Assembly (NCBI RefSeq): GCF_017876755.1
Contig: NZ_JAGIOO010000001.1
Location: 2,961,786 to 3,025,785, forward strand
Length of the DNA stretch: 64,000 nt
From: Crossiella equi
Lineage (GTDB): Bacteria > Actinomycetota > Actinomycetes > Mycobacteriales > Pseudonocardiaceae
Direction: 5' to 3'
Part shown: piece by piece, positions 1 to 64,000 of the stretch
How positions within the stretch are numbered: the stretch's first letter is position 1
How the letters are laid out: every line of letters starts with the position of its first letter
Made by a program: the position numbers and the translations under genes
Notes under the pieces: generated by a model
Seen by the model: only the letters and a program-made list of their open reading frames with translations
Database searches by the model: none
What the model was told of the DNA's origin: nothing

Positions 1-2
1 TC

Positions 3-1241
3 ATCGTGCTGGCCTGGGTGCGCATGGGCCGCGACGTCTGGGCGGGCCGCACCGGCACCCGGGGCATGCTGCTCGCGGTGGCCGCGTGGACCATCCCGCT
101 GCTGGTCGCGCCGCCGCTGTTCAGCCGCGACATCTACAGCTACCTGGCGCAGGGCATGCTCGCGCTGCAGGGCTACGACCCCTACCAGGTCGGCCCGTCC
201 GAGCTCACCGGCCCGCTGCTGGACAACGTCAGCTCGCTCTGGCAGAACACCCCGGCGCCGTACGGACCGCTGTTCGTGCTGGTGGCCAAGGCCGTGGTCT
301 GGGTCACCGGCGACAGCATGATCTTCGGCGTGGTGCTCATGCGCCTGGCCATGGCCGGTGGCCTGGTGCTGCTGTGCTGGTCGCTGCCGCGCCTGGCCCG
401 GCGGCTGGGCGGCAAGCCCGCGCTGGCGCTGTGGCTGGCCGCGGCCAACCCGATCACCCTGGTGCACCTGGTCGGCGGCCCGCACAACGACCTGCTGATG
501 GTCGGCCTGCTCGCCGCGGGCGTGGTGTTCGCGCTGGAGCACCGGTACGTGCTGGGCATCGTCCTGGTCACCCTCGGGGTGTCGGTCAAGGCCTCGGCGG
601 TGTTCGTGCTGCCGTTCCTGGTGTGGATGTGGGCCGCGCACCTGGCCGAGGGCTCGCCCCGGCGCCGGTTCGTGCGCGCGGCGGGCTACGGGCTGTCCGT
701 GTTCGTCACCACGTTCACCCTGACCATGCTGGCCGCCGGGGTCGGCATGGGCTGGCTCAGCTCGCTCGGCAACTCCTCGGCCGTCATCAACTGGCTGTCG
801 CTGCCCACCGCGGTCGGCCAGTTCGCGCACGGCCTGGTCAACATCTTCGTCAGCGTGGACGGCGGCTGGTTCCTCGACGTCGCCCGCACCACCGGCATGA
901 TCCTGCTCGGCGCCTACGGCTTGCGGCAGTGGTGGCTGGCCCGCCAGGGCGGTCCCCAGGCCCTGCACCGGGCCGCGCTGGTGCTGCTGGCCTCGTGCGT
1001 GCTCGGCCCGACCGTCTTCCCCTGGTACTTCAGCTGGGCGCTGGCCCTGGCCGCGGGCTTCGTGTGGAGCGGGCGCGCGGTGGTCGGCCTGGTGGCGGTG
1101 TCGGTGTGGCTGCTGCTGGTCACCTACCCGACCGGTGACTCCGCGCTCTACGACTGGACCTACCTCGCGGGCGCGTTCGCGGTGTCCGCGCTGGCCGCGG
1201 TCTCCCTGGTACGCCCGGACCCGCTGCGCCTGCGGTCCTGA
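3..1241 (+). CDS. mptA: alpha-1,6-mannopyranosyltransferase MptA-like (5' partial)
   Basis: Polytopic membrane glycosyltransferase of the GT-C MptA/MptB family. In mycobacteria these use polyprenyl-phosphate mannose to extend the alpha-1,6 mannan backbone of lipomannan and lipoarabinomannan on the outer face of the membrane. Seen here: about ten hydrophobic segments, the early DIYSYLAQG stretch followed by YDPY, and PYGPLF, all typical of the family. The reading frame is open to the window edge, so the N-terminus is missing; the GTG at 6 is probably internal. The next genes are an Rv2175c homologue and a PknL-like kinase, the same order as Rv2174 to Rv2176 in M. tuberculosis, which favours MptA over MptB. 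Confidence 0.85.
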   Translation: MVLAWVRMGRDVWAGRTGTRGMLLAVAAWTIPLLVAPPLFSRDIYSYLAQGMLALQGYDPYQVGPSELTGPLLDNVSSLWQNTPAPYGPLFVLVAKAVVWVTGDSMIFGVVLMRLAMAGGLVLLCWSLPRLARRLGGKPALALWLAAANPITLVHLVGGPHNDLLMVGLLAAGVVFALEHRYVLGIVLVTLGVSVKASAVFVLPFLVWMWAAHLAEGSPRRRFVRAAGYGLSVFVTTFTLTMLAAGVGMGWLSSLGNSSAVINWLSLPTAVGQFAHGLVNIFVSVDGGWFLDVARTTGMILLGAYGLRQWWLARQGGPQALHRAALVLLASCVLGPTVFPWYFSWALALAAGFVWSGRAVVGLVAVSVWLLLVTYPTGDSALYDWTYLAGAFAVSALAAVSLVRPDPLRLRS

Positions 1242-1246
1242 GTTGA

Positions 1247-1276
1247 GACTGTGGCGGCACCGCGGCCGCCACAGTC
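1247..1276. terminator. bidirectional hairpin terminator
   Basis: Perfect 12-bp inverted repeat (GACTGTGGCGGC and its complement) around a 6-nt loop, lying between the convergent ends of mptA and the Rv2175c-like gene. There is no clear T-tract, as is common in high-GC actinomycetes. Confidence 0.7.
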
Positions 1277-1298
1277 GCCGACGGGTTGACTGGAGAAA

Positions 1299-1667
1299 TC
1301 AGAAAGCCATCGCCTGTGCCCGGCGCTTCACCTCGCGGGAGCGGTCGGAGCGCAGCGCGGCGATCGGGGTCCCGGGCAGGCTGTCGTCCTCGGTGAACAG
1401 CCAGCGCAGCACCTCCTCGACCGAGTAGCCACCGTCCTTGAGCACGGTGACCGTTCCGGCGAGGTGCTTGACCACCTCTCCGTCCTCGGTCAGGAACTCC
1501 GCGGGCACCGAGAGGATCTTGTCCCGGCGCAGCGCGAGGAGGTGGCCGTCGCGCAACATCTGGTGCACACGGGTGATCGGCAGGCCGAGGAGGTCCGCGA
1601 CCGTGGGCAGGGGCAGGACCTCCACCTCGCGCTTCAGCACGTCATCGGCGGCAGGGATCGTACTCAC
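1299..1667 (-). CDS. Rv2175c-family winged-helix DNA-binding protein
   Basis: A 122-residue protein matching the Rv2175c family. A predicted helix-turn-helix lies around residues 20-45 (TVADLLGLPITRVHQMLRDG), followed by a short C-terminal domain ending in a basic segment. The M. tuberculosis protein binds DNA and is phosphorylated by PknL near its N-terminus. Here it sits divergently from a PknL-like kinase, so the substrate-kinase pairing is kept. Threonines at residues 3 and 22 are available, but I cannot tell which would be phosphorylated. The start is GTG at 1667, with no convincing Shine-Dalgarno. Confidence 0.85.
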   Translation of the reverse strand: MSTIPAADDVLKREVEVLPLPTVADLLGLPITRVHQMLRDGHLLALRRDKILSVPAEFLTEDGEVVKHLAGTVTVLKDGGYSVEEVLRWLFTEDDSLPGTPIAALRSDRSREVKRRAQAMAF

Positions 1668-1729
1668 AGCGAATCAGCCTGCCACATTCCGTCGGGGTGT
1701 GCGCTGAACCACGGCTTGAGGTGGCTCCG

Positions 1730-1735
1730 TACGAT
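1730..1735 (+). promoter_or_regulatory. candidate -10 box of pknL
   Basis: TACGAT ends 6 nt before an in-frame GTG at 1742. If used, the pknL mRNA would be leaderless. No clear -35 element. Confidence 0.5.
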
Positions 1736-1741
1736 CGGGTT

Positions 1742-3754
1742 GTGCAGACGCGGGGTTCAGTGCTGACGGGCACGGTGTTGGAGCGCCGGTACCGGGTCGA
1801 GGGGTTGATCGCGCACGGTGGCATGTCCACCGTGTACCGGGGCCTCGACACCAGGCTGGACCGCCCGGTCGCCATCAAGGTCATGGACCAGCGGCTTTCC
1901 GGCGACCGGACCTTCCTGGACCGGCTGGAGCGGGAGGCGCGCAGCGCCGCGCGGCTGCACCACGCGAACGTGGTGGGCGTCTACGACCAGGGCATCGACC
2001 CGCAGCCCGACGGCGAGCTGGCCTTCCTGGTCATGGAGCTGGTGCAGGGCGGCACGCTGCGCGACCTGCTGCGCACGCAGTCCCCGCTGTCCGTGCCGCT
2101 GGCGCTGAGCGTGCTCGAGCCGGTGCTGGCCGCCCTGTCCGCCGCGCACCGCTCCGGGCTCATGCACCGCGACATCAAGCCGGAGAACGTGCTCATCGGC
2201 AAGGGCGGCGCGGTCAAGGTCGGCGACTTCGGCCTGGTCCGGGCCATCGCGGGGGTGGGCACCACCAGCGACAGCATGATCCTGGGCACGGTCGCCTACC
2301 TCTCCCCCGAGCAGGTCGCCACCGGCGCCGCGGACGCGCGCAGCGACGTGTACTCCGCGGGCGTGGTGCTCTACGAGATGCTCACCGGGCAGCAGCCCTA
2401 CACCGGCGACACCGCGATCTCGGTGGCCTACCGGCACGTGAACAGCGACATCCCGGCGCCCAGCGAGGCCAAGCCGGGCCTGCCGCCGGAGCTGGACGAG
2501 CTGGTGCTGCGAGCCACCCGGCGCGACCCGGCGCAGCGCCCCGAGGACGCCGAGGCCTTCCTCACCGAGCTGCGCGCGCTGCGCGAGCGGCTGGGCATCG
2601 CGCCGGTCCCGGTGCCGGTGCCGGTCGACCCGGTGGACGAGGCGGTCACCCAGCAGATGAAGCCGGTCCTCGACGACCCGGACGCCACGGTCCGGGCCAT
2701 CCCGCGCCCGCCGGTGGCCGGGCCCGCGCCCATCGGCCCGCAGGGCACCCGCACGATGAACCGCGCCGACCTGCCCGGCCAGCCGCCGCCCGTGCCGGGC
2801 CACCAGCCGCCCACCCCGCCGCGGCCGATGCCGAGCCTGGCCGACGCGCGGGCCAAGGACCGGGCGCGCAGCCGCCGCTCGTTCACCATCTGGGTCAGCG
2901 TGGTGGCCGTGCTCGCGGTGGCCGTGGGCGTCCTGGGCTGGTGGCTGGGCAGCGGCCGGTGGACCACGGTGCCCAACCTGGCCGGTCAGACGCAGGAGAG
3001 CGCGGTCACGGCGGTGCGCAACGCCGACCTGGCGCCCAAGCTGAAGGCCGAGCACCACAACGACGTCGCCTCCGGCACGGTGATCCGCACGGAGCCGGAC
3101 AAGGGCGCGGAGGTCCTGCGCGGCAGCGAGGTCCAGGTCGTGGTCTCGCGCGGCCGCCCGGTCGTCCCGGCCATCAAGCCGGGCGCGGAGCCGACCGAGG
3201 CCGAGCAGCTGATCCGGGACGCGCAGCTGACCCCGCGCAAGGACCCGGGCCTGGACGGCTTCAGCACCGAGGTCCCCGAGGGCAAGGTGCTCAAGGTCAG
3301 CCCGGAGCCGGGCAGCCCGGTCCAGATGGGCGCCACGGTCAGCTACGGCGTGTCCAAGGGCGCCCCGCCGGTGCAGATCCCGAACCTGGCGGGCATGACC
3401 CGCGACGCCGCCTTCGCCGAGCTGCGCCGGGTGGGCCTGGACCCCTTCGAGAAGGGCCAGGAGTTCTCGCAGGACGTCGAGGCCGGGCGGGTGGTCAGCG
3501 CGGACCCGGCGGTCGGCCAGAAGGTGCCCAAGGGCAGCCGGGTGGGCGTGGTCATCTCCAACGCGATCACCGTGCCGAGCTTCCTGGGCCAGGAGGTCCG
3601 CCAGGTCCGCCAGTGGGCGAACGAGAACAACCTCCAGCTGGAGGTCCAGCACGCCTTCGGCGGTGACGACGGCGCCCGGGTGCTGGGCCAGGGCCAGCCG
3701 CCGGGCACCCGGGTCAAGGCGGGCTCGAAGATCTCGGTGACGGCGTTCCCGTGA
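1742..3754 (+). CDS. pknL: Ser/Thr protein kinase with four PASTA domains (PknL-like)
   Basis: Membrane receptor-type kinase. Cytoplasmic kinase domain at residues about 17-280: glycine loop AHGGMSTVYRG, VAIKV lysine, catalytic HRDIKPEN near residue 142 and DFG near 161. A Pro-rich linker follows, then one membrane helix at about 380-402 and four extracellular PASTA repeats to the C-terminus, which in relatives bind muropeptides or lipid II. The position next to mptA and the Rv2175c homologue identifies it as the PknL locus, although M. tuberculosis PknL lacks PASTA repeats, so this architecture is more like PknB. Start: GTG 1742 chosen because of the -10 box; GTG 1697, 15 codons upstream in frame, is the alternative. 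Confidence 0.85.
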   Translation: MQTRGSVLTGTVLERRYRVEGLIAHGGMSTVYRGLDTRLDRPVAIKVMDQRLSGDRTFLDRLEREARSAARLHHANVVGVYDQGIDPQPDGELAFLVMELVQGGTLRDLLRTQSPLSVPLALSVLEPVLAALSAAHRSGLMHRDIKPENVLIGKGGAVKVGDFGLVRAIAGVGTTSDSMILGTVAYLSPEQVATGAADARSDVYSAGVVLYEMLTGQQPYTGDTAISVAYRHVNSDIPAPSEAKPGLPPELDELVLRATRRDPAQRPEDAEAFLTELRALRERLGIAPVPVPVPVDPVDEAVTQQMKPVLDDPDATVRAIPRPPVAGPAPIGPQGTRTMNRADLPGQPPPVPGHQPPTPPRPMPSLADARAKDRARSRRSFTIWVSVVAVLAVAVGVLGWWLGSGRWTTVPNLAGQTQESAVTAVRNADLAPKLKAEHHNDVASGTVIRTEPDKGAEVLRGSEVQVVVSRGRPVVPAIKPGAEPTEAEQLIRDAQLTPRKDPGLDGFSTEVPEGKVLKVSPEPGSPVQMGATVSYGVSKGAPPVQIPNLAGMTRDAAFAELRRVGLDPFEKGQEFSQDVEAGRVVSADPAVGQKVPKGSRVGVVISNAITVPSFLGQEVRQVRQWANENNLQLEVQHAFGGDDGARVLGQGQPPGTRVKAGSKISVTAFP

Positions 3755-3960
3755 CCGACATGATCGGGCGCACCGGGCGGGTGACGGGCCGGGTGGCCCA
3801 GGGCCTGATCGGCGAGGTGATGCTGGAGATCCGCGGCGGGGTGGAGGCGTACTACGCGCTGCCCACCTCGCCGGAGGTGACGGCCGAGGTCGGCACGCGG
3901 GTGCTGGTGGTCAACTTCGAGCCCCCGCGCATGCTCTACGTGGAGCCCTGGGAGTACTGA
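3751..3960 (+). CDS. short NfeD-like OB-fold protein
   Basis: A 69-residue protein beginning IGRTGRVTG and ending in RVLVVNFEPPRMLYVEPW. It resembles the C-terminal OB-fold domain of NfeD proteins with no membrane helix or protease domain. The GTG start overlaps the stop of pknL (GTGA), implying translational coupling. It is followed directly by a flotillin, and NfeD-flotillin pairing is a well-known conserved neighbourhood in which NfeD helps flotillin organise membrane microdomains. The family call rests on the OB-like pattern and this context. Confidence 0.65.
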   Translation: MTDMIGRTGRVTGRVAQGLIGEVMLEIRGGVEAYYALPTSPEVTAEVGTRVLVVNFEPPRMLYVEPWEY

Positions 3961-4027
3961 CCGGCCCGTTGCCGACCCGTTGCAAACCCCCTGGAACCTT
4001 CCTCCCGCGGCCGGTGTCATACCGGGT

Positions 4028-5518
4028 ATGACGATGAATCAGACGGTTTTGCTGCTGGTTGGCGGGGGCGTCGTCGGGTTGCTCCTGCTGTTCCTGCTGC
4101 TCCGCCTCCTGTGGCGGGTGGCCGAGCCCAACGAGGCGATGATCATCTCCGGGTTCGGGGCCAAGGGGGCCGCCGCCGAGTCCGCGGACAGCCTCGGTTT
4201 CAAGATCGTGACCGGCAAGGGCACCCTGGTGCTGCCCGGCTTCCAGGTGGCGCGGCGGCTGTCGCTGGACACCCACGCCGCCAACCTCCAGGTCTCCTGC
4301 GTCACCAAGCAGGGCCTGCCGGTCACCGTGCGCGCCGTGGTGATCTACAAGGTGGGTGACGACTTCGTCTCCATCGCCAACGCCGCCCGCCGGTTCCTGG
4401 ACCAGCAGAACGGCATGAACATCACCATCCACGAGCTGTTCGCCGGACACCTGCGCTCGATCGTCGGCGGGCTGACCATCGAGGAGATGATCCACAACCG
4501 GGACGCGCTCACCGGCGAGGTGCGCCAGTCCTCGGCCATCGAGATGAGCAAGCTCGGCCTGGTGGTGGACTCGCTGCAGATCCAGGAGATCGAGGACGAG
4601 TCCGGCTACATCCTCAACCTGGGCAAGCCGCACGCCGCCGCCGTGGCCGCCGCGGCCCGCATCGCCGAGGCGCAGCGCGACCAGGAGGCCACCGAGGCCG
4701 AGCAGATCGCCGCCGCGAACAAGGCCTCCGCCCAGCGCGACAGCCGGATCAAGCAGTCCTCCTACCAGGCCGAGATCGACGAGGCCGCCGCCAAGGCCCA
4801 GCAGTCCGGGCCGCTGGCCCAGGCCACCGCGCGGCAGGAGGTCGTGGTGCAGGAGACCCGGGCCGCGCAGCTGGAGGCCGACCTGGCCGAGCAGCGGTTG
4901 CAGTCCCAGGTGCGCAAGCCCGCCGACGCCAAGGCCTACGAGACGCGCACCCTGGCCGACGCCGAGCGCGACGCGCAGATCGCCCGCGCCCAGGCCGAGG
5001 CCCGGGAGACCGAGCTGCGCGCCACCGCCGACGCCACCCGCGTGAAGACCGCGGCCCAGGCCGACGCCGAGGCCACCAAGGCCCGCGGCGCGGCCAGCGC
5101 GGCCGCCACCCTGGCCACCGGTGAGGCCGAGGCCGCCGCGGCCAAGGCCCGGGGTCTGGCCGAGGCGGAGGCCGCCCGCGCGAAGGGCCTGGCCGAGGCC
5201 GAGTCGATCAAGGCCCGCTCGAACGCGCTGGCGGAGAACCAGGAGGCCGTGGTCGCGCAGCAGCTGGCCGAGAAGTGGCCGGAGATCGTGGCCGCGGGTG
5301 CGGGCGCGCTGGGCAACGTGGACCACATGGTGGTGCTCAACGGCGCCGACGGCCTGTCCGACCTGCTCGCCAAGGCCATGACGCTGGGCGGCACGGGGCT
5401 CGGCCTGGCCCGCACGCTGATGTCGGCGATGGGCACGCCGGACAAGGCCGCCGACCCGGCCCCGAAGACCGAGGGTGGCCTGGATCTCACCTCCTTCCAG
5501 CAGGCGAAGGAGTCTTAG
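4028..5518 (+). CDS. flotillin-family SPFH protein
   Basis: A 496-residue protein with an N-terminal membrane segment (residues 5-25), an SPFH/band-7 domain to about residue 200, and a long Ala/Glu-rich coiled coil (many EAxAAKA-type units, about 215-410), ending in a flotillin-type C-terminal domain. Flotillins form large membrane-attached cages that organise lipid microdomains. ATG 4028 places the membrane helix at the N-terminus as expected; an upstream in-frame start at 3980 would add an unlikely Pro-rich leader. The upstream NfeD-like gene supports the call. Confidence 0.9.
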   Translation: MTMNQTVLLLVGGGVVGLLLLFLLLRLLWRVAEPNEAMIISGFGAKGAAAESADSLGFKIVTGKGTLVLPGFQVARRLSLDTHAANLQVSCVTKQGLPVTVRAVVIYKVGDDFVSIANAARRFLDQQNGMNITIHELFAGHLRSIVGGLTIEEMIHNRDALTGEVRQSSAIEMSKLGLVVDSLQIQEIEDESGYILNLGKPHAAAVAAAARIAEAQRDQEATEAEQIAAANKASAQRDSRIKQSSYQAEIDEAAAKAQQSGPLAQATARQEVVVQETRAAQLEADLAEQRLQSQVRKPADAKAYETRTLADAERDAQIARAQAEARETELRATADATRVKTAAQADAEATKARGAASAAATLATGEAEAAAAKARGLAEAEAARAKGLAEAESIKARSNALAENQEAVVAQQLAEKWPEIVAAGAGALGNVDHMVVLNGADGLSDLLAKAMTLGGTGLGLARTLMSAMGTPDKAADPAPKTEGGLDLTSFQQAKES

Positions 5519-5565
5519 CGAGACGGATTTTCAGTTGGACTGCGCGCTGGCCCCGATGGGTTCGC

Positions 5566-5571
5566 TACCCT
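5566..5571 (+). promoter_or_regulatory. candidate -10 box
   Basis: TACCCT upstream of the 46-codon ORF at 5619. A transcript starting near 5578 would carry a 41-nt leader containing a strong purine-rich Shine-Dalgarno. Confidence 0.4.
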
Positions 5572-5618
5572 CAACAGATGCCGGTGGGAGGACCGGCGCT
5601 GGGGGAGGGGGAGACCAC

Positions 5619-5759
5619 ATGGACCAGTACGAGGACGAGACCTCGGCCAAGCAGACCGACAGCCGCGCGGAAACGCGCTGGAGTGTGCTGCGCAGGCCGC
5701 AGTCCGACACCGAGGACTCGCCGCGCTTGCACGGCCTGTTCACCGACGTGGCTCATTGA
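5619..5759 (+). CDS. small acidic hypothetical protein (46 aa)
   Basis: Short ORF starting MDQYEDETSAKQ, acidic at the N-terminus with an Arg-rich middle. It has a strong ribosome site (GGGGGAGGGGGAG ending about 5 nt before ATG) and a plausible -10 box further upstream. Its end overlaps the convergent TetR gene by 7 bp. No family recognised; the ribosome site and amino-acid composition are the support. Confidence 0.45.
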   Translation: MDQYEDETSAKQTDSRAETRWSVLRRPQSDTEDSPRLHGLFTDVAH

Positions 5760-6514
5760 GAGGCCTGCCTGGCCTGGACGTAGGACTCGACCCCGCTGAG
5801 CAGGTGGGCGAGCCCGAACTCCAGGTCCGGCAGGACGTCATCCGCGTCCGGGGTCTCCGGCGGCACGTCGAAGACCCCGCCGGAGAGGATGCCGACCAGC
5901 TCCGGGTAGCGCTCGGCGTCCACGTACCGCCCGAGCACCTTCCCGTAGGCGTTGGCCACCGGCCCGTCGCGCTCGGCCCTCGGCCGCTGGTCCACCGAGA
6001 CCCGCGCGAGGCCCTGCACGGCGGCGTAGACGAAGGTCAGCACGGACAGCCGCTCGTAGCCCGCCAGGCCTGACCCGGCCAGCACGCGCAGCCCCGCCTC
6101 CATCCAGGCCAGCTGGTTGGGCCCCACCGGCGGCCGGTCCACCTGCACGCGCAGCAGCCACGGGTGCCGGTGGTCGACCGCCCAGATCGCGCGCGCCCAG
6201 CGTTCCACCCCCGTGCGCCAGTCCGGCGCGAGCGCGATGTCCTCCGGCGGCTGCCCGACCGCGTGGTCCAGCATCAGGTCGACCAGCGACTCCTTGCCCG
6301 GCACGTACCGGTACAGCGACATCGTGGTGTATCCGAGCTCGGCCGCGAGCTTCTGCATGGACAGCGCGTCCAGGCCCTCCGCGTCGGCCAGCCGCACCGC
6401 CGCCTCGACGATCCCGGGCACCGACATCTTCGGCCGGGGGCCCCGGCTCGGCGTGCTGGTCCGCCCCCACAGCAGGGCCAGGCTGCGGTCCATCGGGTCC
6501 TGCTCGGTCGCCAT
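5753..6514 (-). CDS. TetR-family repressor of the adjacent drrAB exporter
   Basis: TetR-type regulator with an N-terminal HTH (about residues 45-65, including LAAELGYTTMSLYRYV) and a C-terminal ligand domain of the TetR_C (tetracycline repressor) type. It is divergent from an ABC exporter, and the intergenic region holds a nested palindrome, so ligand-relieved repression of the exporter is the likely role. The start is uncertain: ATG 6514 is used here; ATG 6544 is in frame; the most upstream GTG at 6589 would put the operator inside the gene and is unlikely. Confidence 0.8.
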   Translation of the reverse strand: MATEQDPMDRSLALLWGRTSTPSRGPRPKMSVPGIVEAAVRLADAEGLDALSMQKLAAELGYTTMSLYRYVPGKESLVDLMLDHAVGQPPEDIALAPDWRTGVERWARAIWAVDHRHPWLLRVQVDRPPVGPNQLAWMEAGLRVLAGSGLAGYERLSVLTFVYAAVQGLARVSVDQRPRAERDGPVANAYGKVLGRYVDAERYPELVGILSGGVFDVPPETPDADDVLPDLEFGLAHLLSGVESYVQARQASQ

Positions 6515-6550
6515 CTCCCACCCATCGCTCGCTTGACGTCCCATCCTAGA

Positions 6551-6592
6551 ACTGTGTATCAAGTACACACATTTGTGTGCGACATACACAGT
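6551..6592. promoter_or_regulatory. nested operator for the TetR/drrAB pair
   Basis: An outer perfect inverted repeat (ACTGTGTAT at 6551-6559 and ATACACAGT at 6584-6592) contains two TetR-like sites: GTGTA-tcaag-TACAC at 6554-6568, with perfect arms, and a less perfect GTGTG-cgac-ATACAC at 6575-6589. It lies between the divergent start codons. Confidence 0.8.
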
Positions 6593-6603
6593 TTGGGGGC
6601 GAC

Positions 6604-7533
6604 ATGGCGGACGACGCCGTGCTGCAGGTCACCGGCCTGCGCAAATCCTTCGGCGGCACCGAGGTGCTGCGCGGAGTCGACTTCACCGCGCGCCGGGGCC
6701 GGGTGCTCGCGCTGCTCGGCCAGAACGGGGCGGGCAAGACCACCGCAGTGCGCATCCTGAGCACGCTGCTCACCGCGGACGGCGGTACCGCACTGGTCGG
6801 CGGCATCGACGTGCGGCGGCACCCGGAGCGGGTGCGCCGGGTGATCGGCCTGACCGGTCAGCAGACCGCGCTGGACGGGCTGCTCACCGGCCGGGAGAAC
6901 CTGGTCATGCTGGGCCGCCTGCACCGGCTGGACCGCCGGGCGGCACGTACCCGCGCGGAGGAGCTGCTGACCGAGTTCGACCTGGTCGGCGCGGGCGACA
7001 AGGCCGTGGCGGAATATTCAGGCGGCATGCGCCGCAGGCTGGACCTGGCCGCGAGCCTGCTCGCCGCTCCCCCGGTGCTGTTCCTGGACGAGCCGACCAC
7101 CGGCCTGGACCCGCGCAGCCGCACCGCGCTGTGGGCCTCGATCGAGGCCCTGCTCGCCACCGGCACCACGATCCTGCTGACCACGCAGTACCTGGAGGAG
7201 GCCGACCGCCTGGCCGACCAGGTGGTGGTGCTGCACCACGGCCGGGTGGTCGCCGAGGGCAGCCCGGACCAGCTCAAGGCGGGGCTGGGCGCGGAACGCC
7301 TGGAGCTGTCCTTCGCCGACGAGCCGGCCCGGCTGCGCGCGCAGGCCGCGCTGGGGGCGACCGCGGTGCGGTACGGCCAGGGCCTGCGCGTGCCGGTGGA
7401 CGGCGTCGCGCACCTGCGCCACCTGCTGGACCGCCTGGCCGCGGCCAACGCCGAACCGGTGGGCCTGGCACTCACCCGGCCCACGCTCGACGACGTCTTC
7501 CTGTCCCTGACCACCGTCGGAGGTGCCGCGTGA
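6604..7533 (+). CDS. ABC exporter ATP-binding protein, DrrA-like
   Basis: A 309-residue cytoplasmic ATPase of the daunorubicin-resistance (DrrA) type. Walker A GQNGAGKT (about residue 40), signature YSGGM, Walker B VLFLDEPTTGLDP and a switch histidine region are all present, followed by the C-terminal extension typical of DrrA. ATG 6604 gives the usual domain spacing; the frame opens a little earlier but inside the operator. The stop overlaps the start of the permease gene. The substrate cannot be read from the sequence; drug or lipid export under TetR control is the usual role. Confidence 0.9.
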   Translation: MADDAVLQVTGLRKSFGGTEVLRGVDFTARRGRVLALLGQNGAGKTTAVRILSTLLTADGGTALVGGIDVRRHPERVRRVIGLTGQQTALDGLLTGRENLVMLGRLHRLDRRAARTRAEELLTEFDLVGAGDKAVAEYSGGMRRRLDLAASLLAAPPVLFLDEPTTGLDPRSRTALWASIEALLATGTTILLTTQYLEEADRLADQVVVLHHGRVVAEGSPDQLKAGLGAERLELSFADEPARLRAQAALGATAVRYGQGLRVPVDGVAHLRHLLDRLAAANAEPVGLALTRPTLDDVFLSLTTVGGAA

Positions 7534-8282
7534 ACGCCCTGGTCGACGCGCGGGTGATGATCGGCCGCGGCCTGCGGCACATCGTGCGCAACCCCGAGCA
7601 GCTCGTGGTCGTGTTCGTGATCCCGTCGATGATGCTGCTGATCTTCCGCTTCATGTTCGGCGGCGCGATCAGCACCGGGACCAGCTACGTGAACTACCTG
7701 ATCGCGGGCATCCTGGTCATCAGCGTGGCCACCAACGCGATGCCCACGGCGGTGAGCGTGCGCCAGGACATGAACGAGGGCCTGGTGGACCGCCTGCGCA
7801 CGATGCCGATGCTGAGCTCGGCGGTGGTCATCGGGCACGTGGTGGCCACGGTCGCCCGCATCGCGCTGTCCCTGACGGCGATGGTCCTGCTGGGCCTGGC
7901 CCTGGGCTTCCGCCCGCAGGCCGGTTTCCCGCAGTGGCTGGCGGTGGCGGGGCTGTTGCTGCTGCTCGGCGCCGCCCTGGCCTGCCTGTCCGCGGTCCTG
8001 GGCCTGCTGGCCAAGACCGTGGAGGGCGCGAGCGGACTGAGCATGATCCTGCTGTTCGTGCCCTACGCCAGCAGCGCGTTCGTACCCGCGCACACCCTGC
8101 CGGACTGGCTGCGCGCCTTCGTCGAGCACCAGCCGCTGACCCTGGTGATGGACGCGGTGCGCCCGATGCTGCTGGGCCTGCCGGGTGGCGACGGCTGGCT
8201 GGCCGCGCTGTGCTGGGGCACGATCCTGGCGGTGGCGGTGCCGCTGACCGGACGGCTGTTCCGGCGCCGCGCGGTGGGCTGA
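7530..8282 (+). CDS. ABC-2 type exporter permease, DrrB-like
   Basis: A 250-residue integral membrane protein with about six hydrophobic segments and the ABC-2 core (around MNEGLVDRLRTMP, matching the DrrB coupling region). The GTG start overlaps the DrrA stop (GTGA), so the two are translationally coupled and should form a homodimeric ATPase plus permease exporter. The family includes antibiotic self-resistance pumps. No biosynthetic cluster is adjacent, so the cargo is unknown. Confidence 0.88.
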   Translation: MNALVDARVMIGRGLRHIVRNPEQLVVVFVIPSMMLLIFRFMFGGAISTGTSYVNYLIAGILVISVATNAMPTAVSVRQDMNEGLVDRLRTMPMLSSAVVIGHVVATVARIALSLTAMVLLGLALGFRPQAGFPQWLAVAGLLLLLGAALACLSAVLGLLAKTVEGASGLSMILLFVPYASSAFVPAHTLPDWLRAFVEHQPLTLVMDAVRPMLLGLPGGDGWLAALCWGTILAVAVPLTGRLFRRRAVG

Positions 8283-8343
8283 GCCGCATCCGGTTGTATG
8301 TGCTTTGGACCTCGCTTGTACCCGGCCGGGTGAGGCTGCCGCC

Positions 8344-9226
8344 ATGACGCGTGGACTTCTCCGGCTGGGGCTGGCCCTGGCCGTGTCACTGGGTGGACTC
8401 GCGGTCGCGGCACAGCCCGCGGTGGCCGCACCCGCGTTCCAGCTGCCCTTCCCCTGCAACCAGGTCTGGGAGGGCCAGACCCGGACCAACCACAGCCCGC
8501 AGAACTCGGTGGACTTCAACCGGGCCAACGACGAGGGTGACCCGGTGGTGGCCTCGGCGGCGGGCCGGGTCAGCCGGGTCGCGAACGAGGGCTCGACCTC
8601 CTACGGCCGGATGGCCGGGGCGAGCGAAGCGACGGGGCTCGGTTAGATCAGTGATCGACCACGGCGGCGGCTGGACCAGCCGCTACGCCCACCTGGCCAG
8701 CCAGGACGTCGCGGTGGGCACGCAGGTGGCGGCCGGGCGCCAGATCGGCAAGGTGGGCAACACCGGCGGCTCGACCGGCGCGCACCTGCACTACGAGCAG
8801 CGCCTCAACGGCGACGACGTCCGGATCAAGTTCGGCGGCACGGAGATCCTCTACTGGGGCAGCCGCAACTACACCAGCCGCAACTGCGGGGGCGGCGGCA
8901 ACCCGTACACCCCCGAGCAGGTGTGCGGCAGCGGGTACGGCGTGGTGGACCAGCAGGCGCTGGGCACGGTCGGACGCACCTACCTGCTCTACAACAACGC
9001 CAACGGCTACAACTGCGTGGTCACGCTCAAGGCCACCTCACTGGGCACCGCGAGCCCGGTCTCGGCCTTCCTGGAGGTGCAGGGCCAGGCGCGGCAGACC
9101 GACTCCGGCAGCTTCACCCACTACGCCGGTCCGGTGCGCAGGGCCGCGCCCGGCAAGTGCGTGAAGTGGGGCGGTTCGGTCGGCTCGACCGGCTACACCA
9201 GCGGGTTCGAGCACTGCGGCAGCTGA
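8344..9226 (+). pseudogene. secreted M23 (LytM) peptidase gene interrupted by a 40-nt insertion
   Basis: The first frame (8344-8646) encodes a signal peptide ending near AVAAPA and the start of a LytM domain (NSVDF, DPVVASAAGRVSRV). The second (from 8651 to 9226) continues it with IDHGGGW, RYAHLA and the HLHYEQ zinc site, then a C-terminal domain. Removing exactly 8611-8650 rejoins both frames through YGR-VIDHGGG. The extra 40 nt contain a stop codon and a small hairpin (CGAGC...GCTCG, 8621-8641). Intact, this would be a secreted peptidoglycan endopeptidase. As read, it is broken, unless the insert is a sequencing artefact or is bypassed. Confidence 0.8.
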
Positions 9227-9238
9227 GCCGCGGACGCG

Positions 9239-9273
9239 GACGGCGGCCGCTCCCTGGGGGTGCGGCCGCCGTC
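9239..9273. terminator. bidirectional hairpin terminator
   Basis: Perfect 12-bp stem (GACGGCGGCCGC with its complement) and 11-nt loop between the convergent M23 gene and aroG. Confidence 0.75.
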
Positions 9274-9289
9274 GGCGTTCAGCAGGAGA

Positions 9290-10774
<1,485 letters not shown>

Positions 10775-10778
10775 CTAG

Positions 10779-10797
10779 TTAGGGGAGGCTCACCTTA
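10779..10797 (+). promoter_or_regulatory. IdeR/DtxR-type iron box upstream of fprA
   Basis: The 19-mer beginning TTAGGGGAGGCTCACC matches the IdeR/DtxR consensus (TTAGGTTAGGCTAACCTAA) at 15 of 19 positions by eye. It overlaps a possible -10 (TAAACT, 10796-10801). Iron-dependent repression of fprA is inferred. Confidence 0.75.
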
Positions 10798-10833
10798 AAC
10801 TACGAGGAGTAGTCCAGAGCTGAGGAGACATCC

Positions 10834-12195
10834 ATGGAGCGCCCGCTACGCGTGGCGGTCGTCGGGGCCGGTCCCGCGGGCATCTACGCCGCGGACATCC
10901 TGGCCAAGTCCGACACCCCTGTCAGCATCGACCTGCTGGAGAAGCTGCCCGCGCCGTACGGGCTCATCCGGTACGGCGTCGCACCGGACCATCCTCGCAT
11001 CAAGCAGATCGTGCACGCCCTGCAGCGCGTGCTGGAACGCCCGCAGATCCGGTTCCTGGGCAACGTGCGCTACGGCGTCGACGTGACCCTGGCCGACCTG
11101 CACCGCCACTACGACGTGACCATCTTCGCCACCGGCGCGGAGAAGGACCGGTCGCTGGACATCCCGGGCGTGGACCTGGACGGCAGCTACGGCGCGGCCG
11201 ACTTCGTCAGCTGGTACGACGGCCACCCGGACGTGCCGCGCGACTGGCCGCTGGTGGCCAACAGCGTGGCCGTGCTGGGCGTGGGCAACGTGGCGCTGGA
11301 CGTGGCCCGCATCCTGGCCAAGACCGCCGACGAGCTGCTCACCACCGAGATCCCGGACAACGTCTACCGGGGCCTGGCCGCGAGCCCGGTCACCGACGTG
11401 CACGTGTTCGGCCGCCGCGGCCCGGCCCAGGCCAAGTTCACCCCCCTGGAGCTCCGCGAGCTGGACCACTCCCCGAACGTGGAAGTGATCGTCTACCCGG
11501 AGGACATCGAGTTCGACCAGGGCAGCCTGGCCGCGATCGAGAGCACCAACCAGGTCCGCCAAGTGGTCAAAACCCTGCAGGACTGGGCGATCCGCGACCC
11601 CGGCGACCGGCCGCGCCGCCTGCACCTGCACTTCCTGCACTCCCCCGTCGAGGTCCTCGGCGACGGCGTGGTCACCGGCCTGCGCACCGAGCGCATGGAG
11701 CTGGACGGCACCGGCAACGTGCGCGGCACCGGCGAGTTCCACGACTGGCCGGTCCAGGCCGTCTACCGGGCGGTGGGCTACCTGAGCAGCCACCTGGCCG
11801 ACCTGCCGTTCAACCACGCGGCCGGGGTCGTGCCGAACGAGGCGGGCCGGGTCCTGGACGGCGCCGACCAGGTCGAGCGCGTCTACGTGACCGGCTGGAT
11901 CAAGCGCGGCCCGGTGGGCCTGATCGGCCACACCAAGGGCGATGCCCTGGAGACGGTCACCAGCATCCTCGCCGACCTGCCGAACCTCACCCCGGCCCCG
12001 GAGCCCGAGCCGGAGCGGATCACCGACCTGCTGACCGAGCGGGGCGTGGAGTTCACCACGCTGGAGGGCTGGAACCGGCTGGACACGCACGAGCTGAAGC
12101 TCGGCCTGGCCGCCGGGCGGGAGCGGGTGAAAGTGGTGCCGCGCGAGGAGATGGTGGCCATCTCGCGCGACCCGCGGCACGCCCCCGTGGTGTAG
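10834..12195 (+). CDS. fprA: FprA-type ferredoxin-NADP+ reductase
   Basis: A 453-residue flavoprotein of the adrenodoxin-reductase/FprA family, transferring electrons between NADPH and ferredoxin. Seen: an N-terminal FAD site VVGAGPAGIYAADIL, the APYGLIRYGVAPDHP signature near residue 45, an NADP site VLGVGNVALDVARIL, and a second FAD-binding stretch near the C-terminus (VTGWIKRGPVGLIGHTK). An iron box and -10-like sequence lie directly upstream, with Shine-Dalgarno GAGGAG before ATG 10834. Iron limitation would be expected to raise expression, fitting a role in supplying electrons to P450s or iron-linked redox. Confidence 0.93.
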   Translation: MERPLRVAVVGAGPAGIYAADILAKSDTPVSIDLLEKLPAPYGLIRYGVAPDHPRIKQIVHALQRVLERPQIRFLGNVRYGVDVTLADLHRHYDVTIFATGAEKDRSLDIPGVDLDGSYGAADFVSWYDGHPDVPRDWPLVANSVAVLGVGNVALDVARILAKTADELLTTEIPDNVYRGLAASPVTDVHVFGRRGPAQAKFTPLELRELDHSPNVEVIVYPEDIEFDQGSLAAIESTNQVRQVVKTLQDWAIRDPGDRPRRLHLHFLHSPVEVLGDGVVTGLRTERMELDGTGNVRGTGEFHDWPVQAVYRAVGYLSSHLADLPFNHAAGVVPNEAGRVLDGADQVERVYVTGWIKRGPVGLIGHTKGDALETVTSILADLPNLTPAPEPEPERITDLLTERGVEFTTLEGWNRLDTHELKLGLAAGRERVKVVPREEMVAISRDPRHAPVV

Positions 12196-12207
12196 CCAGG
12201 AGTTTCC

Positions 12208-12246
12208 GACGAGCCCGTCACCCGGCTGCCGGGTGACGGGCTCGTC
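12208..12246. terminator. strong bidirectional terminator
   Basis: Perfect 18-bp inverted repeat (12208-12225 with 12229-12246; arms begin GACGAGCCCGTCACCC) with a 3-nt loop. It separates fprA from the convergent regulator gene and overlaps that gene's last codons. Confidence 0.85.
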
Positions 12247-15200
12247 GCACACCCAGCTCCTCCAGCAGCCGGTCCGCCTCTGCCCGCCAGGCCCGCGCCG
12301 ACTCCTCCTCCCCCGACCGCCCCAAAGCCCGCGCGAGCAGCAGCGAGGCCCGCGCCTGCCCCAGCCGGTGCCCGGTCTCCGCGTGCACCGCCAAGGCCTG
12401 CCGCGCGGTCTCCCGCCCCTCCGCCACCGCCCCCGCCGCCAGCCGGGCCGCGGCCAGCGCGGTCAGCGCCTGCCCGACCTTCACCCGCCGCCCCGAGGCC
12501 CGTGCCACCCGCTCGGCCTCCCGGCCGCAGTGCAGGGCCTCCTCGGCCGCGCCCGCCGCGGTGTGGGTCTGCGTCAGCACCACCAGGGCGTCGATCTCGG
12601 CGTTGGCGTGGCCCAGGTCGCGGGCCAGGCCGAGGGAGTCGGTGGCGCCGCGCAGGGCCGCCGGGTGGCGGCCCCCGGCCAGGTGCAGCGCGGCCAGGGT
12701 GCACAGCGCCTCGGCCTCGGTGCGGCGGTCCTCCACGGCCAGCGCGTGGGCCAGCGCGACCTCCGCGTGCTGACCGGCCTCGGCGTGCTCGCCCAGGTCG
12801 AAGCAGGTGCGGGCGAGCACCGCGGTGGTGTTGGCCAGGTCGTGGCGGGTGCCGTGGTCGGTGTAGTGGGCCAGCGCCTCGTGCAGCTGCCCGGCCGCCG
12901 TGCGCAGCTCGCCCAGGTCGGTCAGCACGATCGCCAGGTTCACCAGCGTGCTGTGCGCCAGCCCGGCCGCGCCCAGCTCCCGGTGCATGGCCACCGCGTC
13001 GCGCAGCTGGGCCGCCGCGTCGGCCAGCCGCCCGAACACCGCGTGCGCGATGCCCAGGTTGTTCAACGTGCTCGCCGACGCCGTGGTCGCCGGGCGGCCC
13101 GCGCGCAGGGCTAGCGCGCGCTCGAAGTGCTCGACCGCCTGGTGGTAGTCGCCGCCGTTGGCGTGCGCGGTGCCGATGTTGTGGTGCATGGTCGCGGCGG
13201 CCTCGACCTCGCCGTGCTCCTGCGCCGCCCGCAGCGCCGCGTGCCCGGCCGCCAGCCACTCCGCGGTGTGCCGGTGCGCGTGGAAGTACCGGCGCAGCGA
13301 GTCGATCAGCCGCCAGGCCGTGGCGGGCGGACCGTGGTCGGCCGCGTGCCGCACCGCCGCCAGCAGGTTCGGCCGCTCGGTGTCCAGCCAGGCCAGGGCG
13401 TCCGCGGCCGAGGTGAGCTCCGGGGCGGGCGCGTGCTCGTCGACCGCCACGCGCAGCAGGGCGTCCGGGTACAGCAGCCGGATCGCGGTGTCCGCACCGC
13501 GCAGGTAGGCGGCGAACAGCCGCTCCCGGGCGGCGGCCTGGTCATCCGCCCGGCCGCGGTCCCGGGCGTAGCGGCGCAGCAGGTCGGGCAGCTGGAACCG
13601 GCCCGGCACCGGTTCGACGACCAGGTGCGCGGCGGCCAGCCGGTGCAGCCCCGCCGCCGCCCCGGCCTCGGTGCCCCCGGTGAGCGCGGCGGCGGCCAGC
13701 GCGGTGAGGTCCGGGCCGGGCACCAGGCCCAGGCAGCGGAACAGGTGCGCGTCGGAGGCGGGCAGGGTCCGGTAGGCCTGGTCGAACGCGGCGTGCACCG
13801 GCGCCGGGTCGTCGCCGTCCAGGGGCTCGACCGGGCGCAGCCCGTCCAGGAACCCCGCCACGGTCAGCTCCGGCCGCGCGGCCAGCCCGGCCGCGGCCAG
13901 GCGCAGCGCCAGCGGGATCCGCCCGCACCGTTCGGCCAGCTCCGCCACGGCCTGCTCCTGCGCCGCGACCCGGGCCTCGCCCAGCACCGCCGCCAGCAGC
14001 CCGCGCGCGTGCGCCCGGCCCAGCACGTCCGGGGTGAGGCGGCGCGCGCCCTGCAACGCGGTCAGCCCGCGCAGGTCGTCGCGGCTGGTCACCAGCACCC
14101 CGCACGCCGGTTCGGCGGGCAGCAGCGGGCGGACCTGCTCGGCGGAGGCGGCGTTGTCCAGCACCACCAGCACCCGGCGGCCGGTGAGCAGCGACCGGTA
14201 CAGCGCGGCCTGCTCCTCGATCTCGGTCGGGATCTGCTTCTGCGGCACGCCCAGCGCGCGCAGGAAGTGCGCCAGCGCCTCCTCGACGGTCATCGGCTGG
14301 CCGCAGGCGTGCCCGCGCAGGTCGATGTGCAGCTGCCCGTGCGGGAACCGCTCGGCCAGCCGGTGCGCGGCCCGGACCGCGAGCGCGGTCTTGCCCCTGC
14401 CGGGCGGCCCGGACAGCACCACGATCGGCGCCGCGGTGCGCAGCGGTCCGCCCGCCAGCAGCTCGGCGACCTGGGCCAGCTCCTGCTCGCGGCCGACGAA
14501 GTCGGGCAGGTCCGGCGGCAGCCGGGGCAGGCCGCGGACCGGCGCCTCGTCGCAGCGCACCCGCTCGGCCACCGGCGGCGCGGCCAGCACCGGGTCGTTG
14601 GCCAGGATCGCCCGGTGCAGCCTGCGCACCGGCTCGCCCGGGTCGATGCCCAGCTCCTCGGCCAGGGTGTCGCCGAGCCGCTGGAAGGCCTGCAACGCCT
14701 CGGCCTGCCGGTCGCAGCGGTACAGGGCGAGCATCAGCTGGTGCCAGAACCGCTCGCGCAGCGGGTGCTCGGCGGTCAGCCCGCGCAGCTCCCCCACCAG
14801 CTCCGCGTGCCGGCCCAGGGCCAGGTCGACCTCCAGGCGCCGTTCCAGGGCCTGCAACCGCTCCTCGGCCAGCCGCGGCGCCTCGTCACGGAGCAGGGCC
14901 TCGGAGGGCACGTCGGACAGGGCGGGCCCGCGCCACAGCGCGAGCGCCCGGCGCAGGCAGTCCGCCTCGGCCGCGGCCGCACCGGCCTCGGCGTGCGCGC
15001 GGCCCCGGGCCAGCAGCTCGCGGAAGGCGAACAGGTCGAGCTGGGCCGGGCGCAGCCGGATCAGGTAGCCCTCGGGGCGGGTGTGCACGAGCTGGCCGGG
15101 GCCGGGCTCGTCGCCGAGGGCGTGCCGCAGCCGCATCACGTAGGTCTGCAGGGTGCCGCGCGAACGCGCGGGCGGTGCCTCACCCCAGATCCGGTCGATC

Positions 15201-15355
15201 AGCTCCTCGACCGGCACCACCTGGTTGGCGCGCAGCAGCAGGCTCGCCAGCAGCGCGCGGTGCTTCCCGGCCCGCACCACGACCGGCGCGCCGTCCCGGA
15301 GGATTTCCACCGGCCCGAGGACGCGGAAAACCACTCCCTCCGGTGCCGATTCCAT
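12218..15355 (-). CDS. AfsR/SARP-type regulator (BTAD, NB-ARC, TPR)
   Basis: A 1045-residue regulator. Residues about 1-100: OmpR-type winged helix (FRVLGPVEILRDG). About 100-250: bacterial transcriptional activator domain. About 290-600: NB-ARC ATPase with Walker A GPPGRGKTALA. The remainder is TPR-like helical repeats. AfsR-type proteins activate antibiotic or differentiation genes by recruiting RNA polymerase at direct-repeat operators. The C-terminal codons run into a perfect terminator. Its target is not evident: no biosynthetic cluster is adjacent. It shares architecture with three more regulator genes at 26.6-34.9 kb. Confidence 0.88.
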   Translation of the reverse strand: MESAPEGVVFRVLGPVEILRDGAPVVVRAGKHRALLASLLLRANQVVPVEELIDRIWGEAPPARSRGTLQTYVMRLRHALGDEPGPGQLVHTRPEGYLIRLRPAQLDLFAFRELLARGRAHAEAGAAAAEADCLRRALALWRGPALSDVPSEALLRDEAPRLAEERLQALERRLEVDLALGRHAELVGELRGLTAEHPLRERFWHQLMLALYRCDRQAEALQAFQRLGDTLAEELGIDPGEPVRRLHRAILANDPVLAAPPVAERVRCDEAPVRGLPRLPPDLPDFVGREQELAQVAELLAGGPLRTAAPIVVLSGPPGRGKTALAVRAAHRLAERFPHGQLHIDLRGHACGQPMTVEEALAHFLRALGVPQKQIPTEIEEQAALYRSLLTGRRVLVVLDNAASAEQVRPLLPAEPACGVLVTSRDDLRGLTALQGARRLTPDVLGRAHARGLLAAVLGEARVAAQEQAVAELAERCGRIPLALRLAAAGLAARPELTVAGFLDGLRPVEPLDGDDPAPVHAAFDQAYRTLPASDAHLFRCLGLVPGPDLTALAAAALTGGTEAGAAAGLHRLAAAHLVVEPVPGRFQLPDLLRRYARDRGRADDQAAARERLFAAYLRGADTAIRLLYPDALLRVAVDEHAPAPELTSAADALAWLDTERPNLLAAVRHAADHGPPATAWRLIDSLRRYFHAHRHTAEWLAAGHAALRAAQEHGEVEAAATMHHNIGTAHANGGDYHQAVEHFERALALRAGRPATTASASTLNNLGIAHAVFGRLADAAAQLRDAVAMHRELGAAGLAHSTLVNLAIVLTDLGELRTAAGQLHEALAHYTDHGTRHDLANTTAVLARTCFDLGEHAEAGQHAEVALAHALAVEDRRTEAEALCTLAALHLAGGRHPAALRGATDSLGLARDLGHANAEIDALVVLTQTHTAAGAAEEALHCGREAERVARASGRRVKVGQALTALAAARLAAGAVAEGRETARQALAVHAETGHRLGQARASLLLARALGRSGEEESARAWRAEADRLLEELGVRRARHPAAG

Positions 15356-15492
15356 GAATTCCTTCCCCCCGCGCCCGCATTCGGGGCACCATGAAGCCGG
15401 TGGTCACATCCCTGGACACTGTAAGCGGCAGGCGTTAGCCAGCCGTCAGCGAGACGACAGCGCCCTCCGGCAGAGTTCTTGCCAGGGGGGCC

Positions 15493-15533
15493 GGGCGGCC
15501 CGCACCATCGGGGGGATGGAGTGCGGGCCGCCC
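15493..15533 (-). terminator. fadD15 terminator
   Basis: Perfect 13-bp stem (GGGCGGCCCGCAC and complement), 15-nt loop, just past the fadD15 stop. Confidence 0.7.
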
Positions 15534-15564
15534 GAAACTATTTCCGCTCCGGTCAGAGCTCTGA

Positions 15565-17352
15565 TCAGCTGTACATCCCGCTGATCTCGGTCGCGTAGGT
15601 CTCGTTCACCACGTTGCGCCGCAGCTTCAGGCTCGGGGTCAGCTCGCCGCCCGCCTCGGTGAAGTCCACCGGCAGGATCCGGAACTTCTTGATCGCCTCG
15701 GCGTTGGACACCGCCTGGTTGGCCTCGGCGACCGCGGCCTCCACCTCGCCGCGCAGGTCGGCGTCCTCGATCAGGTCGGACACGCTGGCCTCGGCGGACT
15801 TGCCGTGCTGCTGCTTCCAGGCCGGGAAGAACTCCGGGTCGATGGTGACCAGGGCGGCGATGAACGGCTGCCGGTCGCCGACCACCATGCACTGGCTGAT
15901 CAGCGGGTGCGAGCGCAGCCGGTCCTCCAGCACCGCCGGGGCCACGTTCTTGCCGCCCGCGGTGACGATGATCTCCTTCTTGCGGCCGGTGATGCTGAGG
16001 AAGCCCTGCTCGTCCAGCTCGCCGAGGTCGCCGGTGTGGAACCAGCCCTCGCGCACCGACTCCTCGGTGGCCGCCTCGTTGCGCCAGTACCGCCCGAAGA
16101 CGATGTCGCCCTTGATCAGGACCTCGCCGTCCTCGCCGATGCGCACCGAGGTGCCGCCGACCGGCTTGCCGACCGAGCCGATGCGGCTGGCCTCCTTGGT
16201 GTTCACGCAGGCCGCGGCGCTGGTCTCGGTGAGGCCGTAGCCCTCGTAGACGGTGACGCCGACGCCGCGGAAGAAGTGCGCCAGGCGGGCGCCGAGCGGG
16301 GCGCCGCCGGAGACCGCGGCCTTGCAGCGGCCGCCCAGGGCGTTGCGCAGCTTGACGTAGACCAGCTTGTCGAACAGGGCGTGCTTGAGCTTGAGGCCCA
16401 GCCCCGCGCCGCCGTGGTCCAGCGCCTCGCTGTAGGCGACCGCGGTGGCCTCGGCGATGTCGAAGATCTTGCCCTTGCCCTCGGCGTGGGCCTTCTGCTT
16501 GGCGCCGTTGTAGACCTTCTCGAACACGCGCGGCACCGACACCACGAAGGTCGGGCGGAACGTGCCGAGGTCGGCGACCAGGTTCTTCACGTCGGCGGTG
16601 TGGCCGACCGTGGTGCGCGTGTACACCGAGCACACCGCGAGCACGCGGGCCAGCACGTGCGCGAGCGGCAGGAAGGCCAGCAGCGAGTTGCCCGCCTGGA
16701 GCAGCTCCGGGAACGCGGCGATGTCGGCGCGGATCTCGGCCAGCAGGTTGCGGTGGGTGAGCTCGCAGCCCTTGGGCCGGCCGGTGGTGCCGGAGGTGTA
16801 GATGATCGTGGCCAGGTCGTCGGCCTTGAGCGCGGTGCGGCGCTCCTGCACGGCGCTGTCCGGCACGTCCTTGCCCGCCTCGGTGAGCAGCTCGACCGCG
16901 CCGCCCTCGATCTGCCACACGTGGGCCAGCTCGGGCAGGTTGCCGCGCACGCCGTCGAGGGTGCTGCGGTGCGCCGAGGTCTCCACGATGACGGCCTTGG
17001 CCCCGGAGTCGGACAGGATCCAGTCCATCTGCTGCGCGGAGGAGGTCTCGTAGATCGGCACGCTGACCAGGCCCGCGGCCCAGATCGCGTAGTCCAGCAA
17101 CGTCCACTCGTAGCGGGTCTTGGACAGCAGGCCGATGCGGTCGCCCTGCTCCAGCCCGGCGGCGATGAGCCCCTTGGCCGCGGCCACCACCTCGGTCAGG
17201 AACTCCTTGGCGGTGACGTCCAGCCAGGTGCCGTCCACCCGCCGCCGGAAGCTCACGGCTGTGGCGAACCGCTCGGCGTTGGCCCAGACCATGTCGGTGA
17301 GGTTTTCCTCGACGGCCACGGTGGCGGTGGCCGGGACGCTGAACTCTCGCAC
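15565..17352 (-). CDS. fadD15: long-chain fatty acyl-CoA ligase, FadD15-like
   Basis: A 595-residue AMP-forming ligase that activates fatty acids with ATP and CoA. Motifs: P-loop-like TIIYTSGTTGRPKG (about residue 175), YEGYGLTETSA, and the FHTGDLGELDEQGFLSITGR adenylation/hinge region. Strong similarity to long-chain acyl-CoA synthetases of the Rv2187 type. The neighbour across the divergent promoter is the Rv2186c-like gene, as in M. tuberculosis. GTG 17352 has GAGG 5-8 nt upstream. Confidence 0.92.
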   Translation of the reverse strand: MREFSVPATATVAVEENLTDMVWANAERFATAVSFRRRVDGTWLDVTAKEFLTEVVAAAKGLIAAGLEQGDRIGLLSKTRYEWTLLDYAIWAAGLVSVPIYETSSAQQMDWILSDSGAKAVIVETSAHRSTLDGVRGNLPELAHVWQIEGGAVELLTEAGKDVPDSAVQERRTALKADDLATIIYTSGTTGRPKGCELTHRNLLAEIRADIAAFPELLQAGNSLLAFLPLAHVLARVLAVCSVYTRTTVGHTADVKNLVADLGTFRPTFVVSVPRVFEKVYNGAKQKAHAEGKGKIFDIAEATAVAYSEALDHGGAGLGLKLKHALFDKLVYVKLRNALGGRCKAAVSGGAPLGARLAHFFRGVGVTVYEGYGLTETSAAACVNTKEASRIGSVGKPVGGTSVRIGEDGEVLIKGDIVFGRYWRNEAATEESVREGWFHTGDLGELDEQGFLSITGRKKEIIVTAGGKNVAPAVLEDRLRSHPLISQCMVVGDRQPFIAALVTIDPEFFPAWKQQHGKSAEASVSDLIEDADLRGEVEAAVAEANQAVSNAEAIKKFRILPVDFTEAGGELTPSLKLRRNVVNETYATEISGMYS

Positions 17353-17461
17353 GTCAACCTCGCAAGACGGAACGGGTGTTACTGGCTGGTTAACCTAGCT
17401 CGTCGTGACCAGGTGACAATAGGGCGTAATCCAGATGTGTCGTTATGGCACGCTTTGTCCC

Positions 17462-17848
17462 ATGCCTTCCGTGGACGTGGTCGACGAGCTCTTCATCACC
17501 GTGCCCCCGGCCGTCCTGGCGACAAACCTGGCCGACTCCACCAAGTGGCCCACCTACTGGCCCGATCTCTCCCTCCAGGTGTACGCCGACCGGGGGGAGG
17601 AGGGCCTGCGCTGGACCGTCACGGGCGCGCTGACCGGCACCATGGAGGTCTGGCTGGAGCGCGTGCTGGACGGCACGGTCGTGCACTACTTCCTCCGCGC
17701 CGACCGCCCCGGGGACACGCCGTTCACCGCGCGCGAGGCGCAGCGGGAGACCGTGCGGCGGCAGCGGGCGCAGAAGCAGGTCGCCTTCGGCTGGAAGGAC
17801 CTGTTCGAGGACGGCAGGCTGCCTGGCGAGGCCCCCGCGACCGCCTGA
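17462..17848 (+). CDS. Rv2186c-like SRPBCC/polyketide-cyclase-fold protein
   Basis: A 128-residue protein (starting MPSVDVVDELFITVPP) with the START/SRPBCC alternation: an early beta segment, W-rich middle (WPTYWPDLSLQV, LRWTVTG) and a long C-terminal Arg/Lys-rich helix. It corresponds in position to Rv2186c, next to fadD15. Ligand and role are unknown; a hydrophobic pocket for lipids would be typical of the fold. An upstream in-frame start at 17435 would add nine residues, but ATG 17462 begins at the domain. Confidence 0.7.
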   Translation: MPSVDVVDELFITVPPAVLATNLADSTKWPTYWPDLSLQVYADRGEEGLRWTVTGALTGTMEVWLERVLDGTVVHYFLRADRPGDTPFTAREAQRETVRRQRAQKQVAFGWKDLFEDGRLPGEAPATA

Positions 17849-17866
17849 TTCGTCGGGGTCGCGGCC

Positions 17867-17872
17867 TAGCCT
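17867..17872 (+). promoter_or_regulatory. candidate -10 box (leaderless)
   Basis: TAGCCT ends 6 nt before ATG 17879; no Shine-Dalgarno is seen. Confidence 0.5.
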
Positions 17873-17878
17873 CACCGC

Positions 17879-18325
17879 ATGCAGAGCAGCGCGAACACCC
17901 CGGAGCAGTACCTGGCGGAGCTGCCCGCGGCCCGCCGCGAGGCCGTCGAGGCGGTCCGGCAGGTGGTCCTGGCCAACCTGCCGGACGGTTACGAGGAGGG
18001 CATGGACTTCGGCATGCTCTCCTACCACGTGCCGCTGTCGCGGTACCCGAAGACCTACAACGGCCACCCGCTGGGCTACGTGGCGCTGGCCAGCCAGAAG
18101 CAGTACATGTCGCTGTACCTGTCCGGCCTCTACTGCGTCCCGGGCGCCGAGTCGGAGTTCCGGGAACGCTTCCTGGCCACCGGGCGCGAGCTCGACATGG
18201 GCAAGTCGTGCGTGCGGTTCCGGAAGGTCGAGGACCTGCCGCTGGAGCTGGTCGCGGAGGTCGTGGCCTCGACCTCGCCGGAGGAGTACATCGAGGTGTA
18301 CGAGCGGTCGCGGGGCCTGCGGTGA
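17879..18325 (+). CDS. DUF1801-family protein
   Basis: A 148-residue protein with the DUF1801 (YdhG-like) pattern: N-terminal helix YLAELPAARREAVEAVR, EGMDFGMLSYHVPL, a beta segment GYVALASQKQYMSLYLSGLY, and C-terminal GKSCVRFRKVEDLPLE. The function of the family is not settled. The stop overlaps the next gene's start by a few bases (GTGA), indicating a small operon with the Uma2 gene. Confidence 0.8.
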   Translation: MQSSANTPEQYLAELPAARREAVEAVRQVVLANLPDGYEEGMDFGMLSYHVPLSRYPKTYNGHPLGYVALASQKQYMSLYLSGLYCVPGAESEFRERFLATGRELDMGKSCVRFRKVEDLPLELVAEVVASTSPEEYIEVYERSRGLR

Positions 18326-18879
18326 CAAGAGCGGCTGGTGTGGTCCCGTTCCGCTCCCTCACCATCGAGGACTACCTCCGGTTGGGCGAGACCGAGTGCG
18401 GTTACACCGAGCTCGTCGAAGGCCGCCTGGTGATCGCGCAGAACCCAGGCGCTCGGCACCACGTGGTCTGTCACCGGCTCGCGGACCAGCTCGAACGGCA
18501 GCTGCCGGGCACCCTCCAGGCGATCTACGGAGTCGACGTCGACCTGGAGCTGGCGCCACCGGGCGGACCGGGGTCATCGCTACGGCCGGATCTGGTCATC
18601 GTCGACGAGCAAGCCCGCCTACGGGTGCGTACCGAAGGCGGGATGCCGCGGGCCAGGGAAGTGCGCGTGGTGGTCGAGGTGGCCTCAGAGGACTCGCGGC
18701 GCACCGACACGGTGTCCAAGCGGAGCGAGTACGCCGACGCGGGGATCCCGCACTACTGGGTCGTCGACCTCGCGTCCCCCGTCTCCCTCCTGGCGTGCCC
18801 ACAGGGAGCCGAGGTCACCGGCGTCTTCACCACCGACGCCCCCTTCCCGATCACGATCGACCTGGACCGCCTCGACTGA
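18322..18879 (+). CDS. Uma2-family putative restriction-like endonuclease
   Basis: A 185-residue protein of the Uma2 (DUF820) family, which has a PD-(D/E)XK nuclease fold. Seen: TIEDYLRLGE and YTELVEGRLVI near the N-terminus, the metal-ligand region SLRPDLVIVDE, and VVEVASEDSRRTDTVSKRSEYADAGIPHYWVVD. Such proteins occur in many copies in actinobacteria and cyanobacteria; few have known roles. GTG 18322 overlaps the preceding stop. Confidence 0.85.
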   Translation: MTRAAGVVPFRSLTIEDYLRLGETECGYTELVEGRLVIAQNPGARHHVVCHRLADQLERQLPGTLQAIYGVDVDLELAPPGGPGSSLRPDLVIVDEQARLRVRTEGGMPRAREVRVVVEVASEDSRRTDTVSKRSEYADAGIPHYWVVDLASPVSLLACPQGAEVTGVFTTDAPFPITIDLDRLD

Positions 18880-18893
18880 CCCGACTCCTCGCC

Positions 18894-18899
18894 TAAGGT
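18894..18899 (+). promoter_or_regulatory. candidate -10 box (leaderless)
   Basis: TAAGGT ends 6 nt before GTG 18906; no Shine-Dalgarno. Confidence 0.5.
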
Positions 18900-18905
18900 C
18901 GACCT

Positions 18906-19694
18906 GTGCGAGTTCATGTCGTCTCCGACGTCCACGGCAACGCGGAAGCCCTGGCCAGGGCGGGGGACGGCGCGGACGCGCTGGTCATCCTCGGTGACCT
19001 GCTGGACTTCGTCGACTACCACGACCACCGGCGCGGGATCTTCGGCACGGTGTTCGGGGCGGAGAAGGTCCGGCGGTTCGCCGAGCTGCGCAAGGGCGGC
19101 AGGCGCGGGGAGGCCGGGCAGTTCATCCGGTCGCTGTGGGCCGGGCTGGACGACGCCGCGGCGGTGATCGAGGAGGCCGCGCGCGACCAGTACGCCCGGC
19201 TGTTCGGGGCCCTGACCGCGCCGACCTGGGCCACGCCCGGCAACGTGGACCTGCCGTACCTGTGGAAGGAGTTCACCGGGCCCGACGTGCACGTCCTGGA
19301 CGGGGACGTGGCCGAGATCGGCGGGCTGCGGTTCGGGTTCGTCGGCGGCGCGCTGCTGCTGCCCGGCACCCGGCTGCCGGAGAAGGCGCCCTGGCTGCCG
19401 TACCTGCGCTCCGCCGAGGACTACACCGAGGCGGTCCTGGACCTGCCGCAGGTGGACGTGCTCTGCACGCACGCGCCGCCCGCGCTGGCCGACCTCACCT
19501 ACGACGTGGTGGCCCGGCGCGCGGAACTGGGCTCTGAGGGAATCCTCACGTTCATCGAGCGGCACCAGCCCCGCTGGTCGGTGTTCGGCCACGTGCACCA
19601 GCCGCTGGCCCAGCGCATGCGCGTGGGCCGCACGGAATGTGTCAACGTGGGGCATTTCCAGCGGCGGGAGCGGGCCTACGCACTGCGGTGGTGA
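18906..19694 (+). CDS. calcineurin-like metallophosphoesterase
   Basis: A 262-residue phosphoesterase: VVSDVHGN (metal-binding D and H), LVILGDLLDF, TPGNVD (the GNH box with His replaced by Val), CTHAPP and a C-terminal FGHVHQP. These five blocks in order define the calcineurin-like fold with two metals. The substrate (nucleotide, phosphoprotein or phospholipid) cannot be inferred. The last genic neighbour is the TB16.3-like gene, 27 bp downstream. Confidence 0.82.
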   Translation: MRVHVVSDVHGNAEALARAGDGADALVILGDLLDFVDYHDHRRGIFGTVFGAEKVRRFAELRKGGRRGEAGQFIRSLWAGLDDAAAVIEEAARDQYARLFGALTAPTWATPGNVDLPYLWKEFTGPDVHVLDGDVAEIGGLRFGFVGGALLLPGTRLPEKAPWLPYLRSAEDYTEAVLDLPQVDVLCTHAPPALADLTYDVVARRAELGSEGILTFIERHQPRWSVFGHVHQPLAQRMRVGRTECVNVGHFQRRERAYALRW

Positions 19695-19707
19695 CCCCCG
19701 AACGCGG

Positions 19708-19713
19708 TAACCT
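19708..19713 (+). promoter_or_regulatory. candidate -10 box (leaderless)
   Basis: TAACCT ends 7 nt before ATG 19721. Confidence 0.5.
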
Positions 19714-19720
19714 CCCTGCC

Positions 19721-20161
19721 ATGGCCGACCAGTCCACCCAGTCCATCGTCATCGCCTCCTCGCCCGAGGACATCATGGCGGTGATCGCCGACTTCGCCAG
19801 CTACCCGGAGTGGGCTGACCAGTTCAAGACGGTCGAGGTGCTGGACACCGACGACGACGGTCGGCCGAGCCAGGTGAAGTTCAACGTGGACGCCGGTGTG
19901 TTCAAGGACGAGTACACCCTCGCCTACACCTACGGCGCCGATGGCCTCTCCCTCGGCTGGGACCTGGTCAAGGGCCAGATGCAGAAGGCCCAGCGCGGCC
20001 TGTACGAGCTGTCCGCCGAGGGCGGCGGCACCAAGGTCACCTACTCGCTCACCGTCGAGCTGGCCATCCCGATGATCGGGCTGTTCAAGCGGAAGGCGGA
20101 GAAAATGATCATGGATATCGCGCTGAAGAACCTCAAGCGCCGGGTCGAGACCGCGGGCTGA
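19721..20161 (+). CDS. SRPBCC-family protein, TB16.3 (Rv2185c)-like
   Basis: A 146-residue START-like protein: IVIASSPEDIMAVIADFASYPEW at the N-terminus (typical of coenzyme Q-binding/polyketide-cyclase proteins) and a long C-terminal helix ending ALKNLKRRVETAG. It matches the Rv2185c type and sits directly before the ArsA-like ATPase, as Rv2185c does with Rv2184c. The fold carries hydrophobic ligands; none can be assigned. The start is fixed by ATG 19721 with a -10 box 7 nt upstream. Confidence 0.85.
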   Translation: MADQSTQSIVIASSPEDIMAVIADFASYPEWADQFKTVEVLDTDDDGRPSQVKFNVDAGVFKDEYTLAYTYGADGLSLGWDLVKGQMQKAQRGLYELSAEGGGTKVTYSLTVELAIPMIGLFKRKAEKMIMDIALKNLKRRVETAG

Positions 20162-20186
20162 GCCGCGTCACGGATAATCGAACGTC

Positions 20187-21401
20187 GTGCGTGTCCTGCT
20201 GTTCACCGGTAAGGGCGGGGTGGGCAAGACGACCCTCGCCGCCGCGACGGCCGCCCGCCTCGCGGCAGGCGGCCACAAGGCGCTGGTCGTCTCCACCGAC
20301 CCGGCGCACTCCCTGGCCGATGCCCTCGGCGTGCCGCTGACCTCCGCCCCGAGCGAGGTCGAGGGCACCGCCGGGCTGCACGCGGCCCAGATCGACGCGC
20401 GCGGACTGGTCGACGGCGCGTGGCAGGAGCTGCGCGGCCACCTGCACACCGTGCTCGCGGGCGCGGGCGTGGAGGAGCTGGACGCCGAGGAGCTCACCGT
20501 GCTGCCCGGCGTGGAGGAGCTGCTCGCGCTGGCCGAGGTCGAGCGCGCCGCCCGGCTCGGGCCGTGGGAGACCGTGGTCGTGGACTGCGGGCCCACCGCC
20601 GAGACGCTGCGCCTGCTCGCGCTGCCCGAGGCCTTCGCCAGCTACCTGGAACGCCTCTTCCCCACCCACCGGCGGGTGGTGCGCGGCCTGCTCGCGGGCG
20701 TCGCGGGCAGCGCCACGGTGGAGAAGTGGGACTCCGCCGCCGAGGCGCTGGGCCGCCTGGCCATCCGGCTGGAGGCGCTGCGCGACCTGCTGGCCAGCCC
20801 CGAGCACACCAGCGTGCGGCTGGTGCTGACCCCCGAGCGCGTGGTGGCCGCCGAGACCCGGCGCACGCTGACCGCGCTGGCCCTGCAGGGCATCCGGGTC
20901 GACGGCCTGGTCGCCAACCGCGTGCTGCCCGACTTCGGCGCGGCGGGCAAGGGCCCGGCGGCCCAGTGGCTGCGCACCCGTCGCACCGAGCAGGAGACCG
21001 TGCTCGCCGAACTGCGGGAGGCCGCCGAGCTGCCCGTGCGCACCGTGGAGCACCGCGCCGAGGAACCGGTCGGGGTGCGCGCGCTGCTGGAACTGGCCGA
21101 GGAGCTGTACGGCGAGGGCGACCCCCTGGCCGGTGCGCAGCGGCCGCCGCTGGTCTCGGTCACCGGCACCGGCCGGGGCCTGGACGCGCGGTACGAGCTG
21201 CACCTGGGACTGCCGCTGCTGGCCGAGTCCGGCGTGGACCTGGCCCGCGTCGACGACGACCTCGTGGTCACCGTCGACGGGCGCCGCAAGCTGGTCGCCC
21301 TGCCCGCCGTGCTGCGGCGGTGCGAGGTCACCGGCGCGGCCGCGGGCGCGGAGGGGCTCACCGTGCGGTTCCGCCCCGATCCCCGGCTCTGGATGCGGTG
21401 A
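20187..21401 (+). CDS. ArsA/GET3-like anion-transporting ATPase (Rv2184c-like)
   Basis: A 404-residue SIMIBI-class ATPase with the deviant Walker A TGKGGVGKTT at the N-terminus, the switch VSTDPAHSLADAL, and VVVDCGPTAETLR, followed by an alpha-rich region and a C-terminal beta domain (SVTGTGRGLDARYELHLGLP). Homologous to ArsA/Get3 but shorter than two-domain ArsA, so arsenite transport should not be assumed. It stands between a TB16.3-like and a Rv2183c-like gene as in mycobacteria. GATAAT (20173-20178) lies 8 nt before the GTG start, so this may also be leaderless. Confidence 0.88.
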   Translation: MRVLLFTGKGGVGKTTLAAATAARLAAGGHKALVVSTDPAHSLADALGVPLTSAPSEVEGTAGLHAAQIDARGLVDGAWQELRGHLHTVLAGAGVEELDAEELTVLPGVEELLALAEVERAARLGPWETVVVDCGPTAETLRLLALPEAFASYLERLFPTHRRVVRGLLAGVAGSATVEKWDSAAEALGRLAIRLEALRDLLASPEHTSVRLVLTPERVVAAETRRTLTALALQGIRVDGLVANRVLPDFGAAGKGPAAQWLRTRRTEQETVLAELREAAELPVRTVEHRAEEPVGVRALLELAEELYGEGDPLAGAQRPPLVSVTGTGRGLDARYELHLGLPLLAESGVDLARVDDDLVVTVDGRRKLVALPAVLRRCEVTGAAAGAEGLTVRFRPDPRLWMR

Positions 21402-21408
21402 GGCCGAC

Positions 21409-21798
21409 ATGACCGATCAGAACGGCTCCAACCGGCTGGCCGAGGAGGCCAAGCTGCTGCTGGACGCGGTGAGCGACCGCGCGCTGCCCTGGTTGCAGCG
21501 CCTGGCCGCCGAGGCGCCCGAGGGGCACACCGCCGCGACCTGCGGCTGGTGTCCGCTGTGCGCCACGCTGGCCGTGGTCCGCGGCGAACGGCCGGAGCTG
21601 GCCGTGCGCGCCGCCGACCACCTGGCCGGGCTGCTCGGCACGCTGCGCGCGGCCATGGAGGAGCGCATCCCGGCCGCGCCGTCCGGCGACGCGTCGCCCG
21701 CTTCCTCTGAAACCGGTGCCAACGAGGCCCCGGCGGAGGAGTCCGCCCCCGCCGCGCCGCCCCGGGTGCAGAAGATCACCGTGGAGCGGGAGTGCTGA
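21409..21798 (+). CDS. Rv2183c-like small protein with a CxxCxxC cluster
   Basis: A 129-residue protein: an N-terminal helical half with CGWCPLC (about residue 44), then HLAGLLGTLRAAMEE, then a low-complexity Ala/Pro/Ser tail ending VQKITVEREC. The Cys motif could bind zinc or an Fe-S cluster (inferred). It sits 7 bp after the ArsA-like gene and overlaps the ROK kinase start, so the three are probably one operon. The neighbour pairing matches Rv2183c-Rv2184c. Function unknown. Confidence 0.75.
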   Translation: MTDQNGSNRLAEEAKLLLDAVSDRALPWLQRLAAEAPEGHTAATCGWCPLCATLAVVRGERPELAVRAADHLAGLLGTLRAAMEERIPAAPSGDASPASSETGANEAPAEESAPAAPPRVQKITVEREC

Positions 21799-22742
21799 CT
21801 GTCGGCATCGACGTCGGCGGGACCACGGTGCGGGCAGGGGTCGTCGACAACCACGGCTCCGTGCTGGACACCGCCCGTACCGCCACGCCCAGCGGCCAGG
21901 AGGCCCTGGAGGACGCCATCGCGCGGGTGGCCGAGCAGCTGACGCAGCGGCACGACGTGTCCGCGGTCGGCCTCGCGGTGGCGGGCTTCGTCACCGAGGA
22001 CCGCCGGGGCGTGCGCTTCGCCCCGCACCTGGCCTGGCGGCAGGCCCCGGTGGCCGACCACATGTCCCGGCGGCTGCGGCTGCCCGTGGTGCTGGAACAC
22101 GACGCGAACGCCGCGGCCATGGCCGAGTACCGCTTCGGCGCCTCCCGGGGCGCGCGGGTGTCGGTCATGGTGGCGCTGGGCACCGGCATCGGCGGCGCCC
22201 TGCTGGTCGACGGCGAGGTCTTCCGGGGCGCCCACGGCGTGGCCCCGGAGCTGGGCCACCTGCGGGTGGTCCCGGACGGCCGCCCCTGCCCGTGCGGCAA
22301 GCGCGGCTGCTGGGAGCGCTACTGCTCCGGCACGGCCCTGGCGGCGACCACGGTCGAGCTGCTGGCCTCGGAACCGGGCCTGTCCACGGTCCTGGCCCGC
22401 GAACCGGTCCGGGACGGCCGCACGATCACCGGCCGGGCGGTCGGCGGCGCGGCCCGCGAGGGCGACCCGCTGGCGCTGCGCGCCTTCGCCGAGCTGGCCA
22501 AGTGGCTGGGCGAGGGCCTGGCCCTGGTCGCGGACGTCTACGACCCGGAGGTCGTGGTCATCGGCGGCGGCGTCTCGGAGTCGGCGCCGCTGTTCCTGGA
22601 CGACGCCCGGGAGCACTACGCGCGCCAGGTGACCGGAGCCGGTCACCGGCCGCTGGCACGGATCCGTCCGGCGCAGCTGGGCGACGACGCGGGCATCGTG
22701 GGCGCGGCGGCCCTGGCGGCGGACCTGGTGGCCCGGGTCTAG
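21792..22742 (+). CDS. ROK-family sugar kinase (glucokinase-like)
   Basis: A 316-residue kinase with N-terminal ATP-binding GIDVGGTTVRAGVVD, the catalytic region LEHDANAAAMAEYRFGAS, GTGIGGALLVDGE, and the ROK zinc signature GHLRVVPDGRPCPCGKRGCWE with its cysteines. The C-terminal VVVIGGGVSES is also typical. Phosphorylation of glucose or N-acetylmannosamine-like sugars is expected; similar actinobacterial genes encode the main glucokinase. GTG 21792 overlaps the preceding stop. Confidence 0.88.
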   Translation: MLTVGIDVGGTTVRAGVVDNHGSVLDTARTATPSGQEALEDAIARVAEQLTQRHDVSAVGLAVAGFVTEDRRGVRFAPHLAWRQAPVADHMSRRLRLPVVLEHDANAAAMAEYRFGASRGARVSVMVALGTGIGGALLVDGEVFRGAHGVAPELGHLRVVPDGRPCPCGKRGCWERYCSGTALAATTVELLASEPGLSTVLAREPVRDGRTITGRAVGGAAREGDPLALRAFAELAKWLGEGLALVADVYDPEVVVIGGGVSESAPLFLDDAREHYARQVTGAGHRPLARIRPAQLGDDAGIVGAAALAADLVARV

Positions 22743-22766
22743 CTGGCAGGGCCTGGAAACGCGAAA

Positions 22767-22796
22767 CGGACCCGGCGCGACGATGCGCGGGGTCCG
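22767..22796. terminator. bidirectional terminator
   Basis: 12-bp stem with one mismatch (CGGACCCGGCGC against GCGCGGGGTCCG), 6-nt loop, between the ROK gene and the convergent small ORF. Confidence 0.65.
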
Positions 22797-22820
22797 TGCG
22801 AGTGGTGGAGCCGGTGGGGC

Positions 22821-22949
22821 TCAGCGGCCGCTGCGGCGGAACAGGCGGCGACGGCCACCCGTGGCGTTGCGGCGGTGCTGCTTCTGCTCCCGCGCCCAGG
22901 TGTTCTCCGCGAGCGCCTTGGCGAGCCACATGGCCTGGAGCTGGTCCAT
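22821..22949 (-). CDS. small basic hypothetical protein (42 aa)
   Basis: A short ORF: an amphipathic N-terminal helix (MDQLQAMWLAKALAENTWAR) followed by an Arg-rich tail (RRNATGGRRRLFRRSGR). The composition is strongly protein-like. The reading frame is closed just upstream by a stop, so this ATG, or a rarer start within 15 codons, is needed; a purine-rich GGAAGG lies about 13 nt before it. The convergent terminator at 22767-22796 fits its end. No family recognised; a nucleic-acid or membrane-surface binding role would be speculation. Confidence 0.5.
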   Translation of the reverse strand: MDQLQAMWLAKALAENTWAREQKQHRRNATGGRRRLFRRSGR

Positions 22950-23118
22950 CTCGGTGGGCCTGCCTTCCGTCTTCTGTATCGGTTCGGACGCCCCTCACGC
23001 TACGTGTCCCTGAATCGATGCACAAACGAAAAAGCCCAGTTCGTGGGCCACTTCACGATGTAACCGCGCCCACTGTGAGCGCGGTCTCGCACCCCCCCAT
23101 CGACCGACCCGACACACC

Positions 23119-23283
23119 GTGTTGGCCGATCTCGTACCTCGTGTTGGCCGATCTCGAACAGCCCGGCCCGCGCCACCGACCAACTCGGCCAGCACGAATG
23201 ACCGGCTCGGCCAACACGAGGTACGGGCCAGGCCAACACGAGGTGCGAAGTCGGCCAACACGAGGTACCGGAGCGGCCAACAC
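23119..23283. repeat. long-hairpin repeat, copy 1 (GTGTTGGCC family)
   Basis: Intergenic cluster of seven copies of CGGCCAACAC or its complement GTGTTGGCCG: two in minus orientation (23119, 23141), one degenerate (23187), and four in plus orientation (23208, 23231, 23252, 23274), most followed by GAGGTAC or its equivalent. The left pair can fold against the right copies into a dyad with arms of about 33 bp. The same motif recurs at 36.25-36.61 kb. About 585 bp lie between 22742 and 23328; this repeat and the 42-aa ORF are what I see there. Confidence 0.8.
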
Positions 23284-23327
23284 GGGCATCCGGAGTGGCC
23301 GAGCCGGGCCTTCTGGGCGGTTTCGGG

Positions 23328-23798
23328 TCAGACCTGGGCGCCGTCGTCCCAGCCGGAGTCGGCGGGCGGGCCCTTGCGCATGTTCACCACGAGCCAGCCG
23401 ATGCCACCGCTGATGAGCAGCAGGCCCAGCGGGAAGGCCGTGCTCCACAGCATGCCGATGAGGCCGTGGAGGAAGAACAGCAGGATGCCCAGGCCGATCA
23501 GGACCAGGGCGGCGACCGTGGTGCGGCGCAGCGGCGGGATGGGCGGGGGCTCCGGGGGCTCGTAGTGGCCCTCGTCGTCAGCGGGCTTGGCCGGTTCCGG
23601 ACCGTCCTCGGCCTCCGGTTCGGGCTTGGCGGCGCGTTCCGCGTCCGGCACGGCGGCAGCGGCGGCCGCGGCCTGGGCGGCCTCCGGGGTGTCGGGCCAC
23701 TCCGGGGCGTGGCCCTCACGGCGCAGCCCCGCCACGATCGCCTCGAAGGCGGCGTCGACGTCCTCCGGGCCGTTGGTCTCCTCCGCGCGGTTGCTCAT
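23328..23798 (-). CDS. membrane hypothetical protein with acidic/Pro-rich N-terminus
   Basis: A 156-residue protein. Residues 1-90 are hydrophilic (Ala/Glu/Pro-rich, many PEPEAEDGPEP-like runs). Two hydrophobic helices follow at about 92-115 and 118-140, then a short polar tail. ATG 23798 begins MSNRAEETNG; the frame is open for 31 more codons, but those read like non-coding sequence. No function assigned. Divergent from the plsC homologue. Confidence 0.7.
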   Translation of the reverse strand: MSNRAEETNGPEDVDAAFEAIVAGLRREGHAPEWPDTPEAAQAAAAAAAVPDAERAAKPEPEAEDGPEPAKPADDEGHYEPPEPPPIPPLRRTTVAALVLIGLGILLFFLHGLIGMLWSTAFPLGLLLISGGIGWLVVNMRKGPPADSGWDDGAQV

Positions 23799-24015
23799 CA
23801 CCCGCCATCGTCCCACGAGACCGGGCGTGCTGGCAGGCGTCCGGCGGTACCAAGTGCAACCGACAGGAAGGGCAGCCGAGCCGGCCGGCACGGCCTAAGG
23901 TGTGTCTCATCACCTGTGCACGTCAACGGGTGCGTTGGCGTTGTGCCCGGACGATCTCGCTCCGTAGTCTGGGCACCACCGGCCTGGCCTGGGCTTGAGG
24001 GAGGCGCTTTCCGCG

Positions 24016-24723
24016 GTGTTGTGGTGGGTGATGAAGTGGGTCCTGCTCGGGCCGATCTTGCGGTTGTTCTTCCGTCCTTCGATCCAGGGCCTTGAAAACA
24101 TCCCTGAGTCCGGTGGGGCCATCCTGGCCAGCAACCACCTGGCGGTCGCGGACTCCTTCTTCCTTCCGCTGATGGTGCCGCGCCGGGTGACGTTCCTGGC
24201 CAAGCGCGAGTACTTCACCGGCAAGGGGATCAAGGGCCGCTTCAAGCGCGCGTTCTTCGGCGGGCTGGGCCAGGTGCCCATCGACCGCTCGAGCGCGGCC
24301 GCGGCCCAGGCGGCGCTGGACACCGGCGTGCGGCTGCTCAAGGAGGGCAAGCTCCTGGGCATCTACCCGGAGGGCACGCGCTCCCCGGACGGCCGCCTGT
24401 ACAAGGGCAAGACCGGCATGGCGCGGATGGCGCTGGAGGCCGGGGTGCCCGTGGTCCCGGTGATCATGGTCGGCACGGACAAGGCCAACCCCATCGGGTC
24501 CAAGATGTGGCGGCCGTACAAGATCCGCATCATCGTCGGCAAGCCCCTGGACTTCTCCCGCTACGAGGGCCTGGGCGGCGACCGCTTCATCGAGCGGTCG
24601 ATTACCGACGAGGTCATGTACGCGCTGATGGAGATGTCCGGCCAGGAGTACGTCGACGTCTACGCGGCCAAGGTCAAGGACGCCCCGGCGAGCCCGAAGG
24701 TGCCCAGCGGCAAGGCCGCCTGA
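24016..24723 (+). CDS. plsC: 1-acylglycerol-3-phosphate O-acyltransferase
   Basis: PlsC-family acyltransferase of phospholipid synthesis (lysophosphatidate to phosphatidate), matching Rv2182c in neighbourhood. Motif I NHLAVAD (the NHxxxxD catalytic pair) near residue 38, and motif III YPEGTRSPDG. A hydrophobic N-terminal segment anchors it to the membrane. Start chosen at GTG 24016, with GGGAGG ending about 11 nt upstream; ATG 24031 and TTG 23995 are alternatives. The next gene is the Rv2179c-type RNase. Confidence 0.88.
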   Translation: MLWWVMKWVLLGPILRLFFRPSIQGLENIPESGGAILASNHLAVADSFFLPLMVPRRVTFLAKREYFTGKGIKGRFKRAFFGGLGQVPIDRSSAAAAQAALDTGVRLLKEGKLLGIYPEGTRSPDGRLYKGKTGMARMALEAGVPVVPVIMVGTDKANPIGSKMWRPYKIRIIVGKPLDFSRYEGLGGDRFIERSITDEVMYALMEMSGQEYVDVYAAKVKDAPASPKVPSGKAA

Positions 24724-24755
24724 GCGCCGGGCACAACCGCCGGGTGGCCTACGAC

Positions 24756-24761
24756 TAACCT
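24756..24761 (+). promoter_or_regulatory. candidate -10 box (leaderless)
   Basis: TAACCT ends 7 nt before GTG 24769; no Shine-Dalgarno. Confidence 0.5.
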
Positions 24762-24768
24762 TGCCTCG

Positions 24769-25272
24769 GTGCGGTTCTTCTACGACTGTGAGTTCATCGA
24801 GGACGGTGTGACCATCGACCTCGTCTCCATCGGGGTGGTCGGTGAGGACGGGCGGGAGTACTACGCCGTCTCCACCGAGTTCGACCCCGAGCGAGCCGGG
24901 CCCTGGGTGCGCCAGAACGTGCTCGACAAGCTCCCGCCGCCCTCCGACCCGCACTGGCGCAGCCGCAACCAGATCCGCCGCGAGCTGCTGGACTTCGTCA
25001 CCGAGTCCGACCGGCAGCCGGAGCTGTGGGCCTGGTTCGCCGCCTACGACCACGTCGCGCTGGCCCAGCTGTGGGGCGCGATGCCCGCGCTGCCGCCCGA
25101 GCTGCCCCGGTTCACCCGCGACCTGAGGCAGCGCTGGGAGGACCTGGGCAAGCCCCGCCTGCCCGCACCGCCGCCGGACGCGCACGACGCGTTGGCGGAT
25201 GCCCGCCACAACTACTCGCGCTGGCAGGTCATGGAGCAGACCAGGCAGCGCAAGGGTTTCGCGGTCCGCTGA
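24769..25272 (+). CDS. 3'-5' exoribonuclease, Rv2179c family
   Basis: A 167-residue DEDDh-type RNase: FFYDCEFIEDG supplies the first D and E, LWAWFAAYDH the middle D, and HDALADARHNYSRW the H and last D. Rv2179c of M. tuberculosis is a founding member and degrades 3' overhangs of structured RNA (recalled). The length equals the family norm. It lies between plsC and a phosphofructokinase, near the Rv2178c (aroG) homologue. Confidence 0.9.
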   Translation: MRFFYDCEFIEDGVTIDLVSIGVVGEDGREYYAVSTEFDPERAGPWVRQNVLDKLPPPSDPHWRSRNQIRRELLDFVTESDRQPELWAWFAAYDHVALAQLWGAMPALPPELPRFTRDLRQRWEDLGKPRLPAPPPDAHDALADARHNYSRWQVMEQTRQRKGFAVR

Positions 25273-25413
25273 GCCCCCGCCACGTTGCGCGGAAGTTCCG
25301 ACGAGGTTGCCGGTAATAGGGACCCCCCTTGCTGCACCGATCCAGCTACCGGCACACTCGGCGGCGACGCGAGAGAGACGCCGCTCACAGTCGGCGTGAC
25401 GAGGAGGCTCCAG

Positions 25414-26439
25414 ATGCGCATTGGTGTGCTCACGGGCGGCGGCGACTGCCCGGGGCTGAACGCGGTTATCCGGGCGGTTGTCCGCAAGGGCGTCGAGGTC
25501 TACGGCCACGAGTTCGTCGGGTTCCGCAACGGCTGGAAGGGTCCGATCGAGGGCCAGACCAAGCCGCTGGGACTGGACCAGGTCGAGGACATCCTGACTC
25601 GCGGCGGCACGATCCTCGGCTCCTCCCGCACCAACCCGTACAAGGTCGAGGGCGGCGTCGAGGCCATCCGCAAGAACCTGGCCGAGCTGGGCGTGGACGC
25701 CCTGGTCGCCATCGGTGGCGAGGACACGCTCGGCGTGGCCAAGAAGCTGACCGACGACGGCATCGGCGTGGTGGGTGTGCCGAAGACGATCGACAACGAC
25801 CTCGGCGCCACCGACTACACCTTCGGCTTCGACACGGCGGTGCACATCGCCACCGAGGCCATCGACCGCCTGCGCACGACGGCCGAGTCCCACCACCGGG
25901 CCCTGGTCGTCGAGGTGATGGGCAGGCACGCGGGCTGGATCGCCCTGCACTCGGGCCTGGCGGGTGGCGCCAACGTCATCCTGGTCCCGGAGAAGAAGTT
26001 CAGCGTGGACAAGGTCGTCGAGTGGGTGCAGCGCCGCTTCGAGCGCGAGTACGCACCGATCATCGTGGTCGCCGAGGGCGCCATGCCCGAGGACGGCGGC
26101 GAGGTCCTGCTCACCGGTGAGAAGGACGCGTTCGGCCACGTCCGCCTGGGCGGCATCGGCACCTGGCTGGCCGACGAGATCGCCAGCCGCACCGGCAAGG
26201 AGTCCCGCGCCGTGGTCCTGGGCCACACCCAGCGCGGCGGCACCCCGACCGCCTACGACCGCGTCCTGGCCACCCGGTTCGGCCTGCACGCGATCGACGC
26301 GGTGCACGAGCGCGACTTCGGTGTGATGACGGCGCTCAAGGGCACCGACATCGTGCGGGTCAAGCTGGCCGAGGCCACCGCCGAGCTGAAGACCGTCCCG
26401 ATGGACCGATACGCCGAGGCAGAGGTCTTCTTCGGCTGA
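25414..26439 (+). CDS. 6-phosphofructokinase with pyrophosphate-type active site
   Basis: A 341-residue PfkA-superfamily enzyme phosphorylating fructose 6-phosphate. Motifs: GVLTGGGDCPGLNAVIR, AIGGEDTLG (near residue 105) and VPKTIDNDLG (near 125). ATP enzymes normally have GGDGS and a Gly in PGTIDND. The Asp at the 104-105 site and the Lys in PKTIDND are the combination found in PPi-dependent group III enzymes such as that of Amycolatopsis methanolica, so PPi is the likely donor. The Streptomyces ATP enzyme is a close relative, so a specificity test is needed. ATG 25414 has GAGGAGG upstream. Confidence 0.85.
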   Translation: MRIGVLTGGGDCPGLNAVIRAVVRKGVEVYGHEFVGFRNGWKGPIEGQTKPLGLDQVEDILTRGGTILGSSRTNPYKVEGGVEAIRKNLAELGVDALVAIGGEDTLGVAKKLTDDGIGVVGVPKTIDNDLGATDYTFGFDTAVHIATEAIDRLRTTAESHHRALVVEVMGRHAGWIALHSGLAGGANVILVPEKKFSVDKVVEWVQRRFEREYAPIIVVAEGAMPEDGGEVLLTGEKDAFGHVRLGGIGTWLADEIASRTGKESRAVVLGHTQRGGTPTAYDRVLATRFGLHAIDAVHERDFGVMTALKGTDIVRVKLAEATAELKTVPMDRYAEAEVFFG

Positions 26440-26465
26440 TCCCCCAGGGTCCGGGAACGATTCGG

Positions 26466-26497
26466 ACGGCGCTTCGGCAATGGGGCCGGGGCGCCGT
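26466..26497 (+). terminator. possible terminator after the phosphofructokinase
   Basis: 7-bp ACGGCGC/GCGCCGT pair with an 18-nt loop, embedded in a larger imperfect GC-rich stem; weak. Confidence 0.4.
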
Positions 26498-26608
26498 TTG
26501 CGTGTCCGGGACCAGTCCGTCCGTCGGGCCCGCGATCGAGTCCTTGAGGCCGGGCTGCGCCACCGGCGCCCCACCGGGTAGACAGGGGCCACGAGGGGGT
26601 GCGCGCAC

Positions 26609-29600
26609 ATGATCACCGGGTTGGACTTCCGGGTACTGGGCCCACTGGAGGTGGCCGACGGCGAGGTGCCGCTGCGCATCGGCGCCGCCCAGCACCGGGT
26701 GCTGCTGACCTGCCTGCTGCTGCGCCCGGGCAAGCCGGTGGACGCCGAGACCATCGTCGGGCACCTCTGGCCCGCCGGGTACCAGCCGCGCCAGCCCCGG
26801 GCGGCCGTGCACACCTACGTCCAGCGCCTGCGCACCGTGATCGGGCAGGACACCATCCGCACCACCGGGCGCGGGTACGTGCTGGACGTGCCCGAGGACC
26901 AGGTCGACCTGCACCGCTTCCGCGCCCACCTGCGCCGCGCCGACGAGGCCGGGGACACCGCCACCGAGTACCGGGAGCTGGCCGCCGCACTGGCGCACTG
27001 GCGCGGGGAGCCCTTCGCCGACGTGCCCGCCGAGACCCTGTGCGCCCCCGAGGCCGACCGCGCCACCGCGCAGCGCCTGACCGCCCTGGAGCGGCGCCTG
27101 CAACTGGATCTCGACCGCGGCGCGCACCAGGAGGTCATCACCGAGCTGCAACAGCTGACCCGCGTGCACCCGCTGCACGAGGTGTTCTGGAGCCAGCTGG
27201 TGCTCGCCCTGTACCGCTCGCAGCGGCAGGCCGAGGCGTTGCGGGCCTACCGCACCGCCGCCGACACGCTCCAGGCCGAGCTCGGGGTCGGCCCCGGGCC
27301 CCGGCTGCGCCGCGCGCACGAGACCGTGCTGGTCGGGGAGGCCGCCGCGCCCGCGCCCCCGGCACCGCCCCGGCTGGCCACCGACCCGTGGCGACCGGCC
27401 CGCCAGCTGCCCTCGGACATCGGGGACTTCACCGGGCGCCGCGCCGAGCTGGCCGAGGTCACCGGGGCACTGACCGACGGCGGGCACTCCCGGGTGCTGC
27501 TGTGCGGGCAGCCGGGGGTGGGCAAGACCGCGCTGGCCGTGCGCGCCGGGCACCGGCTGCGCGAGTCGTTCCCGGACGGGCAGCTCTACGTCAACCTGCA
27601 CGGCTGCCAGCCCGGGGAGGAGCTCGGCGCGGGCCAGGTGCTCGGTCAGTTCCTGCGCGCCCTGGGCGTGCCCGCCGACCAGGTGCCCTACGGCGAGGCG
27701 GCCCGGCGGGACCGCTTCCGCGCGCTGCTGCGCGGGCGGCGGGTGCTGGTGCTGCTGGACAACGCGGCCTCCCCGGAGGTGCTGCTGCCGCTGCTGCCGG
27801 ACGTGCCCGGCTGCGCCGCCCTGGTCACCAGCCGCTCCACACTGTCCACAGTGGACTTCCATCGGACCCGCATCGACCCGTTGGACGAGGGCGACTCGCT
27901 GAGCCTGCTGGGCACGATCCTGGGCGCCGACGCCCTGGCCGCGCAGCCCGAGGCCGCCGCCGAGCTGGCCGAGCTGTGCGCCCGGCTGCCGCTGGCGCTG
28001 CGCATCGCCGCGGCCAACCTCACCATCCGCGGCGAGCCCGACCTGCCCGCCTACGTGCACGAGCTGGCCACCGGCGACCGCCTGGACGCCCTGGCCATCG
28101 ACGGCGACGACGACGCGGCCGTGCACCGGGCCTTCGACTTCTCCTACGCCACCCTGTCGGTGCCGGTGCGCCGCCTGTTCCGCTGCCTGGGCCTGGTGCC
28201 CGGCCCGGACTTCACCGCCGACGTGGCCGCCGCGCTGGCCCAGTGCGACCGCGAGCACGCGCAGGAACTGCTGTCCCAGCTGGCCACCGCGCACCTGATC
28301 GAGGAGCACCGGCCCGGCCGCTACCAGTTCCACGACCTGCTGCGCCTGTACACCGGCCAGCAGCGTGAGCTGGAGGACGACCCGGCCGCGCAGGAGGCCG
28401 CGCGCACCCGGCTCTACGAGTACTTCCTGGACTGCGCGGGCTACGCCACCGTGCTGCTCTACGCCGAGGCGCCCCGCTCCGGCGCGGTGGTCGGCAAGCT
28501 CGCGCCCTTCGACGACGCGGGCGGGGCCCGGCGCTGGCTGGACGCCGAGCGCGAGGCGCTGATCGCCGCCGTGCTGGCCGGGCGGCACCGGCCGGACGCG
28601 GTCACCGTGCACCTGGCCACCGCGCTGGTCAGCCACTTCTGGACCAACGGGCACTTCGAGGAGCAGGCCCGCATCTGCGAGGCCGGGCTGCTGGTGGCGC
28701 AACGCCTGGACGACGTGGTCGGGCAGGCGGACATGCACAGCGGCCTGTCAGCGGTGCTGTCCCTGTACGGCCGGGTGGTCGACAGCCTCCGGCACGGGGC
28801 GCAGGCGCGCGGCCGGTACCAGGCGGCCGGGGACGGCAACGGTGAAGCCCTGGTGCTGACCAACCTGGGCACCGCCTACGAGGTCGCCGCGCGCTTCCCA
28901 CAGGCCATCGCCCGCTACACCCAGGCCGCCGAGGTCAGCCGCCGCATCGGCTACCCGGCGGGCGAGGCCTACGCGTTGCAGGGCCTGCAGTCGGTGTACG
29001 CCAACGTGGGACGGCTGCGCGAGGCCCACGAGGCGATCAGCCAGGCGCTGGCCATCACCCGGCAGTACCGGGCGCGCGAGTCCGAGGTGCTCAACCTGGT
29101 GCTGGCCGCGGTGACGCTGTCCGAGCTGGGCGAGTTCGAGGACGCGCACGGGCAGCTGGACCTGGCGCACGCACTGGCCGGGCAGCTGGGCAGCGGCCTG
29201 CAGGAGCGCATGGTCGAGGAGGGCCGCGCGCTGGTGCACATGGAGCGGCGCGACATGGCCGCCGCGCGCAGGCACCTGGACCGGGCGCTGGCGGTGGCCG
29301 ACGGCAACTCCCGCGACCGCCTGGAACCCCGCACGCTCAACCTGATCGGCTACGTCCACTGCGGGCTGCGCGAGTGGGAACAGGCCCGCCGCCACTTCGA
29401 GGCCGCCCGCGAGCTGGCCTCGACCTCCGGGCACCCGGCCTTCCCGGTGATGATCTCCACCGGGCTCGCGCTGGTGCACCGGCGCAGCGGTTTCCCCGGG
29501 ATCGCGCTGGAGTACGTGGCCGAGGCCGAGGCGACCGCCCGGCGGACCGGTCTGGTGACCTCGCACGGCGACGCGCTGACCGAGCTGGCCCTGGTGCGCC

Positions 29601-29836
29601 TGTCCCTGGGCGAGGCGCACCGGGCGCTCGGGCACGCCGAGGAGGCGGTGGCCACGCACCAGCGCTCCGGGCGGCGCCCGGGCGAGGCGGCCGCGCTCAC
29701 CGCGCTCGGCGACGTCCTGCTGGTCACCCACGGCCCGGAGCAGGCGCGGGCCTGCTGGCGGCGGTCCCTGGCACTGCACACCTCGCTGGAGATGGTCGAG
29801 CTCGGGCACCTGCACCGCAGGCTGGCCCGGGTATGA
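26609..29836 (+). CDS. AfsR/SARP-type regulator 1 (BTAD, NB-ARC, TPR)
   Basis: A 1075-residue regulator with winged helix (FRVLGPLEVADGEVPL), BTAD (about 100-250), NB-ARC with Walker A CGQPGVGKTALAV near residue 300, and a long C-terminal TPR array. First of three overlapping genes of the same architecture, so likely the head of an operon; GAGGGGG lies about 13 nt before ATG 26609. These proteins usually activate secondary-metabolite genes; no such cluster is adjacent. Confidence 0.88.
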   Translation: MITGLDFRVLGPLEVADGEVPLRIGAAQHRVLLTCLLLRPGKPVDAETIVGHLWPAGYQPRQPRAAVHTYVQRLRTVIGQDTIRTTGRGYVLDVPEDQVDLHRFRAHLRRADEAGDTATEYRELAAALAHWRGEPFADVPAETLCAPEADRATAQRLTALERRLQLDLDRGAHQEVITELQQLTRVHPLHEVFWSQLVLALYRSQRQAEALRAYRTAADTLQAELGVGPGPRLRRAHETVLVGEAAAPAPPAPPRLATDPWRPARQLPSDIGDFTGRRAELAEVTGALTDGGHSRVLLCGQPGVGKTALAVRAGHRLRESFPDGQLYVNLHGCQPGEELGAGQVLGQFLRALGVPADQVPYGEAARRDRFRALLRGRRVLVLLDNAASPEVLLPLLPDVPGCAALVTSRSTLSTVDFHRTRIDPLDEGDSLSLLGTILGADALAAQPEAAAELAELCARLPLALRIAAANLTIRGEPDLPAYVHELATGDRLDALAIDGDDDAAVHRAFDFSYATLSVPVRRLFRCLGLVPGPDFTADVAAALAQCDREHAQELLSQLATAHLIEEHRPGRYQFHDLLRLYTGQQRELEDDPAAQEAARTRLYEYFLDCAGYATVLLYAEAPRSGAVVGKLAPFDDAGGARRWLDAEREALIAAVLAGRHRPDAVTVHLATALVSHFWTNGHFEEQARICEAGLLVAQRLDDVVGQADMHSGLSAVLSLYGRVVDSLRHGAQARGRYQAAGDGNGEALVLTNLGTAYEVAARFPQAIARYTQAAEVSRRIGYPAGEAYALQGLQSVYANVGRLREAHEAISQALAITRQYRARESEVLNLVLAAVTLSELGEFEDAHGQLDLAHALAGQLGSGLQERMVEEGRALVHMERRDMAAARRHLDRALAVADGNSRDRLEPRTLNLIGYVHCGLREWEQARRHFEAARELASTSGHPAFPVMISTGLALVHRRSGFPGIALEYVAEAEATARRTGLVTSHGDALTELALVRLSLGEAHRALGHAEEAVATHQRSGRRPGEAAALTALGDVLLVTHGPEQARACWRRSLALHTSLEMVELGHLHRRLARV

Positions 29837-32800
29837 GCGGGGCCCTGGAGTTCCGGCTGCTCGGCCCGACCGAGCTGGTGCACGGCGGGGTGGTGCGGCA
29901 CGTGAGCGCGGCCAAGCACCGCACGCTGCTGGCCGCCCTGCTGCTGCGCCCCGGCCGCACGGTCAGCACCGCCGACCTGGTCGACGTGCTGTGGGCGCGG
30001 CCGCCCGCGCGGCCGCGCAACGCCGTGCAGACCTACGTGCGCAGGCTGCGCGACCTGCTGCCCGTCCCGGTCATCCGCACCACGCCCACCGGCTACCTGG
30101 CCGACGTGCCCGCCGAGGCGGTGGACCTGCACCGCTTCGACCGGCTGGTGCTGCGCGCGGCCCGCGAGCACGACCCGGCGCGGGAGTCCCGGCTGCTGCG
30201 GGAGGCCTTGGCGCTGTGGCGCGGCAGCCCGCTCTCGGACGTGCCCGCCGAGGCGCTGCGCCGGGAGGTGGTGGCCGGGCTGGAGGCGGCGCGGCGGCGG
30301 GCGCTGGACCGGCGGATCGTGCTGGACCTCGCGCAGGGCAGGCACGTGGAGCTGGTCACCGAGCTGGCCTCGCTGACCGCGCACGAGCCGCTGCACGAAC
30401 CGTTCTGGGGCGCGCTGGTGCTGGCCCTGCACCGGTGCGGGCGGACCGCCGAGGCGCTGGGCACCTACCAGGTCGCGCAGCACACCCTGGTCCGGCTCAC
30501 CGGCGCCCGTCCGGGTGCGGAGCTGCGCGCGCTGCACCAGCGCGTGCTCACCGCCGACCCGGTGCTGGCCGCCCCGCCCACGCGGCCGGCCGGACCGTCC
30601 GCGCCGCCGGTGCACCAGCTGCCGTCGGGGGTGGCGGACTTCGTCGGCCGGGAGGAGCTGCTGGACGCGCTCGAACGCGGGCACGGGCCGGTGACGGTGC
30701 TGTGCGGCCAGCCCGGGGTGGGCAAGACCGCGCTGGCCGTGCAGCTCGGGCACCGGCTCAAGCAGCGCTACCCGGACGGGCAGCTCGCGGTGAACCTGCG
30801 CGGCCACTCCCCCGGCCTGGCACTGGACCCGGGGCAGGTGCTCGGCCAGTTCCTGCGCGCGCTCGGGGTCTCCGCCACGGCCACGCCCCGGGACACCGCG
30901 GGCCGCGCCGCGCTGTACCGGGAGCTGCTGGCCGGGCGGCGCGTGCTGGTGCTGCTCGACGACGCCGCGGACGCCGCCCAGGTGCGGCCGCTGCTGCCCG
31001 GCGCGGGCTGCGCGACCGTGGTCACCAGCCGCAATACGCTGTCCACTGTGGATGGATCGCGGCACACCCTGGACGTGCTCGGCCCCGGCGACTCGCTGCG
31101 GCTGCTCTCGGCGATGCTCGGCGAGGACGTGCTGCGCCGCTGGCCCGCCGCGCTGACCCGCCTGGCCGGGCTGTGCGCCGGGCTGCCGCTGGCGCTGCGC
31201 ATCGCCGCGGCCAACCTCGCTCCCGGTGCGGACCTGCCCGCGCAGGTCGCGCGCCTGGACCGGCCGGACCGGCTGTCCGCGCTGGCCATCGACGGGGACA
31301 CCGACGCCGCGGTACGGGTGGCCTTCGCGCACTCCTACACCGCGCTGCCGCCGCGGGCCGCCCGCCTGTTCCGGCTGCTGCACCTGGTGCCCGGCAACGA
31401 GGTCACCACCGCCGCGGCCACCGCGCTGCTGGGCGCGGACGCCACCGAGGACCTGGCCGTGCTGGCCGCGGCGAACCTGGTGCAGCCCACCGGGCCCGGC
31501 CGGTTCGCCTGCCACGACCTGCTCCGCCTGTACGCCGAGGAGCGGCTGCTCGCCGAGGACCCGGCGCGGGTGCGGCACTCGGCGCGGCGCGCGCTCACCG
31601 AGCACTACCTGCACACCTGCGTGCACGCGGTGCGGCTGCTGCACGGCGAGCGCACCGACACCGTGCTGGACGTGCCGGTGCCCGGCGAGGGCCCGAACCC
31701 GCACGCCGACGCCGCGGCCGCCGCGCGCTGGCTGGTCGACGGGCAGCAGGCGCTGCTGACCGCCTTCGCCGACGCCCCGGAGGAGGTCACCGCGCGGTTC
31801 GCGGTGGCGCTGGGCCTGTTCCTCGGCCCGTACCGCTGCCACGACGCGCTGCTCCCGGTGTGCGCCACCGGCCTGGCCGCCGCGCGGCGCCGGGGCGAGC
31901 ACGCGGCCGAGGCCGACCTGCTGCTGGCCCGGGGCGTGGTGCGCCTGTGGCGGCACGAGTGCCGCCCGGCCGTGCGTGACCTGGCCGGTGCGCTCACCCG
32001 GTACCGGCGCCAGCGCCGCGTGGAGGGCGTGGCCGGGGCGCTGGCCGGGCTGGCGCGGGTGCGGGAGATGGGCGACCGGCTGGACGGCGCGCGGCGGCAC
32101 CTGGACCGCGCGGCGGCCGTGCTGCGGCGGTCCCCGTCCCGGCTGGCGCACGCCCGCCAGCACGACCAGCGGGCGGTGCTGCTGCGCCGACAAGGTCACC
32201 TGCACCTGGCCAACGCGAACGCGCACTCCGCGGCCGAGCTCTACCACGCGGCCGGGGCGGTGCTGTTCGAGCCGCTGGCGCGCGCGGTCACCGGCGAGAC
32301 GCTGCTGGACCTGGACCAGCCGCGCCAGGCCCTGCCGCACCTGCGGGCGGCGCGGGCCGGGCTGCGCGCGCTGCACGAGCCCAGCCACGAGCGGGTGCTC
32401 AGCGGTTTGCTGGCCGAGACGCACCTGGCCCTGGGCGAACCGGAGACGGCCCGCGCGCTGCTGGCCGCCCCGGAACGGGCCCGCCCGGACCAGGCCGCCC
32501 CGGCGTGGGCGGCCTCCCAGGACCACGTGCGCCTGGGCCTGCTCGCCCTGGCCACCGGCGACGCCCGCACCGCGCGCACGGAGCTGCGCACGGGCCTGCA
32601 CATGGCCCGCGCGGGCGGCCACCCCGACCCGGAGCTGGCCGCGCTGCTCGGCCTGGCCCGGGAACGCCTGACCAGCGCCGCCGCCGCGCTGCCGCTGGCC
32701 GTGGACGCCCTGGAACTGGCGATCCGCCACGACCGCCCGCTGTTCCAGGCCCGTGCGCACGAGACCCTGGCCGAGGCCCACCTGCTGGCCGGGCACACCT

Positions 32801-32913
32801 CGCTGGCCCGCACGCACGCGGACCTGGCCGCGGTGCTGCACCGCCGCAGCGGCCGGGGCGCGGCCGCGGCGAAGGTCCTGGCCCTGGTCCCGTCCGCGCA
32901 GGCCACGGCGTGA
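29833..32913 (+). CDS. AfsR/SARP-type regulator 2 (BTAD, NB-ARC, TPR)
   Basis: A 1026-residue paralogue of the preceding gene, starting MSGALEFRLLGPTE. ATG 29833 overlaps the stop of regulator 1 (ATGA), implying translational coupling. Walker A CGQPGVGKTALAV near residue 295, NB-ARC core LVLLDDAADAAQVRP, then TPR helices. Similarity in the NB-ARC segment to regulators 1 and 3 suggests tandem duplication. Confidence 0.87.
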   Translation: MSGALEFRLLGPTELVHGGVVRHVSAAKHRTLLAALLLRPGRTVSTADLVDVLWARPPARPRNAVQTYVRRLRDLLPVPVIRTTPTGYLADVPAEAVDLHRFDRLVLRAAREHDPARESRLLREALALWRGSPLSDVPAEALRREVVAGLEAARRRALDRRIVLDLAQGRHVELVTELASLTAHEPLHEPFWGALVLALHRCGRTAEALGTYQVAQHTLVRLTGARPGAELRALHQRVLTADPVLAAPPTRPAGPSAPPVHQLPSGVADFVGREELLDALERGHGPVTVLCGQPGVGKTALAVQLGHRLKQRYPDGQLAVNLRGHSPGLALDPGQVLGQFLRALGVSATATPRDTAGRAALYRELLAGRRVLVLLDDAADAAQVRPLLPGAGCATVVTSRNTLSTVDGSRHTLDVLGPGDSLRLLSAMLGEDVLRRWPAALTRLAGLCAGLPLALRIAAANLAPGADLPAQVARLDRPDRLSALAIDGDTDAAVRVAFAHSYTALPPRAARLFRLLHLVPGNEVTTAAATALLGADATEDLAVLAAANLVQPTGPGRFACHDLLRLYAEERLLAEDPARVRHSARRALTEHYLHTCVHAVRLLHGERTDTVLDVPVPGEGPNPHADAAAAARWLVDGQQALLTAFADAPEEVTARFAVALGLFLGPYRCHDALLPVCATGLAAARRRGEHAAEADLLLARGVVRLWRHECRPAVRDLAGALTRYRRQRRVEGVAGALAGLARVREMGDRLDGARRHLDRAAAVLRRSPSRLAHARQHDQRAVLLRRQGHLHLANANAHSAAELYHAAGAVLFEPLARAVTGETLLDLDQPRQALPHLRAARAGLRALHEPSHERVLSGLLAETHLALGEPETARALLAAPERARPDQAAPAWAASQDHVRLGLLALATGDARTARTELRTGLHMARAGGHPDPELAALLGLARERLTSAAAALPLAVDALELAIRHDRPLFQARAHETLAEAHLLAGHTSLARTHADLAAVLHRRSGRGAAAAKVLALVPSAQATA

Positions 32914-34884
32914 GCTTGACCTTCCGCCTGTTGGGCCCCACCGAGGTCCGGCACGGCGAGACGGTCCTGCCCGCCATCCCGGCCAAACAGCGCGTGCTGC
33001 TGGCCGTCCTGCTGCTGCGCGCGGGCCGCACGGTCACCGTGGCCGAGCTGGCGGACGCGCTGTGGGAGAGCCCGCCGGGCAACCCGAGGAACGCGGTGCA
33101 GACCTACGTGCGGCGACTGCGGGCGCTGCTGCCGGAACCGTGTGTGTGCACCACCGCCACCGGCTACCTGGTCGAGACCACCGCGGACCAGGTCGACGTG
33201 CACCGCTTCCGCCGCCTGGTCCGGGAAGCCGGTCAGCCCGGAGCGGCCGAACGCAACCTCCTGCACGAGGCCTTGGCGCTGTGGCGCGGCACGGCGTTGC
33301 TGGACGTGCCCTCGGCCGCGCTGCGGGAGCACGCCGCGGCGCTGGCGGCCGAGCGCGTGCGCGCGCTGGAACGGCGGGTCGCGCTGGACCTGGCCGCGGG
33401 CGCGCACGACGAACTCGTCGCCGAACTGCGCGTGCTGACCGCGGAGCACCCACTGCACGAACACTTCTGGGCCCAGCTGATGCACGCCTTGATCCGCGCG
33501 GGCCGCCGGGCCGAGGCGTTGCAGATCTATCAGCAGGCCACCGACACCCTGCGGGAGTTGCTCGGCACCCGGCCCGGCCAGGCGCTGCGCGAGACGCACC
33601 GGGCCATCCTCGGCGGCGAACTCAGCCCAGCACCAAAACCACAGGACCGCAACGGTATTCCGGTACACCAGCTGCCCCTGGACATCGCCGGGTTCACCGG
33701 CCGGTCCAGCCAGGTCGCCGACATCCTCCGGGCCCCCGAGGGCTGCACGGTCGTCTACGGCCAGCCCGGGGTCGGCAAAACCGCGCTGGCCGTCCACTGC
33801 GGACACCGGTTGAAAGAGCGGTTCCCCGACGGGCAGCTCTACGTCGACCTGCGCGGCCACTCCCCCAGCGAGGCGCTCACCGCCGGCGCGGTGCTCGCCC
33901 GGTTCCGAGCGGGCCGGGCGGCGGTTGGTCGCGGACGTGCTGCTCCTGCGCAGCTGGCTGCTGCTGTTCCGGCTGGACTACGCCACCAGCATCCGGCACG
34001 CCACCACGGCCCGGCTGCTCTACGCCGGGCTGGCGGACCCGCTCGGGCAGAGCGCCGCGCTGGTGCGGCTCGGGCACACGCACGGGGTGGCCGGGCGGCT
34101 GAACGTGTCGGTGGCCCACTTCGCGCGGGCGCGCGAGCTGGCGGCCGGGTCGGCGCTGGCCGAGGGGATCGCGTTGGCGCACCACGGTTTCGCCAGCATG
34201 CGGCTGGGCCTGCTCGGCTCCAGCGCGACCCAGCTGGATGAGGCCGGTGCGCTGCTGGACCGCGCGGGCGCCTCCGGGGTGTGGACCCTGTTCCGGTACG
34301 CGGGCAGTCCCGCACTGGTGGCGGGCCGGGCGGCCGAGGACGAGGTGCGGCTCGCGACCGAGGCGCTGGCCGCCCGCGCGGCGCTCGGCTTCCGCACCCA
34401 CGCGCGGACCTTCGCGGGCGCGCTGGCCGGGGCCTACGCCGTGCTGGGCGAGGTGGAGCCCGCCCGGGAGCAGATCGCGCTGCTGCGCGCCCAGCCCGGC
34501 CACGGCTGGCGCCGGCTGGCCGAGCTGGAGGCCCTGCAAGCCGAGGCGATGCTCGCCGCCCGTGCCGCCCGGCTGACCGAGGCCTCCGACCTCTACGTCC
34601 GTCTGGCGGAGCTGGCCCGCGAGCTGGACCTGCCGCAGAACCGGGTGCGGGCCTGGCTGGGACTGGCCGAGGTGGAGCTGGCCCGGGGCCGTCCCGCCGA
34701 GGCCGACCGGTGGAGCAGGCAGGCACTGGCCAGTGCCGAACGCATCCACCACCGCATGTTCCAGTCCTGGGCACTGCTCCTGCTGGCCCGGTCGGCGCTG
34801 GAGCTGGCCGTGGCGACCGAGTACGAACAGGGCGAGAGCCAGGCCAGGCAGCTGCTGGCCGAGCTGGGTCAGCCCTCCAGGTAG
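32910..34884 (+). pseudogene. AfsR/SARP-type regulator 3 with internal deletion and frameshift
   Basis: GTG 32910 overlaps the stop of regulator 2. The first frame encodes a winged helix (LTFRLLGPTEVRHG), BTAD and the start of NB-ARC through Walker A GQPGVGKTALAVH and GHSPSEALTAGAVLAR. Near 33900 the frame stops matching, and homology resumes in another frame (SERAGRRLVADVLLL, then TPR-like helices to 34884). The two pieces total about 655 residues against about 1030 in the paralogues, so roughly 350-400 residues (most of NB-ARC and the first TPRs) are missing. The first frame runs on as nonsense to 34241. Probably inactive, though a truncated DNA-binding SARP could still be made. Confidence 0.8.
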
Positions 34885-35990
34885 CCCGCCAGGCGGGCCC
34901 CGGCGGCCTCCCAGCGCCAGGCCCGGCGCATCCACTCCCGGCCCGCGCGGCCCATCGCGGCGGCGCGGTCCGGGTCGGCCAGCAGGCGGGACACCGACTC
35001 GGCCAGGGCCCGCACGGAACGGCCGTCCACCACGGTGCCGGTCTCGCCCTCGCGCACGGTCTCCGGCGCGCTGCCCGAGCGCCCGGCGACCACCGGCAGG
35101 CCGGAGGCGGCCGCCTCCAGGAACACCAGGCCCAGGCCCTCCACGTCCAGGCCGCCGCCGGTGGTGCGGCAGGGCATGGCGAAGACGTCCCCGGCGGCGT
35201 AGTAGGCGGGCAGCTCGACGGCGGGCACGGTGCCCGCGAAGACCACGTGCTCGGCCACCGCGGCCCGGTCGGCGAGCTTGCGCAGGTGTTTGCGGTACGC
35301 ACCGCCGCCCACCAGCAGCAGCCGCGCCCCGGGCACCCGGGCCCGGATGTGCGGCAGCGCGCGGACCAGGGCGTCCTGCCCCTTGCGCGGGACCAGGCGG
35401 GACACGCACAGCACCACCGGCGCCTCACCGAGCCCGTGCCGCCGCCGGACCTCCCGCCGGGCTCCGGAGTCCGGCCGGAACCAGGTGGTGTCCACCCCGG
35501 GCGGCAGGTGCTCCAGAGCGGCCAGCGGGCCCAGGGCGGAGGCGATCGCGGCCCGGGTGCACCGGCTGACGCAGGTGACCACGTCGGCGGCCGAACCCAT
35601 GCGCCGCAACGCCCACCGGGCCCCGGGCAGCATCGCCCAGCCGACCTCGTGGGCGAGGCTGGAGGCCACCACGCGCCGCGCCCCGGCCCGCCGCAGCCGG
35701 GCGCCCAGCAGGCCCAGGGGCGCGGCCGCGCCGAACCACACCGCCGAGCAGCCCTCGGCCCGCAGCACCCGCCCGGCCCCGGCGACCGCCTCGGTGTCGG
35801 GCAGCAGCAGCCCGGGGTGCCGCACCACCGGGAACGGCTCCCGCGCGTCGAACCGCTCGACGCCCTCACCGGCGGGCGCGTAGACCACCAGGGAGTCCGG
35901 CGGCAACGCCCGGGCCAGGCCGTGCAGGTAGGCCTGGGCACTGCCGGGGCGGGGTGGGAAAACGCTGGTCACCAACAGGGTGCGGCGCAC
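34869..35990 (-). CDS. pimB: GDP-mannose-dependent phosphatidylinositol monomannoside mannosyltransferase PimB'
   Basis: A 373-residue GT4 (GT-B fold) glycosyltransferase adding the second mannose of PIM2 at position 6. Seen: N-terminal TSVFPPRPGSAQAYLHGL, VSRCTRAAIASAL, SRLVPRKGQDALV, LLLVGGG and the nucleotide-sugar Glu motif GLGLVFLEAAASGLPVV. The order fadD15/pimB' matches Rv2187-Rv2188c, though regulators intervene here. GTG 35990 is chosen, with -10 TAGTGT ending 7 nt upstream. The stop region overlaps the convergent regulator-3 remnant by 16 bp. Confidence 0.88.
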   Translation of the reverse strand: MRRTLLVTSVFPPRPGSAQAYLHGLARALPPDSLVVYAPAGEGVERFDAREPFPVVRHPGLLLPDTEAVAGAGRVLRAEGCSAVWFGAAAPLGLLGARLRRAGARRVVASSLAHEVGWAMLPGARWALRRMGSAADVVTCVSRCTRAAIASALGPLAALEHLPPGVDTTWFRPDSGARREVRRRHGLGEAPVVLCVSRLVPRKGQDALVRALPHIRARVPGARLLLVGGGAYRKHLRKLADRAAVAEHVVFAGTVPAVELPAYYAAGDVFAMPCRTTGGGLDVEGLGLVFLEAAASGLPVVAGRSGSAPETVREGETGTVVDGRSVRALAESVSRLLADPDRAAAMGRAGREWMRRAWRWEAAGARLAGYLEG

Positions 35991-35997
35991 GGAGATG

Positions 35998-36003
35998 ACA
36001 CTA
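35998..36003 (-). promoter_or_regulatory. candidate -10 box of pimB' (leaderless)
   Basis: TAGTGT on the minus strand ends 7 nt before GTG 35990. Confidence 0.5.
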
Positions 36004-36082
36004 GAGAGTTTTCGCCGTGGGTGTTGAGCCCCCCGGACGGCATTGCCCCGGGCGCGAACGGCTCGGACGACCCTCCTAGCCT

Positions 36083-36250
36083 GACGGTTCGTACGGCCTG
36101 CCCCGGTAGCCCTCAGGGTTCGCGCGGCCTGACCAGAAACCCCACGACTCGTGCGACCAGACCAAGCAACCCCACGACTCGTGCGGCCAAACCAGAAACC
36201 CCACGACTCGGACGGCCAAACCAGAAAACCCCACGACTCGTGCGGCCTCA
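36083..36250. repeat. 29-30 bp imperfect tandem repeats, left array
   Basis: About six head-to-tail units of the type GACTCGTGCGGCC-(A/T)-CCAGAAACCCCAC, 29-30 bp each with no spacers. The first units are degenerate. The array ends where the inverted-repeat element begins. Confidence 0.8.
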
Positions 36251-36622
36251 CTAGGCGTGTTGGCCGTGTGGGTACCTCGTGTTGGCACGGAGAGGACGGC
36301 CGGTTCCCCCAGGCCCGAAGGGCCGAAGGGGCGGCCTCCACGCAGGGCCAACAGGAGGTACCCACACGGCCAACACGCCCGGCCCGGGGGCGGAACGGCG
36401 CAGCCGTGAGCCCGGAGCAACCCATCAGTCCTACACCCCGGGGGGCGTTGCCCCGGGCTCACGGCTACGCCGTCTCGCCCACCGGCCGGGCGTGTTGGCC
36501 GGTCCGGTACCTCGTGTTGGCCCTCCAGGCAGGGCCACCCCTTGGCCTTCGGCCTCGGGGGAACGGCCGTCCCCTCCATGCCAACACGAGGTACCGGCCC
36601 GGCCAACACGCCTAGTCAGGCC
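36244..36622. repeat. nested inverted-repeat element (GTGTTGGCC family, copies 2 and 3)
   Basis: Three successive dyads. Dyad 1: arms 36254-36285 and 36348-36379, 32 bp with one mismatch. Dyad 2: 36395-36415 and 36453-36473, 21 bp with one mismatch. Dyad 3: 36489-36520 and 36581-36612, 32 bp with one mismatch. Arms of 1 and 3 share GGCGTGTTGGCC and GGTACCTCGTGTTGG, and the outermost GGCCT(C/G)ACTAGG also pairs across the whole element (36244-36253 with 36613-36622). No ORF or transposase lies inside. Confidence 0.85.
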
Positions 36623-36755
36623 GCACGAGCAGTGGGGTTGCCTGGTCTGGCCACACGAGCAGGCGGGTTTGCCGGTCAGGCCGCACGAACCGTCCAGTGC
36701 ACCCGGAAAGGCCGCTCGGAAGTCGGCTGTTCGGGTGTGGCCGTTCGACAGGGAA
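36613..36755. repeat. inverted-orientation tandem repeats, right array
   Basis: Three or more units of the left-array repeat in reverse orientation (GGCCGCACGAGCAGTGGGGTT type), decaying toward 36755. Together with the left array this makes the whole 36.08-36.75 kb intergenic region a large mirror structure. Confidence 0.65.
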
Positions 36756-36774
36756 CACCCACAGCGAAAACCCG

Positions 36775-38133
36775 CTAGCCGTAGGTCTTGCGCAGGAACT
36801 CCCGCCAGCCCAGCACCAGCTTCGCCCGGTCCACCCCGAGCACGTCCCGCACCATGCGGTCCTGCCCGGCGGCGTCGGTCTGCCCGGCGCGGGCCAGCGT
36901 GCGGTACAGCTCGACCAGGGCGTCCTCGCCGAAGCGGTCGGCGATGAACAGCGACAGCGACCAGGAGGACTGGTAGGCCACGTCCAGCTTGGTGCCGCCC
37001 GCCCGGAAGTCCGCGTCGGCGGGCAGTTCCAGGTTGCCGTCCTCGGCCCGCACCCGGCGGGTCAGGTCCGGAGCGGCCTCGGTGGGCGCGATGCCGCTGC
37101 CCCGGTAGCCCACGTAGTCGGCGAAGCCCTCCAGCAGCCACATGGGCGCGCCGTCGACCGTGGCCGCGCGGGCCGCCACGTGGGTGATCTCGTGCCGCAG
37201 CACCACCCGCAGCGCGCTCGCCGACAGCCGGGTCGCGGTCTTGGGGTTGAACACGATGCGGGCGCCCTCGACCTGGACCTGCTCGTGGTCCACCCGGTCG
37301 GCCAGCGCCACCGCGGCGATCGAGTCGACCGCGAACTCCGAGCCCACCATGGCCTGCAGCTCGCGCGTGGTCTCCGGCAGCACGACGACCACCCGCTGCG
37401 GCCACTCCCGGCCCCACACCTCGCTGACCGCGCGCACCGCGGCGTCCAGCTCCTTGGCCACCCGCTGCGCCAGCGCCGCGTTGGCCCGGTGGCCCAGCAC
37501 GATGCCCGCGTTGGTGGTGAGCACCTGGCAGGGCCCGAAGTCCCACGGACCGCGCCAGGTGCGGCGGCCCTGCGCCTCCAGGGCGGTGTCGGAGGTGAGG
37601 TACCAGCTGTCGCCGTAGCGGGCGAACAGGTAGCCCATGGGCCGCGAGGTGGGCACCGCGTCACCGCCGCCGAGCGCGTAGCCCAGCTCGACCTTGGGCG
37701 CGTACAGCTCCGCGGCGTCCGGGGCGTAGGCGGTCAGGCCCTGCGTGCCCAGCACCTCGGTGGGCTCGATCTGGTAGCGCCAGCTGGACAGCGGCACCCC
37801 GGCCAGGTTCACGAACAGGTTGCGCTGCGCGGTGGCGAAGGTCGAGTCGGCGTTGGGGTCCAGGGTGGAGAGGAAGGTGATCTCGTCGCGCCGCAGCAGG
37901 GCCTCGGCGCGACGGCGCAGCAGCTCGGTGACGGCCGCCGCCCTGGGCGCCTCGGCCGTGGTGGCCGGGGCCTCGGGCGGTACCGCGCGGCCGGCCGCGT
38001 CGATGCTCGAGGAGGTCGGCGACGGGCCCGCCGAGTCGGCACCGGTGGGCGTGGCCACCACGGTGAGCCCAGCGAGCATCGTGGCGGCCACCGCGGCGAC
38101 CAGCCAGCTCCTGTACCGGCTGATCCCGGACAC
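36775..38133 (-). CDS. putative secreted zinc peptidase (MA-like, HExxH)
   Basis: A 452-residue protein with an N-terminal signal/anchor helix (about residues 10-30), a Thr/Ala/Pro-rich linker, an NTF2-like stretch, and a C-terminal metallopeptidase-type domain: RHEITHVAARA (HExxH) followed by WLLEGFADYVGY, where the Glu is the probable third ligand as in gluzincins. Likely acts outside the cytoplasm; substrate unknown. GTG 38133 is preceded by -10 TACGAT. It lies immediately downstream of the riboswitch-controlled NlpC/P60 gene, with a terminator between them. Confidence 0.72.
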   Translation of the reverse strand: MSGISRYRSWLVAAVAATMLAGLTVVATPTGADSAGPSPTSSSIDAAGRAVPPEAPATTAEAPRAAAVTELLRRRAEALLRRDEITFLSTLDPNADSTFATAQRNLFVNLAGVPLSSWRYQIEPTEVLGTQGLTAYAPDAAELYAPKVELGYALGGGDAVPTSRPMGYLFARYGDSWYLTSDTALEAQGRRTWRGPWDFGPCQVLTTNAGIVLGHRANAALAQRVAKELDAAVRAVSEVWGREWPQRVVVVLPETTRELQAMVGSEFAVDSIAAVALADRVDHEQVQVEGARIVFNPKTATRLSASALRVVLRHEITHVAARAATVDGAPMWLLEGFADYVGYRGSGIAPTEAAPDLTRRVRAEDGNLELPADADFRAGGTKLDVAYQSSWSLSLFIADRFGEDALVELYRTLARAGQTDAAGQDRMVRDVLGVDRAKLVLGWREFLRKTYG

Positions 38134-38139
38134 ACACGC

Positions 38140-38145
38140 ATCGTA
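38140..38145 (-). promoter_or_regulatory. candidate -10 box (leaderless)
   Basis: TACGAT on the minus strand ends 6 nt before GTG 38133, just beyond a terminator hairpin. Confidence 0.55.
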
Positions 38146-38156
38146 GGGCCAGCACG

Positions 38157-38195
38157 CCGGAGGGGCTGCCACCCGATCGGTGTCAGCCCCTCCGG
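38157..38195 (-). terminator. NlpC/P60 gene terminator
   Basis: Perfect 12-bp stem (CCGGAGGGGCTG and complement), 15-nt loop, downstream of the NlpC/P60 stop. Confidence 0.7.
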
Positions 38196-38220
38196 TCAAG
38201 CCAAGTTACCCAGATCGGGG

Positions 38221-39255
38221 TCAGGCACCGACCCGTCGCACCGCGGTGATGTTCTTCTGCAGCGGGGCGATCTTGACCACGTCACCGGTGGTCGGCGCGT
38301 GCAGCATCTTGCCGCCGCCGACCGCGATGCCGATGTGGCCCGGGTAGGCGACCAGGTCGCCCGGCTGGATCGCGCTCAGCGGCACGGCCGCGCCCACGCG
38401 GGCCTGCTGCGAGCTGGACCGCGGCAGGGTCAGGCCGACCTGCTGGTAGGCCCAGTAGACGAGGCCGGAGCAGTCGAAGCTGTTCGGGCCCTCGTCGCCG
38501 TAGACGTAGGGCTTGCCGCGCTTGGTCAGCGCCGCCTGCAGCGCCGCGCCCGCGATGCCGCTGTTCGGCGGGATCGTGACGTTGGAGTTGTCCTGCGGGC
38601 CGCGGAGCTTCTCCTTCTCCGCGCCGGTCAGGCGGTCGTACTGCGCCTGGACCTTGTCCTGGCGGGCCTTGAGCTCGTTCTTGCGCTTCTCGAGCTCGGC
38701 CGCGATCCGCTCGGCCTCCTCGGTGGACTTCTTCGCCCGCTCCGAGGCCTCCGAGGCGCGCTTGCCCGCGTCCTCGGCCTGCTTGATCGTGGCGCGCAGC
38801 TTGTCGATCGAGTCCTTGTTGTCGCCCGCGACCATGTCGAGCAGGGCCATCTTGTCGAGGAACTCGTTCGGCGAACGCGACAGCAGCAGGGCGCTGACCT
38901 GGTTCAGGCGCGCGCCCTCGAAGTCCGCCGCGGCCATCTTGTCGACGTCCTTGCGGAGGAAGTCCTCCTGCTCACGGGCCTGGGCGCCGAGCTTGGAGGC
39001 CTCCTCGGCGTCCTTGTTGGCCTTGTCGAGCTCGGCCTTCTTCTTGTTCAGGTCGTCCTGCGCCTCGTGCAGGGACTCCGCGAGCTTCTCGGTCTCCTTC
39101 GCGATCTCCTGCAGCTGCTTCATCGCCTCGGTGGCGTTGCTGGGCAGCTCGGGGTCGGCGAGCGCGGGGGTCGTGGGGGCGATGCCCACCGCCACGACGA
39201 TCGCGGAGGCGGCCAGTGCCCCGCGCATGGTGCGCTTGAGTCGATGCGACGCCAC
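38221..39255 (-). CDS. secreted NlpC/P60 peptidoglycan hydrolase (RipA-like, Rv2190c-like)
   Basis: A 344-residue cell-wall endopeptidase. Signal peptide to about residue 33 (ending PALAD), then a long coiled coil rich in Glu/Lys/Ala (about 40-215), and a C-terminal NlpC/P60 domain with catalytic Cys in FDCSGLVYWAY, His in YPGHIGIAVG and a polar third residue in KMLHAP. Such enzymes cut D-Glu-mDAP links during division. The coiled coil keeps the active site closed in relatives. GTG 39255 has GAAGGAG about 12 nt upstream. Expression should respond to cyclic di-AMP through the upstream riboswitch. Confidence 0.93.
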   Translation of the reverse strand: MASHRLKRTMRGALAASAIVVAVGIAPTTPALADPELPSNATEAMKQLQEIAKETEKLAESLHEAQDDLNKKKAELDKANKDAEEASKLGAQAREQEDFLRKDVDKMAAADFEGARLNQVSALLLSRSPNEFLDKMALLDMVAGDNKDSIDKLRATIKQAEDAGKRASEASERAKKSTEEAERIAAELEKRKNELKARQDKVQAQYDRLTGAEKEKLRGPQDNSNVTIPPNSGIAGAALQAALTKRGKPYVYGDEGPNSFDCSGLVYWAYQQVGLTLPRSSSQQARVGAAVPLSAIQPGDLVAYPGHIGIAVGGGKMLHAPTTGDVVKIAPLQKNITAVRRVGA

Positions 39256-39279
39256 GTGGCGTACTACTCCTTCGTCCTC

Positions 39280-39422
39280 GCTACCGCGTACCGGGTTAGC
39301 TGACGGGTTCGGGCCCGAAGTCGCCCTACGCGCGTCCTCTCGGTCTTCGAGAGACCGCCCGATTCACCCCAACTGCTCGGGTCCCCGGCTCAGCCCCCCG
39401 ACAGGCCGATTCGGCGGCGTCT
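39280..39422 (-). ncRNA. ydaO/yuaA (cyclic di-AMP) riboswitch
   Basis: On the minus strand, the leader of the NlpC/P60 gene carries the conserved ydaO blocks in order: CCGCCGAATCGG, GGGGACCC, TTGGGGTGAATC, GTAGGGCGAC and CCCGAACCCGTCAGCTAACC, with a variable hairpin between the third and fourth. In actinomycetes this riboswitch class commonly controls wall hydrolases and resuscitation factors, usually turning expression off at high c-di-AMP. Confidence 0.92.
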
Positions 39423-39739
39423 CGCGGTGTCGCCCTCGGTTGGACAACGGTCCGCCGCGAGATCTCGGACAGGCTACGAGTAGTGAGACCGCCCGTCCAC
39501 CACCCCCCGGCCCCCGGCCTCCCGACTTGCCCCGGCCGCCCGTTCGGGCTAGTTACGGACTGATACGGATGCGCTGTGTAGTCGGTCACCGTATTCGGCG
39601 CGACCTGCGGTGTTACCGACGCCCGGAGATCATCTCCAGACACGGACGGATACTTTCCGTTTCCGGTTGCACATCGGTTCACCGAGAAACTGTGACGACC
39701 GACACAGGCATATCAGGTATGGGCGCGCTCACACCGAAC
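39423..39739. other. intergenic region upstream of the riboswitch
   Basis: No ORF supported. On the minus strand TAGCCT near 39472-39477 could be the -10 box for the riboswitch transcript, giving a leader of about 210 nt. The rest shows no repeat or gene that I can see. Confidence 0.4.
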
Positions 39740-41113
39740 TCAGACGCGGCCCAGGCGGGTGAGCAGCACCGTCGAGGGCACCGGGTGCGCGCCCCGGCGG
39801 CGCACCGAGTCGGCCACCGCACGGTCGGAGGTCACCACGACCACCGGGCGGCCCTCCGGCTCGGCGGTGACCAGGGCGCGGATCACGTCGTCGGCCAGCA
39901 CCCCGGGATCGCTGAACAGCACGCGCACCCCGCGCGGCGCGGCCGAGGGCACCGCGACCACCCCGGCCCCGTCGAAGACCAGCGTGACCTCGGCCCCGGT
40001 GCGCGCGGCCAGCACGGCCAGCTGGTGCACCAGCCGGTCACGCTGCTCGGACAGCGTCAGCTCCGGGTAGCCGGTCTTGGTGACGTTGTAGCCGTCGACC
40101 ACCAGGTGCACGGTGGGCAGCGCGAGCAGCCGGTCCAGCGCGGCGGGGTCCTCGACCCGGCCGACCGCGCCGGTGGCGGCCGTGGCACCGCGCACGGTGT
40201 CGGCGGGCCGGGGCCCGGTGCCGCCCAGCGCCAGCTCGCGGCGCAGCCCGGTGACCGCACCGGCCAGGGTGTCCACCAGCAGCCCGAGGCGCACCTCGTC
40301 GGCCTGCCGGGCCTCCCGCGCGGACTGGCGGGCCACCTCGGCCTCGGCCAGCGCCCTGGCGGCCTTGAGGCGCTCGGTCTCGGCGCGCTCCCGCTCCTTG
40401 TCGCGCTCGGCGGTGATCGCGGCGACCACCGCCCGGGTCTCGCCGCCGCCGCGCTCCAGCTCGGCCCGCGCGGCCTCGGCCTCGTCCTTGGCCTGGCGCA
40501 GCCGCACGCCCTGCTCGCGCAGCCGCTTGCGCAGCCGCTCCAGCTCGGCCTCGCCCTCCTGCCGCACGCGCTCGGCCGCGCCCAGGGCCTGTTCCAGCTC
40601 CTCGCGCAGGCGGGCCAGCTCGGCCTCCTGGCGTTCCAGGCGGGCCACGCCGGAGTCGCGCTCCCCGCGCAGCTGCGCGTCGCTGCCGCGCCGGGCGACC
40701 AGCTCCACGTACAGCGGCGCGGCGGGCTCCTCCAGCAGCAGCGCGGCCGCGGCGGAGGCCACCGGGTCGCTGGGCGCGAGCTCCAACGCGCTCGGCCGGT
40801 GCTCGCGGCACCACTGCACCACCGCGTTGCGGAAGACCGCGGACTCGCGCAGCGCGGCCACCAGCGCGCCCGCGCCCAGCTTCGCCCGCTTGGCGGGGGC
40901 GAACCGGGCGACCGGGCGCAGCGGCTGGGGGATGTCGACCTGCGCCATGGTGCCCAGTGCCTCGGCGGACAGCTCGGCCAGCCGGGCCCGCACGGGCTCC
41001 GGCAGCGCGTCGAAGCCGGGCTCGGGCTCCTCGGCCCGCGCACCGTCCACTGCGGACGGACCCGGCTCGGGGTCCGGTCCGTCGTGGCTGGTCTCCGCGG
41101 ACATGGGGAACAC
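39740..41113 (-). CDS. NYN-domain protein with coiled coil
   Basis: A 457-residue protein: an N-terminal region with many Ala/Glu (to about 130), a long coiled coil (about 135-300, Glu/Arg/Leu-rich) and a C-terminal NYN/PIN-like domain from about 325 (LVVDGYNVTKTGYPEL, VTLVFDGAG, DDVIRALV, VVVVTSDRAVAD), with the acidic residues expected of an RNase. The family includes YacP-type RNases; ribosome- or RNA-linked cleavage is plausible. GTG 41113 follows a -10 box by 7 nt; ATG 41104 is the alternative. Confidence 0.8.
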   Translation of the reverse strand: MFPMSAETSHDGPDPEPGPSAVDGARAEEPEPGFDALPEPVRARLAELSAEALGTMAQVDIPQPLRPVARFAPAKRAKLGAGALVAALRESAVFRNAVVQWCREHRPSALELAPSDPVASAAAALLLEEPAAPLYVELVARRGSDAQLRGERDSGVARLERQEAELARLREELEQALGAAERVRQEGEAELERLRKRLREQGVRLRQAKDEAEAARAELERGGGETRAVVAAITAERDKERERAETERLKAARALAEAEVARQSAREARQADEVRLGLLVDTLAGAVTGLRRELALGGTGPRPADTVRGATAATGAVGRVEDPAALDRLLALPTVHLVVDGYNVTKTGYPELTLSEQRDRLVHQLAVLAARTGAEVTLVFDGAGVVAVPSAAPRGVRVLFSDPGVLADDVIRALVTAEPEGRPVVVVTSDRAVADSVRRRGAHPVPSTVLLTRLGRV

Positions 41114-41120
41114 CCGCTAC

Positions 41121-41126
41121 AGGTTA
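41121..41126 (-). promoter_or_regulatory. candidate -10 box (leaderless)
   Basis: TAACCT on the minus strand ends 7 nt before GTG 41113. Confidence 0.5.
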
Positions 41127-41191
41127 GTCGCCGCGACCGGGCCCGGTGCGCCAGCACGGTCGCACTCCGTGACGCTTGTACAACAACCTCG

Positions 41192-42115
41192 TCACGTCCG
41201 GGCAGTGCCCACCGGCTCCCGGACCCGCTCCGCCACCGGCTCGGGCACCTCGGGCACCACGAGGAACAGCCTGGTCACCGCGGTCGCGACGGCCACCAGC
41301 ACGGCCCTGGGCAGCACGCGCACCACCGGGCGGGCCAGGCCGCGCGGCAGGTCGCCGAGCAGCAGCATGTCGAAGATGCCCAGCAGGGCGGCCCTGGGCG
41401 CGTCGCGCAGCGCGGCCACCGCCTCCTCGACCACTCCGGCCAGGTACTCCCGCATCTTCTGCCGCGCGGCGTCCCGGCCGTGCATGCGGACGAACAGCCG
41501 CAGCGAGTTGAAGCTGTCCTCGGCCACGTCCGGCCCGTAGGTGCGCACGTCGTCGGCGACCTCGAGGAAGAGCATGAACGGCACGAGCAGCGAGTAGAGC
41601 GCCTCGTCGTTGCGCACGCCCTTGATGTTGTTGAGCACCCGCACCATCGCGTCGATGACCGCGGAGCGGATCACGTTCACCTCGCGGAAGACCTCCTCGG
41701 TCAGCTCGACCTCGCCGAGCTGCACGCGGCCTTCCAGGATGTAGTACCGCTCCAGCTCCTCGATGTTCCGCGCCACCCCCGCGTCCCAGGCGCGGTGGCT
41801 GCGCACCAGCTCGATCATCTCCCGTTTCCAGGAATGGTCGGTGATGGTCGAACGGCCTTCGCGCTGCGCCTGTTCGTACAGGAAGTCGCCCTTGTACATG
41901 AGCGAGTAGAACTGGATCATCAATGGCCGCACCCGCCCGGCCTCCGCCCTGGTGTAGCGGGCGTGGTCGAAGTGGTAGCCCTTCATGATCTCGATGAACT
42001 CGTTCGCGCGCTGGTGCATGAGATAGCTGATCTCGACCCGGTCGCGGCCAGCCCATTCCCCGGCGGCCCGGGCCATCGCCGCCCCGACGGCGGAGCCCGT
42101 CCGTTCTCCAGTCAT
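41192..42115 (-). CDS. tandem-paralogue family member A, terpene-synthase-like helical protein
   Basis: A 307-residue all-helical protein, last of five tandem paralogues (A-E). Shared blocks: YKGDFLYEQAQREGRSTITD (about residue 85), LERYYILEGRVQLGEVELTEE, IRSAVID, and LEVADDVRTYGPDVAEDSFN (about 210-230), followed by SLRLFVRMHGRDAA. The block DDVRTYGPD matches the class I terpene-synthase metal motif (N/D)D(L/I/V)x(S/T)xxxE except for the final D, and the N-x-L-x-L...G...A tail also matches that family. The aspartate-rich motif is only GDxxYE. Separated from B by a hairpin. SD GGAGGAAG before ATG 42115. Confidence 0.75.
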   Translation of the reverse strand: MTGERTGSAVGAAMARAAGEWAGRDRVEISYLMHQRANEFIEIMKGYHFDHARYTRAEAGRVRPLMIQFYSLMYKGDFLYEQAQREGRSTITDHSWKREMIELVRSHRAWDAGVARNIEELERYYILEGRVQLGEVELTEEVFREVNVIRSAVIDAMVRVLNNIKGVRNDEALYSLLVPFMLFLEVADDVRTYGPDVAEDSFNSLRLFVRMHGRDAARQKMREYLAGVVEEAVAALRDAPRAALLGIFDMLLLGDLPRGLARPVVRVLPRAVLVAVATAVTRLFLVVPEVPEPVAERVREPVGTART

Positions 42116-42165
42116 TTCTTCCTCCCCATTGTCCAGCAGGGCAACAGGCTATCGGGGAAAAAGAA

Positions 42166-42208
42166 GATCGCCCGGATTCCCTGGCCACAAAAGGAAATCC
42201 GGGCGATC
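42166..42208 (-). terminator. hairpin between paralogues B and A
   Basis: Perfect 13-bp stem (GATCGCCCGGATT and complement) with a 17-nt loop between two genes on the same strand; could terminate or attenuate reading into paralogue A. Confidence 0.65.
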
Positions 42209-42227
42209 CGCACTGTGGTTCTGCCGC

Positions 42228-43166
42228 CTACTTCCGCACCGCTTTCTTCCGCAACGATGCCGGGGCCGTTTCGGCGACCGGTTCCGGCATGGTCTTGGGC
42301 ACCGCGAGGAAGTGCCGGGTGAGGTGGCCAGCCAGCTTCTTCAGCACGCCGGTGGGCAGCAGGCCGAGCGCGGCGCGCACCGGCCGGGTGTTCAGGCGGC
42401 CCAGCAGCATCACCTCGTACAGCCCGAGCACGCTGCGCCGGGGCGCGCCCGCGATGAGCCCCACCGCCTCCTCGGCCAGGCCCTGGAGGTAGGCCCGCAT
42501 CCGGGGCACCGCCGCGTCCCGGCCGTACATCCGCACGAACAGCCGGAGCGCGTTGAAGGAGTCGTCCGCGCGGTCCAGCGGGTAGGAGTCCAGGTCGTCG
42601 GTGATCTCCAGGAACACCATCCACGGCTCGATCAGCCCGAACAGCGGCTCGTCGTGCGGCACGCCCTTGATGTTGTTCAGCGCGCGGCTCAGGCCGTCGA
42701 TCACCGCCGAGCGGATCACGTTGACCTCGCGGAAGACCTCCTCGGTCAGCTCGACCTCGCCGAGCATCACCTGGCCTTCCAGGACGTAGTACCGCTCCAG
42801 CTCCTCGACGCAGTGCGCGACCGTCTCGTCCCAGGCCTCGTGCCCCTTGACCAGCTCGATGAGCTCGCGCTTCCAGGTGTGGTCGGTGATGGTGGACCGG
42901 CCCTCGCGCTGCGCCTGCTCGTAGAGGAAGTCGCCCTTGTACATCAGCGCCCAGTAGTGCACCACCAGCGGGTGCACGCGCTCGGCCTCCGCCTTGGTGT
43001 AGCGGGCGAACTTGTGGTTGAAGCCCTCCATGTAGTTCGCGCAGCGCTCCGCCCGCAGGTTCATGCGGTAGGAGACGCTGATCTCGTCCCAGCCCGCGGG
43101 CCCGCCGCCGGTCGGCAGGCTCATCGCGTCGTGCACGCGCTCGTCCAGGTCAACCTTGCCCGGCAT
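42228..43166 (-). CDS. tandem-paralogue family member B, terpene-synthase-like helical protein
   Basis: A 312-residue paralogue very close to A: YKGDFLYEQAQREGRSTITD is identical in both, and both contain FREVNVIRSAVID. Its NSE-like block reads DDLDSYPLD and is followed by NALRLFVRMYGRDAA. The C-terminal third is more variable, ending in MPEPVAETAPA like the PEPVAE tails of A and E. The closeness of A and B suggests a recent duplication. The start (43166) lies 27 bp downstream of C's stop. Confidence 0.75.
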   Translation of the reverse strand: MPGKVDLDERVHDAMSLPTGGGPAGWDEISVSYRMNLRAERCANYMEGFNHKFARYTKAEAERVHPLVVHYWALMYKGDFLYEQAQREGRSTITDHTWKRELIELVKGHEAWDETVAHCVEELERYYVLEGQVMLGEVELTEEVFREVNVIRSAVIDGLSRALNNIKGVPHDEPLFGLIEPWMVFLEITDDLDSYPLDRADDSFNALRLFVRMYGRDAAVPRMRAYLQGLAEEAVGLIAGAPRRSVLGLYEVMLLGRLNTRPVRAALGLLPTGVLKKLAGHLTRHFLAVPKTMPEPVAETAPASLRKKAVRK

Positions 43167-43193
43167 GTGCTTCTCCCCTGTGGTGGCCGTCGG

Positions 43194-43931
43194 TCAGACG
43201 CTCGCCCGGCGCGCCAGCCAGGCCTTGAGCCCCGGTTCGCCGAGCTCGCGCTGCGCCCGGGTGGCGGCGGTGAGCAGGTCGTGGCGGATCTCCCGCAGCC
43301 GCGTGCCAGCCTGGTGCTCGCTGCCGGTGAGCGCGGTGTAGGCGCGGAGGAGGTTGAACCGGCCGGTGTCGTCGGTGGCGGTCCCGGCTTCGGCGAGGTC
43401 GCCGTCCAGCTGCGCCAGGCGCACCGCGGGCTCGTACCCGGCCAGCTGCCCGGCGCTCAGGCGGCGGCGCCGGAAGTTGGCCACCACCTTGACCACCGCG
43501 AGCAGCTCGCCCGCCCGCAGCCGCCCGATCTGCTCGGCCGCGGCCTCGGTCAGCGGCACCGTCCCGGACCGCACGGCCTGGCTGAGCACGTGGGCGTGCC
43601 GCAGGTCGTAGAGGCACTTCTGCACGTCGGTGTCGTAGACGGTGTGGCTGGTCAGGATCGCCTGGATCTGGGCGCGCCAGTCGCCGCCCGGGTCCCGCCA
43701 GCCCCGCTCGCACAGCGCGAGCTGGTGGCACAGCACCGGTGTGATGACCCGGCTCTCCTCCGGGCCCGCGCCGAGCAGCTCCCAGTACCGGGTGCCCGCC
43801 GCGGCGCGCAGCCTCGCCTCGGAGGCGGTCTTGTCCCGGTAGGACACCGTGCTGTCCAGCCAGGTGCGCGCCTGCTGGGCACCGTGCACGCGCTCGGCGA
43901 CGCGGCCCGCGGCGCTCTTCCGCCCGAACAT
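43194..43931 (-). CDS. tandem-paralogue family member C, shortened and motif-degenerate
   Basis: A 245-residue protein sharing the family's N-terminal SYRDKTASE... pattern and the NLLRAY...TG segment near residue 190 but lacking both metal-type motifs: no GDxxYE and no DDLxS block (only LDGDLAEAG). It ends about 60 residues before its relatives would. It fits tightly between D and B (10 and 27 bp), so it is likely expressed with them. It may be a non-catalytic partner, or a decaying copy. Weak overall similarity; the family link is inferred. Confidence 0.6.
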   Translation of the reverse strand: MFGRKSAAGRVAERVHGAQQARTWLDSTVSYRDKTASEARLRAAAGTRYWELLGAGPEESRVITPVLCHQLALCERGWRDPGGDWRAQIQAILTSHTVYDTDVQKCLYDLRHAHVLSQAVRSGTVPLTEAAAEQIGRLRAGELLAVVKVVANFRRRRLSAGQLAGYEPAVRLAQLDGDLAEAGTATDDTGRFNLLRAYTALTGSEHQAGTRLREIRHDLLTAATRAQRELGEPGLKAWLARRASV

Positions 43932-43941
43932 GGTGGCCCCC

Positions 43942-44868
43942 TCAGCCCGCGACGCTCAGCAGCCGCGGCGCGGCCGGGTCCGGCAGCAGCGCGGGCAGCG
44001 GGGCGGTGGCGATGTCCGAGCGCGCCGCGGTGCTCTTGGCCAGCGGCAGCAGCACGGCCCGGGGCAGGCGGCGGGCCAGCGGGGCCAGCACGTCGATGCC
44101 CGCGTCCGGCAGGCCGGAGAGCAGCAGCTTGCGCAGGGTCGAGGTGCGCGCGCCCTGGAGCTGGTCCAGGCAGCGGCGCACCCAGCGGCGGCGGAAGTCC
44201 TCGACCTCGGCCAGCGCGCGCTCCGGGCCGTGCAGGCGGTGGAACAGGCGGATGGTGTTGAAGCTGTCGTCGGCCACGTCGCCCGCGTAGTCGTCGATGT
44301 CCACGCGCAGCTCCATCAGCAGCGTCCACGGCCGCAGCATGGCCAGGTACTCCTCGTCCACCTCCTGCCCGCTGAGCAGGTACAGCAGCCGGTCCAGGGT
44401 GAACACGTCGGAGGAGCGGATGGACAGGACGTCCTCGATGACCCGCTGGCTCAGCTCGACCTCGCCGAGCACGATCCGGCCCTCGGTGATGAAGTAGCGC
44501 TCCAGGTCGGCCAGGCCCGCCCGCACCTCGGGGGTGAGCACGCCGTAGGAGTCGACCAGCTCCTCCAGCTCGGTCCTCCAGGAGTGGTCGGTGATCGTGG
44601 CGCTGCCCTGCCGCTGGGCGGCCTCGTAGAGGTAGTCACCCCGGTACATCACCGCGGTGTAGTGCCGGATGAACGGCTGCATCAGCTCCCACCGGTCGCG
44701 GTCGAAGCCGAGCGCGTAGGCCCCGCCGACGGTGTCGCGCAGCAGCGCCTTGCTGGCCTTGACGCTCTCCCGGTAGCTGACCGAGAGGTCCTGCCAGCGG
44801 GCGGGCGTCTGTTTGGGCAGCATCCGCTCCTTGAGGGCGGCCAGGCTGGCCATGTGGTTGGTGCTCAT
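43942..44868 (-). CDS. tandem-paralogue family member D, terpene-synthase-like helical protein
   Basis: A 308-residue paralogue starting MSTNHMASLAALKERM. Family blocks: YRGDYLYEAAQRQGSATITD, LERYFITEGRIVLGEVEL, IRSSDVFTLDRLLYLL and VDIDDYAGDVADDSFNTIRL, then FHRLHGPERA. The NSE-like block here is VDIDDYAGD, less canonical than in B or E, but the N-x-I-R-L tail is kept. It lies 32 bp after E and 10 bp before C. Start ATG 44868. Confidence 0.73.
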   Translation of the reverse strand: MSTNHMASLAALKERMLPKQTPARWQDLSVSYRESVKASKALLRDTVGGAYALGFDRDRWELMQPFIRHYTAVMYRGDYLYEAAQRQGSATITDHSWRTELEELVDSYGVLTPEVRAGLADLERYFITEGRIVLGEVELSQRVIEDVLSIRSSDVFTLDRLLYLLSGQEVDEEYLAMLRPWTLLMELRVDIDDYAGDVADDSFNTIRLFHRLHGPERALAEVEDFRRRWVRRCLDQLQGARTSTLRKLLLSGLPDAGIDVLAPLARRLPRAVLLPLAKSTAARSDIATAPLPALLPDPAAPRLLSVAG

Positions 44869-44900
44869 GCTCGTTGAACCTCTTCCCCAGATCTCTCGCG

Positions 44901-45851
44901 TCAGTTCGCCGCGCCCGTTCTGTCCCCAGGACGACTCGGCCTGGGTCCCTTCTCGGCCACCGGTTCCGGCACCTCCCGCAGCAGCAGCCCCAGCTCGGCG
45001 CGCATCAGCCTCGGCGCCAGCCGGCGCAGCGCGGCCTCGGGCAGCAGCCGCAGCACCCACTGGGCGGGCGCGGACTCCAGCGGCAGCAGCGTGCTGCTGC
45101 CCAGCACCCGCAGCAGGTTCTCCTTGCCCGCCCGGGCCAGGCCCGCGCACAGCTCGTCCACCACGGCCGCCTCCAGCGCCCGCAGCTGTGCCACCGCCCG
45201 GTCCGCGCCGTACCGGAAGACCATGAGCCGCAAGGTGTTGAAGCTGTTCGCGGCCACGTCGGCCTGGTAGGAGTCCAGGTCGTCGACGATCTCCAGCAGC
45301 AGCCACAGCTTGCGCAGCAGCCACTCGTACTCGGGGTCGTGCGCCTGCCCGCGCGCCATGCCGGTGAGGCGGAGCAGGCCGAAGAAGTCGCTGGAGCGGA
45401 TGCGCAGGACATCGGCCAGCACCTCGTCGGTCAGCTCGACCTCGCCGAGCAGCACCTCGCCCTCCAGGCGGTAGTACCGCTCCAGGTCGTCCAGCACCTC
45501 CTCCAGCTCCGGCACGTACAGCCCGTGGCCCTGGGCCAGCTCGCGCATCCGCCGCTTCCAGGCGCCGTCGGCGACCGTGGAGCTGCCCCGGGTCTGCGCG
45601 TGCTCGTAGGCGGCGTCGCCCACGTAGACCAGGGCCAGCCACTGCACGATCAGCGGTTGCAGCAGCCCGTACTCGGCGGGGGTGCAGCCCAGCATCCGCC
45701 GGTAGTCCTCGCCGCCCTTGAGCCGCAGCACCTGGGTGCCCTTGAGCGTGGCCGTGTACGGCACGGCCGGTTCGCCCCACGCGGGGTGCTGGGGCGCGCG
45801 GTAGACGATCTCGGTGATCCGGTCGAGGGATGTGTCGCGTCGGAGGGGCAC
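44901..45851 (-). CDS. tandem-paralogue family member E, terpene-synthase-like helical protein
   Basis: A 316-residue protein, first of the five-gene set. Blocks: YVGDAAYEHAQTRGSSTVAD, LERYYRLEGEVLLGEVEL, IRSSDFFGLLRL, LEIVDDLDSYQADVAANSFN and TLRLMVFRYGADRA. DDLDSYQAD is the best match of the five to a class I terpene-synthase NSE motif, and the spacing from the aspartate-type region (about 135 residues) is normal for those enzymes. GTG 45851 is preceded by a perfect dyad. No prenyl-diphosphate synthase or P450 is nearby. Confidence 0.75.
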   Translation of the reverse strand: MPLRRDTSLDRITEIVYRAPQHPAWGEPAVPYTATLKGTQVLRLKGGEDYRRMLGCTPAEYGLLQPLIVQWLALVYVGDAAYEHAQTRGSSTVADGAWKRRMRELAQGHGLYVPELEEVLDDLERYYRLEGEVLLGEVELTDEVLADVLRIRSSDFFGLLRLTGMARGQAHDPEYEWLLRKLWLLLEIVDDLDSYQADVAANSFNTLRLMVFRYGADRAVAQLRALEAAVVDELCAGLARAGKENLLRVLGSSTLLPLESAPAQWVLRLLPEAALRRLAPRLMRAELGLLLREVPEPVAEKGPRPSRPGDRTGAAN

Positions 45852-45863
45852 CGGTCTCTTCTA

Positions 45864-45881
45864 GCACCGGATTTCCGGTGC
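45864..45881. promoter_or_regulatory. dyad operator candidate upstream of paralogue E
   Basis: Perfect 8-bp arms GCACCGGA/TCCGGTGC with a 2-bp centre, 12 nt upstream of the paralogue E start and in the divergent gap to the nuclease gene. Size and position fit a repressor site. Confidence 0.5.
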
Positions 45882-45942
45882 ACCCCAGACAAGAAACCGG
45901 GGGCGGCAGAAGTGCCCGGGCAGAACTGTCGGTGGGGTGCCC

Positions 45943-45948
45943 TACCGT
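45943..45948 (+). promoter_or_regulatory. candidate -10 box (leaderless)
   Basis: TACCGT ends 8 nt before ATG 45957. Confidence 0.45.
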
Positions 45949-45956
45949 CGGAGCCG

Positions 45957-47693
45957 ATGAACGCCGACCACCGGCCCGGTGCCGTCCAGCAGCAGCTGTC
46001 CTTCGAGCAGCTGGGCACACCGCTGTCCGAGGTCACCTTCGTGGTGGTCGACCTCGAGACCACCGGCGGCCGCGCGGACGGCGACGCGATCACCGAGTTC
46101 GGCGCGGTCAAGGTGCGCGGCGGCGTGCTGCTGGGCGAGTTCGGCACACTGGTCGACCCGGAGCGCGGCATCCCGCCGGAGGTGGTGGCGCTGACCGGCA
46201 TCACCGAGGCCATGGTGCGCACCGCGCCCAAGCTGAGCGAGGTGCTGCCCGCGTTCCTGGAGTTCGCGCGCGGCGAGGTGCCCACGGTGCTGGTGGCGCA
46301 CAACGCCCCGTTCGACGTGGGCTTCCTCAAGGCGGCGTGCCGGCGGTTGGGCTACGAGTGGCCCGCGGTGCAGACGCTGTGCACGGTCCGCCTGGCCCGC
46401 CGCACGCTCTCCCGCGAGGAGGCGCCGAGCTGCCGCCTGTCCGCGCTGGCGGCCCTGTTCGGCGCGGCGGTCACCCCCAACCACCGGGCGCTGGACGACG
46501 CGAAGGCCACGGTCGACGTGCTGCACGCCCTGCTCGAACGCGTGGGCTCGCACGGCGTGCACTCGCTGGAGGAGCTGCTGGGCTTCCTGCCCGAGGTCAC
46601 CCCGGCGCAGCGCCGCAAGCGGGGCCTGGCCGCGGGCCTGCCCGAGACCCCGGGTGTGTACCTGTTCCGGGGCCCGCGGGAGGAGGTCCTCTACGTCGGC
46701 ACGGCCACGAACCTGCGCCGCCGGGTGGGCCAGTACTTCACCGCGGCCGAGACCCGGGCCCGCGTGCGCGACATGGTGGCCTTCGCCGTCCGCGTCGACC
46801 ACGTGGAGTGCGCCCACCCGCTGGAGGCCCAGGTCCGGGAGCTGCGCCTGCTGGCCGCCCACCGCCCGCGCTACAACCGCCGCTCCACCCAGCCGCACCG
46901 GGCCTGGTGGGTGGTCCTCACCGACGAGGCCTTCCCGCGCCTGTCCGTGGTGGCCAAACCCCGCGCGGGCGCGCTGGGCCCGTTCCAGTCGAAGTCGGCG
47001 GCCGACCTGGCGGTGGCGGCGATCCACGAGGCCATCCCGCTGCGCCAGTGCACCCAGCGCATCCCGGCCCGGGGCGCCCAGGGCCGCCCGTGCGTGCTGG
47101 CCGAGATGCAGCGCTGCGCGGCCCCGTGCGCGGGCCGCCAGTCCACGCAGGACTACGCCCCCGCGGTCACCCGCCTGCGGGCCCTGGTCGAGGGCCGCGA
47201 CGACTCCCCGGTGCACGACCTGCTGGCCCAGCTGACCGACTACGCCACCACCGAACGCTTCGAGCAGGCGGGCCTGCACCGCGACCGCGTCCTGGGCCTG
47301 GTCAAGGCTCTGGACCGGGGCCAGCGCCTGACCTCCCTGGCCGCCATCCCGGAGCTCATCGCGGCCCGGCCGGACGGCACGGGCGGCTGGTGGTTCGCGG
47401 TCGTCCGCCACGGCAGGCTCGCCTCCGCGGGCGGCGCGCCCCGGGGCGTGGCCCCCATGCCGGTGGTCGAGCTGCTGGTGAAGTCCGCGGAGACGGTCGT
47501 GCCCGGGGAGGGCCCACTCCGCGGCGCCTCCCCGGAGGAGACCCGGGTGGTGCTGCGCTGGCTGGAGCAACCGGGCACCCGCCTGGTCCGCACCACCGAC
47601 AACTGGCACTCCCCGGCCCGCTCCGCCGCCCGCTGGCGCTCCTGGCTCACGCGGGCGGAGTCCGCCCGGCAGGGCTACGCCGGGGCGGACTGA
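45957..47693 (+). CDS. DEDD exonuclease/GIY-YIG endonuclease fusion (Rv2191-like)
   Basis: A 578-residue protein. The N-terminal DnaQ-type 3'-5' exonuclease (about 25-195) has VVVDLETTGG, HNAPFDVGFL and NHRALDDAKATV. A UvrC/Cho-type GIY-YIG domain follows (about 220-310) with GVYLFRG...VLYVGTATNLRRRVGQYF, then a cysteine-bearing region (CVLAEMQRCAAPCAG) and a UvrB-binding-like helical pair. The architecture and position next to trpD/qcr genes match Rv2191. Role: DNA repair, cutting and trimming damaged strands, inferred from domains. Confidence 0.92.
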   Translation: MNADHRPGAVQQQLSFEQLGTPLSEVTFVVVDLETTGGRADGDAITEFGAVKVRGGVLLGEFGTLVDPERGIPPEVVALTGITEAMVRTAPKLSEVLPAFLEFARGEVPTVLVAHNAPFDVGFLKAACRRLGYEWPAVQTLCTVRLARRTLSREEAPSCRLSALAALFGAAVTPNHRALDDAKATVDVLHALLERVGSHGVHSLEELLGFLPEVTPAQRRKRGLAAGLPETPGVYLFRGPREEVLYVGTATNLRRRVGQYFTAAETRARVRDMVAFAVRVDHVECAHPLEAQVRELRLLAAHRPRYNRRSTQPHRAWWVVLTDEAFPRLSVVAKPRAGALGPFQSKSAADLAVAAIHEAIPLRQCTQRIPARGAQGRPCVLAEMQRCAAPCAGRQSTQDYAPAVTRLRALVEGRDDSPVHDLLAQLTDYATTERFEQAGLHRDRVLGLVKALDRGQRLTSLAAIPELIAARPDGTGGWWFAVVRHGRLASAGGAPRGVAPMPVVELLVKSAETVVPGEGPLRGASPEETRVVLRWLEQPGTRLVRTTDNWHSPARSAARWRSWLTRAESARQGYAGAD

Positions 47694-47699
47694 GCCGGG

Positions 47700-47978
47700 T
47701 CAGTCGATGCCGATGTTGAACGCGGCGTCGGTGTCGGCCTTGGAGTAGGAGCGGAACGCGATGTGCGTGTCGGTGTTCAGCACGCCCGCGACCTTGCCGA
47801 TGCGCCCCGGCACCAGCTCGGCCAGGTCCTCGTGCCGCGCGACCTGCACCACGGCGATGAGGTCCACGTCCCCCGCGCAGGAGTAGACCTCCAGCACGCC
47901 GTCGAACTCCGCGATGGTCTGCGCGGCCTCCGGGATGCTCGCGGCGTCGGACTGGATCAGCACGATGGCCTTGATCAC
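47700..47978 (-). CDS. stand-alone Lrp/AsnC ligand-binding (RAM) domain protein
   Basis: A 92-residue protein: only the RAM/AsnC C-terminal domain (IKAIVLIQSDAASIPEAA, VYSCAGDVDLIAVVQV, GKVAGVLNTDTHIAF), with no HTH. Such single-domain proteins may bind amino acids and modulate full-length AsnC regulators. GTG 47978 has GGGAG upstream; the frame opens 17 codons earlier without support. Convergent with the Rv2191-like gene, 6 bp apart. Confidence 0.85.
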   Translation of the reverse strand: MIKAIVLIQSDAASIPEAAQTIAEFDGVLEVYSCAGDVDLIAVVQVARHEDLAELVPGRIGKVAGVLNTDTHIAFRSYSKADTDAAFNIGID

Positions 47979-48025
47979 GGTGCGCTCCCTGGTGCGGTGG
48001 TGCCTTGGCTGTGCCGCGATCGTAG

Positions 48026-48643
48026 TCACGGCCGGGCCAGCAGCGAGTCACCGGCCTGCCCGAGCAGCCACTCCGCGCCCTCGTCCCAGCCCAGGCCCAG
48101 CTCCCGCACGGTCCGCCAGGCCGGGAAGCCGAAGTAGAACCACAGCGCGCGCTCGGCCTCGGCCCGCGTCAGGCCCTCCCGAACGCCCGCGCTGGCCAGC
48201 AATGTCGCCGCCGCGTCGGCCAGCCGCTCGCGGACCAGCCTCGTGGCCAGCGCCGCCGCCTCGGCCACCTCCGGGTGCGCGTCCCGGTTGTCCAGCAGCA
48301 CCGACAGCGTGCGCTCCTGGCTCTGCCGCACCCGCGCCGTGCCCGCCGCCAGCAGCGACAGCACCTCCGCCGCGTCACCCGCCCGCGCGATCGCCTCGTG
48401 CGCGCGCACCGCCAGCTCGTCGGCGGCCCCAGCCCTGGTCAGCGCCAGCAGCACCGCCGCCTTGTTGCCCACGCTGGTGTACACGGTGTTCACCGCGACC
48501 CCGGCCGCCTCGGCGATGGCCGCCACGCTCGTGCGCGCGTACCCGCGCTCGGCGAACAGCCGCCCGGCCGCCGCCAGGATCGCCTGCCGGGTCAGCCCGG
48601 CGCTCCGGTCCCGCAGCGGGGAGGAATAGGAACGGGAGTCCAT
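48026..48643 (-). CDS. TetR-family regulator of the adjacent FAD monooxygenase
   Basis: A 205-residue regulator with a TetR HTH at about 20-65 (AAGRLFAERGYARTSVAAIAEAAGVAV) and an uncharacterised C-terminal ligand domain with Arg/Ala-rich helices. Divergent from an FAD monooxygenase, with a perfect 10-bp inverted repeat spanning the shared promoter. Regulation of that enzyme and itself is the likely job. Confidence 0.85.
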   Translation of the reverse strand: MDSRSYSSPLRDRSAGLTRQAILAAAGRLFAERGYARTSVAAIAEAAGVAVNTVYTSVGNKAAVLLALTRAGAADELAVRAHEAIARAGDAAEVLSLLAAGTARVRQSQERTLSVLLDNRDAHPEVAEAAALATRLVRERLADAAATLLASAGVREGLTRAEAERALWFYFGFPAWRTVRELGLGWDEGAEWLLGQAGDSLLARP

Positions 48644-48646
48644 GAC

Positions 48647-48691
48647 TTCATAGTAACGTGCCTCAATTCATTGGAGACTCATTACTATGAA
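48647..48691. promoter_or_regulatory. operator candidate for the TetR/monooxygenase pair
   Basis: TTCATAGTAA (48647-48656) and its exact complement TTACTATGAA (48682-48691), 25 bp apart. It covers the sequence between both start codons and the first codons of the monooxygenase. Confidence 0.7.
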
Positions 48692-50078
48692 TTCTCATGA
48701 CACCATCGTCGTCGGGGCGGGCCCGGTGGGCCTCTGGACGGCCGCGGAGCTGGCCCGGGGCGGCGGACGGCCGCTGGTCCTGGACCGGGCGGTGGAGCGC
48801 AGCCCGCACTCCAAGGCGCTGGGCATCCACCCGCACACGCTTGAGGTGCTGGCCATGCGCGGCCAGGAACAGGCCTTCCTGGACGGCGGGCTGCCCGTGC
48901 CGGACTGGCACTTCGGCATGCTGGCCACCCGCCTGGACTTCCGGGACCTGGCCACCCCGTTCCCGTTCATGCTGGCCCATCCCCAGCTGCGCACCGAGGA
49001 GCTGCTGGAACAACAGGCCCGGGCACTCGGGGTGGTCATCCGACGCGGGCACCAGGTCGTCGGGCTGGCGCAGGACGAGCGCGGGGTGCGGCTGCGGGTG
49101 CAGGGCCCAGACGGTGAGCACGAGCTGACCGCGGAGCACGTGGTCGGGGCGGACGGCGCGGGCAGCGCGGTGCGCCGGGCGGCGGGCTTCGACTTCCCGG
49201 GCACCGACTCGACCGTGTTCGGCCATCTGGGGGACGTGCTCCTGGCCGAGCCGCCCGAGAAGCCCCGGTCCTGGCACAACGAGCACGGCGCGCTGATCGT
49301 GGCCCCCCTGCCGGGCGGCCGGTGGCGGGTCACCGGCACGGTGACAGACCCGGTCGCGGCGGAGCCGACGCTTGCGTTCCTGCGGGACATGGCGCGGCGG
49401 GTCGCGGGCACCGACTTCGGCATGCACTCGCCGGTGTGGCTGTCCCGGTTCGGCAACGCCACCCGGCTGGTGACGGAGTACCGGCGGGGACGGGTGTTCC
49501 TGGCTGGCGATGCCGCGCACATCAACTTCCCGGCGGGCGGGGTCGGGCTGAACGTGGGTGTCCAGGACGCGATGAACCTGGGCTGGAAGCTCGCCGCGGT
49601 CCAGTCCGGACGGGCCGGGGAAGCCCTGCTCGACAGCTACCACCGGGAACGGCACCCGGTGGGGGTGGCACTCGGCGAGCACACCCAGGCGCAGACCGCG
49701 CTGATCACCGCCACCACCCCCGAGGGCCGGGCGCTGCGGCGGTTCGTCGAGGACCTGCTGCGCAGCCACCCCGGGGTCGCCACCGGGGTGGCGAACCTGA
49801 TCACCGCCCTGGACGTGTCCTACCCGGACGGGCCGCGCCTGGCGGCTTCCCGCGAGCAGCTGCGCCTGTTGCGCGAGGCCCGGCCAGTGCTGCTCACCCA
49901 GGAGCCGCCGTCACCGGAGCTCACCGCGCTGGCCGTCCGCACCGACCTGCGGCTGCACGTGATCGGGTTCGACCACCCGGGGACGACGGTGCTGGTGCGG
50001 CCGGACGGGCACGTCTGGGCGGCCGGGGACTCGGCGGAGGTGCTGGCCAAGGCGATGGCGGAGCTGCCCCTGCGGTGA
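48687..50078 (+). CDS. FAD-dependent aromatic monooxygenase
   Basis: A 463-residue class A flavoprotein hydroxylase: N-terminal GAGPVGLWTAAELARGG, VVGADGAGSAVRRAAG (the DG motif) and a C-terminal GDAAHINFPAGGVGLNVGVQDAMNLGWKLA (the GD motif). Resembles the PheA/TfdB and polyketide-hydroxylase (RdmE) group, which hydroxylate phenols or polyketide rings using NADPH. The TetR next door suggests induction by an aromatic ligand. SD GGAG lies about 10 nt before ATG 48687. Confidence 0.87.
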   Translation: MNSHDTIVVGAGPVGLWTAAELARGGGRPLVLDRAVERSPHSKALGIHPHTLEVLAMRGQEQAFLDGGLPVPDWHFGMLATRLDFRDLATPFPFMLAHPQLRTEELLEQQARALGVVIRRGHQVVGLAQDERGVRLRVQGPDGEHELTAEHVVGADGAGSAVRRAAGFDFPGTDSTVFGHLGDVLLAEPPEKPRSWHNEHGALIVAPLPGGRWRVTGTVTDPVAAEPTLAFLRDMARRVAGTDFGMHSPVWLSRFGNATRLVTEYRRGRVFLAGDAAHINFPAGGVGLNVGVQDAMNLGWKLAAVQSGRAGEALLDSYHRERHPVGVALGEHTQAQTALITATTPEGRALRRFVEDLLRSHPGVATGVANLITALDVSYPDGPRLAASREQLRLLREARPVLLTQEPPSPELTALAVRTDLRLHVIGFDHPGTTVLVRPDGHVWAAGDSAEVLAKAMAELPLR

Positions 50079-50097
50079 CCCCGCCCGGCGCACAAAA

Positions 50098-50131
50098 GCG
50101 GCGGCCCCGGGAAAGATCCCGGGGCCGCCGC
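50098..50131. terminator. bidirectional terminator
   Basis: Perfect 14-bp stem (GCGGCGGCCCCGGG and complement), 6-nt loop, between the monooxygenase and qcrB. Confidence 0.8.
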
Positions 50132-50146
50132 CGTGGTCTGGCCAGC

Positions 50147-51802
50147 TCAGTCCTTGGGCGCCGACGGCTTGCCCGCCGTCAGCTCGCGGGTGTTGTCCCC
50201 GCCCCGCAGGTGGCCTTCGTGCCGCTCGCGCCGCAGCGCCTCGGTCTCCTCGGCCGGGTCCGGGCGGAGCAGGCTGCCCGCGACCGGTTCGCCCGCCGCG
50301 CCCAGGGCGTTCATCTTGGTCGGCACCGAGGAGCCCTGGTAGGCCAGGGGCACCGGGTGGCCGTGGTCGTCCACCGGGCCCAGCGGCTGGTGGACCTCGA
50401 TGAAGGCGCCGTGCGGCAGGCGCTTCACGATGCCGGTCTCCACACCGTGCTCCAGGACCTCGCGGTCGCGGTGCTGGGCACCGAGGCAGAGGCGGTAGGT
50501 CACGATGTAGGCGATCGGCGGCAGGACGATCAGACCGATGCGGCCGCCCCAGGTCATCGCGTTCAGCGAGATGTTGAACTGGTACGCGATGATGTCGTTG
50601 AAGCCGGACAGCATCATCACCATGAAGAAGGTGATGGCCATCGCGCCGATCGCCGTGCGCACCGGCACGTCGCGCGGGCGCTGGAGCAGGTTGTGGTGCG
50701 CGTCGTCCTTGGTCAGCTTGCGCTCGATCCACGGGTAGAGGATCGCCGCGGTGACGCAGAAGCCGATCGAGCCCATGAACGGGATGAACGGCGCCGGGAT
50801 GGTGAACCCGAAGATGTAGGTCTCCCACGCCGGCCACAGGCGGATCAGACCGTCCGTCCACGCCATGTACCAGTCGGGCTGGGTGCCCGCCGAGATGTGC
50901 GAGGCGTTGTACGGGCCGAAGTTCCAGATCGGGTTGATCTGGAAGAGACCGCCCATCAGCGCGATCACACCGACGGTGACGGCGAAGAAGCCGCCGCCCT
51001 TGGCCGCGAAGACCGGCATGATGCGCACGCCGACCACGTTGTTCTCGGTGCGGCCGACACCCGGGAACTGGGTGTGCTTCTGGTACCAGACCAGCGCGAG
51101 GTGCACCGCGACCAGGCCGAGGATGATGCCCGGCAGCAGCAGGATGTGCACCGTGTAGAGCCTCGGGATGATCTCCGTGCCGGGGAACTCCCCGCCGAAG
51201 AGCGCCCAGTGCACCCAGGTGCCGAGCACCGGGATCGTCAGGATCAGGCCGGACATGATGCGCAGACCGGAACCGGACAGCAGGTCGTCGGGCAGCGAGT
51301 AGCCGGTGAAGCCCTCGAACATGCCCAGCACGAACAGCAGGATGCCGATGATCCAGTTGACCTCACGCGGGCGGCGGAACGCGCCGGTGAAGAACACGCG
51401 GAACATGTGCGCCACGATCGCGGCCATGAACAGCAGCGCCGCCCAGTGGTGCACCTGGCGGGCGAACAGACCGCCCCGGACCTCGAAGGAGATGTGCAGC
51501 GCGGACTCGAAGGCCCGCGACATCCACACGTCCTTCAGGTTCGTGAACACGCCGTTGTACTGGACCTCCTCCATGGAGGGGTCGAAGAACAGGGCGAGGT
51601 AGGTGCCGGACAGCAGCAGCACGATGAAGCTGTACAGCGCGATCTCACCGAGCATGAACGACCAGTGCGTCGGGAAGACCTTGTTGATCTGGCGGCGGAG
51701 CCCGGCCGCGAGGTGGTACCGGTCGTCGGCCCACTTGGCCGCGCCACCGGCCGCACGAGCGGCGGGGTTCGCCTGCTTGGTCGGCTGGGTGATGGAACTC
51801 AT
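50147..51802 (-). CDS. qcrB: cytochrome bcc complex cytochrome b subunit
   Basis: A 551-residue quinol oxidase subunit of the actinobacterial bcc complex, a membrane protein with eight or nine helices and heme-ligand histidine pairs ([21 protein letters not shown]) plus the Q-site [20 protein letters not shown]-type segment and a long charged C-terminal tail. Last of qcrC-qcrA-qcrB on the minus strand; ATG 51802 overlaps the qcrA stop. Works with QcrA, QcrC and the aa3 oxidase as a supercomplex. Confidence 0.95.
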
Positions 51803-52935
51803 GGCTTACGCTCCCAGTAGGCCGGGCCCACAGGCTCGATGAAGTCGCCGCGAGCCACGAGGTAGCCCGTCTCCGGGTCCACTTCGATGGGCAGCTGGGG
51901 CAGCGACCGGGTCGCCGGGCCGAAGATCGGCTTGGCGTAGTGGAACACGTCGAACTGCGACTGGTGGCACGGGCAGAGCAGGCGGCCGGTCTGCTGCTCG
52001 AACAGCGAGGTCGGGCAGCCCAGGTGGGTGCAGACCTTCGAGTAGGCGTACAGGTCGCCGTAGTTGAAGTCGGCCTGGCCGGAGCGCTTGACCACGTTCT
52101 GGCCCGGGCGCAGACGGATGAGCATCACCGGGTTGTCCGAGCGGCGCAGCGCCTGGAGCAGCTTGTGGTGCGCGTCCTCGCCCTGCGAGTCGGTCAGCCG
52201 GTACGGGAAGACGGTCTCGAAGCCACCCGGCTCCACGTCCTCCGGGCGGACCAGCACGACCTCGTCGGGCTTGCCGGTGTCGCGGCGGAGGAAGACCTTC
52301 TCGTTCGGGGTCTTCTTCTTCCAGCCGGTGGTGTTGAGCGCGCCGTCCGGGTTGAAGGCGTCCGGGGAGCGGACCAGGCCACCGATGGCGAACACACCCA
52401 CACCCAGGCCGAACACCGTGCCCGCGCCCATCAGGGTGCGGCGGATCAGCGAGCGGCGGCCGATCTCGGCCTTGGTGCCGGAGTCGGCGAGCAGCGCGAC
52501 CGCGGTCTGCTTGTCGAACTCGCTGGACCCGCCGTCGTGGCGGTCCTGCACCGCGACCTCGTGCGGCAGCAGCTGCTTGGCGTAGGCGATGACGCCCACG
52601 CCGATGCCGGTGATCGACAGGCCCAGGGTCAGGCCCATCATCGGGGTGTAGAGGTCGAACAGGAAGCTGCCCGGCTGGTCCGGGGCCACGTACTCCCAGG
52701 GCCAGAACAGGTAGACGCCGATGAAGGCGAGCCCGGAGACGATGCCCAGGCCGAACCAGGCCGCGACCTTGCGCTCGGTGCGGCGCTCGGCCCGCGTGCC
52801 CGGGACCGGGAAGGCCGGGTCGCGGTGCTTGAGCTCGACGCCGTCCGCGGCCAGGCCGCGGGTGACCAGCTCGTCCCGGCTGAGGTCGGCGAGCTCCGCC
52901 TCGCTCGGGGTGTTCTTGTCGTGCGACTCGCTCAT
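51799..52935 (-). CDS. qcrA: cytochrome bcc complex Rieske iron-sulfur subunit
   Basis: A 378-residue protein with the three N-terminal membrane helices usual in actinobacteria and a C-terminal Rieske domain whose cluster ligands are in [16 protein letters not shown] and [12 protein letters not shown] 52935 is used because it overlaps the qcrC stop (ATGA); a GTG 18 nt upstream is less likely. Transfers electrons from quinol to QcrC. Confidence 0.95.
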
Positions 52936-53738
52936 GCCCTGCTCCCGATCCACACGGTCACGCCGACGAGCGCGGCGAGGCCGATGATCCAGATGGCCAG
53001 GCCCTCGGTGGCCGGGCCGAACCCGCCCAGCGGGTGGCCACCCGCGTTGTTGTTGCCGTCGGTCACCGACTTGACGTAGGCGATGATGTCCTTCTTCTCC
53101 TGCGGCGACAGCTGCCGGTCGGAGAACTTCGGCATGTTCTGCGGGCCGGTGAGCATCGCGGTGTAGATCTGCTCCTCGGACACCCCGTCGAGCGTGGGCG
53201 CGAACTTGCCGGAGGACAGCGCGCCGCCGCGACCGGTGAAGTTGTGGCAGGAGGCGCAGTTGAGCCGGAACAGCTCACCGCCGCGCGCGGAGTTGTCGCC
53301 CCGCAGCTCCTTGCCGCTCTCCTGCGGCAGCACGGGGCCGCCGCCCTTGGTCTGGACGAAGGCCGCGAGCGCGTCGATCTGCTCGCTGTTGAACTTGGCC
53401 GGCTTGCGGATGGCCTGGGCTTCCTGGCGGGCCATCGGCATGCGGCCGGAGGACACCTGGAAGTACACCGCCGCCTCGCCCACGCCGATCAGGCTCGGGC
53501 CGCGGTCCTTCTCGCCCTGCAGGTTCGCGCCGTGGCAGGAGATGCAGGCGGTGTTGTAGAGCTGCTCGCCCTGCTGGACCTTGGTGGGGTCCGCCTGCGC
53601 GTTGGCGGTCTGCGGCTCGGGCAGCAGGCCCATGTACAGCGCGCCCGAGCCGACGAGCGCGAAGCCGAGGGCGAGCAGGCCGGACAGGCGGCGCCTGAGC
53701 TTGGCCCGCTTCCTGGCCCGATCGTTGTTGGTGGTCAT
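52932..53738 (-). CDS. qcrC: cytochrome bcc complex diheme cytochrome c
   Basis: A 268-residue protein with an N-terminal membrane anchor (about 20-42), two c-type heme sites (CISCH near residue 65, CASCH near 161) and a C-terminal helix (about 245-265). The two covalent hemes replace a soluble cytochrome c, passing electrons to CtaC. Axial methionines are plausible at MPMARQ and MPKF. First gene of the qcrCAB set, 79 bp after ctaE. Confidence 0.95.
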
Positions 53739-53817
53739 CTGTGCGGCAACCCTTGCAGTCGAATTCGGGCGTACGCCTTGGGTGGGAGTCTCGGGAACGA
53801 CGGCCCTGGTCAGGCCG

Positions 53818-54429
53818 TCAGGGAACGAGGTAGATGCAGGCGAACAGCCCGATCCACACGATGTCGACGAAGTGCCAGTAGTAGGAGACGACGATCGCGG
53901 CGGTGGCCTGGGCCGGCGTGAACTTGCTCATCTTGGTACGCCAGATCAGGAACACGAACGCGATGAGGCCGCCGACCACGTGCAAACCGTGGAAACCGGT
54001 GGTCAGGTAGAAGACCGTGCCGTAGGCCGAGGAGGCGATGGTCGTGTCGTGGCCGACGACGAGCGTGTAGTACTCGCCGACCTGGCCGCCGACGAAGATC
54101 GCGCCCATGATCAGGGTGAGCACGTACCAACGTCGGAGGCCGAACACGTCACCGCGCTCCGCGGCGAACACACCCATCTGGCAGGTGAACGAGGACGCCA
54201 CGAGGATGGTCGTGAAGACCAGGGCGTACGGCAGGTTCAGCTCGGTGGGCTCCGGTGGCCACTTCCCCGTGTTCTGGGCCTTCACCGTGAAGAACATGGC
54301 GAAGAGCCCAGCGAAGAACATGAGCTCGCTGGACAGCCAGACGATGGTGCCGACGCTGACCATGTTCGGGCGGTTCAGCGAGTGCACCCGTTGGCCGATG
54401 GAGGGCGCAGCAGTTGTCACGCGACGCAT
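53818..54429 (-). CDS. ctaE: cytochrome c oxidase subunit III
   Basis: A 203-residue membrane protein with about five helices and the family signature [17 protein letters not shown] and a C-terminal [15 protein letters not shown]. The length equals what I recall for M. tuberculosis CtaE. Upstream of qcrC on the same strand, so ctaE-qcrCAB are one operon, as in Rv2193-Rv2196. ATG 54429 starts [10 protein letters not shown]. Confidence 0.95.
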
Positions 54430-54606
54430 TATGTCCTGCGGCTCCGAGGCTCGCTGGGCCGGGTCCCGCCGAGTTCCCGATCGTGTCCCGTCACACACCC
54501 GGGGTATGCCCCTCCGGGCCGCTCCGCCGGAAGGGCGAAGGCCGGTGGACGCGGGGCGCGCAGTAGCATCCAACTGCCCGAACGACGGATCCGAAGAGGA
54601 CGCGCG

Positions 54607-55017
54607 ATGAGCAACGAGACCCTGACCGTCCTGGTGTTCAGCCACCGCCCGGAGGTGCGCGAGACCATCACCAGCGCGGTCGGCCGCCGGCCCGCGCCGG
54701 ACCTGCCGCGCCTGCGCTACGTCGAGGCGGGCACGATCGCCGAGGTCCTCGCCGAGGCCGACTCCGGCAGCGTCGACCTGGCCATCCTCGACGGCGAGGC
54801 CCAGCCCACCGGTGGCATGGGGCTGTCCCGCCAGCTCAAGAACGAGATCACCAACTGCCCGCCCATCGTGGTGGCGGTCCGGCGCAAGGACGACCGGTGG
54901 CTGGCCACCTGGTCCCAGGCGGACGCGGTGATCGTGCACCCGCTGGACCCGCTGGCCGCCGCCGAGACCGTGGCCGAGGTGCTGCGCTCCCAGCGGCTGC
55001 CCGCGGCCCAGGGCTGA
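54607..55017 (+). CDS. degenerate response-regulator receiver protein
   Basis: A 136-residue CheY-like protein: [28 protein letters not shown] (phospho-acceptor Asp kept), but the Ser/Thr of strand 4 is replaced in VVAVRRKDD and the strand-5 Lys is replaced in VIVHPLDP. The acidic pair after strand 1 is also missing. Phosphorylation may be absent or atypical. SD GAAGAGGA precedes ATG 54607. It lies 20 bp before trpD, so it may be co-expressed with it. No output domain. Confidence 0.78.
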
Positions 55018-55037
55018 GCGGGCAGGGGGCGCGCGAG

Positions 55038-56117
55038 ATGACCAGCGCGAGTCCTGACCCCGCCGCCACCCCCGCGCACACCTGGCCGGACCTGCTGGGC
55101 AGGCTGGTCGCCGGTGTGGACTGCGCCAAGCAGGACACGGCCTGGGCCATGGACCAGGTCATGTCCGGTGCCGCCACCACCGCCCAGACCGTGGCCCTGG
55201 TCGTCGCGCTGCGCGCCAAGGGCGAGACCGCGGCCGAGGTCGCGGGCATGGCCGAGGGCATGCTGGCGCACGCGCGCCGGGTCGAGGTCGAGGTGCCCGC
55301 GGTCGACATCGTGGGCACCGGCGGCGACCGCTCCGGCACGGTGAACATCTCCACGATGGCCTCCCTGGTCACCGCCGCCGCGGGCGTGCCGGTGGTCAAG
55401 CACGGCAACCGGGCGGCCAGCTCCAAGTGCGGCACGGCCGACGTGCTGGAGGAGCTGGGCGTGGTCATCGACCTGCCCCCGGAGGGCGTGCGGCGCAGCG
55501 TGGCGGAGCTGGGCATCGGCTTCTGCTTCGCCCCGGTCTTCCACCCGGCCATGCGGCACGCCGGTGTGGCGCGCCGCGAGATCGGCATCCCGACCACGTT
55601 CAACCTGCTCGGGCCGCTCACCAACCCGGCCCAGCCCGGCGCGGGCCTGATCGGCTGCGCCGACCCCAAGGCGGCACCGCTGATGGCCTCGGTCTTCGCC
55701 GAGCGCGGCGCGTCCGTGCTGGTGGTGCGGGGCGACGACGGCCTGGACGAGCTGACCACCACGACCACCAGCACGGTGTGGGTGGTGCACCGCGGCGCGG
55801 TCACCCGGGCCAGCCTGGACCCCGCCGAGCTGGGCATCCCGGTGTGCGACCCGGCCGACCTGCTGGGCGGCGACGCGAAGGTCAACGCCCAGGCCGTGCA
55901 CGACCTGCTGGCGGGCACGCGCGGCGCGGTCCGCGACGCGGTGCTGCTCAACGCCGCGGGCGCCGTGGCGGCCCACCGCGGGCCCTCAGGCGACCTGGTG
56001 GCCGATCTGCGGGCCGGGCTGGACTCGGTGGCCCAGGCGGTCGACTCCGGGGCCGCAGCGGACCTCCTGGCCCGCTGGGTGGCCCTCACCCGGAAGCTGA
56101 AGGCCGAGCTGGCCTGA
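55038..56117 (+). CDS. trpD: anthranilate phosphoribosyltransferase
   Basis: A 359-residue enzyme joining anthranilate with PRPP in tryptophan synthesis. Seen: [20 protein letters not shown] (PRPP site), [23 protein letters not shown] and [19 protein letters not shown]. Position between the bcc genes and the Rv2191-like nuclease matches Rv2192c. The other trp genes are not nearby. Confidence 0.95.
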
Positions 56118-56145
56118 CCCCGGCCGGATTCCCATCCCCGCCCAA

Positions 56146-56190
56146 CACGACGGCGGCGGACCCCCTTCATGGGAGTCCGCCGCCGTTGTG
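56146..56190. terminator. bidirectional terminator
   Basis: 16-bp stem with one mismatch (starts CACGACGGCGGCGGAC), 13-nt loop, between trpD and the convergent ctaF. Confidence 0.8.
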
Positions 56191-56205
56191 GTTGTGCGCT
56201 GGTGC

Positions 56206-56607
56206 TCAGTCGTGGCTGGGCGCGGCCGAGTGGTACTCGAACAGCAGGCCGCCGACCATGATCAGCACGACCACGAGGCCGATGGCGATCAGCCAGATGT
56301 GGAAGAAGGCCAGGGCGACGCCGGTGAAGGCGGCCGCGGCGGCCAGGCCGAACGGCCAGTAGCTGCCCGGGCTGAAGAAGCCCAGCTCACCCGCGCCGTC
56401 GGCGACCTCGGCGTCGTCGATGTCCTCCGGACGGGGCTCGATGCGGCGCGCGATGAAGCGGAAGTACGTGCCGCACAGCAGCGTCAGGCCGCCGCTGAGG
56501 ATCAGGCCGACGGTGCCGACCGGCTCCTTGGCCCAGAAGCCGTACACGACCGCCGCGATGAAGCAGAAGACCGTGATGAACTCGAAGATCCGCGCTTCGG
56601 TCTTCAT
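56206..56607 (-). CDS. ctaF: cytochrome c oxidase subunit IV (actinobacterial)
   Basis: A 133-residue membrane protein with four helices (about 8-24, 31-48, 82-105, 107-125) and the loop GFFSPGSYWPFGLA typical of actinobacterial subunit IV. ATG 56607 is 2 bp after the ctaC stop, so the two are coupled. Stabilises the aa3 oxidase. Confidence 0.9.
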   Translation of the reverse strand: MKTEARIFEFITVFCFIAAVVYGFWAKEPVGTVGLILSGGLTLLCGTYFRFIARRIEPRPEDIDDAEVADGAGELGFFSPGSYWPFGLAAAAAFTGVALAFFHIWLIAIGLVVVLIMVGGLLFEYHSAAPSHD

Positions 56608-56609
56608 GG

Positions 56610-57530
56610 CTAGCGGTTCCCCTCGACGCGGGACGTGCGGGTGGTGTCGAACGGCTTGGTGGTGACCGCGCGCGGGGCGCAGTTCGGGCCGCAGTTGAGC
56701 TCGGCCAGGGCCTCGGCCGCGGTGTACGGCTTGCCGGTGCCCGGGTTGAGCTTGGTGCGCAGCTGCATGTACCGGTCGAAGACCTGCGGCGCGACCGCGC
56801 GGACCTCGAAGTTCATCACCGCGTGGTAGGTGCCGCACAGCTCGGCGCAGCGGCCGACGAAGGCACCCTCACGGTCGATCGAGTTCTGGAAGACGTTGTC
56901 CTGGCTGTTCTTCTCCGGGTGCGGGATGGTGTCCCGCTTGAAGTGGAACGCCGGGACGAAGAAGGAGTGGATGACGTCCTTCGACTCGATCGTGTAGCGG
57001 ATCTCCTTGGTCGCCGGCAGCACCAGCAGCGGGATCTCCGTGCTCGACCCGGTGGTCTTCACGGTCTGGCCGTCCGGGGTCTTGAAGTCCTGGTACTCGA
57101 ACTCCCAGTTCCACTGGAACGACCACACCTTGACGTTGACGTCCGGTGTCTTCTCCTTGGCCGTGACCACGTTCTGGGCCTGCGTCGCGAAGACGAACAG
57201 CACCACGATGATGATCGTCGGCAAGCCGATGAGGACGAACTCCAGCGGCCCGTTGTACTGGAACTGCCGCGGGAACTCCTCGGACTTCTTCTTGTGGAAG
57301 ATGATCGACCAGAAGATCAGCGCCCACACGATCACACCGACGGCGAGCGCCGCGATCACGGACCAGGTCCACAGCTGACGCATCGCCTCGGCCTGCGGGG
57401 TGACCCCCTCCGGCCAGCCGAAGCGCAGCGCCTCGTCGACGGAACAGCCCGAGGCCGCGACGCCCACCAGGCCGACCAGACCGGTGACCTTGGCCAGCCG
57501 CGCTGCCCGGTTGCCCTCCTTGCGCCCCAC
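56610..57530 (-). CDS. ctaC: cytochrome c oxidase subunit II
   Basis: A 306-residue lipoprotein-type subunit. The lipobox VAASGC puts the lipid-modified Cys near residue 27, followed by two helices (about 45-75 and 90-115) and an extracellular cupredoxin domain with the binuclear copper-A ligands CAELCGTYHAVM. Start set at GTG 57530, preceded by GAGGAGG about 10 nt upstream; the frame is open far upstream as antisense to asnB, which is not coding. Confidence 0.92.
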   Translation of the reverse strand: MGRKEGNRAARLAKVTGLVGLVGVAASGCSVDEALRFGWPEGVTPQAEAMRQLWTWSVIAALAVGVIVWALIFWSIIFHKKKSEEFPRQFQYNGPLEFVLIGLPTIIIVVLFVFATQAQNVVTAKEKTPDVNVKVWSFQWNWEFEYQDFKTPDGQTVKTTGSSTEIPLLVLPATKEIRYTIESKDVIHSFFVPAFHFKRDTIPHPEKNSQDNVFQNSIDREGAFVGRCAELCGTYHAVMNFEVRAVAPQVFDRYMQLRTKLNPGTGKPYTAAEALAELNCGPNCAPRAVTTKPFDTTRTSRVEGNR

Positions 57531-57731
57531 TGCTCGCTGCCTCCTCGTGACAGGCTCGTAAACGGTCCCGGAGCAGCACCGCGCACGTGCGCGGGCGCTC
57601 CAGCCCGTCTCAATCAGTCGGGACTCTAGCCCAGCACTAGCCTGCCTACCCGTCCGGGGTGAGCCGAGGGGGTACGTGTCGGCGGGCATACTGGGCCGCG
57701 ACGTCGTCGACGAGGAAGAGGCGCGAGAGAC

Positions 57732-59657
57732 GTGTGCGGCCTGCTTGGACTGGTGTGTTCCGCCCAGAACAACAACGCGAACATCGGCGCGGCCGTCAGC
57801 GGCGTTGCGAGGGCACTCCAGTGCCAGCGCCACCGCGGGCCGGACGAGAGTGACACCTGGCACAACAACGACGTGGTCTTCGGCTTCAACCGCCTGTCGA
57901 TCATCGACGTGGAGCGTTCCCACCAGCCGTTGCACTACGCGAACGGGCGCTACACGATCGTGTTCAACGGGGAGATCTACAACTACCTGGAGCTGCGGGC
58001 TGAGCTGCGCGACCGGTTCGGCGCGGAGTTCGCCACGGACGGTGACACCGAGGCCATCGTCGCGGCCTACCACTACCTCGGGCCGTCGATGGTCAGCCGC
58101 CTGCGCGGCATGTTCGCCTTCATGATCTGGGACGCCGAGCGCCGGGTCGTCTTCGGCGCCCGCGACCCGTTCGGCATCAAGCCGCTGTTCTACGCGGCCG
58201 GACCGGGCGGCGTGGCCTTCGCCAGCGAGAAGAAGAGCCTGCTCGACCTGTCCCCGGTGCTCGGCCTCCAGCCGAAGCTGGACCAGGCGGCCCTGCAGCA
58301 CTATCTGATCCTGCAGTACGTGCCGGAGCCGGAGACGCTGCACACGGCCATCCGCCGCATCGAGTCGGGCAGCTCCTTCACCGTCTCCCCCGGCGGGCAG
58401 GTCGTCACCGAGCGCTACTTCCACCCCACCTTCACCCCGCGCCCGGTCAACACCAGCGCGGAGGCGGGGCAGCTCTACCGCGACATCGCGGGCGTGCTGC
58501 ACGACTCGGTGGCCAAGCACATGCGCGCCGACGTCACGGTGGGCGCGTTCCTGTCCGGTGGCATCGACTCCACCGCGATCGCGGCGCTGGCCAAGCAGCA
58601 CAACCCGGACCTGATCACTTTCACCACCGGGTTCGAGCGCACCGGGTACTCCGAGGTCGACGTGGCGGCGGAGTCCGCGGCGGCGATCGGCGTGAAGCAC
58701 GTGGTGCGCACGGTCTCGGCCGAGGAGATGATGCAGGCCCTGCCGCTGATCGTCTGGTACCTCGACGACCCGGTGGCCGACCCGGCCCTGGTGCCGCTGT
58801 GGTTCATCGCCCGTGAGGCGCGCCAGCACGTGAAGGTGGTGCTCTCCGGCGAGGGCGCGGACGAGCTGTTCGGCGGCTACACGATCTACCGCGAACCGCT
58901 GTCGCTGGCGCCGTTCGAGAAGGTCCCGGGCGCGCTGCGCTCGGTCATGGGCAAGGTCTCTAGCCGCATCCCGGACGGCGTGCGCGGCAAGGACCTGCTG
59001 CGCCGGGGCTCGCTGTCGCTGGAGGAGCGCTACTACGGCAACGCGCGCATCTTCCGCGACGACCAGATCCAGCAGGTGCTGCGCACCCACGACCCGCGCA
59101 TCTCCCACACCGACGTCACCAGCCGCTGGTACCGCGACTCCCTGGAGTGGGACCCGGTCACGCGCATGCAGCACATCGACCTGTTCACCTGGCTCCGGGG
59201 CGACATCCTGGTCAAGGCGGACAAGATGACCATGGCCAACTCCCTGGAGCTCCGCGTCCCCTTCCTGGACCCGGAGGTCTTCCGGGTGGCCGCGCGCATC
59301 CCGCAGGACCAGAAGATCACCAAGGAGACCACCAAGTACGCCCTGCGCCAGGCGATGAACGGCATCGTCCCGGCCCACGTCCTCAACCGGCGCAAGCTGG
59401 GCTTCCCGGTCCCGGTCCGCCACTGGCTCAAGGACGAGATGCACGACTGGGCACGCGACATCGTCCACCAGTCCCTCACCGACGACCTCATCAACAAGAC
59501 GGCCGTCCTCCGCATCCTGGAGGAGCACCGCTCGGGCGTCCTGGACCACAGCCGCCGCATCTGGGCCCTGATCGTGTTCATGCTGTGGCACGGGATCTTC
59601 GTGGAGCGCCGCATCTCGGTGCACGTGCCCGCACCGCACTACCCGGTCAAGCTCTGA
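57732..59657 (+). CDS. asnB: glutamine-dependent asparagine synthetase
   Basis: A 641-residue class II amidotransferase. Cys2 (MCGLLGLV) is the glutaminase nucleophile, with the GATase-2 domain to about 215. The synthetase domain has the pyrophosphatase loop FLSGGIDSTAIAA and LSGEGADELFGGY. In actinobacteria the homologue (LtsA/AsnB) can amidate wall peptides, so wall amidation rather than asparagine supply is possible. Purine-rich GAGGAAGAGG lies 5-20 nt before GTG 57732. Adjacent to ctaC as Rv2201 is to Rv2200c. Confidence 0.93.
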   Translation: MCGLLGLVCSAQNNNANIGAAVSGVARALQCQRHRGPDESDTWHNNDVVFGFNRLSIIDVERSHQPLHYANGRYTIVFNGEIYNYLELRAELRDRFGAEFATDGDTEAIVAAYHYLGPSMVSRLRGMFAFMIWDAERRVVFGARDPFGIKPLFYAAGPGGVAFASEKKSLLDLSPVLGLQPKLDQAALQHYLILQYVPEPETLHTAIRRIESGSSFTVSPGGQVVTERYFHPTFTPRPVNTSAEAGQLYRDIAGVLHDSVAKHMRADVTVGAFLSGGIDSTAIAALAKQHNPDLITFTTGFERTGYSEVDVAAESAAAIGVKHVVRTVSAEEMMQALPLIVWYLDDPVADPALVPLWFIAREARQHVKVVLSGEGADELFGGYTIYREPLSLAPFEKVPGALRSVMGKVSSRIPDGVRGKDLLRRGSLSLEERYYGNARIFRDDQIQQVLRTHDPRISHTDVTSRWYRDSLEWDPVTRMQHIDLFTWLRGDILVKADKMTMANSLELRVPFLDPEVFRVAARIPQDQKITKETTKYALRQAMNGIVPAHVLNRRKLGFPVPVRHWLKDEMHDWARDIVHQSLTDDLINKTAVLRILEEHRSGVLDHSRRIWALIVFMLWHGIFVERRISVHVPAPHYPVKL

Positions 59658-59667
59658 CAAGCCTCTG

Positions 59668-59705
59668 GTGTGCTGGGACGCTGACGCGTCAGCGTCCCAG
59701 CACAC
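59668..59705. terminator. perfect 38-bp palindrome after asnB
   Basis: Two exact 19-nt halves without a spacer (begins GTGTGCTGGGACGCTGACG). Most likely the asnB terminator, folding with a 4-6 nt loop; a binding site is the alternative. Confidence 0.7.
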
Positions 59706-59767
59706 TGCTGCACTTGACCCAGCCGATGCCCACGGGCATCAGGAAGTGAGCCCGGGATCGTGCCCGT

Positions 59768-59929
59768 TCACAACGGGACCCCGGGCTTCGCGCTTTCCTG
59801 GGCCTCATCGGGCTCCAGCCACAACACCTCGATCAGCCGGTGCTCGGCGAGGATCTCCCACGGCTCCGCCTGCCGCCCGAACTCGTGTGCGCGGAATGCC
59901 CCGGCCAAGATAGCGCCGAGGTATGACAC
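59768..59929 (-). CDS. small hypothetical protein (53 aa)
   Basis: Short ORF starting SYLGAILAGAFRAHEFG with a protein-like composition (EILAEHRLIEVLWLEPDEA). GTG 59929 has no clear Shine-Dalgarno. It lies alone between asnB and the propeller gene. No family known; moderate codon bias is the only support. Confidence 0.35.
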   Translation of the reverse strand: MSYLGAILAGAFRAHEFGRQAEPWEILAEHRLIEVLWLEPDEAQESAKPGVPL

Positions 59930-60022
59930 TGAGTGATCGACCAGATCGTGACGCGAGGAATGTCGGACCCCCGGCGTAGCGTGCCCGACGTAAGTGACCC
60001 ACGTCACCCCAGGAGGAACGCC

Positions 60023-61123
<1,101 letters not shown>

Positions 61124-61128
61124 GCGCG

Positions 61129-61413
61129 ATGCGGGTGACCGTGCTGCTGCCCGGCGTGCTGCGGCCCGCCGCGGGCGACGCCGCCCGGCTGGACCTCGAC
61201 CTGGACGCGCCCGCCACGCTCGCGCACGCCCTGGACGCGGTGGCCCGCGACCACCCGGCGCTGCACCGGCGGCTGCGCGACGAGCGGGGCGCGCTGCGCC
61301 GCTACGTGAACTTCTACGTCGACGGCGAGGAGTGCCGGCGCCTGGCCGGGGGCGAGACCGAGCTGCGCCCGGGTGTGGAGATCCAGATCATCCCCTCGGT
61401 GGCGGGAGGCTGA
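61129..61413 (+). CDS. MoaD/ThiS-like ubiquitin-fold protein
   Basis: A 94-residue beta-grasp protein: MRVTVLLPGVLRP, then a middle LAHALDAVARDHPAL helix, a VNFYVDGEECRRLAGG segment and a C-terminal diglycine (IPSVAGG), the feature that is activated and thiolated in MoaD and ThiS. No E1-like MoeB/ThiF gene is in the window. Begins 5 bp after the propeller gene's stop, so the two are an operon. Role unknown; sulfur carriage is inferred. Confidence 0.85.
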   Translation: MRVTVLLPGVLRPAAGDAARLDLDLDAPATLAHALDAVARDHPALHRRLRDERGALRRYVNFYVDGEECRRLAGGETELRPGVEIQIIPSVAGG

Positions 61414-62398
61414 CCTGTACCTGACCGACGCGACGGCCCTGGCCCGGGACTGGGTGGCCGAGCACGCGCCGCACACCGCCGCCTACCTCGGCGGCTCGGC
61501 GACCTGGCTGGCCCCCGGGCAACGCCTGCCGCCGACCTCGGACCTGGACCTGTTCCTGGTCCCCGAGCACGGCACCGGCCCGCGCACCGGCAAGTTCCGC
61601 CACCGGGGCACGCTGCTGGAGGTCACCGCACTGGACCGCGCGCTGCTGGCCGACCCGGCGGCGGTGCTGGCCGACTACCACCTCGCGCCCGCGCTGCGCC
61701 GTGACACCGTGCTGGCCGACCCGGCGGGCTGGCTGCGGCCGCTCCAGCGGGCGGTGGCCGCGGACTTCGCTGCCGAGACCTGGGTGCGGCGGCGCTGCGC
61801 GGACGCCGAGGCCAGGCTGCGCGACCGCCTGGCCCGGGCCGCCGAGCCGGGACCGTGGCCATGGCGGGTCACCTGGTGGCTCTTCGGCACCGGCATCAGC
61901 ACACACGTGCTGCTCACCGCCGGGCTGCGCAACCCCACCGTGCGCCGCCGCTACTCCGCGACCAGGGAGTTACTGCCGGCCGGGCAGCAGGAGGAGCTGC
62001 TGGCCGCGCTGGGCTGCGCGCACCTCACCCCGGACCGGGTGCGCACGCACCTGGCCACGATGACCAGGCTGTTCGACGAGGCGGGCCCGGCCGCCGAGGG
62101 CAGCGGCCTGCCCTTCGCCAGCGACCTGTCCCCGGCCGCGCGGGCGGTCGCGGTGGACGGCACCGCCGCCCAGATCGAGGCCGGGGAGCACCGCGAGGCG
62201 GTGTTCTGGCTGGTCGCGACCTGCGCGCGGGCCCTGCTGGCACTGCGCCGCGACGACGACCCCGGCTTCGCGGAGCTGCTGGCCGATCTCGGCCAGACGG
62301 GTCCGGCCGACCTGCGTGCGCAGATCGGCCGGACCCGGTCGTTCCTGCCCCGCCTCGCCGAGATCCGCGAGGAGGTGCTGGTCAGAACGCTTGCCTAA
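61373..62398 (+). CDS. nucleotidyltransferase-fold protein
   Basis: About 327-341 residues. The Pol-beta-type motif YLGGSATWLAPG...TSDLDLFLV (GS...DLD) lies near the N-terminus, followed by a helical C-terminal region with no other recognised domain. The start is unclear: GTG 61373 overlaps the ubiquitin-like gene by 41 nt; a CTG at 61415, 5 nt after GGGAGG, would begin LYLTDATALA and may be the true start. Third gene of the operon, with the substrate unknown. Confidence 0.7.
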   Translation: MWRSRSSPRWREADLYLTDATALARDWVAEHAPHTAAYLGGSATWLAPGQRLPPTSDLDLFLVPEHGTGPRTGKFRHRGTLLEVTALDRALLADPAAVLADYHLAPALRRDTVLADPAGWLRPLQRAVAADFAAETWVRRRCADAEARLRDRLARAAEPGPWPWRVTWWLFGTGISTHVLLTAGLRNPTVRRRYSATRELLPAGQQEELLAALGCAHLTPDRVRTHLATMTRLFDEAGPAAEGSGLPFASDLSPAARAVAVDGTAAQIEAGEHREAVFWLVATCARALLALRRDDDPGFAELLADLGQTGPADLRAQIGRTRSFLPRLAEIREEVLVRTLA

Positions 62399-62405
62399 GC
62401 TCGGT

Positions 62406-63392
<987 letters not shown>

Positions 63393-63497
63393 CTATGAGA
63401 AGGCTTTCGGTACGGCCGTCGTCACCCAATCCGGTCGCGGACGGCCGGACGCGAAGACTACTTGGTGGTAAGGCTGTCGCACATCAATCTGCCGACT

Positions 63498-63503
63498 TAA
63501 CGT
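63498..63503 (+). promoter_or_regulatory. candidate -10 box (leaderless)
   Basis: TAACGT ends 7 nt before ATG 63511. Confidence 0.5.
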
Positions 63504-63510
63504 CCTCGAC

Positions 63511-63684
63511 ATGAGGATTCCCGAAGCGGACACGATGGCCGAGCTCATCGAGGACTGCGCCGCTATCCCCTCCACCCTGCGCCCCGGTGACCACCTGTTG
63601 CCCGCACCCCGCCGCGAGGCGTCCTGGCAGGTCAGCGAGGCTTGTTCCGCGCAGGTGCGCGGGATGGACGACTACGGCGCCTAG
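63511..63684 (+). CDS. small hypothetical protein (57 aa)
   Basis: A 57-codon ORF: MRIPEADTMAELIEDCAAIP, a Pro/Arg-rich middle, and a C-terminal ACSAQVRGMDDYGA. It has its own -10 box and no Shine-Dalgarno, so leaderless translation is likely. Two cysteines. It ends 19 bp before a terminator hairpin shared with the opposite gene. No family recognised. Confidence 0.5.
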   Translation: MRIPEADTMAELIEDCAAIPSTLRPGDHLLPAPRREASWQVSEACSAQVRGMDDYGA

Positions 63685-63703
63685 CCGTCCGGACACGAAA
63701 AAA

Positions 63704-63725
63704 GGACCGCGGGTGCCCGCGGTCC
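63704..63725 (-). terminator. intrinsic terminator of the erpA-like gene
   Basis: 10-bp perfect stem (GGACCGCGGG and complement), 2-nt centre, and on the minus strand a run of six T right after it: the classic intrinsic terminator in this window. Confidence 0.85.
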
Positions 63726-63755
63726 TCATTTCGCGTCGTGCCACCACCAGCAGAA

Positions 63756-64000
63756 CTAGTGGAAAGAATCACCACAGGCGCAAGACCCACCGGCGTTCGG
63801 GTTGTCGATCGTGAAGCCCTGCTTCTCGATCGTGTCAACGAAGTCGATCACGGCGCCGTCCACGTAGGGCACGCTCATGCGGTCCACGGCGACCTTGAGG
63901 CCACCGAAGTCGCGGAAGGCGTCACCGTCGAGGGTGCGCTCGTCGAAGAACAGCTGGTAACGCAGGCCGGCACAGCCACCGGGCTGCACGGCGATGCGAA
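63756..64000 (-). CDS. erpA: HesB/IscA-type iron-sulfur insertion protein (5' partial)
   Basis: The C-terminal part of an A-type Fe-S carrier (Rv2204c-like). Seen: VQPGGCAGLRYQLFF supplying the first Cys, and the C-terminal GSCACGDSFH with the CxC pair. The gene runs off the end of the window at 64000. It hands [4Fe-4S] clusters to apo-enzymes. Near adoK as in M. tuberculosis. Confidence 0.9.
   Translation of the reverse strand, partial: RIAVQPGGCAGLRYQLFFDERTLDGDAFRDFGGLKVAVDRMSVPYVDGAVIDFVDTIEKQGFTIDNPNAGGSCACGDSFH

Follow-up and report, generated by a model that had tools for sequence, protein, structure and literature searches.

The window analysed here (64,000 nucleotides of the Crossiella equi genome) carries five consecutive genes on its minus strand, in the order E-D-C-B-A, at positions 41192-45851. 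An earlier note on this DNA had described five neighbouring same-strand genes of 245-316 residues, and the ORF coordinates bear this out. Gene E (44901..45851, 316 aa) has both metal motifs, the reduced aspartate motif GDAAYE (45603-45620) and the NSE-like block DDLDSYQAD (45258-45284). Gene D (43942..44868, 308 aa) keeps the first as GDYLYE (44623-44640), while its NSE-like block, VDIDDYAGD (44278-44304), is damaged, the ligands at the first and fifth positions being missing. Gene C (43194..43931, 245 aa) has neither motif complete, with the D-rich motif and the NSE ligands lost. Both are present in gene B (42228..43166, 312 aa), as GDFLYE (42918-42935) and DDLDSYPLD (42573-42599), and in gene A (41192..42115, 307 aa), as GDFLYE (41873-41890) and DDVRTYGPD (41528-41554). 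The GDxxYE motif and the four NSE-like blocks read as the earlier note quoted them, and its Arg 38 residues before NSE is confirmed for all four proteins, A, B, D and E. Two of its distances had to be revised: the NSE-like block starts at residue 188-190 instead of 215-230, and the spacing from the GDxxYE Asp to NSE measures 111 residues and not about 135.

The intergenic gaps are 32 (E-D), 10 (D-C), 27 (C-B) and 112 nt (B-A). The last of these holds a terminator-like element (42155..42207, minus strand), a 16-bp hairpin followed by a U-rich tract; its folding energy is -27.5 kcal/mol (z -4.67, with 0 of 200 shuffles equally stable), and a simple consensus terminator scan does not report it. 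This hairpin and U tract suggest that gene A may form a separate transcription unit. Pairwise identity among A, B, D and E is 36-57% (shuffle z 22-46). Protein C is 24-28% identical to the other four (shuffle z 7-11) and is found by a profile built only from A, B, D and E, with an E-value of 1.6e-17 among 20,000 shuffled decoys. Judged by their sequences, A-E are true paralogues. One border of the array is a minus-strand gene that reads by eye as NYN-type (39740..41113), and the other is a divergent plus-strand gene of 578 aa (45957..47693), by eye DEDDh exonuclease/UvrC-like. Elsewhere in the window, at 36001-36778, lies a nested inverted repeat of about 780 bp; each of its arms carries 30-nt tandem repeats, and its outer pair measures 25 bp.

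Predicted fold and sequence link to terpene synthases

What kind of proteins are these? None of the five has a convincing match at E<=10 in Pfam, NCBIfam or PHROGs (best E 0.07; for D the scan used a later start). The earlier note had suggested a resemblance to divergent class I terpene synthases, and a terpene-synthase profile search did not reveal it: Pfam terpene-synthase models match neither the five window proteins (E<=10) nor 17 members of the family (E<=1). The resemblance itself is supported by the predicted fold of B and C, by the sequence match described below and by the isoprenoid neighbours of distant relatives. For B (an AlphaFold2 model) and C, the two proteins modelled, structure prediction gives the class I terpenoid-synthase (isoprenoid synthase) alpha-helical fold, which C has retained despite its lost motifs. 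The 50 PDB matches listed for each model (VIA-align list) are isoprenoid synthases, a few of which we take to be such from their abbreviations.

At the sequence level, a profile of 19 family members searched against 177,635 PDB sequences has a sole match at E<=10, Sat1646 (E 0.04; PDB 7E4N/7E4O), a bacterial class I isopimaradiene synthase whose substrate is copalyl diphosphate according to the available text of PMC9814573. The match spans 47 residues around its NDLASYERD motif, and profile similarity is limited to this stretch. It emerged only after distant relatives had joined the profile: a 17-member profile finds Sat1646 at E 0.094, and a profile of the five window proteins alone gives only unrelated weak matches, Sat1646 not among them. 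In hhalign, the family was compared with 25 canonical synthases from Crossiella and its relatives, selected by their NSE motif (11 of 26 with an NSE match plus 14 of 20 further stretches, the others removed as near-duplicates or motif-less). NSE aligns on NSE with a score of 28.1, at an hhalign probability of just 5%; the reversed decoy scores 15.9 and the 60 column-permuted ones at most 17.2.

For squalene/phytoene synthase (PF00494) there is no Pfam match, and hhalign against 19 such synthases scores 16.0, inside the column-permuted decoy range. Trans-isoprenyl diphosphate synthases carry two DDxxD motifs; none occurs in either motif stretch of the 37-row alignment. We also dropped a di-iron or ferritin-like reading, since His is missing from all invariant or nearly invariant columns. 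The family shares with canonical bacterial class I synthases (PF19086) the fold, the NSE-like block in the corresponding helix and the N-x-L-R-L stretch that follows; it differs in having no PF19086 match, no DDxxD and its Arg 38 residues upstream of NSE, and in forming tandem arrays which mix motif-bearing and motif-lacking members. The Bradyrhizobium class I ent-kaurene synthase BjKS (PDB 4XLX) is among the nearest known systems, with 10% identity over aligned residues; unlike it, the family has no Pfam terpene-synthase match. As DDxxD and a Pfam match are both lacking, we file the array as a new family of the terpenoid-synthase superfamily rather than as a canonical terpene synthase; it may nonetheless work like a class I synthase. 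The window's own genome has, apart from the array, 13 domain matches to PF19086, so this organism probably produces a rich set of terpenes.

Metal motifs and the putative sensor Arg

Conservation was read from an alignment of 19 members, with the C-type proteins, the D orthologues of four other species and a fused domain left out. In B numbering, D191 and R152 are invariant, and D79, E83 and D198 are each at least 90% conserved. The canonical DDxxD is absent and GDxxYE stands in its place (C and four D orthologues have neither). In Sat1646, Mg A and Mg C are held by Asp88 and Asp92 of EDWQVD and Mg B by NDLASYERD (available text of PMC9814573). D79 and E83 of GDFLYE correspond to D88 and D92 by motif position, the profile match itself falling short of that region. 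Given this conservation and correspondence, GDxxYE appears to be a variant of the D-rich motif, of the form DxxxE, and not a remnant. The distance between the two motifs is 135 residues in Sat1646 (published numbering) and 111 in the array family.

The NSE-type motif, (N,D)DXX(S,T)XXX(E,D) in the form given in the available part of PMC9814573, is found in three of the five window proteins (A, B and E), while D and C fail it. It also occurs in the array proteins E, F and AB and in two X proteins of other Crossiella. Outside the genus it is found at one of nine loci (L082). At the other eight, and in a solitary Crossiella copy, the first and/or fifth position is altered and D191 and D198 are kept; in these relatives either the metal site would be differently built or some would be without catalysis.

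In class I terpene synthases the diphosphate-sensor Arg lies about 46 residues before NSE, at the break between helices G1 and G2. The family distance is 38 residues in 32 of 37 rows, 40 in four and 37 in one. In model B, helices 142-152 and 154-167 leave a break directly after Arg152, and the effector triad of class I synthases sits at the corresponding helix break, as far as the consulted text of PMC9018054 goes. Sat1646 is different here, its Arg220 coming from helix H (available text of PMC9814573), whereas the family Arg precedes a break in the counterpart of helix G. In model C this helix is unbroken, from residue 129 to 153.

How might such a protein work? We consider it rather probable that this is a new class I terpenoid-synthase-fold family in which A, B and E ionise diphosphates and C and D are retained, non-catalytic paralogues. 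Asp79 and Glu83 (B numbering) would bind two Mg ions, and Asp190, Ser194 and Asp198 a third, like the matching Sat1646 residues. Arg152, just before the helix break, would sense the diphosphate and trigger ionisation, the substrate presumably being a prenyl or bicyclic prenyl diphosphate. The strict NSE positions missing from eight of the nine outside relatives lower our confidence in this mechanism and raise it in two others. One of these, to our mind improbable, is a non-catalytic family that kept the fold in order to bind, on behalf of other enzymes, prenyl diphosphates or prenylated products. Besides the missing NSE positions, the loss of the canonical DDxxD, the absence of a D-rich motif from C-type and most D-type members and a motif spacing below that of Sat1646 would all suit a binding or carrier role. 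A pure carrier, however, would hardly need both of the pairs D79/E83 and D191/D198, which are conserved to at least 90% among the 19 members and correspond in position to the Mg ligands reported for Sat1646. The other, prenyltransferases of the same fold, is taken up with the gene neighbours below.

Relatives outside Crossiella

Beyond Crossiella, relatives are rare, with nine accepted loci; since only a limited set of first-look candidates is scored per search, all genome counts given here are lower bounds. A 60-genome profile search matched seven genomes, five Crossiella and two that were rejected. At the family level nine of 390 genomes matched (five Crossiella, one rejected, three accepted), and at the class level six of 394 (the window's own, one rejected, four accepted). 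Within one genus of the class, three of 295 genomes matched, two of them new, and further searches of 35 and 22 genomes returned only an already known member. In a phylum-wide sample the window's own genome was the sole match (1/396). Neither tblastn in plasmids with three queries nor a first contig search with B as query gave a match. Several weak profile matches were rejected by eye: a low-complexity frame in the window's own genome (L006/L037), two others (L011/L038 and L012/L039), one that reads as a TetR regulator (L048/L070) and one that is acyl-CoA-dehydrogenase-like (L080/L085). A shallow survey of the literature on tandem, noncanonical and heteromeric terpene synthases, Crossiella terpenes and Pyr4 clusters, with most subscription journals outside it, found no description of the family. 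The array adds to the terpenoid-synthase superfamily a family without a Pfam, NCBIfam or PHROGs match and sparse in actinomycetes, which genome mining based on such models has therefore likely missed.

Isoprenoid genes adjoin six of the nine outside loci, as a raw count without a random-locus background. L067 has dxs, ispG, ispH and a flavoprotein gene directly upstream, and L068 shows the same gene order (dxs and ispG by Pfam, the next two by eye). L082 is preceded by a NUDIX gene reading as IPP isomerase. At L069, L083 and L166 the family gene neighbours a Pyr4-type cyclase or is fused to one, and a polyprenyl synthase is confirmed in the clusters of L069 and L166. No isoprenoid gene was seen by eye among the neighbours of L081, L084 and L167. 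At L166 a single frame of 513 aa (10341-11882, minus strand) encodes a Pyr4-type transmembrane terpene cyclase joined to a degenerate copy of the family domain (E 2.4e-8); this frame lies upstream of a better-kept family member on the same strand, and the cluster also holds, besides its polyprenyl synthase, two Rieske proteins, a TauD-type and a PPDK-type protein. In keeping company with Pyr4-type cyclases these three loci resemble the bacterial Pyr4-like transmembrane cyclase clusters (zigralone and others) of PMC13307353; they differ in that the available part of that paper names no array-family protein there and gives the zigralone cluster a UbiA-like prenyltransferase.

These neighbourhoods bear on the prenyltransferase reading, in which the proteins would set chain length or prenylate acceptors, with catalytic and non-catalytic subunits as in heteromeric prenyl diphosphate synthases. 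We find it very doubtful all the same: the motif pair is Asp-rich/NSE-like and not two DDxxD, the sole sequence match is a terpene synthase, and the clusters of two relatives have a separate polyprenyl synthase.

Crossiella arrays and their degenerate members

Arrays occur in all five Crossiella genomes examined, as E-D-C-B-A here, X-E-D-C-F-AB in two and X-D-C-F in two, each bordered by the same NYN-type gene and, at the other end, by the exonuclease gene. The NYN-type gene was found in 13 of 17 genomes, five of them Crossiella, and in the eight from other genera the divergent exonuclease gene directly adjoins it (8/8); this adjacency makes it probable that the array was inserted in the Crossiella lineage. 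E shares a clade with a single gene from each of two further Crossiella genomes, and A groups with B with weak support (81/58).

Motif-bearing and motif-lacking members coexist in each of the five arrays. Both motifs are present in A, B and E here, in E, F and AB of two species and in X and F of the other two, X being degenerate in two species. In all five species C is without the D-rich motif, and its first NSE ligand is missing too. The NSE block of D is damaged in all five as well, and its D-rich motif, kept as GDxxYE here only, is gone in the four other Crossiella. Are C and D simply decaying? If the array consisted of independent terpene synthases born by tandem duplication, C and D would be copies without a role, and two observations agree with this: array content varies by species (X and F are missing here, A/B is doubled here), and dN/dS for 11 family pairs (0.13-0.49) is overall above that of three control pairs (0.10-0.21), the maximum falling on the degenerate X of two species. 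Yet the most degenerate clades, C and D, are the only ones present in 5/5 species, and their four pairs give dN/dS of 0.13-0.39, in the same range as the both-motif members (0.14-0.43), all these values being rough, from close-species pairs with the window genome excluded. Another degenerate member, that of L166, is fused to a cyclase beside a better-kept one. We hold this reading, independent duplicates with C and D decaying, to be unlikely.

Returning to the synthase-fold family with A, B and E as the ionising enzymes, that degenerate copies have been kept suggests that C and D serve a structural or regulatory purpose. With their motifs lost (C) or the NSE block damaged and, in four other species, the D-rich motif deleted (D), they would most simply be partners or regulators. 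A bolder version, which we regard as speculative and give little weight, is a multi-subunit terpene synthase in which catalytic and pseudo-synthase paralogues co-assemble; in one relative the pseudo-synthase and a membrane-bound cyclase of Pyr4 type (class II-like) form one fused protein, beside a better-kept member. If true, such a class I/class II assembly would have an evolutionary origin separate from that of the plant-type fused enzymes. The Crossiella arrays are a natural setting for testing whether terpene synthases can work alongside dedicated pseudoenzymes, and the Pyr4 fusion gives a handle on the coupling of soluble and membrane cyclisation.

The solitary Crossiella member, seen at two loci (L035:8064-9020 and L036:8345-9328), has a hydrophobic N-terminus. 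In L036 it adjoins an Rce1-like CAAX protease, a nitroreductase and a YcaO cyclodehydratase (Pfam), and in L035 the same genes by eye; the locus is possibly a peptide natural product cluster.
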